41,202 bases of DNA from a virus: positions 1 to 41,202 of IMG/VR virus record IMGVR_UViG_3300027969_000185. One strand, given 5' to 3'. A program made the position numbers and the translations under genes. Shown in pieces: positions 1 through 41,202 of the stretch. The notes under the pieces are model-generated. The model was not told the DNA's origin. It did no database searches and worked only from the letters and a program-made list of their open reading frames with translations. The first letter of the stretch is position 1. The number at the start of each line of letters is the position of its first letter.

Positions 1-51
1 CCCCTTAATTTTTATAAAATGAGTTGAAATGGGGGGGTAGTTCAAAAAAAC

Positions 52-60
52 TGTGGATAA
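52..60 (-). promoter_or_regulatory. DnaA-box consensus, left end
   Basis: The minus strand reads TTATCCACA, the strict DnaA-box consensus. It lies just upstream of the small terminase gene. An inverted partner lies near the right end of the window (41121-41129), and the two share a perfect 10-bp match. If the ends are joined they are about 124 bp apart. Whether host DnaA binds here is inference; the sequence match itself is exact. Confidence 0.5.
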
Positions 61-89
61 GTCCGCTTAAAAAAGGTAGCATTGAGGCC

Positions 90-554
90 ATGAACAAATT
101 ACCGCCCGAATTGCACGTTGTCCAAGGTTCGAAAGGAATGAACCAAGGCGTTAGCTTGCCTGAGTCAGTCAAAGCCCGAATCCCCAAGGCCGAATGGTTA
201 GATGACCCCGAAACTTGGGACAGAAATAAATTTATTACCGAAACCTCTGAGTTTTTATACAAAGTGTATGGCATTGGTAATGACCAAGATAAGCATACGT
301 TGGCATATCTTGCAGAACAAATTGACACTTATATTGAGTGCAAAAAAGCGTTGGCTAAGTCCGGAGTCATTGCGCGATTTAACAATGGCAAGACGGTTGG
401 CCCAAACCCGTATTTAACGGTACGGCAAAATACCCTAAAAACAATAATACAGCTTATGAACGAATTAGGCTTAACCCCGAGAGGCAGATTAAATAGCGGT
501 AAGGCTGAAGCTGATAGCCCCGTTTCTAGGTTCTTAAAAGGTCCAAAAGGATGA
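90..554 (+). CDS. terS: Terminase small subunit (P27 family)
   Basis: Recognises the packaging site and recruits the large terminase to concatemeric phage DNA. The protein (about 154 aa) opens with MNKLPPELHVVQG, carries EWLDDPETWD near residue 40 and ends with GLTPRGRL, the pattern of P27-like small terminases. Its stop overlaps the TerL start (ATGA), so translation is coupled. The start is uncertain. An in-frame ATG at 24 would add 22 residues, but that extension covers a DnaA-box sequence and does not look protein-like. The ATG at 90 has GAGG only two bases upstream, a tight spacing. The family call is from recognition of the sequence pattern and the TerL neighbour. Confidence 0.85.
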   Translation: MNKLPPELHVVQGSKGMNQGVSLPESVKARIPKAEWLDDPETWDRNKFITETSEFLYKVYGIGNDQDKHTLAYLAEQIDTYIECKKALAKSGVIARFNNGKTVGPNPYLTVRQNTLKTIIQLMNELGLTPRGRLNSGKAEADSPVSRFLKGPKG

Positions 555-2215
555 AGTGGGAAGATGGCGTTATATATGCGCAACAAGTCGCAAAGGGTGA
601 AATTAACGTTTGCCGCAATGTTAGATTGGCATGCCAAAGGTTTCTGAACCACCTAGAAGATAAAGAATGGGCGTGGTATTTTGACCCCGATTATCCGGCC
701 CATGTGCTTGATTTTACGGCGGCGTTAAAACATACAAAAGGCCCGCAAGCGGGCGACCCAGTAGTTTTAGAACCATTTCAGATTTTGCTGATTTGCGCTA
801 TTTACGGGTTTCGCAATAAAAAGAACCATGAAAAAAGAATGGTGTCTGACGTTATTGTGTTTATTCCGCGAAAGGCGGGTAAGTCAACTATAACGGCGGT
901 TTTGGCACTTTACGAGTTGCTGTGCGGTGAGGCGGGTGCGGAGGTCTTTACCCTTGCTACAAATCGGGAACAGGCTTCTATTGTGTTTGATGCCGCCCGT
1001 GGTTTTATTGAAAATATGCCAAGCGATTTAGCTTCTCTTTTTAATTTGAGCAAGTATCAAATTTCAAAGTCAGGAGACAGTCAGTCAATGTTTAAGGCGT
1101 TATCCCGCGACACAAAGAAGTCAGGTGACGGTAAAAACCCAAGCTGTGCTATTGTTGACGAAGCGGCGCAAATCACAGATAGAAACGCAATTGAGGTTCT
1201 GCACTCGGGTATGGTTGCCCGACAAAACCCGTTGCGGATTTATATTACGACTGCAAGTTTTACCAAGGAGACAAAATTCTATGAAGACTTGTCAATGCTT
1301 GAAAACATCTTGCATGGCAATCAACCGGACAACCCAAGATGGTTTGGCCTATTGTATGGGCTTGACCCGCAAGACGATTGGCGCGACCCTGCAACGTGGT
1401 CAAAAGCCAATCCTATGCATGGAATCAGTATTTTTGAAGAAGCCATACAAGCGCGGGCCGAAGAAGCCAAGCACAAACCTTCTGCTTTAAATGAGTTTTT
1501 GTGCAAAACCCTGAACATTTATGTTAGTGCTAACTCCGCATGGGTGGACCAAGCATATTGGGATGACCCGCAAGCCCGCATACTACCGGCCCGCGATGAG
1601 CCTGAAGCTGTATTTATTGGGTTTGACTTAGCGGCAACCCGTGACTTAAATGCCGTATGTACTCTTAAAAGATACGCGGACAATGATTACGAGGCTGAGT
1701 TTAAATTCTTTTTGCCGGAGGAGGGTTTTGAGTTAGTTCCAAAACATTACCAACAAATTTTTATACAAGCCCAACGGTCAGGAATACTGCATTTGACCCA
1801 AGGCAACGTTATGGATGACAGAGAAATCAGCGATTACATTGGACAACAAGCCGAAAAATATAACTTGAAAGAAATAGGCTATGACGCATACAATGCGGCA
1901 AGTTTAGTTGCTAGATTGCATGAAAACGGGATGCCGGTCAAAAAAGTTGGGCAGGGAATGTCGGTTTTAAGCAACCCTTCGAAGCACGTTGAGAAAATGA
2001 TAATGCAGTACCAAATCAAGCATGATGGCAATCCTTTTGTCAGTTGGCAACTTGGAAACTGCGAAGTTTATGAAGATGTAAATGGAAACGTCAAAGTTCG
2101 AAAGAATGAAAGCGATACAAGTGCCAAAGTTGATGGTATTATTTCGTTAATTATTGCAATGCATTGTTCTTTGGACAATCCGGCGGTAAGTGGGTTTGGA
2201 TTCAGGGCTTTTTGA
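551..2215 (+). CDS. terL: Terminase large subunit (ATPase and nuclease)
   Basis: Motor that cuts concatemers and pumps DNA through the portal into the prohead. At 554 aa it matches the Terminase_1 (HK97-like) family length. The ATPase domain shows a Walker A-like PRKAGKS at residues 106-112 and a Walker B CAIVDEA at 199-205 with the acidic pair D203/E204. The C-terminal RNase H-like nuclease keeps candidate metal ligands D359 (FIGFDLAATRD), D445 (IGYDAYNA) and D528 (KVDGIISL). The gene overlaps terS by 4 bases and is followed 9 bases later by the portal gene, the standard packaging module order. Confidence 0.95.
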   Translation: MKWEDGVIYAQQVAKGEINVCRNVRLACQRFLNHLEDKEWAWYFDPDYPAHVLDFTAALKHTKGPQAGDPVVLEPFQILLICAIYGFRNKKNHEKRMVSDVIVFIPRKAGKSTITAVLALYELLCGEAGAEVFTLATNREQASIVFDAARGFIENMPSDLASLFNLSKYQISKSGDSQSMFKALSRDTKKSGDGKNPSCAIVDEAAQITDRNAIEVLHSGMVARQNPLRIYITTASFTKETKFYEDLSMLENILHGNQPDNPRWFGLLYGLDPQDDWRDPATWSKANPMHGISIFEEAIQARAEEAKHKPSALNEFLCKTLNIYVSANSAWVDQAYWDDPQARILPARDEPEAVFIGFDLAATRDLNAVCTLKRYADNDYEAEFKFFLPEEGFELVPKHYQQIFIQAQRSGILHLTQGNVMDDREISDYIGQQAEKYNLKEIGYDAYNAASLVARLHENGMPVKKVGQGMSVLSNPSKHVEKMIMQYQIKHDGNPFVSWQLGNCEVYEDVNGNVKVRKNESDTSAKVDGIISLIIAMHCSLDNPAVSGFGFRAF

Positions 2216-2224
2216 GGAAAAAAC

Positions 2225-3631
2225 ATGGACTTTCGAGGCATACCGGACATTTTTAAGCCAAAAGCGAAGAAAACTGACGAGTCAAACACGCTTTTCGGAC
2301 AAACTGCGCTAGGCAATAACGTTATTTACCAAGGCCAAAATAACAGGCCAACGGTAAGTACACAAATACTTTACGTTACAACTTCAAGTTCTACAACTGC
2401 CGGAAGGCCGGTTGATACATCGTTATTGTCTCGAAATAGCACGGTAATGACTTGCGTTGGCGTTAAGGCGCGAGCAATTTCACAGCTTCCTATTCGAATT
2501 ATGGCAAAAGGCAAAGACGGGGAACTTGTCGATGCTTTGCTTGATGAATCGGTTGGCCCGCGTGACAAAAACAAAGCACGGGCAGTTTTAAACTTGCTTC
2601 AACAACCAAATAACTTCCAAAGTCAGTACGAATTTTGGTATCAATGGATGATGTGGCATGAAATGCTAGGTGAAGCGTTTACGCTTTGGTTTAGAGCAGA
2701 CCAACAAAATCCTACGCAAACGCCGCTAGAAATGTATATCTTGGACAGCACATTAATTGCTGTAACCATTAATGAGATGCGTTATCCAAGCTACAGATTG
2801 TCCACACCGTCTTACGGTTTTAACAAAGATGAGCCGCTAAATTACTGGCAAGTAATGCATTGCAAAGATATGGCATGGCAAGGTTCTGCGGGTTTTAACA
2901 AGGGTATGCTTGCCGCCGAATTGGTTGGGCTTGACCAAGATATAGATATTTACGCAAACTACGTCATGCTAAATGGCGCAAAGCCATCCGGCGTATTTAG
3001 GACTGAGCAAGTTATACCGAACAGCAAGTTTGAAGAAATTGCCGCCCGATTGAAAGAGGCGTGGTCAAGTATGGTTGGCAGTCAACAAACTGATAAGTCA
3101 AAACCCGGTCAATCTATTTTGCTTGACCAAGGCATGACTTACGAAGCCGTGCAAATGCTTACTTTGCAAGACACCGACCTTGCAAATTTAAAAGAGCAAA
3201 CAATGAAGCGTATTTGTTCTTTGTACGGTGTGCCGGCGGCTATGGCGGGAATTACCGATTCCAAATACAATAATACTCAAACAATGTTAGATGAGTTTTA
3301 TAAGACTACGATGTATCCTATCCTAGTCAACGTACAACAAAAATTAAAAGCGCAATTATTTAATGGTTACCCTAATTTATGTGTGCAGTTTGAAACAAAC
3401 GACTTTTTAAAGGGTGCGGCATTAGACCAAATGAATTTTGCGACTGCCGGAGTAAATGCGGGGATTATGACTCCCAACGAAGCCCGCGAATATTTGGGCA
3501 TGGTTAGTATAGAAAATGGCGATAAACTAAAAGAGAATACGGGTAAAACTGAACCAATTTCGGGTTCAAGTCCTACAGATACCGGCGGCGGGGGCGGTAG
3601 TCAAACCCGAAAAATGAATATAGGAAAATAA
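2225..3631 (+). CDS. Portal protein (HK97 family)
   Basis: Dodecameric ring at one capsid vertex through which DNA enters and leaves, and which binds TerL and later the connector. The 468-aa length and features such as YEFWYQWMMWHEMLGEAF near residue 135 and ICSLYGVPAAMAGI near residue 330 fit the HK97-type phage_portal family. The C-terminus ends in a flexible Gly/Ser-rich tail (TDTGGGGGSQ), as often seen where the portal contacts scaffold. The position between terL and the protease supports the call. Confidence 0.95.
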   Translation: MDFRGIPDIFKPKAKKTDESNTLFGQTALGNNVIYQGQNNRPTVSTQILYVTTSSSTTAGRPVDTSLLSRNSTVMTCVGVKARAISQLPIRIMAKGKDGELVDALLDESVGPRDKNKARAVLNLLQQPNNFQSQYEFWYQWMMWHEMLGEAFTLWFRADQQNPTQTPLEMYILDSTLIAVTINEMRYPSYRLSTPSYGFNKDEPLNYWQVMHCKDMAWQGSAGFNKGMLAAELVGLDQDIDIYANYVMLNGAKPSGVFRTEQVIPNSKFEEIAARLKEAWSSMVGSQQTDKSKPGQSILLDQGMTYEAVQMLTLQDTDLANLKEQTMKRICSLYGVPAAMAGITDSKYNNTQTMLDEFYKTTMYPILVNVQQKLKAQLFNGYPNLCVQFETNDFLKGAALDQMNFATAGVNAGIMTPNEAREYLGMVSIENGDKLKENTGKTEPISGSSPTDTGGGGGSQTRKMNIGK

Positions 3632-3632
3632 G

Positions 3633-3878
3633 TTGTCCCTGATTTTCAAATCGGTGGTAGCATATTTGGCAACGTACAAGCCTAATGGCGAACCACCGGT
3701 AAAACGGGGTAGGCCACCAAAAATAATACAGGATATTGACCGTACTAAAGTCGATGAGGTAATTCATGATACAAAACCTAACAATGGTTTGCGAAGCGAA
3801 ATTAGTCCCCGAAAAGCAAGGCACAAAAATGCCAACGGGAAAAATCGAAGCCCAAGTTACGACATGGGGCGCACGTGA
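3633..3878 (+). CDS. Small basic protein with AT-hook-like motif
   Basis: Tentative 81-aa gene using a TTG start two bases after the portal stop, preceded by AGGAAAA at good Shine-Dalgarno spacing. It contains KRGRPPK near residue 25, an AT-hook core that binds the minor groove of AT-rich DNA. Without it there would be a 134-bp gap between portal and protease. Its 3' part overlaps the protease by 113 bases in another frame, so the true protein may be shorter or the ORF may be spurious. Function unknown. Confidence 0.45.
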   Translation: MSLIFKSVVAYLATYKPNGEPPVKRGRPPKIIQDIDRTKVDEVIHDTKPNNGLRSEISPRKARHKNANGKNRSPSYDMGRT

Positions 3879-4557
3879 AGGTGCAGATGGTAGAAAATTT
3901 AACTACCAACCTGAAGGCTTCATGGATTGGGCAGAATCATTTGCCGAATCAGGCAAACCGTTGCCAATGTTTGTTAATCATTCAAGCGATGCCATTCCCG
4001 TAGGAGAATGGAACAGTTTTGAATTTACAGATGCCGGCATGAGTGCCGAAGGCCGTTTGTTTTTAAATACAACTGCCGGCAATGACCTATACAAAGTTAT
4101 GCAAGAAAGCCCGACAATGTTTGGCGGCGTATCGGTTGGTGCATACGCTGAAAGCTACAAAATGGTTGACGCTGAAGGCAATCAAGTTGAAGACTCCAAT
4201 TCCGATGATGGTTATTTTCAAATTACTAAGGGTGGATTGCGCGAAGTTAGCGTAGTTATGTACCCAAACAATGAAGAAGCTTGCGTAAGCAAATTAGAAT
4301 ATTTTCTGTCCGATGGAACGGCAGATTTGCGAGTTTTGGAACAAGCCTTGCGAGATGCGGGGGTTTCAAATCGGAACGCGGTCACAGCCGCTTCCGTTTT
4401 CAAGAAAGTGCTAGAACAGCGAGACGCTGAAAAAGCAACACTTGAAGATGCGCCGATTCAGAGAGAGTCTGAAGCGGAAGTGACCGAGACAGCAATTTTG
4501 CAAGCCTTAGAGCAACGCGAATTGTTGAAATTGTTAGATAAAAGACTGAAAGGTTAA
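3766..4557 (+). CDS. Prohead maturation protease (HK97 type)
   Basis: Serine protease that removes the scaffold-like N-terminus of the capsid protein during head maturation. The 263-aa protein shows the herpesvirus-protease-like catalytic set of the caudoviral prohead protease family: H72 in NHSSDAIPVGEW, S123 in GGVSVGAY, and E160 in GGLREVSVV. A GAGG at 3756-3759 precedes the ATG at 3766 with ideal spacing, which decides the start. The C-terminal 60 residues are Glu/Ala-rich and probably helical, as expected for a scaffold-associated region. The stop is two bases before the capsid gene. Confidence 0.92.
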   Translation: MIQNLTMVCEAKLVPEKQGTKMPTGKIEAQVTTWGAREGADGRKFNYQPEGFMDWAESFAESGKPLPMFVNHSSDAIPVGEWNSFEFTDAGMSAEGRLFLNTTAGNDLYKVMQESPTMFGGVSVGAYAESYKMVDAEGNQVEDSNSDDGYFQITKGGLREVSVVMYPNNEEACVSKLEYFLSDGTADLRVLEQALRDAGVSNRNAVTAASVFKKVLEQRDAEKATLEDAPIQRESEAEVTETAILQALEQRELLKLLDKRLKG

Positions 4558-4559
4558 TC

Positions 4560-5912
4560 ATGTCCCAAGTAATTATTGAGAAGTTGGATGCAATCGAAGC
4601 TAAACAAGCCGAAAGCATTACCGCCGTTGAAGCAAAAATCCCTGCCGCAATTGAAGCTGTAAAAGCTGAGATGCAAGAGATGGTCGCCGCTTTGGAAGCC
4701 AAAGTAGCTACTGTTTCCGCACCCGCAATTCACAAAGAAGTTGCCAAGTCAATTCGCACAGACGTTAACCGTAGCGTTCGTGAGCAATTGAAACAAATGT
4801 ATTCCGGTAAATCTACATTTGAAAAAGAACTGCAAATCTTTGCAGATGAGTCACAGATGGCGGCATATATGTCCGAGTCTTCGCAACTGACTGCCGGCGG
4901 TAATAACAAGGGTGGCCGTACTGGTTACGACCCCGTGTTTACTGCTTTGCGTTTGGCAAATCCTTTGCGCGGCATTACTCGTACCGTTGCAACCGATGGT
5001 TCAAGCTATCAGTTCCGCGTAAAAACGGGCAATGCAGGCGTTCAATGGGGCTACGGCATCCAAAACAACGGCGATTCAACAACCATTGATACGGCAATTT
5101 GGCAATTGGTTCTGAAAGACATTAACGTTCAGTTCCCAATTCGTACAGCCGCTTTGGATGATATTGACGGTTTAGAAGCCAATGTGGTGGATGACATGCT
5201 CATGGAATTCGCACAGGCAGAAGCACTTTCGATGATTCAAAATAATGACCAATCCGGTAGCGGTACATCTGTATCAACAGGCGGCGCAGATGGTTTGCGT
5301 GGACTTGACCAATACCCAATTTTGGGTGGTGGTGCTTATTCCGCCGGTAATACTACAGCCGCCGCTTATGGTACAAGCGGAACAGCATCTACAACTGGTT
5401 TGCATTATTTGGCAACTTATGACCAAATTACAACCAATGCAAATACGGTTGGTGCAAATAACATTTCTTACGATGACGTAATTAATCTTGTTTATGCTTT
5501 GCCGCAACAATATTGGACTCCGGACGCTAAGTTTATGATTAATCCAATTTTGTTAAATGGTTTGCGTAACCTTAAAGATGACAATGGTGCACCCATTTGG
5601 AATCGTAACGAAGGTTTGGTTGCTGACGGTATTGTTGGTCAGTTGTTGGGCTTTGATGTAGTGGTTAACAAATACGTTGATACTCCTTCACAAACTACAG
5701 CGGGTTCAGCCGGTACAACTAGCTTGTACCCAATGTATTTCTGCGATTGGACACGCTTCCATACAACAATTGACAGACTCAATATGTTGATGCGTAGGTA
5801 CGACCAAACGTTGCCCGGATACATTACATTCTTCGGCGAAAAACGTTTGGCAACAAGCGTTCGTGACCCCTTCTCAGGTGTGCGTTACCGTTCAACCGCT
5901 ACCGCAACCTAA
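4560..5912 (+). CDS. Major capsid protein with N-terminal delta domain
   Basis: Shell-forming HK97-fold protein, 450 aa. Residues 1 to about 95 are Ala/Glu/Lys-rich coiled coil (IEAKQAESITAVEAKIP), matching the scaffold-like delta domain cleaved by the prohead protease. The mature fold probably begins near residue 110 (SQLTAGGNNKGG), followed by YDPVFTALRLANPLRG. C-terminal features include PGYITFFGEKRL and RDPFSGVRYR. The gene is followed within 40 bases by a strong terminator and then by a shorter paralogue at 6000-7025. Confidence 0.95.
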   Translation: MSQVIIEKLDAIEAKQAESITAVEAKIPAAIEAVKAEMQEMVAALEAKVATVSAPAIHKEVAKSIRTDVNRSVREQLKQMYSGKSTFEKELQIFADESQMAAYMSESSQLTAGGNNKGGRTGYDPVFTALRLANPLRGITRTVATDGSSYQFRVKTGNAGVQWGYGIQNNGDSTTIDTAIWQLVLKDINVQFPIRTAALDDIDGLEANVVDDMLMEFAQAEALSMIQNNDQSGSGTSVSTGGADGLRGLDQYPILGGGAYSAGNTTAAAYGTSGTASTTGLHYLATYDQITTNANTVGANNISYDDVINLVYALPQQYWTPDAKFMINPILLNGLRNLKDDNGAPIWNRNEGLVADGIVGQLLGFDVVVNKYVDTPSQTTAGSAGTTSLYPMYFCDWTRFHTTIDRLNMLMRRYDQTLPGYITFFGEKRLATSVRDPFSGVRYRSTATAT

Positions 5913-5951
5913 AGAGCAGTTGCCGCAAAGAGAAATCTTTATGGTGATTTT

Positions 5952-5979
5952 GCCGGAGGCTTCGGCCTCCGGCTTTTTA
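5952..5979 (+). terminator. Intrinsic terminator after the capsid gene
   Basis: A perfect 9-bp stem, GCCGGAGGC with GCCTCCGGC, is closed by a TTCG tetraloop and followed by TTTTTA. This is a textbook rho-independent terminator. It lies between the two capsid paralogues, so it should cut transcription of the second copy and of downstream tail genes relative to the first capsid gene. Confidence 0.9.
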
Positions 5980-5999
5980 GATTAGATACAGGAATTACT

Positions 6000-7025
6000 A
6001 TGTCAACCAATGAAAAAATCCTGAGTGCTTTGCGCGAGGCGTATACCGAAGGTAAAGCGGTTACGATTAATTTGAATGAGGCTTCCGCACTTACTGGTTC
6101 AGGTTTGAACATTGGCGGGCGCACAATTTTTGATGACGCATTTGCGGCATTACGTTTAGCAAACCCATTCCGGTCTGCGGCCCGCGAAATTACAGTAGCC
6201 GGTTCGCAAGCATCGTTTACTGCAAAAGTTGGTAATGCTACAAATCCGGATAATCCTTGGGGTTACGAATTTACCCCTAATTTGGGTACGCCAAACGTTG
6301 ATACCGTATTTTGGCAACTTCCCGTTCGCGTTTTAGTTGCTCAATTGCCGGTTCGGACCGCAGTTTTAAGTGACGTTAATAATTTGCAAGAAACACTTGC
6401 GGAAGACCTTGCTTTGGAGTTTTCGCAACTAGAAGCCGAGTCAATGGTTTTAAATGATGACCAAGCCGGTACAAGTACAACAACAACGGGCGGTTCAGAA
6501 GGTTTGCGCGGATTAGATATGTATTTAGGTGGTTCTGAAGCCGCTTACGGTACAAGTGGAACTGCAATCACTTGCGGTATCCATACAATCAAACGCGTAT
6601 ATTTTACGGGCACAGGCGGTTCAACGCCTACATACGACAATATGGTTGACGCAATGAATTCATTGCCTTCTGCATATTTTGCATTGCCCGGAACTTCTTG
6701 GCACATGACTCCGGATGTGATTTTAACTTTGCGTCAATTAAAAGATTCGCAAGGTATGCCAATGTTTATTGAGGCCGGTGACAAAGACGGTGCGGCAGTT
6801 GGTAACATTTTTGGATTCCCCGTAATCTCGAATCCTTACCTGAGTAGCGCAAATCCAATTTATTTGGCAAACTGGCCTCAGTTCTTGACAATTGGCGACA
6901 CAGAAACAATGACTATTCGGGCTTACGAACAAACGCAACCCGGATTTATTACAATGTTTGCTGAAAAGCGTATGGTCAGTACAATTCGCAATCCGTTTGC
7001 GGGCGTAAGAATGTCGGTTGATTAA
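6000..7025 (+). CDS. Second HK97-fold capsid protein paralogue
   Basis: 341-aa homologue of the capsid protein encoded just upstream. Aligned blocks are obvious: NIGGRTIFDDAFAALRLANP against NKGGRTGYDPVFTALRLANP, the VRTAVLSDVNNLQ / IRTAALDDIDGLE segment, NDDQAG / NDQSG with LRGLD, and PGFITMFAEKR / PGYITFFGEKR followed by NPFAGVR / DPFSGVR. It lacks the roughly 95-residue coiled-coil delta domain, so it would not need protease processing. It sits after a terminator, suggesting lower expression. Possible roles, all inferred: pentamer or vertex protein, minor capsid component, or alternative shell protein. Confidence 0.88.
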   Translation: MSTNEKILSALREAYTEGKAVTINLNEASALTGSGLNIGGRTIFDDAFAALRLANPFRSAAREITVAGSQASFTAKVGNATNPDNPWGYEFTPNLGTPNVDTVFWQLPVRVLVAQLPVRTAVLSDVNNLQETLAEDLALEFSQLEAESMVLNDDQAGTSTTTTGGSEGLRGLDMYLGGSEAAYGTSGTAITCGIHTIKRVYFTGTGGSTPTYDNMVDAMNSLPSAYFALPGTSWHMTPDVILTLRQLKDSQGMPMFIEAGDKDGAAVGNIFGFPVISNPYLSSANPIYLANWPQFLTIGDTETMTIRAYEQTQPGFITMFAEKRMVSTIRNPFAGVRMSVD

Positions 7026-7036
7026 AAGGGGCAGAC

Positions 7037-7705
7037 ATGACCGTTGTGCAAGATGGATATCCGAATTATGGTTCGCCTACGCGTAACCCGTTTAACTACG
7101 AGAAATTCATACAGATTGCCCGCGACAATGTAACCCCGTGGTTAACTAAGCAACAAATTGCCGAGCAGATCAATTTGGTTGATGACGAAAGTCAAGATGC
7201 TTACCTTGGTGCGCTTGAATTAGCTGTTCGGCAAGCGGTTGAGGATTATTTGGGAATGTCAATTTTCCCAACTAAATACCGAGTTTGGTATAACGCTTCA
7301 AGTTTGTACGGAACGCCGTTAACTTTAGATTTGCCGGCGGTTAGTCAGAATTTTTATTCCGACCAACCCGGAGTTACGGTTAATGCGGTCAAATACTGGA
7401 CAGATGCTACGCCGCCGGTTTTGGTGGTGGTTGACCCGACTACGTATTACTACGACCCTTCCGGCAATAAAATTGTTTTGCAAAGTCTGCCAAGCAATCT
7501 AAATACGGGAATGACTTCACCGGTTTACGCTGATTACACAACTTCGGCAGACCCAATTGCAAGCTATCCGGTAATACAGCAAGCCGGATTGTTGTTGTTT
7601 ACACATTTGTATAACAACCGGTCAAATACGACAGAAGTAGCCCAAAAAGATATACCGTTTGGGTTTTCGACATTGTTACGGGCTTACAAACCTTTGGTGA
7701 TGTAA
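7037..7705 (+). CDS. Head-tail connector protein (gp6/adaptor-like)
   Basis: Likely the ring docking beneath the portal. The 222-aa protein begins with a helical segment containing WLTKQQIAEQINLVDDESQDAY and a conserved-looking VRQAVEDYLGMSIFPTKYRV, typical of HK97 gp6-type connectors, followed by a beta-rich middle and a C-terminal helix (IQQAGLLLFTHLYNNRS). It is followed by a TAATG stop/start overlap with the next gene. The position after the capsid genes is the main support; the family call is moderately sure. Confidence 0.8.
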   Translation: MTVVQDGYPNYGSPTRNPFNYEKFIQIARDNVTPWLTKQQIAEQINLVDDESQDAYLGALELAVRQAVEDYLGMSIFPTKYRVWYNASSLYGTPLTLDLPAVSQNFYSDQPGVTVNAVKYWTDATPPVLVVVDPTTYYYDPSGNKIVLQSLPSNLNTGMTSPVYADYTTSADPIASYPVIQQAGLLLFTHLYNNRSNTTEVAQKDIPFGFSTLLRAYKPLVM

Positions 7706-8049
7706 TGGCAATTAAGCGGTACGAAAATGTTATTGTAAACAATCTGACCTTCACAAAAGACGGTTTCGGAGAGCAAAGCACAACCCAAACTGCATGGTTT
7801 ACAACCCGTGGATTGATTAGTGAAGTAGCAAACAGTTTAAAGATTTCGGACAAATACAGGGTTTACCAAGACCTTGTAAATTTTGATTTAAATTTTACGC
7901 CAAACACAAAAGAGATTGCAGATAATACTCATGCGTATTCTTTTCATTATCGAAACCATGATTGGCGAATAACAGATGCGCGAGAAGCAAACGACCGTAT
8001 GTCAATTAAGTTTCTCTGTTACAGAACCGACCCAATTACGGCAGTCTAA
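7705..8049 (+). CDS. Head closure protein (phage head-tail joining family)
   Basis: 114-aa small beta-barrel protein with the usual pattern of head-tail joining proteins: an early FTKDGFGEQSTTQTAWFTTRG stretch followed by RVYQDLVNFDLNFT and a terminal HYRNHDWRITDAREANDRM. These proteins plug the connector and retain DNA before tail attachment. It is coupled to both neighbours by TAATG overlaps. Confidence 0.75.
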   Translation: MAIKRYENVIVNNLTFTKDGFGEQSTTQTAWFTTRGLISEVANSLKISDKYRVYQDLVNFDLNFTPNTKEIADNTHAYSFHYRNHDWRITDAREANDRMSIKFLCYRTDPITAV

Positions 8050-8468
8050 TGGCAATCAATAATCCGGTCACAATTGGCGAAGCAATTCAGTATCAACTGA
8101 ATTCTATTGTTTCGCCTGTACCAGTTTATGCTACGTTCAACCGTAATTTTGCAACAGAACCAAATTTTATTACGTGGCAAGTTAGAGATATTCACCAACC
8201 GGTTTACACGGGGCAAGCGCAAACCAATATAGGTATAGATACGCCAACATTTCAGATTTCTGTTTTTACGCAGAAAATTGAAGACGGGTTTGATTTTTCT
8301 AACGAAATATTGCAAGCATTGCATGGATACTCCGGCATTTTTGGCAATCCGGCAAGCGGCGGGTTTTTTATTGCCAAAGCAGATGTAATGTGGCTTTACA
8401 ACAGTTACGACAACGAGGACAATCTAGCTTCGGTGTTTTTAGATTGCACCTTGTATATACCAACCTGA
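8049..8468 (+). CDS. Tail terminator / tail completion protein
   Basis: 139-aa protein positioned directly before the major tail protein, where siphoviruses encode the ring that caps the growing tail. Sequence features are a short helix followed by beta strands (PVYATFNRNFATEPNFITWQ, FQISVFTQKIEDGFDFSNEI). These fit DUF3168/gp17-like tail completion proteins in length and layout, but the family match is by context more than by motif. Confidence 0.65.
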   Translation: MAINNPVTIGEAIQYQLNSIVSPVPVYATFNRNFATEPNFITWQVRDIHQPVYTGQAQTNIGIDTPTFQISVFTQKIEDGFDFSNEILQALHGYSGIFGNPASGGFFIAKADVMWLYNSYDNEDNLASVFLDCTLYIPT

Positions 8469-8508
8469 CAAGACAAGATTTTTTCAATTCTTTTCTAAGG
8501 AAATAAAA

Positions 8509-9033
8509 ATGGCTCTCATTAATAAAGTTCTTCCCGGTTATGTTGCAACTCTTTGGTGTCAAGATGACGAAACTCCAGTTCCATTGACTGATACTCAATT
8601 GGAAACGTGGACATCACAAGTTGCCACAATTATTGGCACAACTGCCGGCGGTACTGGCACAGCCGGTATTCTTGTACCTGTAGAGGTTATTCCTCCATTT
8701 GGTGCTGACGATGCGGTTGCCGCTTACTCAGTTGCCGGTGCGCGTACTGGTGCAAAAATTACGACACAAAACCAAGTGACTTCACTTGCGGTTACTGCCG
8801 CATGGAATCCTGCCGATACAGCACAATTGCTGATTCGTGAAGATGGTTATAGTGGCTCAATCATTCGCACTTATGTTGTTGCTGTTTACGATGGCTCAAA
8901 TACAGTTGCGTATGCTTTTAATGCTCGCGTAGGCGGCATGACTTGGGATATGAATACAAACGCTGAAGGTAAGTTCAACTTTACGTTGCACCCCGTAGGC
9001 GGTAATTCATACGGTTGGTCAACCAACACATAA
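8509..9033 (+). CDS. Major tail protein (tail tube)
   Basis: 174-aa beta-rich protein that should stack in hexameric rings around the tape measure. It begins MALINKVLPGYVATLW and ends with MTWDMNTNAEGKFNFTLHP, consistent with tube proteins. A good ribosome site (AAGGAAATAAAA) and its own downstream terminator suggest high, independently controlled expression, as expected for the most abundant tail protein. Confidence 0.85.
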   Translation: MALINKVLPGYVATLWCQDDETPVPLTDTQLETWTSQVATIIGTTAGGTGTAGILVPVEVIPPFGADDAVAAYSVAGARTGAKITTQNQVTSLAVTAAWNPADTAQLLIREDGYSGSIIRTYVVAVYDGSNTVAYAFNARVGGMTWDMNTNAEGKFNFTLHPVGGNSYGWSTNT

Positions 9034-9045
9034 TTGGTAACCAAG

Positions 9046-9075
9046 CCCTTCGCCTAATTAGGCGGGGGGTTTTTT
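9046..9075 (+). terminator. Intrinsic terminator after the major tail gene
   Basis: The hairpin is made of CCCTTCGCCTAA and TTAGGCGGGGGG, a 12-position pairing with two G-T wobbles and a small central AATT loop. Six T residues follow. It separates the highly expressed tail tube gene from the chaperone and tape-measure genes. Confidence 0.85.
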
Positions 9076-9090
9076 AATATAAGAGAAAAA

Positions 9091-9330
9091 ATGATACAAC
9101 ACGAAGTTAAAAACAGCGATGATTTATTAGCCTTTTTTGTCCATGAAGCAGAAAAAGGTAATAAACAATGGTTCGGTTGGTTGCAACAGAAGATGACCGG
9201 TATTACATTGATTCATCAGATTGCCGCCCGTCATGCAGACAAAATGTCTCCGGATGAAATAGTTGATTACGTCAATAGACTTAATAGTTCTATTTTTAAC
9301 CGCATGATTAAACCGGGTTCAATGCCATGA
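9091..9330 (+). CDS. Hypothetical protein before tail chaperones
   Basis: 79-aa, mostly helical, unrecognised. It begins MIQHEVKNSDDLLAFFVHEA and contains WFGWLQQKMTGITLIHQIAARH. The stop overlaps the start of the chaperone gene (ATGA), so it is co-translated with it. It may be an accessory tail assembly factor, but only context supports this. Confidence 0.7.
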   Translation: MIQHEVKNSDDLLAFFVHEAEKGNKQWFGWLQQKMTGITLIHQIAARHADKMSPDEIVDYVNRLNSSIFNRMIKPGSMP

Positions 9331-9845
9331 CTATTGCAACAAAATTCGGAAATAGCTACGAACAAATTCGAGCCGCATCCCGATTCAAAACAATTACCGT
9401 AAACTTAAACGATGTGCCGTTTGAGTTAAAAGTGCGCATTCCGGTCAAACGTGAATTGGAAGAATTGCAGAAATCAATCACAAATCCGGATGAGCAAGTA
9501 ATACAAAAGATTTACGATGACTTGACCAAGCCGTTAAAAGACAGCATTGCAGACGCGGGCGAAGGTTTTTTAGATGCTTTAAATGCCAAAGAAGAACAAA
9601 TCAGAGTTACAGAAAATGACTATTTTGTTGGCGGTCATTCAGTCAAACACGTTGCTACATTGACTGCCGTATGGCAACGACAAGTTGAGGGTTATTTTAA
9701 TTTGTTGCAATCCGCAACCGGCGAGCCAATAAACGAAACGTTTGACGAAATATCAGAAGAATTTCCCGAATCTGTAATCCGAGAAATTGTTGCCAAAATT
9801 GACGAAACAATTAAGCCCAATTATCGGGAAACGAAAAAAAACTAA
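9327..9845 (+). CDS. Tail assembly chaperone G-like
   Basis: 172-aa protein in the position of lambda gpG, between tail tube and tape measure. It contains FKTITVNLNDVPFELKVRIP and a C-terminal helical part ending in NYRETKKN. Its last codons form a perfect slippery heptamer (9836-9842), so a fraction of ribosomes should extend into the next frame to make a GT-type fusion of about 294 aa. The short product and the fusion bind the tape measure and recruit tail tube subunits in characterised phages. Confidence 0.88.
   Translation: MTIATKFGNSYEQIRAASRFKTITVNLNDVPFELKVRIPVKRELEELQKSITNPDEQVIQKIYDDLTKPLKDSIADAGEGFLDALNAKEEQIRVTENDYFVGGHSVKHVATLTAVWQRQVEGYFNLLQSATGEPINETFDEISEEFPESVIREIVAKIDETIKPNYRETKKN
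9836..9842 (+). promoter_or_regulatory. -1 programmed frameshift site (A AAA AAC)
   Basis: The heptamer A AAA AAC lies in the correct zero-frame phase (codons AAA at 9837 and AAC at 9840), one codon before the TAA at 9843. After a -1 slip the next codon starts at 9842, and that frame is open to 10210. This matches the G/GT arrangement of long-tailed phages. No clear downstream stimulatory stem was found by eye. Confidence 0.88.
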
Positions 9846-10210
9846 GAAGGTCATTACGGGCACAAGTTCGGGCCGCAATGATCTACAACGGGCACACACC
9901 GGACACAGTTGATGCAATAGACGAAGAAACGTTTACTGAAATCTGCGTTTTGTTCCATGATGGAATAGTAGGCGGGCGCGGAGTTTATGATGCGCTGACC
10001 CCGTTGACTACGGCGGTTTTTAATTACATAAGAAAACCCGAATCTCCGGCTTATAAATCTACACAGATTTTCCCTTGGGTGGTAGAGTACGATGAAAATC
10101 CTGACCAAGAGTATGACAAAGCGCAAGCCGGTTTAATGGCATTTATGTCCCAAGCACCCGGATTTATAAAGGAGAGATTCAATGGCGGTACAAATCCAAT
10201 ACAAGGTTGA
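9842..10210 (+). CDS. Tail assembly chaperone T extension (frameshift product)
   Basis: Open frame entered by the -1 slip at 9836-9842, adding about 122 residues (LRRSLRAQVRAAMIYNGH and onward) to the 172-aa chaperone. It could also start independently at the ATG at 9878 to make 110 aa, but the slippery site makes the fusion the better reading. Residues include TEICVLFHDGIVGGRGVYDAL and KPESPAYKSTQIFPWV. Its 3' end overlaps the next gene by 29 bases. Confidence 0.8.
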   Translation, partial: LRRSLRAQVRAAMIYNGHTPDTVDAIDEETFTEICVLFHDGIVGGRGVYDALTPLTTAVFNYIRKPESPAYKSTQIFPWVVEYDENPDQEYDKAQAGLMAFMSQAPGFIKERFNGGTNPIQG

Positions 10211-10733
10211 AGGCTTTGCGGAGTTGATGAACCAACTGAATTCTTTTAAAGAAGAAATTGGCAAGCAAAAGACCGACCGTATTTGGCGAAACCTTGTAAA
10301 AAAGTCTGCCGAACCTATTCTTCAGGCAGTAAAAGCCGGTGCGCCAAAAGACACAGAACAGCTAGCAGACAGAATCTACATGAAGGTTAGAAGGCCAAGG
10401 CGACAAGATAAAACAGGCAAGTTTTACGCGGGCGAAGAATATTTTGCACGTATTTTGGCAAGCCCGTTACGCGATGAATCTCGCAAACATTTAATCCTGA
10501 CCAAGCGCAAAAAGAAAAATGGCGATGCTATTTTTTCTACTGTATGGCGCGGAAAAAAACCAGTTGCCGTTTCGCAAGAGTTTGGTAACGCCCGTGTGCC
10601 GGCGACATTCTTTATGCGAAATGGTTTAAAACGTGCGCAACGTCAATCAGTTGATACGATGGTTGCATTACTTAAAATTGAAATTGCCGAGTTAAGCCGC
10701 AAGCGTAATCGGGCGGCATCCGCAAGGGGTTAA
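10182..10733 (+). CDS. HK97 gp10-like tail component
   Basis: 183-aa protein with the typical gp10 family layout: an N-terminal VEGFAELMNQLNSFKEEI helix, an AVKAGAPKDTEQLAD segment, and a C-terminal EFGNARVPATFFMRNGL motif. A GGAGAG ribosome site five bases before the ATG confirms the start inside the preceding gene. In many genomes this family sits just before the tail terminator; here it lies after the chaperones. Confidence 0.82.
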   Translation: MAVQIQYKVEGFAELMNQLNSFKEEIGKQKTDRIWRNLVKKSAEPILQAVKAGAPKDTEQLADRIYMKVRRPRRQDKTGKFYAGEEYFARILASPLRDESRKHLILTKRKKKNGDAIFSTVWRGKKPVAVSQEFGNARVPATFFMRNGLKRAQRQSVDTMVALLKIEIAELSRKRNRAASARG

Positions 10734-10735
10734 GA

Positions 10736-13117
10736 ATGGCAGATATAGCATCGCTTTCCGTAAAGCTAGGACTTGTTACCGTTGAATGGGATAGCAAAGT
10801 CGAGGGCGCAAAAAAGCAAGCTGTAGAGTTACAGAAGGCATTTGACCGATTGGGCGGCGGTGTAAAAATATTAGCTGACCATTGGAGGCAATTTGGAGGC
10901 GTACTTGGTGCGGTAAGTTTTGCAACAATCATTCAGCAAACATTTGAGTTTACTGACCAAATTACCGACCTTGCAAAAGCATTTGATATTACCGTTTCAG
11001 AAACTTTGGCATTTAGAGATGCTTTGGTTTCTGCCGGTGCAAAAGCTGACGGTGCTGAAAAGATTATGTCAACCTTGTTTAGCAAGATTGATGAAGGTCG
11101 GCAAGGAAATGATGCGGTTGTTGCTCAGTTTGAAAAGCTAGGCATAACGTTTTCTGACCTAAAAGAGTTAAGTCCTTATGATGCAATCATTCAGGTATCA
11201 AAAGGCTTTGAAAATTTAAACGACACTTTTGAACGCACAAAAGCAATTAAAGAGTTTTTTGGTAAGCAAGGAATTGGTTTATCTATTGCAGATATTAACG
11301 ATGCGCTTGCACAAGGCACAAGCAAAAATGATAAATACGCTGATGCTATTGAAAAAGTTGGGCAAGTAAGTGATAACGTTAAGCGAAGTCTTGAAAATTT
11401 AAAAATTGCTTTAGCCGGATTAATGGGTCAGTTTGCATTGCCCGGCGGCGTTGTTAGTGCAGAAAAGTTTACGCAAATTCTTTCAGCATTAGCGGCGGGC
11501 GGTATTGCATTAGGTATTGCAAAGATTGCCGTAGCGTTTGTTGAATTAACCCGAGCCATACTTGCGGCCCGCACGGCGGCGGCTTTATTTAATTTGACTG
11601 CCGGCGGCGCAAGCCCAATTGGTATTGCTATTAAGTTACTTGCGGCGGGCGCGGCGGCAATTGTTTATTTTAAAGGCGACCCAACGGCGGGCGGTAAAGA
11701 ATCATTTGCAGACCAATTAAATGCTAGCAATGAAAAAGACAAAGACATTTTTGCTACAGCAACCGGCGGCGCAACAAATGACCCCGTAAAGCAATCTGCA
11801 GAAGAAGAAATTAACTTTACAAAAGCGGCAAAAGCAAAGCAAGCGCAAGTTAATTTAACAAGGGCATTGCTTTCACTTGACAGAGAACGTGCAAAATTAG
11901 CAGATGATTTTTTAAACAAAGATGATTTAAGCAATCAATATAGAAATATTGAGTTAGGACAACGAGAAAAAATATTACAAATAAATGCGAAGTTGGCTCA
12001 AGAATTGTCAGTTATGGATGGCGAGAAAAGTGCCGGTTTAATTTTACAAACAAAAGAATTAGCCGCCGCCGAAATTGGCAGAGCAAATCAAGAAGCCGGA
12101 GACAAAAAACGGTTAGCACGTTTGCAGTACGAGCATGCATTAAAAATGAAACAGATGGAGTCGGAAAACGATTACCTTCGGACACTTAATTTACAAGGCG
12201 CAGATAACGACCAACAAACCGCCGCGCAAATGGCAGAAGCAGAAGATATGCGCATTAGGGCAAGATTTGATTTATCAAACCAAGTTAAAGAAACTGTACG
12301 ATTAGCAGACGTTGAAAATCAACGACAAAAATTTGGTCAAACTTTATTAATGCAAGACCAACGTTCTGCAGACTTAGCACTTGAACGATACGATTTAGAA
12401 TTAAAAATTGGCGACTACAAACGTGAAGCAATGAAAAGGGGCGAGACAAATCCTGCAGTATTGCAAGCAATGGAAGATGATTTGCGGCGAGTTGGCGATG
12501 AGGCAATTCGCTTAAAGCAAAAAAATATTGATGCACAGCGCACTTTTGAATACGGTTGGGCACAGGCTTACCATTCATTTATTGATGACGCAAACAATGC
12601 CGCCCAAACTGCCCGCGATACTTTTAATGTTTTTACAGGCAATATTGGTGCGGCAATTGACAATTTTGTAAGAGGCGGCAAGAGTGCTTTTAAAGATTTA
12701 GCGCGAAGCGTTATACAAGATTTAATTGCCATACAGATGAAAGCGCAAGCAATGCGGTTTTTAAATGCCGCATTTGGAATGATGAGTGGCGGCAACCCTG
12801 CATTGTCAAGTCAATACTCTTTAGATTTTGCCGGAGTCAAGTTAGGTTCTCGGGCATCCGGCGGGCCGGTAACTGCAGACAATCCGTATGTGGTTGGAGA
12901 AAATGGTCCGGAATTATTTTTACCAAATAAATCAGGTTCGATTATTCCGAATCATGCAATGGGTTCAATAGGCGGCGCAACAAACGTTACAAACAACTAC
13001 ATTAATGCAATTGACGTAAAGTCATTTGAGGATAGGTTGCTAAATAGTTCATCTGCAATTTGGGCGGCAAATCAATATGCAAATAAGTCACTTGCAGTCA
13101 GTAGAGGTCGAGCATGA
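10736..13117 (+). CDS. Tape measure protein
   Basis: 793-aa protein that sets tail length and is ejected with DNA. The N-terminal third has helices with FTDQITDLAKAFDITVSETL. Hydrophobic segments near residues 245-300 (ILSALAAGGIALGIAKIAVA; IAIKLLAAGAAAIVYF) could insert into the host membrane. A long charged coiled coil spans about 370-610, and the C-terminus has the lambda-tape-type FVRGGKSAFKDLARSVIQDL followed by a Gly/Ser-rich VVGENGPELFLPNKSGSI. At about 0.15 nm per residue the tail would be near 120 nm. The stop overlaps the next start. Confidence 0.93.
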   Translation: MADIASLSVKLGLVTVEWDSKVEGAKKQAVELQKAFDRLGGGVKILADHWRQFGGVLGAVSFATIIQQTFEFTDQITDLAKAFDITVSETLAFRDALVSAGAKADGAEKIMSTLFSKIDEGRQGNDAVVAQFEKLGITFSDLKELSPYDAIIQVSKGFENLNDTFERTKAIKEFFGKQGIGLSIADINDALAQGTSKNDKYADAIEKVGQVSDNVKRSLENLKIALAGLMGQFALPGGVVSAEKFTQILSALAAGGIALGIAKIAVAFVELTRAILAARTAAALFNLTAGGASPIGIAIKLLAAGAAAIVYFKGDPTAGGKESFADQLNASNEKDKDIFATATGGATNDPVKQSAEEEINFTKAAKAKQAQVNLTRALLSLDRERAKLADDFLNKDDLSNQYRNIELGQREKILQINAKLAQELSVMDGEKSAGLILQTKELAAAEIGRANQEAGDKKRLARLQYEHALKMKQMESENDYLRTLNLQGADNDQQTAAQMAEAEDMRIRARFDLSNQVKETVRLADVENQRQKFGQTLLMQDQRSADLALERYDLELKIGDYKREAMKRGETNPAVLQAMEDDLRRVGDEAIRLKQKNIDAQRTFEYGWAQAYHSFIDDANNAAQTARDTFNVFTGNIGAAIDNFVRGGKSAFKDLARSVIQDLIAIQMKAQAMRFLNAAFGMMSGGNPALSSQYSLDFAGVKLGSRASGGPVTADNPYVVGENGPELFLPNKSGSIIPNHAMGSIGGATNVTNNYINAIDVKSFEDRLLNSSSAIWAANQYANKSLAVSRGRA

Positions 13118-13710
13118 GTTTTCAAACTATTTTTGAGATACAACAATCCATGACGGTGGACAACCGCCGTATGGTAGGGCAACAAGTTGCGCGGTCAGGA
13201 TATATTACCGTAGCGCAATACATGACTGCTGTGCCTTGGGTTTTTACAATCACTCCGCACGATTATTTGTATTACCCGCAAGTCAGGGATGTAATTCAAG
13301 CCATTGACAACAAAGACAGACAGTTAGCCGAATCAATTAGTTTTGCAAGTTCCAATTTATCGTGGTTTGTTGCTATGCGCGGAACAGCAACAACCGCAAT
13401 ATTAAATGGTACGCCCGCCGCCAATACGCAAACACTTGCGCTTACATCAAACGGTACATTCAAAGCCGGAGATTTTGTAATGGTTGGCGGATATGTTTAC
13501 AAAGTTACAGCAGACAGCGCGGGTTCGTCAATTAACATTCACAGGCCATTGATAGGCGCACCCACATCAGGCGCGGCTTTAGCATTAGGTACTGCTTGCA
13601 CCTTTAGCGTGGTCGCCGAAGTTTGCCCGACATACACTTTAAATCCAATGGCGAATGGTGCTTATGTGCAATGGGACCAACCTTTTGTTTTTAGGGAATA
13701 CATTACATGA
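13114..13710 (+). CDS. Minor tail protein
   Basis: 198-aa protein immediately after the tape measure, where distal-tail or L/M-type proteins are encoded. Features: MTVDNRRMVGQQVARSGYIT at the start, a central insertion with TSNGTFKAGDFVMVGGYVYK that resembles a small beta domain, and a C-terminal QWDQPFVFREYIT. Exact family not recognised; tail tip location is inferred from order and 4-base overlaps on both sides. Confidence 0.7.
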   Translation: MSFQTIFEIQQSMTVDNRRMVGQQVARSGYITVAQYMTAVPWVFTITPHDYLYYPQVRDVIQAIDNKDRQLAESISFASSNLSWFVAMRGTATTAILNGTPAANTQTLALTSNGTFKAGDFVMVGGYVYKVTADSAGSSINIHRPLIGAPTSGAALALGTACTFSVVAEVCPTYTLNPMANGAYVQWDQPFVFREYIT

Positions 13711-14375
13711 CGACAATTAATGCGGTAACCGGAACGCAGATTAATCATGCAGAGTTTGTGCGCCTTACAGTTGGTACGGCACTAGATGTCTATACGTTTT
13801 CTAATGCACCCGCACCAATAACAATTGACGGTATAACGTTTGCAAATCTTGGGGCATTGTTAAACGTAGGCGATGTACAGCGCGACATTAAAGCAACCTC
13901 CGATGACATGACAATTGCATTAACCGGAATCGACCCTACAAACGTTGGCATTATTTTAGGTAGCGAAATTAAAGGTTCGCTTGTCGAAATATGGCGAGGG
14001 TTTTTTGATTCGAACAATCAGATTATTACAACTCCAACGCAACAATTTTTTAAACGGTATCAAGGCATTATTAACAGCGTTTCAATTACAGAAGATTTTG
14101 ATACGCAAACTAGAATTCGAGTTGCAACTTGTAACATATCTTGTTCGTCAATGCGCCGCGTTCTTGAGAACAGAATGTCAGGCGTAAAAACAAATAAGCG
14201 AATGTGGCAATACTCATATCCGGCAGATGTTTCAATGAGTAGAGTAGCTGAAATTGCAAATAGTTATTTTGATTTTGGTTCGCCGCCAAAAACACAAACC
14301 CAAGCAAGCGAAACAACCGTTACGATGGACACCGGCGGCGGGGGAGATAGCGGTGGCGATGGCGGGTCGCCATGA
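13707..14375 (+). CDS. Minor tail protein (DUF2163/hub-like)
   Basis: 222-aa protein with ITIDGITFANLGALLNVGD, then LTGIDPTNVGIILGSEI and VEIWRGFFDSNNQI, a pattern seen in DUF2163-type minor tail proteins that join the tail tip to the hub. The C-terminus is low complexity and Gly/Asp-rich (DTGGGGDSGGDGGSP), and is probably disordered. Cysteines occur as TCNISCSS. It overlaps neighbours by four bases on both sides, indicating one translational unit. Confidence 0.7.
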   Translation: MTTINAVTGTQINHAEFVRLTVGTALDVYTFSNAPAPITIDGITFANLGALLNVGDVQRDIKATSDDMTIALTGIDPTNVGIILGSEIKGSLVEIWRGFFDSNNQIITTPTQQFFKRYQGIINSVSITEDFDTQTRIRVATCNISCSSMRRVLENRMSGVKTNKRMWQYSYPADVSMSRVAEIANSYFDFGSPPKTQTQASETTVTMDTGGGGDSGGDGGSP

Positions 14376-14818
14376 TAAGACTTGCGACACGAAACGATAT
14401 ACCAAGATTATTAGAAATTGTAGAGGCTTATGCATATGAAAACCCAATTAAAAAACTTTCTGAACAAAATAACCACTTCCCTCGGTACGTTGAAGAATTA
14501 TTGTTTAGCATTATTTCGGGGCGCGGTTTTATCTACATTGACTCGCATCTCCGTGGTGCGATTGTGGCTTATAGAACGGGTAACATTTGGTCGCCCAAAG
14601 TAAAAGAATTAAACGAACTTCTTTGGTGGGTTGAACCTGAACACCGTAACGGTACAGTAGGCGGTAGGCTTTGGAAAGCATTTGACGATACAGCAAATGA
14701 GATGCTTAAAAATGGTACGGTTGATATTGTTATTACTTCCGTTTCAGCAAATGGGCCATTGATTGATTACCGAAAGCGCGGGTATGCCGCGATTGGTGCA
14801 AGTTTTGTAAAGGAATAG
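14372..14818 (+). CDS. GNAT-family acetyltransferase in tail cluster
   Basis: 148-aa GNAT-like protein. It begins with MIRLATRNDIPRLLEIVEAY, the usual N-terminal strand and helix, and its acetyl-CoA-binding motif A region reads WWVEPEHRNGTVGGRLWKAF. The end YRKRGYAAIGASFVKE is typical. GNAT-like proteins of this size recur between hub and J-like genes of siphoviruses, where their substrate is unknown. Modification of a tail protein is possible but unsupported here. Confidence 0.75.
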   Translation: MIRLATRNDIPRLLEIVEAYAYENPIKKLSEQNNHFPRYVEELLFSIISGRGFIYIDSHLRGAIVAYRTGNIWSPKVKELNELLWWVEPEHRNGTVGGRLWKAFDDTANEMLKNGTVDIVITSVSANGPLIDYRKRGYAAIGASFVKE

Positions 14819-14820
14819 AA

Positions 14821-17800
14821 ATGGTTGGAACGTTAATTGTTGCGGCATACGCGGGCACTACGGCGGCGGGTGTAGCCGCGTCTTTTGCTTTGACTGCGGC
14901 GGCGTTTGCAGTTAACTTTGCCATTTCGCAAATTGTTACCCGTATGTTTATGGACAATCCCGAAGGTCAGCAAGACATGGGAGTTCGGCAACAAGTACCG
15001 CCAAGCAACGTAAATGCAATACCCGTTGTTTACGGCGATGCTTATATGGGCGGCACATTTGTTGATGCGGTATTGACAACTGACCAACGCAAAATGTATT
15101 ACGTTTTGGCGGTTTCTAGCATTAGTCCAAATGGTCAATTTGCTTTTGACCAAACGGATATGTATTACGGCGACCAGTTAATTACATTTTCGGGCGCAGA
15201 ACCCGGTAAGGTGGTTTCGTTAACTGACCAAGCTACAAACGTAGATACTAAAATTGACGGTAATTTATTTATTTATTTGTTTACGTCAAATCAAGCCGGA
15301 ACAATTACGGCATTAAATAGTAGCGGTGCAATGCCAAGTACGATTATGGGCGGCGCAGATATTGCAGTTGCACAACGTTGGCCCGCAAGCGGAAGGCAAA
15401 TGAATGGTTTGGCTTTTGCTATTGTTGTTTTAAATTACAACCGAGATGCAAATACAACAAGTTTGCAACCAATAACGTTTCATGTTGCGCATACATTAAA
15501 TGGCACGGGAGTGGCAAAGCCCGGTGACGTATGGTATGACTACATTACCAATTCAATTTACGGTGGTGCAGTTGATGCCGCATTTGTAGACAGCGCAAGC
15601 GCAACTGCTTTAAATGCATACAGCGATGCAACCATACCTTATACGCCATCCGGTGGAGGTTCTGCAACACAAGCAAGATACCGAATTAACGGCGTATTAG
15701 ATGCGGGGCAAACCGTTCTGTCAAACCTTGACCGAATTATGTCTGCTTGCGACTCGTGGATGACATACAGCGCGGCTTTGGGCAAATGGTCAGTAGTAAT
15801 TAACAAGCCTGAATCTACCGCATACGCGTTTACTGACAACAATATTGTCGGAGATATACGAGTAAGTGCAAGCGACATTACCGCATCAATTAATCAAGTA
15901 GAAGCACGTTTCCCGTTTAAAGAAAACAGAGACCAAGCTAATTTTGTATTTTTGGCTTTGCAAGAACTAAACCCCGCATTGCTGTATCCCAATGAGCCGG
16001 TTAATAAATATTCAATAACTTACGACCTTGTAAATGATTCTGTACAGGTAACTTATCTTGCAAACAGATTACTTGAGCAAGCCCGAGAAGATTTAAACGT
16101 TATTTTTAATACAACTTATTACGGCATACAAGTTGATGCCGGCAACGTTGTTTCTGTAACTAATAGCGACTACGGTTGGAATGCAAAGTTATTCCGCGTA
16201 ATGAAGGTTATGGAATCTTCTTTACCGGATGGTAGTCTAGGTGCGCGGCTAGAGTTAAGCGAGTACAGCGCGGCGGTATACGATAATGCAAGTATTGTTG
16301 AATATAGTCCAGTACCAAATAGCGGCTTGCCTTCTGTATCTTATTTTTCACCGTTAAGTGCGCCAACCGTAGTAGGGTATCCATCGGCTAGTGTTCCAAA
16401 CTTTGCTGTAACAATTGTTACGCCAACAACCGGTCGAGTAACTTACGGCAATTTGTTTTATACGACAACGCCCGGAGATGCAACATCGTGGAAATTATTA
16501 GCAACTGCTGAGTCTGCTAATTCTGTACCCGTAGCCAATAGTGCTTCGTATACATTTTTAAATCAAGTTTTAAATACAGGCACTTATTATTTTGCTTTTG
16601 TTGTTGGCAATGATATTAGTCAATCTGTATTAAGTCCTGTAAGTACAGCATTTGTATGGGGTCCAATAGCCCCGACCGGTGCAACGGGTGCAACGGGTGC
16701 AACGGGTTCAACAGGGTCAACGGGTTCGACAGGTTCAACGGGTGCAACCGGCGCAACTGGTACGGCGGGTACAAATGGAGATGCCGGATTAACCGCATTA
16801 ACAGCTTACAGGGTGCAAAGTCAAAGCGATGCCGCGCCAACCTTTACTACGCCAACTTCCGGTGCAACTGCACCTAGTGGTTGGTCATTAACCGCATCAG
16901 CCGTTACCGTTGGTCAAGTGATGTGGTACATACAAGGTCGTTACAACTCAAATGCGACTACGGTTGGCGGTGTAGGTGCAAACACTACCGCGTGGACAGG
17001 ACCAATTGCGGCAAGTATTTTCCAAGATATTCGGTCGGATAATTGGAATGGTAGTAATCCTCCTACCGTTGGAACGCCCGCAACGTATGGAACAGTTGGT
17101 TACTATATTCAGCAATCAACCGGCAATATGTTCTTAAACAGCATCTATGGTCGAGGCGTTGCAGAATTTGATGGATTTAATAATTTAGGTGGTTCGGGTT
17201 GCGCTATTAATGTTAATGCGTCAATGACGCAAACGATTGGTGGTTACTTTAATGCCGGTGCGGGCGGTAGATCAATTTCAGCTAATGGCGGCACGGGAAA
17301 AATTGGAATCTATACTCATGGCTATAACGGCAATGGTTTAGAAGCATATTCTTTTGGTGCAACTGGTTACGCGATTCGTACAGAACATGCATTTGCATTA
17401 CCCGCTTTATACATTTCTAACGGCATAATTCGTTGGGGTGTTTACGACATTGCCGCGCCCGCAGGTTCTACAAGTACATTTTTAAGAAATGACGGTCAAT
17501 GGGCAACGCCATCTTCAAGCGGAGTATCTAGTCTTGCAACTAGCAATAGTTCTAGCGGTTTAACTCTTTCGGCTTCAGCATCAACTGGTGCGGTAACGTT
17601 GACTTTATCGGGTACGCCTACAAACGCAACCAATGCAACCAATGCAACCAATGCAACAAACGCAACAAACGCAACTTATGCAACTTATGGAACTTACGCT
17701 GATTATTTAGGCGGTTATTCAGGTTCTGAGTACGGAAGAATTTTTGCCGGTAATCCAGGCTACGGAACTGCTAATGCCGCCGGTTCCGGTATGAATTTTG

Positions 17801-18162
17801 TAACGGGGTCAGGACTTGTTGGTACATACAACTTTTTTGGTAGTGGCAACACATTAACGTTGCAAGCTGTATCCGACAAACGTTTAAAAGATAACGTAAA
17901 AGATGAAGCCTTTGGTTTAGATTTTGTAAAACAACTTCGACCAATAACATTTACGCGTAATGACATTCCGCAAGCAACTAAATTTCATGGATTTTTAGCT
18001 GACGATGTTCAAATGCTTGTTACAGATACTAACGATTCATTAAATCAAACACACGAAAACGGCATCAAAAGCCTAGATTACATTGGTTTAATTAGCGTAC
18101 TAAGCAAAGCAATACAAGAATTAAATGCTAAAGTTGAAACATTAGAAGCAAAGGTGAAATGA
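14821..18162 (+). CDS. J-like tail tip protein with collagen stretch and S74 domain
   Basis: 1113-aa central tail tip/host specificity protein. Residues 1-40 are hydrophobic and Ala-rich. Residues 60-500 resemble lambda J-type hub domains (IPVVYGDAYMGGTFVDAVLT; YDLVNDSVQVTYLANRLLEQ). About residue 618 starts a short collagen-like run ([13 protein letters not shown]). A NAT-triplet repeat lies near residue 940. The last 96 residues are a peptidase_S74 intramolecular chaperone beginning SDKRLKDNVKD with candidate autocleavage Ser1018, ending in a coiled coil. S74 domains trimerise fibres and then cut themselves off. This protein probably combines tail tip and fibre functions. Confidence 0.87.
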   Translation: MVGTLIVAAYAGTTAAGVAASFALTAAAFAVNFAISQIVTRMFMDNPEGQQDMGVRQQVPPSNVNAIPVVYGDAYMGGTFVDAVLTTDQRKMYYVLAVSSISPNGQFAFDQTDMYYGDQLITFSGAEPGKVVSLTDQATNVDTKIDGNLFIYLFTSNQAGTITALNSSGAMPSTIMGGADIAVAQRWPASGRQMNGLAFAIVVLNYNRDANTTSLQPITFHVAHTLNGTGVAKPGDVWYDYITNSIYGGAVDAAFVDSASATALNAYSDATIPYTPSGGGSATQARYRINGVLDAGQTVLSNLDRIMSACDSWMTYSAALGKWSVVINKPESTAYAFTDNNIVGDIRVSASDITASINQVEARFPFKENRDQANFVFLALQELNPALLYPNEPVNKYSITYDLVNDSVQVTYLANRLLEQAREDLNVIFNTTYYGIQVDAGNVVSVTNSDYGWNAKLFRVMKVMESSLPDGSLGARLELSEYSAAVYDNASIVEYSPVPNSGLPSVSYFSPLSAPTVVGYPSASVPNFAVTIVTPTTGRVTYGNLFYTTTPGDATSWKLLATAESANSVPVANSASYTFLNQVLNTGTYYFAFVVGNDISQSVLSPVSTAFVWGPIAPTGATGATGATGSTGSTGSTGSTGATGATGTAGTNGDAGLTALTAYRVQSQSDAAPTFTTPTSGATAPSGWSLTASAVTVGQVMWYIQGRYNSNATTVGGVGANTTAWTGPIAASIFQDIRSDNWNGSNPPTVGTPATYGTVGYYIQQSTGNMFLNSIYGRGVAEFDGFNNLGGSGCAINVNASMTQTIGGYFNAGAGGRSISANGGTGKIGIYTHGYNGNGLEAYSFGATGYAIRTEHAFALPALYISNGIIRWGVYDIAAPAGSTSTFLRNDGQWATPSSSGVSSLATSNSSSGLTLSASASTGAVTLTLSGTPTNATNATNATNATNATNATYATYGTYADYLGGYSGSEYGRIFAGNPGYGTANAAGSGMNFVTGSGLVGTYNFFGSGNTLTLQAVSDKRLKDNVKDEAFGLDFVKQLRPITFTRNDIPQATKFHGFLADDVQMLVTDTNDSLNQTHENGIKSLDYIGLISVLSKAIQELNAKVETLEAKVK

Positions 18163-18440
18163 TGCCAAGAGAAATAAACATTCCCGCGCAACAAATTTAT
18201 GAAGATATTTATTCGTTGCAAGAATTACCTGAAGCACAAAGTGTTCGGGTGGTTGTTTGTGTTACGACCCAAGAGGGTGAATTTATTGTGCCAAGTCAAT
18301 GCCAAGAGTACATGATTACTGGAGAAATGTACGTTGAACTAAATTCTGCAAATCCTTCATGGAATCCAACAAAACCGGCAGGCACTTATTTCAATGCAGA
18401 TTTATGGCATTTTATTGATTTAATTAAACAAGCCGCATAA
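18159..18440 (+). CDS. Hypothetical protein after J-like gene
   Basis: 93-aa unrecognised protein, start overlapping the upstream stop (ATGA). It contains AQQIYEDIYSLQELPEAQSV and a hydrophobic VRVVVCVTTQEGEF stretch. No signal peptide. It may be a tail fibre assembly factor given its place between J-like and fibre genes, but there is no motif to prove it. A second ATG three bases on could be the real start. Confidence 0.7.
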   Translation: MMPREINIPAQQIYEDIYSLQELPEAQSVRVVVCVTTQEGEFIVPSQCQEYMITGEMYVELNSANPSWNPTKPAGTYFNADLWHFIDLIKQAA

Positions 18441-18510
18441 AATCACGATAAGACAAGAAACCAATGGCCCGTGGGAATCACGGTGTTCTTACTGAGTTCA
18501 GGGGACTGCT

Positions 18511-18995
18511 ATGGCAATCTTTAATAAAAACACGCTTGCACAAGTAAGCGGGTTTGACAATCCAATTCTTGCGGGCGAATTGGTTTGGAATCAAAAAACT
18601 TTTTGGAATCTTTCGTTTGTTAATATGGCAACAAATTTGCCGTTAAATTTAACAGGCGCAACAATTGACGCAACTATTGTTCGCCGGCAATTGTCAAATG
18701 TACAAGATACCCGAAACGGGTTAACTTTTGACATTGCAAACTATGACCCGCCGCCTACGGCAATCCCTTTAACTATTACCAACGTTGAGGATGCAGAAGG
18801 TACTTGCACGTTGGTAATTAACCAAGACACTTGGGATTTAATTAATTCTGACCCACAATTAGAAATAAACGCAATTGACCCCGTTGGTTTTTCAGGGCGA
18901 ATTATTGTAAGTTTTCCGGCGGTTGGCGATGTGCCTGAAGATGATAGCGTAATCTTTTTGCTATTTATTGTACGTTCTGACGGAGTGGTGGTGGT

Positions 18996-18999
<4 letters not shown>
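18511..18999 (+). CDS. Baseplate/fibre-adaptor protein (BppU-N-like)
   Basis: 162-aa beta-rich protein. The pattern NLPLNLTGATIDATIVRRQL followed by alternating strands (TCTLVINQDTWDLINSD) resembles N-terminal domains of upper baseplate proteins that attach fibres to the tail tip. It has its own ribosome site (CAGGGGACTGCT) after a 70-bp spacer, and its stop overlaps the first collagen gene (ATGA). It probably connects the collagen fibre to the tip; this is inferred from position. Confidence 0.6.
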
Positions 19000-23302
<4,303 letters not shown>

Positions 23303-23304
23303 AA

Positions 23305-25986
23305 ATGGCAACTTTTTGGTATTGTGCCGCAGGCGGTGTGGGTGGTGGGCAAATAAATGAATTCACAGGTTGGAGTCAATCTGCACCAAATCTTCGTTAT
23401 GGGTCAAGACTCTCAAATACAGTATCACTTCAACAAGGTGGGACAACTGCGGGACTTGCAGTAGGGATGCGCGTTTATTTTGGTACAGTTCAAAACGGAG
23501 GAACAATTACAACAATAAATGCAAATGGTACTCAATTTACGACAAGTGCTACTGGAACAATAGCGTCCAATACACGAATTTCTATTTATACTGGGTCCGC
23601 AACAATTCCTACGGCAAGTGACGATGTTATATTTCCCAATATTTGGTCATCAACAATAACGCCCGGTTGGAATAGCGCACAACCTCAATTAGCTTGGAGA
23701 AATGTTACAGTTGATAGCGCAGTTGACATTCAATTAAGTACATCAACTACAACTGCAACAGTAACTTTTTGGGGAACTTTAAGTTCAAGCACAGGGGCGC
23801 AATTACGAAGCTTTAATGCTTATCCAAGATTTTACTTTGCAACGGGTTGCATTATAAATGCGCCAATGCGAAATTATTGCACAATGTTTATTCAAGGCGA
23901 TGTAATAATAAATCAACCAATAACTACTGAAGCAATAAATACAAATTCTTTACAGCACGATTCAGGAACACTCACATTAAATGCTGATATTACTGTAGCA
24001 ACTTATATTTCTAACAATACAAATGTAAGAACAATAAATGGAACTGGTAATATTAATCTTGTCTATACTTCAGGTGCGACAGTAATTAGTGCGCAAAATT
24101 TGCAAAACTATACATGGAATTGTAGCGGTTTTATTATTAACAATTCGACAACTGCTAGAAGTATTCAGTTAGGGTATACAACAAGCCCAATAAGAGGGCC
24201 AAATGTTAGGTTTCAAGGTACTGGCTCAATAACTCCAACCGGTCTTGCAGTATGGGCAGGTGATTTTGATTATCAAGCGGCTACACAAATGGCCGCCAAT
24301 TGCGTTTTAAATGTTTGTACTTGGAGTTATTCGTCAAGTACAAGTCTAGCTTCAGGTACAGTTTTAAATTTTGTTGGAACAGGCAATTGGAATAATGCGG
24401 GTAGATTGCCTTTGGTTGTAAATATAAACCATACAGGCATAACAACTTTACAAACTACTGTAACTTGGACTGAACTTGTATTAACTTTAACGCAGGGTAG
24501 GATTGCATTAAATGGTTTTGGTTTAAGTGTAAAAACCTTTAGTTCAAGCAATACCAATGTTCGCGGTATAAATTGGGGTTCAACTGGCGCAACAATTGAA
24601 GTTGGAAATTCAGCCGCAAGTGGCTATGCCGCATTAGCAGTTAATGATTCAACTAATTTTACGCATACAAATAAAGGAACTTTTACAACATCAACAACAA
24701 CAACTAAAAGTTTTGGTTATGGAAACACAGGAAATTCAGGGCTTCTTGCTGATGCGGGAAATCTTTCAATTACTACTGGACAAGCGGTATCAACAACGCA
24801 AAGCACAACTGGATTTTATGAGGTAATAAATTTATCAGGAATACAGCAACTTGCAAACGGCAATACAATTTCTGCAAATCAAATTACTTTTGGTGGAATT
24901 AGTGCGTCTACACCATTAATGGTATTAAATATTGTTGGTAACAATCCAATATATAACTCAGGTTTTTCAACTAGAACTATTGGCACATTAACTATAAATT
25001 CAACTGGAACATTAACTTGTTCTGACGGACTTAGAGCTAATACTTTTAATCACATAAATGGTAACATAACATTAACTACGGGTGGGATTGCATTTACTTC
25101 GAATGTTGTTGGTAAATTTGGTAATGGAACAATTACAAACGCATCAACTATTCAAGGCAGAGGTCTTGCAATTTGCAATGGCGGGACTTGTCGCATAAAT
25201 GGTGGAACTTTGCAACCGCTTACGGGTTTTCCGTCTAATCCGCAATATGTATTAATTAATAATTCAGGCGGTTTTGGTGACACTAATTTTATTTATGATG
25301 CGGGTGATTGGAGTGTAGTTCCATACATTCAGCAAACATCAGGCGCAGTAACTCTAAATGCAAATTTAACTATTCTTTCCACGGGTTACTATACTTTAGA
25401 TGGTGGTTCAATAAACTTAAATGCAAACACGTTAGCTGTTCAAGATTTTAATTCAACTACTACAGCAGTTGTAAGGTCAATTACGGGTACAGGCAAAATT
25501 TCAGCATCAGGCAATTGGACTGTTACCGATGGCACAAACTTTACGGGTAACACTTACACAATTGACATGACCAAAGCTACAAGCAAGACATTTGCGGGTG
25601 GTGGTGGTGGTTATGGAACATTAAACCAAGCGGGTGCGGGTAATTTAACAGTTAGTGGTTCAAACAGTTTTGCAAATATGACCGCAACTGTTGCCCCTTC
25701 AACAATTACATACACGGCGGGTACAACGCAAACATTGCTTGCGTTTAATGTTAATGGCACATCGGGTAATTTGGTAACGTTGGTCAGCACAACGCCCGGA
25801 AGTCAATACAGTTTAAGCGACACTACCGGCACAAATGCAGTAAGTTGGTTAAGCATTACTGACTCCAATGTTACTGGTGGTGCAACATGGACAGCATCAA
25901 ACACTACATTTGTAAGCAATAATACAGGATGGGGAAGCGGTCCTGTTTACGCAATAAACGGACAGTTTTTCCAATTTTTCTCTTAA
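23305..25986 (+). CDS. Beta-solenoid-like putative receptor-binding protein
   Basis: 893-aa Thr/Asn/Ser/Gly-rich protein starting two bases after the collagen fibre stop. Short repeating strand-turn units (SGTLTLNADITVAT; GNITLTTGGIAFTS; SGAVTLNANLTILS) with frequent N and G turns suggest a right-handed beta-solenoid. The end shows the adhesin-like pattern TITYTAGTTQTLLAFNVNGT and SWLSITDSNVTGGATWTASN. No signal peptide and no recognised catalytic motif. Likely a tail-associated adhesin or tailspike; enzymatic activity toward surface glycans cannot be judged. Confidence 0.7.
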   Translation: MATFWYCAAGGVGGGQINEFTGWSQSAPNLRYGSRLSNTVSLQQGGTTAGLAVGMRVYFGTVQNGGTITTINANGTQFTTSATGTIASNTRISIYTGSATIPTASDDVIFPNIWSSTITPGWNSAQPQLAWRNVTVDSAVDIQLSTSTTTATVTFWGTLSSSTGAQLRSFNAYPRFYFATGCIINAPMRNYCTMFIQGDVIINQPITTEAINTNSLQHDSGTLTLNADITVATYISNNTNVRTINGTGNINLVYTSGATVISAQNLQNYTWNCSGFIINNSTTARSIQLGYTTSPIRGPNVRFQGTGSITPTGLAVWAGDFDYQAATQMAANCVLNVCTWSYSSSTSLASGTVLNFVGTGNWNNAGRLPLVVNINHTGITTLQTTVTWTELVLTLTQGRIALNGFGLSVKTFSSSNTNVRGINWGSTGATIEVGNSAASGYAALAVNDSTNFTHTNKGTFTTSTTTTKSFGYGNTGNSGLLADAGNLSITTGQAVSTTQSTTGFYEVINLSGIQQLANGNTISANQITFGGISASTPLMVLNIVGNNPIYNSGFSTRTIGTLTINSTGTLTCSDGLRANTFNHINGNITLTTGGIAFTSNVVGKFGNGTITNASTIQGRGLAICNGGTCRINGGTLQPLTGFPSNPQYVLINNSGGFGDTNFIYDAGDWSVVPYIQQTSGAVTLNANLTILSTGYYTLDGGSINLNANTLAVQDFNSTTTAVVRSITGTGKISASGNWTVTDGTNFTGNTYTIDMTKATSKTFAGGGGGYGTLNQAGAGNLTVSGSNSFANMTATVAPSTITYTAGTTQTLLAFNVNGTSGNLVTLVSTTPGSQYSLSDTTGTNAVSWLSITDSNVTGGATWTASNTTFVSNNTGWGSGPVYAINGQFFQFFS

Positions 25987-26004
25987 TACAATACAGGATA
26001 AGAT

Positions 26005-27156
26005 ATGACAAAAATTGCGGTTTATGCAATTGCAAAAAATGAAGAACAATTCGTGCAACGATTTTGTGAGTCTGCAAAAGATGCTGACCTTATATTAATT
26101 GCAGACACGGGTTCAACTGACAATACCGTAGCAAGAGCAATGGAATGTGGCGCAATGATTTACGATATTTCTGTAAATCCTTGGAGATTTGATACGGCCC
26201 GCAATGTTGCGTTAAGCCTAGTACCAAGTGACTACGACATTTGCATTGCCCTTGACCTTGACGAAACATTAGTTCCAAATTGGCGTACAGAAGTGGAAAA
26301 GCTTTGGGTGCAAGGCACAACGCAGATGCGTTACCGGTTGGATTTTGGGTCAGGTATAACTTACTATCACGACAAAATTCATAGCCGTAAAGGCTACCGG
26401 TGGATTTATCCTATTCACGAATACATACAAGCTGACAAAAGAATTTCTGTAAAAGGCGCGCACACAGAAATGGTTCTTGTCGAGCATAAACCTGACCGAA
26501 CTAAGTCAAGATTACAGTATTTAGATTTGCTAGAAATGGCAGTACAGGAAGACCCGTATACGCCAAGGCACGTTGTTTATCTTGCAAGAGAACACACATA
26601 CCATGCCCAATGGGAAAAGGCTATTCCATTGTTAGAAAAATATTTAAAAATGCCGGAAGCAACTTGGATTGACGAACGTTCTTTTGCTATGAGGTTGCTA
26701 GGCAAGTGCAATTCAAATCTTGGAAAAGATGCGGAATCTGTAAAGTGGCATAGACAGGCAGTAATTGAAGACCCAAACCGCCGCGAAACTTGGGTAGATT
26801 TAGCATGGCAAGCATGGAAGATGAAATTGTGGCCTGAATCTTACGGCGCGGCATTGTCTGCGCTGAGTATTAAGGTTCGGAAAAGTGACCATACTATGGA
26901 CCCAAATGCTTGGGGCGCAAGCCCTTATGACCTTGCAAGTCTTGCCGCTTGGAATCTAGGGCACTTAGATGCCGCAAGACAACATTTAGAAGAAGCATTA
27001 AAATTAGCACCTAATGACCAACGGTTAATAGCAAACCGCGAAATGATGAAGGTGCAAGATGATAGAACTGACAGCAACGGAAGCCCGACTAAACACGCAC
27101 GAGGAAGTTTGCATCCTACGGTACGAGCAAATAAACGCCCGATTGAAACGGCTTGA
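26005..27156 (+). CDS. GT2 glycosyltransferase with TPR domain
   Basis: 383 aa. Residues 1 to about 150 form a GT-A glycosyltransferase fold: IAKNEEQFVQRF, DTGSTDNT at 34-41 and the DXD-type metal/nucleotide-sugar site D84-L85-D86 in IALDLDETLVP. From about 180 to 345 come TPR-like helical repeats (WEKAIPLLEKYL; NSNLGKDAESVKWHRQA; GHLDAARQHLEEALKLAPND), which usually bind peptide substrates, as in SunS-type and other protein glycosyltransferases. Lying directly after the fibre genes, it may glycosylate a virion protein; modification of host glycans is the alternative. Its 3' end overlaps the next gene by 98 bases. Confidence 0.85.
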   Translation: MTKIAVYAIAKNEEQFVQRFCESAKDADLILIADTGSTDNTVARAMECGAMIYDISVNPWRFDTARNVALSLVPSDYDICIALDLDETLVPNWRTEVEKLWVQGTTQMRYRLDFGSGITYYHDKIHSRKGYRWIYPIHEYIQADKRISVKGAHTEMVLVEHKPDRTKSRLQYLDLLEMAVQEDPYTPRHVVYLAREHTYHAQWEKAIPLLEKYLKMPEATWIDERSFAMRLLGKCNSNLGKDAESVKWHRQAVIEDPNRRETWVDLAWQAWKMKLWPESYGAALSALSIKVRKSDHTMDPNAWGASPYDLASLAAWNLGHLDAARQHLEEALKLAPNDQRLIANREMMKVQDDRTDSNGSPTKHARGSLHPTVRANKRPIETA

Positions 27157-27241
27157 GGGTATTTTAATAAAAACTTGCGGAGTTATGCTTGTCGGCATGG
27201 CGGGCGTAATTTGGTCAACTATTGTTCATTTGCCGAAATGA
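27059..27241 (+). CDS. XhlA-like membrane protein (lysis accessory)
   Basis: 60-aa protein with an N-terminal amphipathic helix (NTHEEVCILRYEQINARLKR) and one C-terminal membrane segment (ILIKTCGVMLVGMAGVIWST). This layout matches the hemolysin XhlA / holin-associated family. It starts inside the glycosyltransferase gene and ends three bases before the next gene, opening the lysis cassette. Confidence 0.7.
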   Translation: MIELTATEARLNTHEEVCILRYEQINARLKRLEGILIKTCGVMLVGMAGVIWSTIVHLPK

Positions 27242-27244
27242 AAT

Positions 27245-27526
27245 ATGAAATGGCTGTTCATCATACTGGTGACAGCCATTTTTGTTGTCTCCGCAAAAGG
27301 GCAATGTGAGGTTACAGATTTCTATGCTTTAAGTAGAATTGGTGAACCAACTTTACGGCACTTGCAATTGTTGCAATGGATGACTAACAATGGTGATGCA
27401 TGTACACCGGAAAAATTAGTCGGAATTTGGAACAAATTATCCGAATGGGCGGGCACGGCAGATAGCGCAGAGTTACGAGGAAAAGTTCTTTACTATTATT
27501 CGCGGGCAATAGAGAGGGCAAAATGA
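27245..27526 (+). CDS. Secreted small protein in lysis cassette
   Basis: 93 aa with a clear N-terminal signal sequence (MKWLFIILVTAIFVVSAKGQ) and two cysteines in the mature part (C20 or so and one in NGDACTPEKL) that could form a disulfide. No lipobox is obvious. Function unknown; an envelope protein acting in lysis is inferred from its neighbours. Confidence 0.65.
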   Translation: MKWLFIILVTAIFVVSAKGQCEVTDFYALSRIGEPTLRHLQLLQWMTNNGDACTPEKLVGIWNKLSEWAGTADSAELRGKVLYYYSRAIERAK

Positions 27527-27759
27527 TTGACAAAATTAATCTATTTCCAACTGTACAAGCGGGCGGCTATCCTGACAAACAAGATGCTGTAGAACGTAGG
27601 GCAAAAAAGCATCAAGAAGAACACCGTGCCATTGTTGAATCTATTAAACAAGGCAACAAAATTGCAGATTTAGCGTTCGAAATCTACCAAAAAAAAGCCG
27701 AACAAAATAGAATTAGGCTTGAGATATTTCAAAACCGTAAACTAGACTTGTATGTATAG
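27523..27759 (+). CDS. Hypothetical coiled-coil protein
   Basis: 78-aa charged helical protein, unrecognised, with AVERRAKKHQEEHRAIVESI and IYQKKAEQNRIRLEIFQNRK. No membrane segment. It overlaps the upstream stop by four bases and belongs to the lysis operon. Confidence 0.65.
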   Translation: MIDKINLFPTVQAGGYPDKQDAVERRAKKHQEEHRAIVESIKQGNKIADLAFEIYQKKAEQNRIRLEIFQNRKLDLYV

Positions 27760-27767
27760 GAGGTTTC

Positions 27768-28010
27768 ATGGAGAACACACGGGAAAAGCTGACATTTTGG
27801 GTGACATTTATGGTGAGCATTACATTGTGCATCTCCGTTTTGGGCATGGTGTGTGCCTTTCTCCTTGGATTGTGGTCGAAGGAAGTAGACAATGCAGAAA
27901 TATTCAAGATGCTTTCACCGGCGTTCAGCACCTTAATCGGAGGCATGATTGGCTTCCTGAGTGGCATCAAACTAATGGATAACGAAAACGCAAAGGATAA
28001 AAAATGCTAG
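27768..28010 (+). CDS. Two-TM holin-like protein
   Basis: 80-aa protein with two membrane segments (FWVTFMVSITLCISVLGMVC to about residue 35; LSPAFSTLIGGMIGFLSGIK around 50-68) and a charged tail DNENAKDKKC. AGGAGG sits four to five bases before the ATG, the strongest ribosome site in the cassette. The class II holin topology is inferred; it could also be an antiholin to the next gene. Confidence 0.65.
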   Translation: MENTREKLTFWVTFMVSITLCISVLGMVCAFLLGLWSKEVDNAEIFKMLSPAFSTLIGGMIGFLSGIKLMDNENAKDKKC

Positions 28011-28411
28011 GACTTGACGCACTTTTACAAGTTGGTGGGAAATTAATTGACAAGCTAATTCCCGACCCTGAAGCCAAAGCGAAAGCGCAATTTGAATTAG
28101 CAAAAATGGCGCAAGACGGGGAATTAACCCGTATGGCAAACGAAACAAAATTGTTTGAAGTAGAGCAAGAAAACGTTACCCGCCGCGCAGAAGCAGATAT
28201 GTCTTCTGATTCATGGTTATCAAAAAACATTCGGCCCATGACTTTGATTTTTTTACTAATTGCATATAGCGGCTTTGCCATTGCATCAATTTTTGATTTT
28301 GAAACCCGTGGTGCATACGTTGAGTTACTAGGACAATGGGGGATGCTCGTAATGAGTTTTTACTTTGGCGGTCGCACCATGGAGAAAATTGCAGATAGGA
28401 TTAAAAAATGA
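28004..28411 (+). CDS. Holin (3-TM GTA/phage holin superfamily)
   Basis: 135 aa. A charged N-terminal amphipathic part (LIPDPEAKAKAQFELAKMAQ) is followed by SSDSWLSKNIRPMTLIFLL, the hallmark of the holin family first described in gene transfer agents, and then hydrophobic segments and FYFGGRTMEKI. It forms holes in the inner membrane to release the endolysin, whose gene overlaps its stop. Confidence 0.85.
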   Translation: MLGLDALLQVGGKLIDKLIPDPEAKAKAQFELAKMAQDGELTRMANETKLFEVEQENVTRRAEADMSSDSWLSKNIRPMTLIFLLIAYSGFAIASIFDFETRGAYVELLGQWGMLVMSFYFGGRTMEKIADRIKK

Positions 28412-28836
28412 ATTTAAGCGAACACTTTACACTTGAAGAACTTACGCATACTGACCATCGGCAGTTCGATAATACGCCGAATGATGCAGAGTTAGCAAAC
28501 TTGACTAGGCTTGCAGATGTACTAGAGTCACTAAAAGAAGCGGTAGGCGGCAAACCAGTAATGATTAACTCCGCGTTCAGATGCAAGCAAGTTAATGATG
28601 CAGTTGGAAGCAAGGATACATCACAGCACAGAATTGGTTGTGCGGCAGATTTGCGTGTACCTAGCATGACTCCGGATGCGGTAGTTAAAGCGGTAATGGC
28701 TTCCGGCATACCATTCGATCAATTGATTAGAGAATTTGACCGATGGACTCATATTTCGATTCCAAATACGCCGGAAGCTGTACCCCGTAGGCAAGTTCTT
28801 ATTATTGATAAGTTAGGTACTCGGGCGTATTCATAA
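28408..28836 (+). CDS. Endolysin, peptidase M15 family
   Basis: 142-aa zinc carboxy/endopeptidase of the M15_3 type that cuts peptidoglycan cross-links. Motifs: FTLEELTHTDHRQFDN at the start, SAFRCKQVN near 56, the zinc site H74 and D81 in SQHRIGCAADLR, E109 as possible general base and the third ligand H115 in WTHISIP. No signal peptide, so export depends on the holin. Its 3' end overlaps the convergent leftward nuclease gene by 35 bases, where late and early transcripts meet with no terminator. Confidence 0.9.
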   Translation: MNLSEHFTLEELTHTDHRQFDNTPNDAELANLTRLADVLESLKEAVGGKPVMINSAFRCKQVNDAVGSKDTSQHRIGCAADLRVPSMTPDAVVKAVMASGIPFDQLIREFDRWTHISIPNTPEAVPRRQVLIIDKLGTRAYS

Positions 28837-29266
28837 ATTCAATAAACCGGTCGTGCTTTAGCAACACAGAAGGTTCAACGTCTTGCAAATCGTTGCGGTC
28901 GGTTCTGCCAAACACCACAATGTCCGGTCGTTGCGTATTGTCCATATCGCAATAAAATAATCCATCGGTAGCCCGCACAATAAGGTGGCACGGTATGCCG
29001 GTTATTTCATGCAGTTTGCAAGCAGTAAGCCATTTGTCCAAACTTAATTTGTAACCGCCAAAACTTTTAATTTGCGCCATTGAATAAGTTATGCACTTGA
29101 TTTCAATAAACGCAATGTTTTCGTTAGTTATTTGGTTTTGTAGCAAATAGTCAAGGTGGTACTTAATTGGCAATTTAAATGCTTTTGAAGGCCAAGTGTA
29201 CTCAAGAAACTTTACGACTTGTGCTTCGTTTTCTAGGTCATTTTTTGATTCAAATAATTCGCGCAT
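28802..29266 (-). CDS. PD-(D/E)XK-like nuclease (putative)
   Basis: 154 aa. An N-terminal helix with E (LENEAQVVKFLE) is followed by YHLDYLLQNQ and FIEIKCI, giving the E ... D ... ExK order of PD-(D/E)XK nucleases. C-terminal strands (PCHLIVRATDGLFYCDMD) fit the fold. Being last in an operon with SSB-like and ERF proteins, it is a natural partner supplying resected ends for single-strand annealing. The fold assignment is by motif spacing only. Confidence 0.6.
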   Translation of the reverse strand: MRELFESKNDLENEAQVVKFLEYTWPSKAFKLPIKYHLDYLLQNQITNENIAFIEIKCITYSMAQIKSFGGYKLSLDKWLTACKLHEITGIPCHLIVRATDGLFYCDMDNTQRPDIVVFGRTDRNDLQDVEPSVLLKHDRFIEFMNTPEYLTYQ

Positions 29267-29282
29267 ATATATCCTTAAAGGT

Positions 29283-29357
29283 GGGGGTACTAACTAAACC
29301 TACGCTTTGCCGCGAAGTTCCTGAAAGAACCTAACACGTAGATTTGGCTTTCCCCCC
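29283..29357 (-). other. Structured leader before the nuclease gene
   Basis: Between the SSB-like and nuclease genes lie three nested inverted repeats: GGGGG (29283-29287) with CCCCCC (29352-29357), AAACCTACG (29296-29304) with CGTAGATTT (29337-29345; one mismatch), and GTTC (29317-29320) with GAAC (29327-29330). Transcribed leftward, this could fold into one long imperfect hairpin. It has no T tract. Possible mRNA processing or translational control element. Confidence 0.45.
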
Positions 29358-29362
29358 GTTAA

Positions 29363-29605
29363 TTAAAATGGTACGTCTTCGTCAGAATTATGTTCTGAAG
29401 TGTGTTGCCCTTTGGGTTTTGTCGAATCAAACGGTTCGTTAATATATGCGTAACCATTCCATTCTAGCGGAACAACGTCTAGTTTCAACATTGGGCCATT
29501 TTTGGTATCAATGATTGCACCAATTTTAATGTAGCGTTTTTTAAGTTCGCCTTTTGCATTTGTATATTCGCCAATGATGGCGGTAACTTCTTTATGATTT
29601 GCCAT
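29363..29605 (-). CDS. SSB-like protein (minimal)
   Basis: 80 aa. Predicted beta strands (EVTAIIGEYTNAKGELKKRY; IKIGAIIDTKNGPMLKLDVV) could form a small OB-like core. The C-terminus is DEDVPF, closely resembling the acidic tip (DDIPF) through which bacterial SSB recruits partners. It lies in an operon between ERF and the nuclease. ssDNA binding is inferred from the tip and context. Confidence 0.6.
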   Translation of the reverse strand: MANHKEVTAIIGEYTNAKGELKKRYIKIGAIIDTKNGPMLKLDVVPLEWNGYAYINEPFDSTKPKGQHTSEHNSDEDVPF

Positions 29606-30233
29606 GTTCGTCTTTCTGTTTCTTTAAGGTTGAACGGGTTTTGGAATCTAATTTTGACCACAATGCGACTTTCTCCTCCGCATCTTCAATTCCGATATAT
29701 TCGCCATACGCACCGTGAACATCATCTGCATTTAGGCGTTCTACAATGGCTTCTGCAACGTCTTGTATGATTGCTTGACGGTTAGGCGGCAGAGAATCAA
29801 AAGAACCTTGCGTTGGACTATGCTTTATGCTTTTAGGTTCTTGCGGTCTAGATGCAAGATTACCGTCATCGTCTTCCGGCGCGAGGCCCATTGCGGCTAG
29901 TAAACTATATCTCCGAGCATAAGTCAACGCCGAACCAAAACCTTGCGGGTCATTTTTAATTGCCGGCATAAACAATTCGCCCATCATTAATAAACCGCCG
30001 GACTCATGCAATAAGCAAGTTCTAACGTGAATACCTTCGGTGTGCATTTCGGTGGGCTGAGTAAGGGCAAAACCTTCTGAGTGCAACCCGTCAATAACTG
30101 CCTCTACACACGTTGCAAGGTCTGCATACTTGCTTTTGAAATATGGATTTGCGCTTGATTTAAGTGCTTTACCAAACTTCATTTGTGCTCGAACAAACGC
30201 GGCATAAACAATTGCGTCTTCTTTATTTTCCAT
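29592..30233 (-). CDS. erf: ERF-family single-strand annealing recombinase
   Basis: 213 aa. The ERF superfamily signature is clear: NPYFKSKYADLATCVEAV at 27-44 and QGFGSALTYARRYSLLAAMG followed by LAPEDDDGN around 97-125. The protein anneals complementary single strands, for circularisation or recombination-dependent replication. The C-terminal 90 residues are variable and charged. Its ribosome site is AAAGGATTAAAA. It overlaps the SSB-like gene start by 14 bases. Confidence 0.92.
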   Translation of the reverse strand: MENKEDAIVYAAFVRAQMKFGKALKSSANPYFKSKYADLATCVEAVIDGLHSEGFALTQPTEMHTEGIHVRTCLLHESGGLLMMGELFMPAIKNDPQGFGSALTYARRYSLLAAMGLAPEDDDGNLASRPQEPKSIKHSPTQGSFDSLPPNRQAIIQDVAEAIVERLNADDVHGAYGEYIGIEDAEEKVALWSKLDSKTRSTLKKQKDEHGKS

Positions 30234-30244
30234 TTTTAATCCTT

Positions 30245-30445
30245 TTAATGTTTGTTAATAAACTGCGTAATCAATTTAATTTCTCGAATATGTTCCTCCT
30301 GTATTTTTACTAACTCGCATTTTTGACGGAGTTCTGCTTGCAAAGCACCCGCCATGAAGGGCCAACGCATTGAATCATGCTGTTCATACTTTTCAGCAAT
30401 AGTTGCTTCAATTCTTTTAATGATTGTGTCGTAATCAGTTTCCAT
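30245..30445 (-). CDS. Hypothetical helical protein
   Basis: 66-aa charged helical protein (IIKRIEATIAEKYEQHDSMR; ELVKIQEEHIREIKLITQ). Not recognised. Its start lies inside the end of the upstream membrane protein gene and it ends just before erf, so it is part of the leftward operon. Confidence 0.65.
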   Translation of the reverse strand: METDYDTIIKRIEATIAEKYEQHDSMRWPFMAGALQAELRQKCELVKIQEEHIREIKLITQFINKH

Positions 30446-30644
30446 ACCAATATCCTAGTAAACAAAATGCCAAGTAAAAAACAATACCCGCCGCAATTTT
30501 TAAAACCTTTGCAATGCTGTACGTTGAATCTTTTTGCAAATAAACTTTTTGCCAATTTTCTTCGTCAGCATTTAATTGCCGCATAGGTGGTTCATATTTG
30601 CCGCCAATTGTGATGCCGGTTTTTGTAGTGTGCAATCTACTCAT
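30435..30644 (-). CDS. Small membrane protein
   Basis: 69 aa using the ATG at 30644, which has GGGAGG six bases upstream. An ATG at 30665 would add seven residues but has no comparable site. One C-terminal transmembrane helix (IAAGIVFYLAFCLLGYWYG) follows a soluble part with EPPMRQLNADEENWQKVYL. Function unknown. Confidence 0.65.
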   Translation of the reverse strand: MSRLHTTKTGITIGGKYEPPMRQLNADEENWQKVYLQKDSTYSIAKVLKIAAGIVFYLAFCLLGYWYGN

Positions 30645-30882
30645 TGCCGGCCTCCCAAAATTCATTGTCTAGTTTTGCGTCTTCCCAATGTTCGAAACAT
30701 TTTTTGCGAATTCTGTCAAAATCTGCTTCAGATATTTCCAAAGTAATATCAACTAATTGAAAATCACTTATGTAAATTTCAACGGCATCCGGTTGGCCTA
30801 CTTCGGGTTCACCTTCTAAAAAAGTATATTGCACCGAAATATATTCGCCGGTAATTAATTCGTAGTCAAAAACTTGCGTCAT
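30637..30882 (-). CDS. Hypothetical acidic protein
   Basis: 81 aa, strongly acidic (YTFLEGEPEVGQPDAVEIYI; EISEADFDRIRKKCFEHWED). The ATG at 30882 is chosen over an upstream TTG because GGAGAGG precedes it. Not recognised. Acidic, small and early-transcribed, it could be a DNA-mimic or inhibitor type protein, but nothing proves this. Confidence 0.65.
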   Translation of the reverse strand: MTQVFDYELITGEYISVQYTFLEGEPEVGQPDAVEIYISDFQLVDITLEISEADFDRIRKKCFEHWEDAKLDNEFWEAGNE

Positions 30883-30884
30883 GG

Positions 30885-30977
30885 TTATCCTCTCCAAGCT
30901 AGCATTACGCCAATACCGCCAAAGATAATGATTGCAAGCAATCCTTCAATTACAACTGTTAAGATTCTTTTTAGCAT
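30885..30977 (-). CDS. 30-aa single-TM peptide
   Basis: A very short ORF encoding MLKRILTVVIEGLLAIIIFG followed by GIGVMLAWRG, essentially one transmembrane helix with a basic N-terminus. GGAGG lies six bases before its ATG, and it exactly fills the gap between the DUF932 gene stop (30979) and the next start (30882). These make it very likely translated although too short for standard gene callers. Function unknown. Confidence 0.7.
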   Translation of the reverse strand: MLKRILTVVIEGLLAIIIFGGIGVMLAWRG

Positions 30978-30978
30978 T

Positions 30979-31944
30979 TTAAGCCTCCAATAAAATAGAC
31001 TCTGCTTCTGATTTTAGTTTTGCACCTTGCCCAAACCATGCGTTGTTTAAGCGGGTATCTACGTTGTGCCCGCGATGATGGTCAACAAATTCTGTTACAG
31101 CATTTAGCAAGCCCCAACGCGTACCATACACATTTGGTAGGTTAGAACCTTTGCCTTTGCCTTCGAACAAATCCATTACTTTTAAATAACCCCGACTGTG
31201 CAAAAATGGTGTCCCGTTGGCATGATTGACTACAGTAGGTGGAAACAGCTTTTGCAGAAATTGGTCAGCAAATTTGCTAGTAACATCTGTGCGCGCCATC
31301 CAACGGTACTTGTCCATCATGCCTTCGAAGCCGCCTACGACTAAGCCAAGCCGGTTGCGAATTAAACTTGCGTCAAACCGTGAACCATGCGTAATTGATA
31401 TGCGGCTTTTGCTGTTTTCTGAATCTGCGGCAGACAGCGTGTTATTGCAGACTACGCGAATACTTGTATATTGTCCAATGGTTGCGGTTGAACCGTCAAA
31501 GCTAGTGCTAAGAAGCAAATAGCCCTTCATTTCGTCATTGCCAAATACACAGGCTTCCTGATTTACATTTGCCAAGGCCCAAATGCGTTTGCCGCCCTTA
31601 ATTGCACCGGCAACTTCTAGTGTAAAACCGGCAGACTCTACTAAAGTATTAAAGAAGTCTAATATTTCTCTAGGTTGGTGAACACGGTAACGGTCAGTTA
31701 CGATGCCAAGCGCGGTATGGGTATCGCTACGGTGAATGACATTGTGCCCTCCGGCAAAGCATTCGTTACCGTAAGCTGTATATCGGACAGGCGACAATTC
31801 TGCTTGCCAATTAAGACCGGCTTCTTGTTGCCAAACTTCGATAGATGCATCAGGGGTTAAGTTCTGACCAAGGCCGTGCCAAGGTTTTTGACCGGCAAAA
31901 GCAATTTCTGCTTTACCGTTATGGGTTTCAATAAGATGTGCCAT
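30979..31944 (-). CDS. DUF932 / phage-plasmid-like protein
   Basis: 321 aa, recognisable by KPWHGLGQNL near residue 20, the central GYLLLSTSFDGSTATIGQYT and TSIRVVCNNTLSAA, and SRISITHGSRFDASLIRNRL. This family (DUF932) is widespread in phages and plasmids and often lies in early operons, but its biochemical function is not established. GGAAAGAA precedes the start. Confidence 0.88.
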   Translation of the reverse strand: MAHLIETHNGKAEIAFAGQKPWHGLGQNLTPDASIEVWQQEAGLNWQAELSPVRYTAYGNECFAGGHNVIHRSDTHTALGIVTDRYRVHQPREILDFFNTLVESAGFTLEVAGAIKGGKRIWALANVNQEACVFGNDEMKGYLLLSTSFDGSTATIGQYTSIRVVCNNTLSAADSENSKSRISITHGSRFDASLIRNRLGLVVGGFEGMMDKYRWMARTDVTSKFADQFLQKLFPPTVVNHANGTPFLHSRGYLKVMDLFEGKGKGSNLPNVYGTRWGLLNAVTEFVDHHRGHNVDTRLNNAWFGQGAKLKSEAESILLEA

Positions 31945-31965
31945 TAGATTCTTTCCAATTTAAAG

Positions 31966-32175
31966 TTAATTCCATTTAATCCAAACGCGAGTGTTTAAGG
32001 CTGAACCACATTGCATTTCTTCGTCTGCCATACAAATAAATTCTATGGCTTGCGATTCAGTATCAAACTTACGCTGATACATGAATTCTTTTCCATCATG
32101 GTCGGTAGCCATGACTTCGTAAAAAATCTTGCCGTGGTGCTGAGTTGGCAAAAAGTGATTGACTGTAAATTTCAT
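31966..32175 (-). CDS. Hypothetical protein
   Basis: 69 aa beginning MKFTVNHFLPTQHHGKIFYE. The start at 32175 is supported by AAGGGGA upstream and by the ATGA overlap with the cyclotransferase gene. Beta-rich N-terminus, helical C-terminus with SQAIEFICMADEEMQCG. Not recognised. Confidence 0.7.
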   Translation of the reverse strand: MKFTVNHFLPTQHHGKIFYEVMATDHDGKEFMYQRKFDTESQAIEFICMADEEMQCGSALNTRVWIKWN

Positions 32176-32627
32176 ACATAGTCCCCTTCGTAATAAAGTT
32201 CTGAAGCGCGTTCTAAATGCTTGACCAACCGCCAAGCCGGTATCATGCAATCTTTATAACCTTGCTCAATTGATTGGTAATATGTAACTAACGGCGGCTC
32301 GTAAAATTCTGTCTCCTTCATAAAATAAATTGTTGCATCGCAATAATTGTCGCTATACGGCGCATAAACCTTTACGGTTTTACGCCCATACAAACTAGGA
32401 AAGCCTTCGTAACGGTCAAGTGCTTGCAAACATTTGCGAGTAATTTTCCAAATGCCAACATACACTTCTGAGTTTTTTTCATGCTCAATATCTGCAACTC
32501 TCCGAAACACAAGCCGGTGATTTTGCAATACTCCTACGCCAATAAACTTTGCATCAGGGCAACGGATTGCCATTTGCTCATGGTTTAGATTGCTACCGTA
32601 GGCGGCGTAATAGGGGTTAAATTTCAT
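32172..32627 (-). CDS. Gamma-glutamylcyclotransferase (AIG2-like)
   Basis: 151 aa. The YAAYGSNLN motif (8-15) forms the substrate pocket and E74 in LDRYEGFPSLYGR is the expected catalytic acid of the GGCT/AIG2 fold, which releases 5-oxoproline from gamma-glutamyl amides. It is two genes downstream of an amidoligase, which makes such amide bonds. That pairing is known from comparative genomics of peptide-ligase systems, so the two probably act on the same gamma-glutamyl product. Confidence 0.85.
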   Translation of the reverse strand: MKFNPYYAAYGSNLNHEQMAIRCPDAKFIGVGVLQNHRLVFRRVADIEHEKNSEVYVGIWKITRKCLQALDRYEGFPSLYGRKTVKVYAPYSDNYCDATIYFMKETEFYEPPLVTYYQSIEQGYKDCMIPAWRLVKHLERASELYYEGDYV

Positions 32628-32641
32628 TTGATTACCTTTCT

Positions 32642-32866
32642 TTAAATTGACACTACGATTTCTGATGCGATTAAGTCTTGCAAAAAATTGTCTGCGGTAT
32701 CAAACCGGATACAGGATTGGTTATACAGCCATGCGCGGTCCGAGACTTGCCGCATAAACTCCGGCACATTGTGCGATGGAGTCCGGCTAGATTTACGCAT
32801 ACGACAAACGAATTGGTCTGCGGTGTCGGCGATGACAAAGCCACCGCCTTGCATTAGATAGATCAT
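32642..32866 (-). CDS. Small protein between amidoligase and cyclotransferase
   Basis: 74 aa, not recognised. It begins MIYLMQGGGFVIADTADQFV; basic middle (CRMRKSSRTPSH), hydrophobic end. GGAG lies six bases before the ATG, which overlaps the amidoligase stop (ATGA). Tight coupling suggests it is an accessory or even a substrate of the amidoligase; this is speculative. Confidence 0.65.
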   Translation of the reverse strand: MIYLMQGGGFVIADTADQFVCRMRKSSRTPSHNVPEFMRQVSDRAWLYNQSCIRFDTADNFLQDLIASEIVVSI

Positions 32867-33654
32867 GCTGTCTCCAACTTAGTTGCACGGGCCTTATAAA
32901 AGGCTTCGATCTTTGGAGTGATTGCATTGCGAGTTACCATGCGTGACAACAACTGGTGCAGTTTTTCTGAAACTGACTGACCTTCTTTTGGCAATGCGAT
33001 TGTGATGCCGGATTCTGCAGTTGCTACAAAACCGCCGGTAAGTCTGATATAGGCTTCGACCTTGACTGCATCAAAAGTGCCCGCGTGGTTGCGGAACTCT
33101 ACAGTACCTTGCCTGATAAACGACTGAATGTTTAACTTGACATACCGACTGTCAAACAAATTTGCCATGTGGCGAATGCTATGGCAGTTGTTGATTTTGG
33201 CAAATGTTGCGGCTACGCCATTACGGTTGATGATTGATTGGCAATACCGATTGTTGTTTTCGCGGCGGCTTACTGGCTGAATGCTGTCCAAAGCTGATTC
33301 ATATTTTGCAAACAACTTGAACAGCTTTTTGAATTCTGTAAGATTCCAACCTTGCGCATTATGGTGAATGTGAAAACCACAGGACTTGTTTACTTTAGCA
33401 CCGATGCGTTCCAAAACTTTACAAACTGTTTTGGCTTGGGTGATGCCGTCTTCGCCTACCAAAATTGGGCTGACAACTTCAAAACCGTTTGCACCCTGAA
33501 TAGAACCATCTGTCTTGACTTGCCAAACGCTATATGCACGACCTGAATAGCTTGCTGAGTGTGCGTCAATGCCGGCGTTTCTTAAAGCGGCTACAACGTC
33601 AATAATAGCTACGTTGAAACATTCCAGTTCGATTCCAAATTTGCGATTGTTCAT
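32863..33654 (-). CDS. Amidoligase (COOH-NH2 ligase family)
   Basis: 263 aa, glutamine-synthetase-like fold. Motifs: FGIELEC at 6-12, GFEVVSPIL around 58-65 with E59, CGFHIHH at 92-98, NNRYCQ, and GTVEFRNHAGT. These are the usual metal/ATP and substrate residues of the amidoligase_2 family, which forms amide or peptide bonds on small molecules or protein side chains. First gene of the leftward operon, 55 bases from a perfect consensus promoter. The substrate is unknown. Confidence 0.9.
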   Translation of the reverse strand: MNNRKFGIELECFNVAIIDVVAALRNAGIDAHSASYSGRAYSVWQVKTDGSIQGANGFEVVSPILVGEDGITQAKTVCKVLERIGAKVNKSCGFHIHHNAQGWNLTEFKKLFKLFAKYESALDSIQPVSRRENNNRYCQSIINRNGVAATFAKINNCHSIRHMANLFDSRYVKLNIQSFIRQGTVEFRNHAGTFDAVKVEAYIRLTGGFVATAESGITIALPKEGQSVSEKLHQLLSRMVTRNAITPKIEAFYKARATKLETA

Positions 33655-33708
33655 TTTTGACTCTCTTTGATTAGGTTACTAAACTTGCCATTTACTGGCC
33701 CATGAGTA

Positions 33709-33737
33709 ATTATAAGCGACCTTATCAACCATGTCAA
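33709..33737 (-). promoter_or_regulatory. Consensus sigma-70 promoter, leftward operon
   Basis: On the minus strand the -35 is TTGACA (33732-33737) and the -10 is TATAAT (33709-33714) with exactly 17 bp between them: a perfect match to the housekeeping consensus. Inverted heptamers ACCTTAT (33719-33725) and ATAAGGT (33740-33746) flank the -35 and could be an operator. The same ACCTTAT recurs at 34015-34021 in the rightward promoter. Confidence 0.88.
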
Positions 33738-33757
33738 CAATAAGGTTAATTATATTT

Positions 33758-33846
33758 CTGCAAACCCGAGTTTTCAATTTAAAAAGTCACAGAAACAAAA
33801 GTTCTCATTTGCAGAGGTCATGCAAAAATTGCATAAAGTTTTTTTA
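33758..33846 (+). repeat. Control-region direct repeat, copy A
   Basis: About 89 bp beginning CTGCAAACCCGAGTTTTCAA, sharing long blocks with copy B at 33916-34000 (GAGTTTTCAATTT, GAAACAAAAGTTCTCATT, and the palindrome). Each copy also has CTGCAA and TTGCAG as outward partners. The region is non-coding and AT-rich, with T-rich runs after this copy. Confidence 0.85.
33820..33834. promoter_or_regulatory. Palindromic operator candidate, copy A
   Basis: ATGCAA-AAA-TTGCAT: perfect 6-bp arms around a 3-bp spacer, a typical site for a dimeric HTH repressor. The same arms are conserved in the second repeat. The Cro-like protein of this genome is a candidate ligand. Confidence 0.65.
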
Positions 33847-33915
33847 CATTTTTTTTTAATTATTTTTTTGCCGCGTTAAAACTGGTAACGCCGGTGCTAA
33901 ATGGGGGTATAAAAA

Positions 33916-34000
33916 CTGCAAACCTGAGTTTTCAATTTTCTCAAGAAACAAAAGTTCTCATTGCAGAAAAGATTATGCAAAAGTTGCATAACTTTTTTTA
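33916..34000 (+). repeat. Control-region direct repeat, copy B
   Basis: About 85 bp, beginning CTGCAAACCTGAGTTTTCAA, the second copy of the repeat at 33758-33846, shortened by a few bases in the middle. It ends just at the -35 region of the rightward promoter. Confidence 0.85.
33975..33989. promoter_or_regulatory. Palindromic operator candidate, copy B
   Basis: ATGCAA-AAG-TTGCAT. Arms identical to copy A, spacer differs at one base. It lies eight bases upstream of the rightward -35 candidate, a position fitting activation or repression. Confidence 0.65.
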
Positions 34001-34024
34001 CAAAAACAGGCACAACCTTATAAG
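33997..34024 (+). promoter_or_regulatory. Rightward early promoter
   Basis: TTTACA (33997-34002), 16 bp, TATAAG (34019-34024). A second, perfect -10 hexamer TATAAT lies at 34031-34036 but with no good -35. The first gene starts at 34098. The -10 overlaps ACCTTATAAG, which shares ACCTTAT with the leftward promoter. The rest of 33655-34097 holds no convincing gene. Confidence 0.6.
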
Positions 34025-34097
34025 ATGGGTTATAATGAATTGTGGTCGCGTAAAGGGCCACACAATTTAAAACTGTAAATTTAAAAGGATTAAGAAT

Positions 34098-34268
34098 ATG
34101 AAAACCGCAACAGCAATCGCAATCTTGACAAAAGAACAAGAATTTCTCGGCATTGGCCTTTTGGAATTATTGGTAGATATTAGAAAAGAAGGCGAGATGG
34201 TTTACAGCCCTGAAGTGATGCAAGCATTTCGGGTGTTTATGGCAGAAGGCTCAAAGTTGTTCGCTTAA
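34098..34268 (+). CDS. Small early protein (56 aa)
   Basis: First gene after the rightward promoter. It encodes MKTATAIAILTKEQEFLGIG and onward, ending EGSKLFA. AAAAGGATTAAGAATATG gives a Shine-Dalgarno. Helical, acidic, not recognised. Early small phage proteins of this kind are often host-takeover factors, but no evidence of that is visible. Confidence 0.7.
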   Translation: MKTATAIAILTKEQEFLGIGLLELLVDIRKEGEMVYSPEVMQAFRVFMAEGSKLFA

Positions 34269-34284
34269 TTAAAAAGGATAGAAA

Positions 34285-34548
34285 ATGAAAACAGGAAAAT
34301 CGCATTGGGAACTTATGGTCAATGACCGTAAAGTAAGAGAAGAATTAATTGGACCACCTACAGTAAAAAATGTAATGTCCAATGTACGCCGGATTAGAGA
34401 ATGCATGAAGTTTCAGTTAGATAACAAAACGCAATATGCAACCGAAGCCGAAGCGCAAAAAGCATTTGACAAGTTAGATGCAAGCACTAAAAGTTATGTA
34501 ATGGTATGTGAAACAATGCCGATTAGCTTGGGTCTAGGATGGTGCTAA
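34285..34548 (+). CDS. Hypothetical early protein
   Basis: 87 aa, basic at the start (MKTGKSHWELMVNDRKVREE), with YATEAEAQKAFDKLDASTKS in the middle. Preceded by AAAAAGGATAG. Not recognised. Confidence 0.7.
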   Translation: MKTGKSHWELMVNDRKVREELIGPPTVKNVMSNVRRIRECMKFQLDNKTQYATEAEAQKAFDKLDASTKSYVMVCETMPISLGLGWC

Positions 34549-34556
34549 ATTAAGGA

Positions 34557-34572
34557 GGGGGGGCAACCCCCC
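34557..34572 (+). other. GC hairpin with GNRA loop
   Basis: Six G pair with six C around a GCAA loop (GGGGGG-GCAA-CCCCCC), in the 44-bp gap between two early genes. It lacks a T tract, so it is more likely an mRNA stability or processing hairpin than a terminator. Confidence 0.6.
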
Positions 34573-34592
34573 GCAAAGCAAAAGGATTAAAA

Positions 34593-34772
34593 ATGAAACC
34601 CGTAAATACAGATTATGAAATTTTATATTGGATGGAAAACTTTGGGTATAGCCGAAAAGTAATCCATGCCGCAGATGCATTTGCGGCAATTTTCTTATGG
34701 CGTAATGCTTTAGAAAATAAATACGGTAACCTAGATGGCAAGATGCTTGTAGTCAAAGTTGAGCAAAAATAA
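34593..34772 (+). CDS. Small early protein (59 aa)
   Basis: Encodes MKPVNTDYEILYWMENFGYS and onward, ending MLVVKVEQK. Ribosome site AAAAGGATTAAAA, nearly identical to those of other early genes in this genome. The layout is helical (HAADAFAAIFLWRNALENKY). Not recognised. Confidence 0.7.
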   Translation: MKPVNTDYEILYWMENFGYSRKVIHAADAFAAIFLWRNALENKYGNLDGKMLVVKVEQK

Positions 34773-34787
34773 ATTAGTGAGGTTATA

Positions 34788-34952
34788 ATGCTTGACATGA
34801 ACACACATGATGCAATTAAGTTAGCCGGAGGTCAGGTGCAACTAGCAAAGTTGTTAGGCATTTCGCAACCGGCTATTTCCCAATGGGGGGACACCATTCC
34901 GCAAGCCCGCGAGTGGCAGTTAAGGGTACTTAAACCTGAATGGTTTCTGTAA
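34788..34952 (+). CDS. cro: Cro-like repressor (P22 Cro / YdaS type)
   Basis: 54 aa. Helix-turn-helix QVQLAKLLGISQPAISQWG at 16-34, followed by IPQAREWQLRVLKPEWF, closely resembling P22 Cro in length and layout. It binds operators as a dimer to shut early promoters. GAGG precedes the ATG; an alternative ATG is at codon 4. No divergent CI-type gene is present. Its likely targets are the ATGCAA palindromes or the ACCTTAT sites about 0.8-1 kb upstream. Confidence 0.82.
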   Translation: MLDMNTHDAIKLAGGQVQLAKLLGISQPAISQWGDTIPQAREWQLRVLKPEWFL

Positions 34953-34964
34953 TATAATAGGGCT

Positions 34965-35030
34965 GAAACCACAGATAGGTTCGGAGTGATCGCCGAGCCG
35001 AATAGCGGCCCACCCGCTTCTGTTGGTTTC
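34965..35030 (+). ncRNA. C4-antisense-RNA-like three-way junction
   Basis: A closing stem of GAAACC-ACAGA (34965-34975) pairs with TCTGTTGGTTTC (35019-35030; one bulged T). It encloses hairpin 1, GGTTCGG (34978-34984) with CCGAGCC (34993-34999; one wobble) and an 8-nt loop, and hairpin 2, AGCGG with CCGCT (35004-35018) and a CCCAC loop. Five T follow. A TATAAT at 34953-34958 would start transcription at the first base of the stem. CCCACC in hairpin 2 can pair with GGTGGG at 35039-35044, upstream of the replication gene start, as C4 RNA of P1/P7 pairs with its target. Family assignment needs a covariance search. Confidence 0.68.
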
Positions 35031-35060
35031 TTTTTAATGGTGGGGTAGCGTGGGAATCAA

Positions 35061-35777
35061 ATGCAAATCAAGCCAAAGAATTGGTCGGTCTTTCAGCACT
35101 ATAAAGATCGTTGTCCACCGTGGATAAAACTGCACCGTGACCTATTAAACAACCGAGACTATATGACCTTGCCGTTGGCTAGCAAGGCACTAGCACCGTT
35201 GTTATGGTTGCTAGCAAGCGAAGCCAAGGATGGCGTATTTAATGCCGCAACAGAAGAACTTATGTTCCGGCTACATTTGTCTGCCCGAGAAGTAGAAGAC
35301 GGTATTGGCCCTTTGATTTCTAAAGGGTTTTTTATTGTCGATAGCGGTTCGCTAGCAACATGCAATCAGCTTGCTATAGCAGAGACAGAGGGAGAGGCAG
35401 AGACAGAGACAGAGGCACAGTTACCCAAAACCCGCAAGCGGGTTATTGTCCGACCGGCGTGTCCCGCAGATGAATTGATGGATTTGTATCACGATGTTTG
35501 CCCAACATTGCCAAGGGTAATGATGCTGAACGACACAAGGCGTAGGCATTTGGTAAGCAGATGGAGAGAGGTAGCCGAAGCGGATGACCTGAAAAACAAG
35601 CTAGAAGGTTTGGATATTTTTAGGGACTTTTTTGGTCGCGTAACTAAATCTGATTTTTTGTGCGGCAGAACGCAGAACCGTGGGGGTAGGGTTTGGAAGG
35701 CAAATTTTGATTGGTTAATTTTGCCGACCAATTTTTTAAAGGTATGCGAAGGTCAATACGATAATGGAAGGAAATAG
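35061..35777 (+). CDS. Replication initiation protein (lambda O-like)
   Basis: 238 aa. The N-terminal winged-helix type region (WIKLHRDLLNNRDYMTLPLA; SKALAPLLWLLASEAKDGVF) binds the origin in O-like proteins. A linker at about 107-120 is low complexity (ETEGEAETETEA) and its DNA is a run of GA-rich direct repeats. The C-terminal half (LNDTRRRHLVSRWREV; DFLCGRTQNRGGRVWKANFD) matches the helicase-recruiting region of phage replication proteins. Only replication gene found, so host polymerase and helicase are presumably used. Its translation may be controlled by the RNA just upstream. Confidence 0.82.
   Translation: MQIKPKNWSVFQHYKDRCPPWIKLHRDLLNNRDYMTLPLASKALAPLLWLLASEAKDGVFNAATEELMFRLHLSAREVEDGIGPLISKGFFIVDSGSLATCNQLAIAETEGEAETETEAQLPKTRKRVIVRPACPADELMDLYHDVCPTLPRVMMLNDTRRRHLVSRWREVAEADDLKNKLEGLDIFRDFFGRVTKSDFLCGRTQNRGGRVWKANFDWLILPTNFLKVCEGQYDNGRK
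35379..35420 (+). repeat. GA-rich repeats inside replication gene
   Basis: GCAGAGACAGAG occurs at 35379-35390 and 35397-35408 with related ACAGAG units between and after. They encode the acidic linker of the initiator. In lambda the origin iterons lie inside gene O, so this tract is a candidate origin core, but simple-sequence slippage is an equal explanation. Confidence 0.5.
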
Positions 35778-35779
35778 CA

Positions 35780-36013
35780 ATGTCATTTAAATCACAATTT
35801 GCACAACGCGATGAACCTGAAGATCAAAGTACATCGTTATGCACCGTACCGGGTTGCGGCAAGAAGTGGTCAGTCCGAATGGAAGGCGTAGGCCAAAAAT
35901 GTAGCTTTCACGCATGGGGTAGGGTTGAAGAAGTTTTTGTAGCCAAAAAAGCAAGTGTTCCAGTACCAAAAACTGCACCGCCAAATGCATGGTGGAATAA
36001 GGAAGCAGAATGA
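35780..36013 (+). CDS. Small zinc-ribbon-like protein
   Basis: 77 aa with CTVPGCGKKWSV and CSFHAWG, a C-x4-C and C-x2-H arrangement that could hold one zinc. C-terminus Pro/Trp-rich (APPNAWWNKEAE). Two bases after the replication gene and overlapping the next start by four bases. Possibly a replication accessory. Confidence 0.7.
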   Translation: MSFKSQFAQRDEPEDQSTSLCTVPGCGKKWSVRMEGVGQKCSFHAWGRVEEVFVAKKASVPVPKTAPPNAWWNKEAE

Positions 36014-36204
36014 ATTATTACCAAGCGCAAAATTTATTAGACGAGGTACGCGAGGGTGCAAGATATTCCGAAGCCACAATCAGATATGCCCTTGAACTTA
36101 CCGGCGACCTTGAACCCGTATACGAGCCAACTAGAGCATTTAATAAAACTAGCAAAGTCTGCGGGTTGGAAGGAATACGCATGGCACAGAGCCAAAGAAC
36201 TTGA
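36010..36204 (+). CDS. Hypothetical protein
   Basis: 64 aa. Coupled to the upstream gene (ATGA). It begins MNYYQAQNLLDEVREGARYS and contains IRYALELTGDLEPVYEPTR, a helical pattern seen in small phage early proteins. The 3' two thirds are overlapped by another gene in a different frame. Confidence 0.6.
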   Translation: MNYYQAQNLLDEVREGARYSEATIRYALELTGDLEPVYEPTRAFNKTSKVCGLEGIRMAQSQRT

Positions 36205-36268
36205 TGCACATCGAAGCCGTTTATGGCACGGTATTGCAGAAGATTTAATTCGGGAGATGAAAAAATGA
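36056..36268 (+). CDS. Overlapping hypothetical protein
   Basis: 70 aa from a GTG start; an ATG at 36086 is an alternative. The C-terminal part KSAGWKEYAWHRAKELDAHR followed by LWHGIAEDLI has the look of a recurrent phage early protein, so this frame is real at least from about 36120. It overlaps the preceding gene by up to 149 bases, and its stop overlaps the next start. Confidence 0.55.
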   Translation: MQDIPKPQSDMPLNLPATLNPYTSQLEHLIKLAKSAGWKEYAWHRAKELDAHRSRLWHGIAEDLIREMKK

Positions 36269-36555
36269 GAGCCGCAAAAATTGACGGAAATCAAGCTGAA
36301 ATTGTTGCGGCATTAAAAGACGTTGGGGCTTCTGTGCAATCTCTTGCATCAATTGGAAAAGGTTGTCCGGACCTACTGGTAGGTTTTCAAGGCGGCAATT
36401 TTTTAATGGAAATAAAAGATGGTGAATTATCACGTTCTCGACAAGCATTAACTGGTTTGCAAGTTATTTGGCACAGAGGTTGGTGCGGTCGGGTTTATGT
36501 TGTTGAAAATGTAGCGCAAGCTTTAAAAATACTAGGAATATATGACAAAAGTTAA
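36265..36555 (+). CDS. VRR-NUC-like nuclease
   Basis: 96 aa from the ATG that overlaps the upstream stop. Motifs GNQAEIVAALKDVGASV, then GCPDLLVG and FLMEIKDGELS, and LTGLQVIWHRGWCGRVYVV. The E ... PD ... ExK order is that of VRR-NUC domains of the PD-(D/E)XK superfamily, used in phages as junction-resolving or structure-specific nucleases. Confidence 0.85.
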   Translation: MRAAKIDGNQAEIVAALKDVGASVQSLASIGKGCPDLLVGFQGGNFLMEIKDGELSRSRQALTGLQVIWHRGWCGRVYVVENVAQALKILGIYDKS

Positions 36556-36889
36556 TGTACCTCCGCACCACATGGCGGTTGATTTTATTCGTGACAATGC
36601 AAAAAAGTTTGCAAAAGCCAAGGCCGAAAGGTGCTATTTAGAAGAATTTCGCAAGTCAAAAAAAGCAATTTTGATGAAAAATGCAATGGTAAAAGGCGTT
36701 GATGCGGCAAATGCACAAGAACGAGAAGCCTATGCGCACGTTGAATACGGTCAATTACTTGAAGGATTAGCGGCGGCAATTGAGATTGAGGAAGCCTTAA
36801 AATGGCAAATGGAAGCGGCTAGGATGCGCGTAGAAATTTGGCGTACTGAGTCTGCAAACAACCGAATGATTGACAGGGCGCACGAATGA
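36542..36889 (+). CDS. Conserved phage hypothetical protein
   Basis: 115 aa, entirely helical. Contains HVEYGQLLEGLAAAIEIEEA and KWQMEAARMRVEIWRTESAN, a pattern often found next to phage nuclease genes. Function unknown. Overlaps both neighbours (14 bases and 4 bases). Confidence 0.7.
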   Translation: MTKVNVPPHHMAVDFIRDNAKKFAKAKAERCYLEEFRKSKKAILMKNAMVKGVDAANAQEREAYAHVEYGQLLEGLAAAIEIEEALKWQMEAARMRVEIWRTESANNRMIDRAHE

Positions 36890-37071
36890 AATGTCCAATA
36901 TGCAATACATGGACTAGAGTTTTACAAACAAGGGCTGTACAAGAAAACGAAAAGCGGCGTAGATACGAGTGCGCAAACTTACACAGATTTAGTACGATAG
37001 AAAAAATATTACTAGAAATTAATGAACAACAAATTGTCAGCCCGCGAAAGATTGCACCTAGCAAAAATTAA
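36886..37071 (+). CDS. Zinc-ribbon protein (NrdR N-terminal-like)
   Basis: 61 aa. CPICNTWTRVLQTR followed by KRRRYECANLHRFSTIE is similar to the zinc ribbon of NrdR and to small phage transcription factors, but the second metal pair is C-x3-H and not C-x2-C. No ATP-cone follows, so it is not a full NrdR. Likely nucleic-acid binding. Its last 50 bases overlap the next gene. Confidence 0.65.
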   Translation: MKCPICNTWTRVLQTRAVQENEKRRRYECANLHRFSTIEKILLEINEQQIVSPRKIAPSKN

Positions 37072-37288
37072 AAGTATGCCTTGCGGTGTATGCGAACAAT
37101 CCGGACCGTCTGATGCGCACCACATTGAGCAAAATAAACAATATTTATGTATTCCGCTATGCAAAGATTGTCATCAAGGCCCGCATAATGGCATTCATGG
37201 AAGTAAAAGAATTTGGAATGTTTTGAAAAAAACAGAGTTTTCTGTATTGAATGACACAATAATGCGGCTTATAATGGATGAACGGTAG
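37022..37288 (+). CDS. HNH-like nuclease (Ref-like)
   Basis: 88 aa. PCGVCEQSGPSDAHHIEQNK, then CIPLCKDCHQGPHNGIHG, with two CxxC pairs and HH, matches the Ref-type (RecA-dependent) nuclease fold of P1 and similar short phage proteins. The C-terminus is helical. A role in recombination or host DNA degradation is possible. Confidence 0.75.
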   Translation: MNNKLSARERLHLAKIKSMPCGVCEQSGPSDAHHIEQNKQYLCIPLCKDCHQGPHNGIHGSKRIWNVLKKTEFSVLNDTIMRLIMDER

Positions 37289-37296
37289 GAGTAAAA

Positions 37297-37692
37297 ATGG
37301 CTACATACACAGCAAAATCTAGCAATGACCCCGTAATGATGTTCACAATGGCGTTGTTGCATAGCGTAACAACTGCGCATATTTGCCATTGGAAAACCGA
37401 AAGCTATTCGCAACACATTGCCCTTGCTGAATATTACGATAGCGTAAGCGATTTGCTTGACAGTTTTGTTGAATCGTTCCAAGGCAAGTATGGAGTTCTT
37501 ACAAACTTTACTAGCGGATACGAGCCGCCAAATTCTGCCCCTCCGGTAATGTATTTATTAGAATTGCGGAACATGATTGAAAGCTTTCGTGCAATGACTA
37601 ATTTTCCAACTGATAGCGAATTGCAAAATTTAGTTGATGAAATCGTATCCTTACTAGACAGCACTATATTTAAACTGCAACGGCTTAAATAA
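37297..37692 (+). CDS. Ferritin-like helical protein (DUF5856-like)
   Basis: 131 aa helical protein. ALLHSVTTAHICHWKTESYS followed by HIALAEYYDSVSDLLDSFVE and a last helix with LVDEIVSLLDSTIFKL suggest a four-helix, ferritin-like fold with His, Glu and Asp that might bind metal. Similar proteins occur in large phages without known function. The family name is tentative. Confidence 0.6.
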   Translation: MATYTAKSSNDPVMMFTMALLHSVTTAHICHWKTESYSQHIALAEYYDSVSDLLDSFVESFQGKYGVLTNFTSGYEPPNSAPPVMYLLELRNMIESFRAMTNFPTDSELQNLVDEIVSLLDSTIFKLQRLK

Positions 37693-37706
37693 TACAAAAA
37701 CAAGAT

Positions 37707-37976
37707 ATGACAGAAAAAGAGTTTGCGGCATTTGTTGCGGCACATGAGTGGACATTTGCCAAGTCAATGCCAAAAACACCGCATTTTTATGTGGTTAGAG
37801 AGAAATGCCGTGCAGATGATGAGTTTGTAGAAGCGGTAACATTTATCCGCAAATACGGTTTCCCGCGCAAGTTTTTTAGAAAAACCTTTATTTATTTTGA
37901 TTTTGAAGGTAATAGTTATTGGACTATGGGAAATCCACTTTCTGTTACTAAAATTATTAATAGGTCAGTAATATGA
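37707..37976 (+). CDS. WTFAK-domain protein
   Basis: 89 aa. HEWTFAKSMPKTPHFYVVRE near residue 13, IRKYGFPRKFF, and YWTMGNPLSVTKIINR at the end form a compact domain recurrent in bacteria and phages but uncharacterised. Its stop overlaps the GNAT start (ATGA), beginning a chain of coupled genes that continues through the PAPS-reductase-like and ParB-like genes. Confidence 0.7.
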   Translation: MTEKEFAAFVAAHEWTFAKSMPKTPHFYVVREKCRADDEFVEAVTFIRKYGFPRKFFRKTFIYFDFEGNSYWTMGNPLSVTKIINRSVI

Positions 37977-38338
37977 TCGAAAAGGTTGCACTTGAGCAAA
38001 TTGCTCATTTCTTACCTGAAGCCAAAAAAGCTGGGTTAACTTTCTGTAATAGCACAGAATATTATGCTTTTTATCATGACGCAAATATAGTAGCTATTAC
38101 TGGATTGGTTTGGTATAAAAATAAAGCAGTATTTAAAAACAGTTTTGTTTTGCCAAAGCATAGAGGTTACGGCATATACAGAACAATGTTTGACTTTAGG
38201 TTGCAACTTGCTAAAAGCCGCAACATAAGGACAATTGAAGCAACTTGTACCAAAATGTCCCTGAAGTTGTGGTTAGACAAGGGTGCTGTACTAATTAAAC
38301 AATACAAACTGTACTCAAAGGTGCAGTTACCAATATGA
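37973..38338 (+). CDS. GNAT acyltransferase in modification cassette
   Basis: 121-aa GNAT fold: a long beta region (YYAFYHDANIVAITGLVWYK), motif A FVLPKHRGYGIYRTMFDFRL with the R-x-x-G-x-G-type CoA loop (HRGYGI), and a C-terminal WLDKGAVLIKQYKLYSKV. GNAT-like enzymes include Mom, which modifies adenine in DNA, but this sequence is a more ordinary GNAT. The substrate is unknown. It overlaps genes on both sides by four bases. Confidence 0.78.
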   Translation: MIEKVALEQIAHFLPEAKKAGLTFCNSTEYYAFYHDANIVAITGLVWYKNKAVFKNSFVLPKHRGYGIYRTMFDFRLQLAKSRNIRTIEATCTKMSLKLWLDKGAVLIKQYKLYSKVQLPI

Positions 38339-39477
38339 AGATATACGGTAAAGACAACGTTTACGATGCCGCACTTAAACGCATAAATTGGTTATTCGAT
38401 GAATTTCCAAATGTAATTGTGGGCGTAAGCGGAGGCAAAGACAGCACAATTGTTTACCAATTAGCCTTGCAAGTAGCCCGAGAACGTGGGCGTTTGCCGC
38501 TTAAATGCTTATTTATTGACCAAGAAGCCGAGTGGCAAGCAACCATTGATACCATGCGGTTGATAATGGAAAACCCTGAAGTTGAGCCGCTTTGGTTTCA
38601 AATGCCTATACGGTTATTTAATGCAACAAGTACAACGGACCATTGGCTAATGTGTTGGGACAAAGCTGAAGAACACCGTTGGATGCGCCCGCAAGAACCC
38701 TATGCCATTACAGAAAACACATACGGTACAGAACGATTTGGTGAATTGTTTAGCGCAATTATTAAAAAAGATTTTGCCGGCATAAAAACTTGCTACGTTG
38801 CGGGGATGCGAACAGAAGAAAGCCCAACCCGTGCAATGGCATTAACGCATGAGTTGACCTACAAGCACGTTACATGGGGTAGCACGTTAGACAAAAAAGC
38901 ACAACATTACACGTTCTATCCAATTTACGATTGGTCGTACATGGATGTATGGGCGGCTATACACAAAAATAATTGGTATTACAACAAGATTTACGATGCC
39001 CAATATAACTACGGTATTGGTCTGCCTAATATGCGAGTTTCCAACGTGCATCATGAGACTGCGGTAAGCACGTTGTTTTATATGCAAGAGATTGAGGGCG
39101 ATACATACCAAAGATTGACGCAACGCATTGCCGGCATTGACATGGCGGGCAAGATGGGCAAGCACGATTATTTTCCAAAATCATTGCCATTTATGTTTGC
39201 AGATTGGCGAGAATATCGAGACTTTTTACTTGAAAAGCTAATCGACAATCCGGATTGGATTAAAGGCTTTAAAAAGATATTTGCTCGACATGACGAAATG
39301 TATGGGCATGTTATTGCAGACAAAATGTACAAAGAGCATATAAATGCGATTCTGACAAACGATTGGGAACACGTAAAACTAGGCAACTTTGAACGCAGAC
39401 CTGAAAATATTACGCTTAAAAAAGAGTGGCGAAAGAGAAAAAATGACAATAAAACAATTGATACAGCAACAAATTGA
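38335..39477 (+). CDS. PAPS-reductase-like PP-loop protein (IbrA-like)
   Basis: 380 aa. The PP-loop SGGKDS at 32-37 binds ATP/adenylyl groups as in PAPS reductases, DndC and IbrA. Further features are LFIDQEAEWQATIDTM (near 70), WMRPQEPYAI, AGMRTEESPTRAMAL and YPIYDWSYMDVWAAIHKNNW. The following gene is ParB-like, as in the ibrA-ibrB pair of Escherichia coli and many phages. A reductase role in sulfur assimilation is less likely in this setting than modification of a nucleic acid or cofactor. Confidence 0.85.
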   Translation: MKIYGKDNVYDAALKRINWLFDEFPNVIVGVSGGKDSTIVYQLALQVARERGRLPLKCLFIDQEAEWQATIDTMRLIMENPEVEPLWFQMPIRLFNATSTTDHWLMCWDKAEEHRWMRPQEPYAITENTYGTERFGELFSAIIKKDFAGIKTCYVAGMRTEESPTRAMALTHELTYKHVTWGSTLDKKAQHYTFYPIYDWSYMDVWAAIHKNNWYYNKIYDAQYNYGIGLPNMRVSNVHHETAVSTLFYMQEIEGDTYQRLTQRIAGIDMAGKMGKHDYFPKSLPFMFADWREYRDFLLEKLIDNPDWIKGFKKIFARHDEMYGHVIADKMYKEHINAILTNDWEHVKLGNFERRPENITLKKEWRKRKNDNKTIDTATN

Positions 39478-40120
39478 ATCATTGACCCAAACGCGGGAAA
39501 AGATTCTATTTATTGAAGATTTAAAGGCTTACTTACATGAGTTAAGCCCACAAAAGTCGCAACCCGTTGATTTGGTGCGTTGGATACCAATTGAAAAGGT
39601 TCATGCCAATGACTACAATCCGAATAGCGTTGCCAAAAATGAGATGCGCTTACTGTATGTAAGCATTAGCCATGATGGGTACACGCAACCGGTTGTTACT
39701 GTATATGACGATGCAAAAGATGAATACGTCATTGTTGACGGGTTTCACAGATATACAACCATGCGGTTAAACCAAGATATTGCAGACCGAAACAACGGAC
39801 TATTACCCGTGGTTGTAATTGACAAATCAATCAATGACCGAATGGCCTCTACGGTGCGACATAATCGTGCAAGGGGCAAGCATAGTGTTTCAGGCATGGC
39901 AAACATGGTGTTTCAGATGCTTGAGAATGGTTGGACCGATGAAGCCATCTGCGCTGAGTTAGGCGTTGAAGCAGACGAATTAGTAAGGTTAAAACACGTT
40001 ACAGGGTTTAGTAAGCTTTTCGAGAACGTGGAATATAGGCGTTCTTGGGAAACCAAACGTCAAATTCAATTGCGAAATGAATACATGAAAGGACAAGTTG
40101 ATGCAAACAGTAATGCTTAA
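39443..40120 (+). CDS. ParB-like nuclease-domain protein (IbrB-like)
   Basis: 225 aa from the ATG at 39443, overlapping the PP-loop gene by 35 bases. ParB/sulfiredoxin-fold motifs: VRWIPIEKVHANDYNPNSV and VIVDGFHRYTTMRL (the GxHR signature), followed by VRHNRARGKHSVSGMANMVF and an HTH-like segment (WTDEAICAELGVEADELVRL). IbrB-type partner of the upstream gene. It may bind DNA, or use NTP/phosphate chemistry as known ParB folds do. Confidence 0.85.
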   Translation: MTIKQLIQQQIESLTQTREKILFIEDLKAYLHELSPQKSQPVDLVRWIPIEKVHANDYNPNSVAKNEMRLLYVSISHDGYTQPVVTVYDDAKDEYVIVDGFHRYTTMRLNQDIADRNNGLLPVVVIDKSINDRMASTVRHNRARGKHSVSGMANMVFQMLENGWTDEAICAELGVEADELVRLKHVTGFSKLFENVEYRRSWETKRQIQLRNEYMKGQVDANSNA

Positions 40121-40688
40121 AATTACAGAGATTAAACCTTACTGGCGCAACCCAAGGCGCAATGATGATGCCATTGGTGCAGTCATGCAGTCAATTAAAC
40201 AGTTTGGTTTTAATCAACCAATTATTCTTGATGCTGACAACGTAATTATTGCGGGGCACACACGTTACAAAGCCTTGCAACAGTTAGGCGTTGAGACAGT
40301 CCCTTGCATAATCAAAGCCGATTTATCAGCCCAAGATGCCAAAGCATATAGGATTGCAGACAATAAGACTTCAGAACTGGCATCATGGGATATAACCAAA
40401 CTAATCCCTGAGTTAAGGGAGATTGAAGCCATTGACGATATGGAGATATATTTTCCAACGTTAAGCCTAGATGAGTTGCTCAAAGAATCAGCCGGTGGTT
40501 CGGACACATTCCATAGTGCAACACAACAACAAGTAGTCAAGGCACAAGCCAAGCTAGAGGCACAGTTTGAGGATAACAGTAAGGCTAGACAATCTGCTTA
40601 TGTGGAGGTGGTGTGTCCACATTGTGCTGAGTCATTCCATGTAGACCGTGCCGAGATAGCGCGAGAACGCGATGCCGACCCTGCCTAA
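40101..40688 (+). CDS. Second ParB-like protein with zinc ribbon
   Basis: 195 aa from the ATG at 40101 (AAAGGA upstream; a TTG at 40098 is less likely). Motifs LKITEIKPYWRNPRRND and VIIAGHTRYKALQQLG (GHTR version of the signature) and AYRIADNKTSELASWD, typical of phage ParB-fold proteins often next to methyltransferases and terminases. The C-terminal CPHCAESFHVDRAEI resembles a short zinc-binding knuckle. It overlaps the first ParB-like gene by 20 bases. Confidence 0.85.
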   Translation: MQTVMLKITEIKPYWRNPRRNDDAIGAVMQSIKQFGFNQPIILDADNVIIAGHTRYKALQQLGVETVPCIIKADLSAQDAKAYRIADNKTSELASWDITKLIPELREIEAIDDMEIYFPTLSLDELLKESAGGSDTFHSATQQQVVKAQAKLEAQFEDNSKARQSAYVEVVCPHCAESFHVDRAEIARERDADPA

Positions 40689-41103
40689 ATATACTAAGTG
40701 CCAACACTTAGGATGTAAGAATATAAAGACAAGATTAAATAGCTACTGCCTAGAACACGGGGGCGCAGACGCGGTGGAAAAAACGGATGAGCGCAAAGAT
40801 GCTCAATCAATGTATCAGCTACCGATATGGCGCAAGATGAGAATGGCACATCTATCTACGCATCCATTGTGTGCCGCTTGTTTATTACAGGGGAAGGTAG
40901 CCTCTGCTGAACACGTTGACCATTTGTTTCGATGGCAACACATAGGTAAGCCCGCCTTCTATCGCAACGTCTTGCAGAGCCTATGCCGCGAACATCATAG
41001 CTACAAAACAGGATGGGAAAACAAAGGCATCTATATACACTACACGCATGAGCATGAGGTACGCTATAGACTGAGAGACTATGAGATTGTGGTTAGTAGT
41101 TAG
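40672..41103 (+). CDS. HNH endonuclease near packaging site
   Basis: 143 aa. Two N-terminal Cys/His pairs (KCQHLGCKNIK; YCLEHGG), then PLCAACLLQGKVASAEHVDH and LQSLCREHHSYKTGW, the HNH core of phage proteins such as HK97 gp74, which is needed with the terminase for cos cleavage. It is the last gene of the window and would precede terS if the ends join. It overlaps the ParB-like gene by 17 bases. Confidence 0.88.
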   Translation: MPTLPKYTKCQHLGCKNIKTRLNSYCLEHGGADAVEKTDERKDAQSMYQLPIWRKMRMAHLSTHPLCAACLLQGKVASAEHVDHLFRWQHIGKPAFYRNVLQSLCREHHSYKTGWENKGIYIHYTHEHEVRYRLRDYEIVVSS

Positions 41104-41120
41104 TAGCCATTCTTTTGTAG

Positions 41121-41129
41121 TTATCCACA
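41121..41129 (+). promoter_or_regulatory. DnaA-box consensus, right end
   Basis: TTATCCACA, exact DnaA consensus, in the 99-bp non-coding tail after the HNH gene. Inverted relative to the copy at 52-60. The surrounding 41104-41202 region shows no gene and no clear terminator, and together with 1-89 it is the likely site of cos or pac. Confidence 0.5.
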
Positions 41130-41202
41130 GGCAGAGATAGCCAAAAACTCGAAAGCAAGTCAGAAACTTAAAAAATTGAACCATTTGTACAAACAAGCCC
41201 AC

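Follow-up and report, generated by a model that had tools for sequence, protein, structure and literature searches.

An amidoligase next to a γ-glutamyl cyclotransferase (GGCT) is a gene pair already known from phages, in cassettes of the phiEco32, LUZ24 and RIO-1 type. The window analysed here, the whole stretch of 41,202 nucleotides of the virus record IMGVR_UViG_3300027969_000185, displays the same two enzymes with a gene for a 74-residue protein between them, and the question raised by this locus is what the small protein does: whether it is modified by the amidoligase, works together with it, or merely lies beside it.

Organization of the locus and its upstream region

The window is a tailed-phage contig comprising terminase, portal, protease, capsid and tape-measure genes. 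The module of three ORFs proposed in a preliminary description of this DNA is present in full on the minus strand, between 33654 and 32172, and the region comprises the following features:

33777-33749, minus strand: second promoter-like site, TTGAAA-17-TATAAT, 11/12 consensus match
33737-33709, minus strand: σ70-like promoter, TTGACA-17-TATAAT, 12/12 consensus match
33654-32863, minus strand: Amidoligase_2 gene, 263 aa (PF12224, phrog_2443)
32866-32642, minus strand: 74-aa amidoligase-associated protein of an unnamed family, predicted ββαααβ fold (ATGA overlap, homologues, AlphaFold model)
32627-32172, minus strand: γ-glutamyl cyclotransferase, AIG2/GGACT type, 151 aa (PF06094, phrog_2520)
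31966-32178, minus strand: 70-aa ORF of the same operon, overlapping the end of the cyclotransferase gene, outside the claimed module; kept in the related locus L001
30979-31944, minus strand: DUF932 protein (PF06067), next in the operon, outside the claimed module; same order in L001 and in a second related locus, L002

The amidoligase opens a leftward gene run and is followed in it by the 74-aa ORF, the cyclotransferase, the 70-aa ORF, the DUF932 gene, small ORFs and an ERF annealing protein gene. The module had been placed at the head of an early operon; the head position stands, and the operon is presumably, rather than observably, an early one. Translational linkage, claimed for the three genes, holds for the first two, the ATG of the 74-aa ORF overlapping the amidoligase stop codon by 4 nt (ATGA) with a GGAG motif 7 nt upstream, whereas the cyclotransferase follows after a gap of 14 nt, close and not overlapping. 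The strong promoter reported ahead of the module was recovered as the 12/12 site, and this site and the 11/12 one lie 55-125 nt ahead of the amidoligase start. The weaker matches of this region are no commoner than in shuffled sequences (19 found versus 24.6 expected), so that only these two sites stand out. Two direct repeats in the divergent promoter region, at 33758-33809 (CTGCAAACCxGAGTTTTCAATTT) and 33916-33962 (AGAAACAAAAGTTCTCATT), look like operator sites, one of them overlapping the 11/12 promoter-like site, and a Cro-like 54-aa ORF is located at 34788-34952.

All three module genes are under purifying selection according to their dN/dS ratios. The 74-aa ORF displays a dN/dS of 0.26 against L001 and of 0.08-0.37 in other pairs (0.08-0.28 among L017, L019 and L021), and these ratios, together with its wide conservation, identify it on sequence grounds as a real gene. 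Divergence from L001 is uneven along the operon, with dS values of 0.885 for the amidoligase, 0.26 for the small ORF, 0.18 for the GGCT, 0.06 for the 70-aa ORF and 0.63 for DUF932, which suggests recombination between two close phages. A DNA-level search of phage records for relatives of the window found none. Elsewhere in the window, the plus strand encodes (i) a PAPS-reductase/DUF3440 protein followed by two ParB_N proteins (38335-40688), an ATP-PPase plus ParB arrangement whose relatives also occur near other amidoligase loci, and (ii) two adjacent proteins (4560-5912 and 6000-7025), each matching Phage_capsid PF05065 (E 5.6e-26 and 2.2e-21).

The amidoligase and the cyclotransferase

The amidoligase matches PF12224 with E=1.1e-38 and 133.9 bits (cut-off 22), as the single copy of this family in the window, and phrog_2443 with E=4.7e-47. 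Its AlphaFold model (pLDDT 95.4) matches the GS/GCS fold over the whole length with Z of 12-14.5, the matches comprising (i) YbdK-type ligases (14.5), (ii) glutamine synthetases (about 13), and (iii) Dop (about 13). The comparison with GshA/YbdK and glutamine synthetase discloses the same fold across the entire model (Z 13-14.5), but only 10-14% identity and a shorter core in the window amidoligase. Alignment with 172 relatives highlights E9, E11, D49, E59, H95, H97, R130, N175, E186, R188 and H190 as conserved, with at most one exception each, among the members that have a residue at that position; eight of them, E9, E11, D49, E59, H95, H97, E186 and R188, invariant among these relatives wherever present, would represent the metal/ATP-type ligands expected of the GS/GCS fold (ExE, D, E, HxH, ExR), with roles taken from the fold. 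The alignment and the predicted structure show a putative carboxylate-amine ligase of the GS/GCS fold in which all invariant family residues are present. A PDB sequence search with the amidoligase profile returned nothing useful. Five amidoligases encoded without the small partner (loci L059, L066, L089, L090 and L132) display about 70 additional residues at the C-terminus, of winged-helix-like character.

The cyclotransferase matches PF06094 with E=1.5e-10 and 42.1 bits (cut-off 22.8) and phrog_2520 with E=3.6e-29. It shares with the GGACT/AIG2 family this match above the cut-off and the catalytic glutamate, E74 aligning with Glu82 of GGACT (2kl2 row) and the equivalent residue being invariant in 53 of 53 relatives, but it represents a phage-specific branch whose activity is predicted. 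Since the catalytic residues appear intact in both proteins, neither looks dead, in line with their earlier description as an amidoligase and a cyclotransferase. Loss of the metal/ATP ligands or a lack of linkage in related genomes had been named as grounds against the module. The ligand residues are kept, and among the records listed, 35 of 39 distinct phage records with a relative of the window cyclotransferase contain an amidoligase gene no more than about 1 kb away in the same orientation; the two enzymes are linked in many unrelated phages. Seen from the amidoligase, a GGCT lies nearby on the same strand in 44 of the 138 non-redundant loci with enough downstream sequence.

A small protein family associated with amidoligases

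Single-protein scans for close relatives gave few loci, and alignment-based scans were therefore used. A profile built from six seeds (the window, one viral contig, a Porphyromonas phage and three faecal scaffolds) recruited 65 members from the amidoligase loci in its initial, non-iterated round, and 121 matches with no weak tail over 173 loci comprising 13,721 ORFs. Conservation of the intervening ORF across phage amidoligase loci, the check advised in the preliminary description, extends to phages and other DNA alike: 98 of 138 non-redundant loci, spread across both halves of the tree, have a homologue immediately after the amidoligase and in the same orientation, a proportion that applies to this branch rather than to all Amidoligase_2 proteins, the 138 loci having been found through amidoligase similarity. 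The two genes overlap or are separated by at most 20 nt in 77 of 99 cases, 19 of which display the 4-nt overlap of the window. Members occur in phage contigs, in Bacteroides conjugative elements beside tra-type genes, and in bacterial genomes, with titles that include Bacteroidota, Verrucomicrobiota, Thermodesulfobacteriota, Spirochaetota, Cyanobacteriota and Sumerlaeota. The order amidoligase, small protein, GGCT recurs in 31 non-redundant loci, and the cyclotransferase is absent from the other 67 of the 98; it is thus the amidoligase, and not the enzyme pair, that the small protein accompanies. As it follows the amidoligase in most relatives on mobile DNA, it is likely to be a functional component specific to that enzyme.

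The family has no convincing counterpart in the profile collections searched. Over 42 members and at the thresholds used, no PHROG or NCBIfam model matched more than one member and no Pfam model more than two, the matches being weak and inconsistent; a PDB sequence search with the small-protein profile was likewise without useful result. The AlphaFold model of the 74-aa protein, obtained with 46 sequences, shows a confident prediction (pLDDT 94.5, pTM 0.83) with the order β-β-α-α-α-β. The best Foldseek match against the PDB has an E of 1.4 and all VIA-align Z are below 2, a lack of significant matches that does not amount to proof of a new fold, and no fold is therefore assigned. A PqqD/RRE-type candidate was considered: one member of the family gives a weak PqqD_rel_X score (E=0.01), and no Foldseek match was obtained at E<=0.001.

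Two roles had been offered for the 74-aa protein, substrate or specificity factor. As a substrate it would be a carrier or tag, extended or conjugated by the amidoligase as in pupylation or in carrier-protein amino acid pathways. It is small, co-translated and present once per amidoligase, the fold matches of the amidoligase include Dop and further tag enzymes of the GS fold, and Iyer et al. reportedly proposed in 2009 a use in tagging for amidoligases in general. Against this, the predicted structure is compact, its three helices and sheet lacking the disorder of Pup, and the last residue is free to vary among 99 members (16 E, 10 N, 10 D, 7 I, 7 K). In addition, no lysine or glutamate is invariant, the best conserved positions being M38, L65, R44, F61, G8 and D64. 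Because no terminus or lysine is conserved and the protein is predicted to be well folded, the tag role is disfavoured and appears improbable. The other proposal, a specificity factor, may be right, and more generally the alignment and the model agree better with a subunit devoted to the amidoligase, whether as adaptor, specificity factor or control element, than with a tag. Cyanobacterial IF7 and IF17 are small regulators of glutamine synthetase, of 60-80 aa, encoded apart from glnA and mostly disordered; compared by description, the likeness is one of idea alone, a protein of 60-80 aa that binds an enzyme of the GS fold.

The association is not without exceptions. A whole-genome search with the small-protein profile alone recovered 14 new members beside an amidoligase (8 outside the Runella family and 6 within), and also many orphan members in Spirosomataceae genomes, encoded without an amidoligase and in some cases in tandem arrays. 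The orphans found comprise (i) arrays of three paralogues with no amidoligase, near response-regulator genes, in Spirosomataceae-related genomes (L206, 6834-7854; L212, 4402-5423), and (ii) in another Bacteroidota genome, one that gave no PF12224 match at all, a single member encoded immediately ahead of a DACNH-DAC protein (L181, 4851-6829). Exclusivity of the family to amidoligase loci was rejected on account of these orphans, found in Spirosomataceae and in one other Bacteroidota genome. The solo paralogues indicate that the family does not depend strictly on amidoligases and that the domain has other uses: the association is strong, not exclusive, and the fold is re-used.

On the amidoligase side, 39 of the 138 enzymes have neither the small protein nor a detectable equivalent, or display a GATase in its place. 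The small protein and a GATase share none of the 138 non-redundant loci. Strict mutual exclusion was nevertheless rejected, since four Desulfobacterota loci combine an amidoligase with both a GATase and a longer protein that contains a weak match to the small domain (E 4e-5 to 2e-8; 166-174 aa, counted from the first possible start), three of them also with a GGCT. A tree-based test of exclusion was not significant, with too few independent pairs, and with the Desulfobacterota loci this reduces the mutual avoidance of small protein and GATase to a tendency.

These distributions bear on a different account of the locus, a toxin-antidote pair on mobile DNA, in which the amidoligase would be toxic or growth-altering and the small protein, elsewhere the GATase or the cyclotransferase, a co-encoded restraint. 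Phages and conjugative elements do carry the amidoligase with an overlapping small partner, the solo and tandem paralogues resemble orphan immunity genes, and the rarity of small protein and GATase in one locus would suit alternative restraints. However, an antidote usually precedes or equals its toxin in expression and here comes second, PADLOC, which covers known anti-phage defence, gave no match for any of the three module proteins, and the Desulfobacterota loci, with amidoligase, divergent small-domain protein, GATase and cyclotransferase together, show that the partners are not strict alternatives. There is little likelihood that this account is correct. For amidoligases in anti-defence or in conjugative elements, the literature searched gave no specific role.

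Related cassettes and the proposed working of the module

The phiEco32/LUZ24/RIO-1 type of "peptidoglycan modification" cassette is said to have been described by Iyer et al. in 2009 and Hardies et al. in 2013. As in the window, Amidoligase_2 adjoins GGCT in the early or replication half of these phage genomes, but the cassettes also carry a class II GATase, a RimK-like ATP-grasp enzyme and a second COOH-NH2 ligase of the phi32_86 family. The window gives no match to class II GATase (PF13522), the record being possibly a fragment, nor to ATP-grasp_4 (PF13535), the one ATP-grasp profile run; with neither matched, the full proposed cell-wall chemistry need not apply. On the other hand, no homologue of the 74-aa protein was found in the three reference cassettes even at E 10. 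Judged by gene content and profile matches, the module is a predicted reduced variant of the phage amidoligase/GGCT cassette with an extra unnamed partner.

Two further groups illustrate how the parts combine. Firmicutes gut phages (for example TPDSL_ph1 and the NatCom phages) preserve the order amidoligase then GGCT, but the two genes usually stand about 60-250 nt apart, with no homologue of the 74-aa protein in the interval. Bacteroidota elements, including Porphyromonas phages and Bacteroides conjugative elements, share with the window the overlapping pair of amidoligase and small protein, but have no cyclotransferase, and their amidoligase displays an extra N-terminal helix-turn-helix-like stretch.

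The linkage of amidoligase and GGCT, together with a predicted modification of the cell wall, has been reported for related cassettes (PMC5498523, PMC11945000, PMC6256558, PMC11253131). Transferred to the window, the module would alter the peptidoglycan stem peptides of the host and shut out competing phages, as predicted for the phiEco32 and RIO-1 types, with the small protein incidental. The prediction is published for cassettes of the same two enzyme families (PMC5498523, PMC10580990, PMC11253131), and their position among early or replication genes is the same. The two enzymes unmatched in the window, however, supply other steps of the cassette, the literature search found no experiment behind the prediction, and the amidoligase with its small protein and no cyclotransferase is common, even beside Bacteroides conjugation genes, where a role in superinfection is less obvious. 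This explanation is accordingly regarded as rather unlikely.

A further possibility is auxiliary metabolism, with the enzymes feeding host glutamate, glutathione or nitrogen metabolism during infection. The precedent is Phage-ZRK32, which encodes an amidoligase, a GATase, a glutathione synthase and a GGCT and raised the growth of Pseudomonas on nitrate or ammonium, a gain that, its authors suggested, might come from these genes (PMC10945688). The link to the genes was speculative in that study and made without gene removal, and a dedicated small partner and a spread over mobile elements are unexpected for a plain metabolic gene; for the window this reading is hardly probable.

The reading preferred here, with a probability of roughly 45%, is that many Amidoligase_2 enzymes of mobile DNA are two-subunit enzymes, comprising a catalytic chain of the GS fold and an unnamed, co-translated ββαααβ partner of about 78 aa that sets substrate or activity; in the window a cyclotransferase would make this a three-gene form, and in Cytophagales the small fold would be re-used alone. 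For the module itself this means, tentatively and at a little under even odds, a predicted ATP-dependent ligase that forms amides and has a small subunit of its own, with a cyclotransferase encoded after it. Three observations count against the subunit model: the solo members of the small family, the 39 of 138 amidoligases encoded without the small protein, and the absence among Foldseek results of any relative hinting at binding.

Under the two-subunit reading, the amidoligase would activate a carboxylate and join it to an amine, as the chemistry of its family suggests, the γ-carboxyl of glutamate being the likeliest substrate because of the partner cyclotransferase. The 74-aa protein would bind the amidoligase and tune its substrate choice, assembly or activity, a role to which the conserved adjacency, the overlap and the fold point, and would not itself be the substrate modified. 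The AIG2-type enzyme may then take off γ-glutamyl groups as 5-oxoproline, and so edit, reverse or recycle the product. The candidate target in the cell would be a modification of cell-wall peptides that blocks superinfection, ranked first for want of a better one.

The enzyme pair as such is ordinary; the novelty, as far as could be found in the open-licence literature, which yielded no description of it, lies in the conserved 74-aa partner, a protein family for which no database entry was found. Activity tests on the amidoligase alone, past or future, may fail for lack of the subunit, and the conserved co-translated partner provides a concrete handle on a functional guess that has stood since 2009 for the amidoligase/cyclotransferase pair. 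With this family, two types of amidoligase module can also be told apart, one with the small protein and one with a GATase. In Phage C75C1 (L010, 6702-7598), a class II GATase and a GGCT are fused into one protein of 298 aa downstream of the amidoligase.
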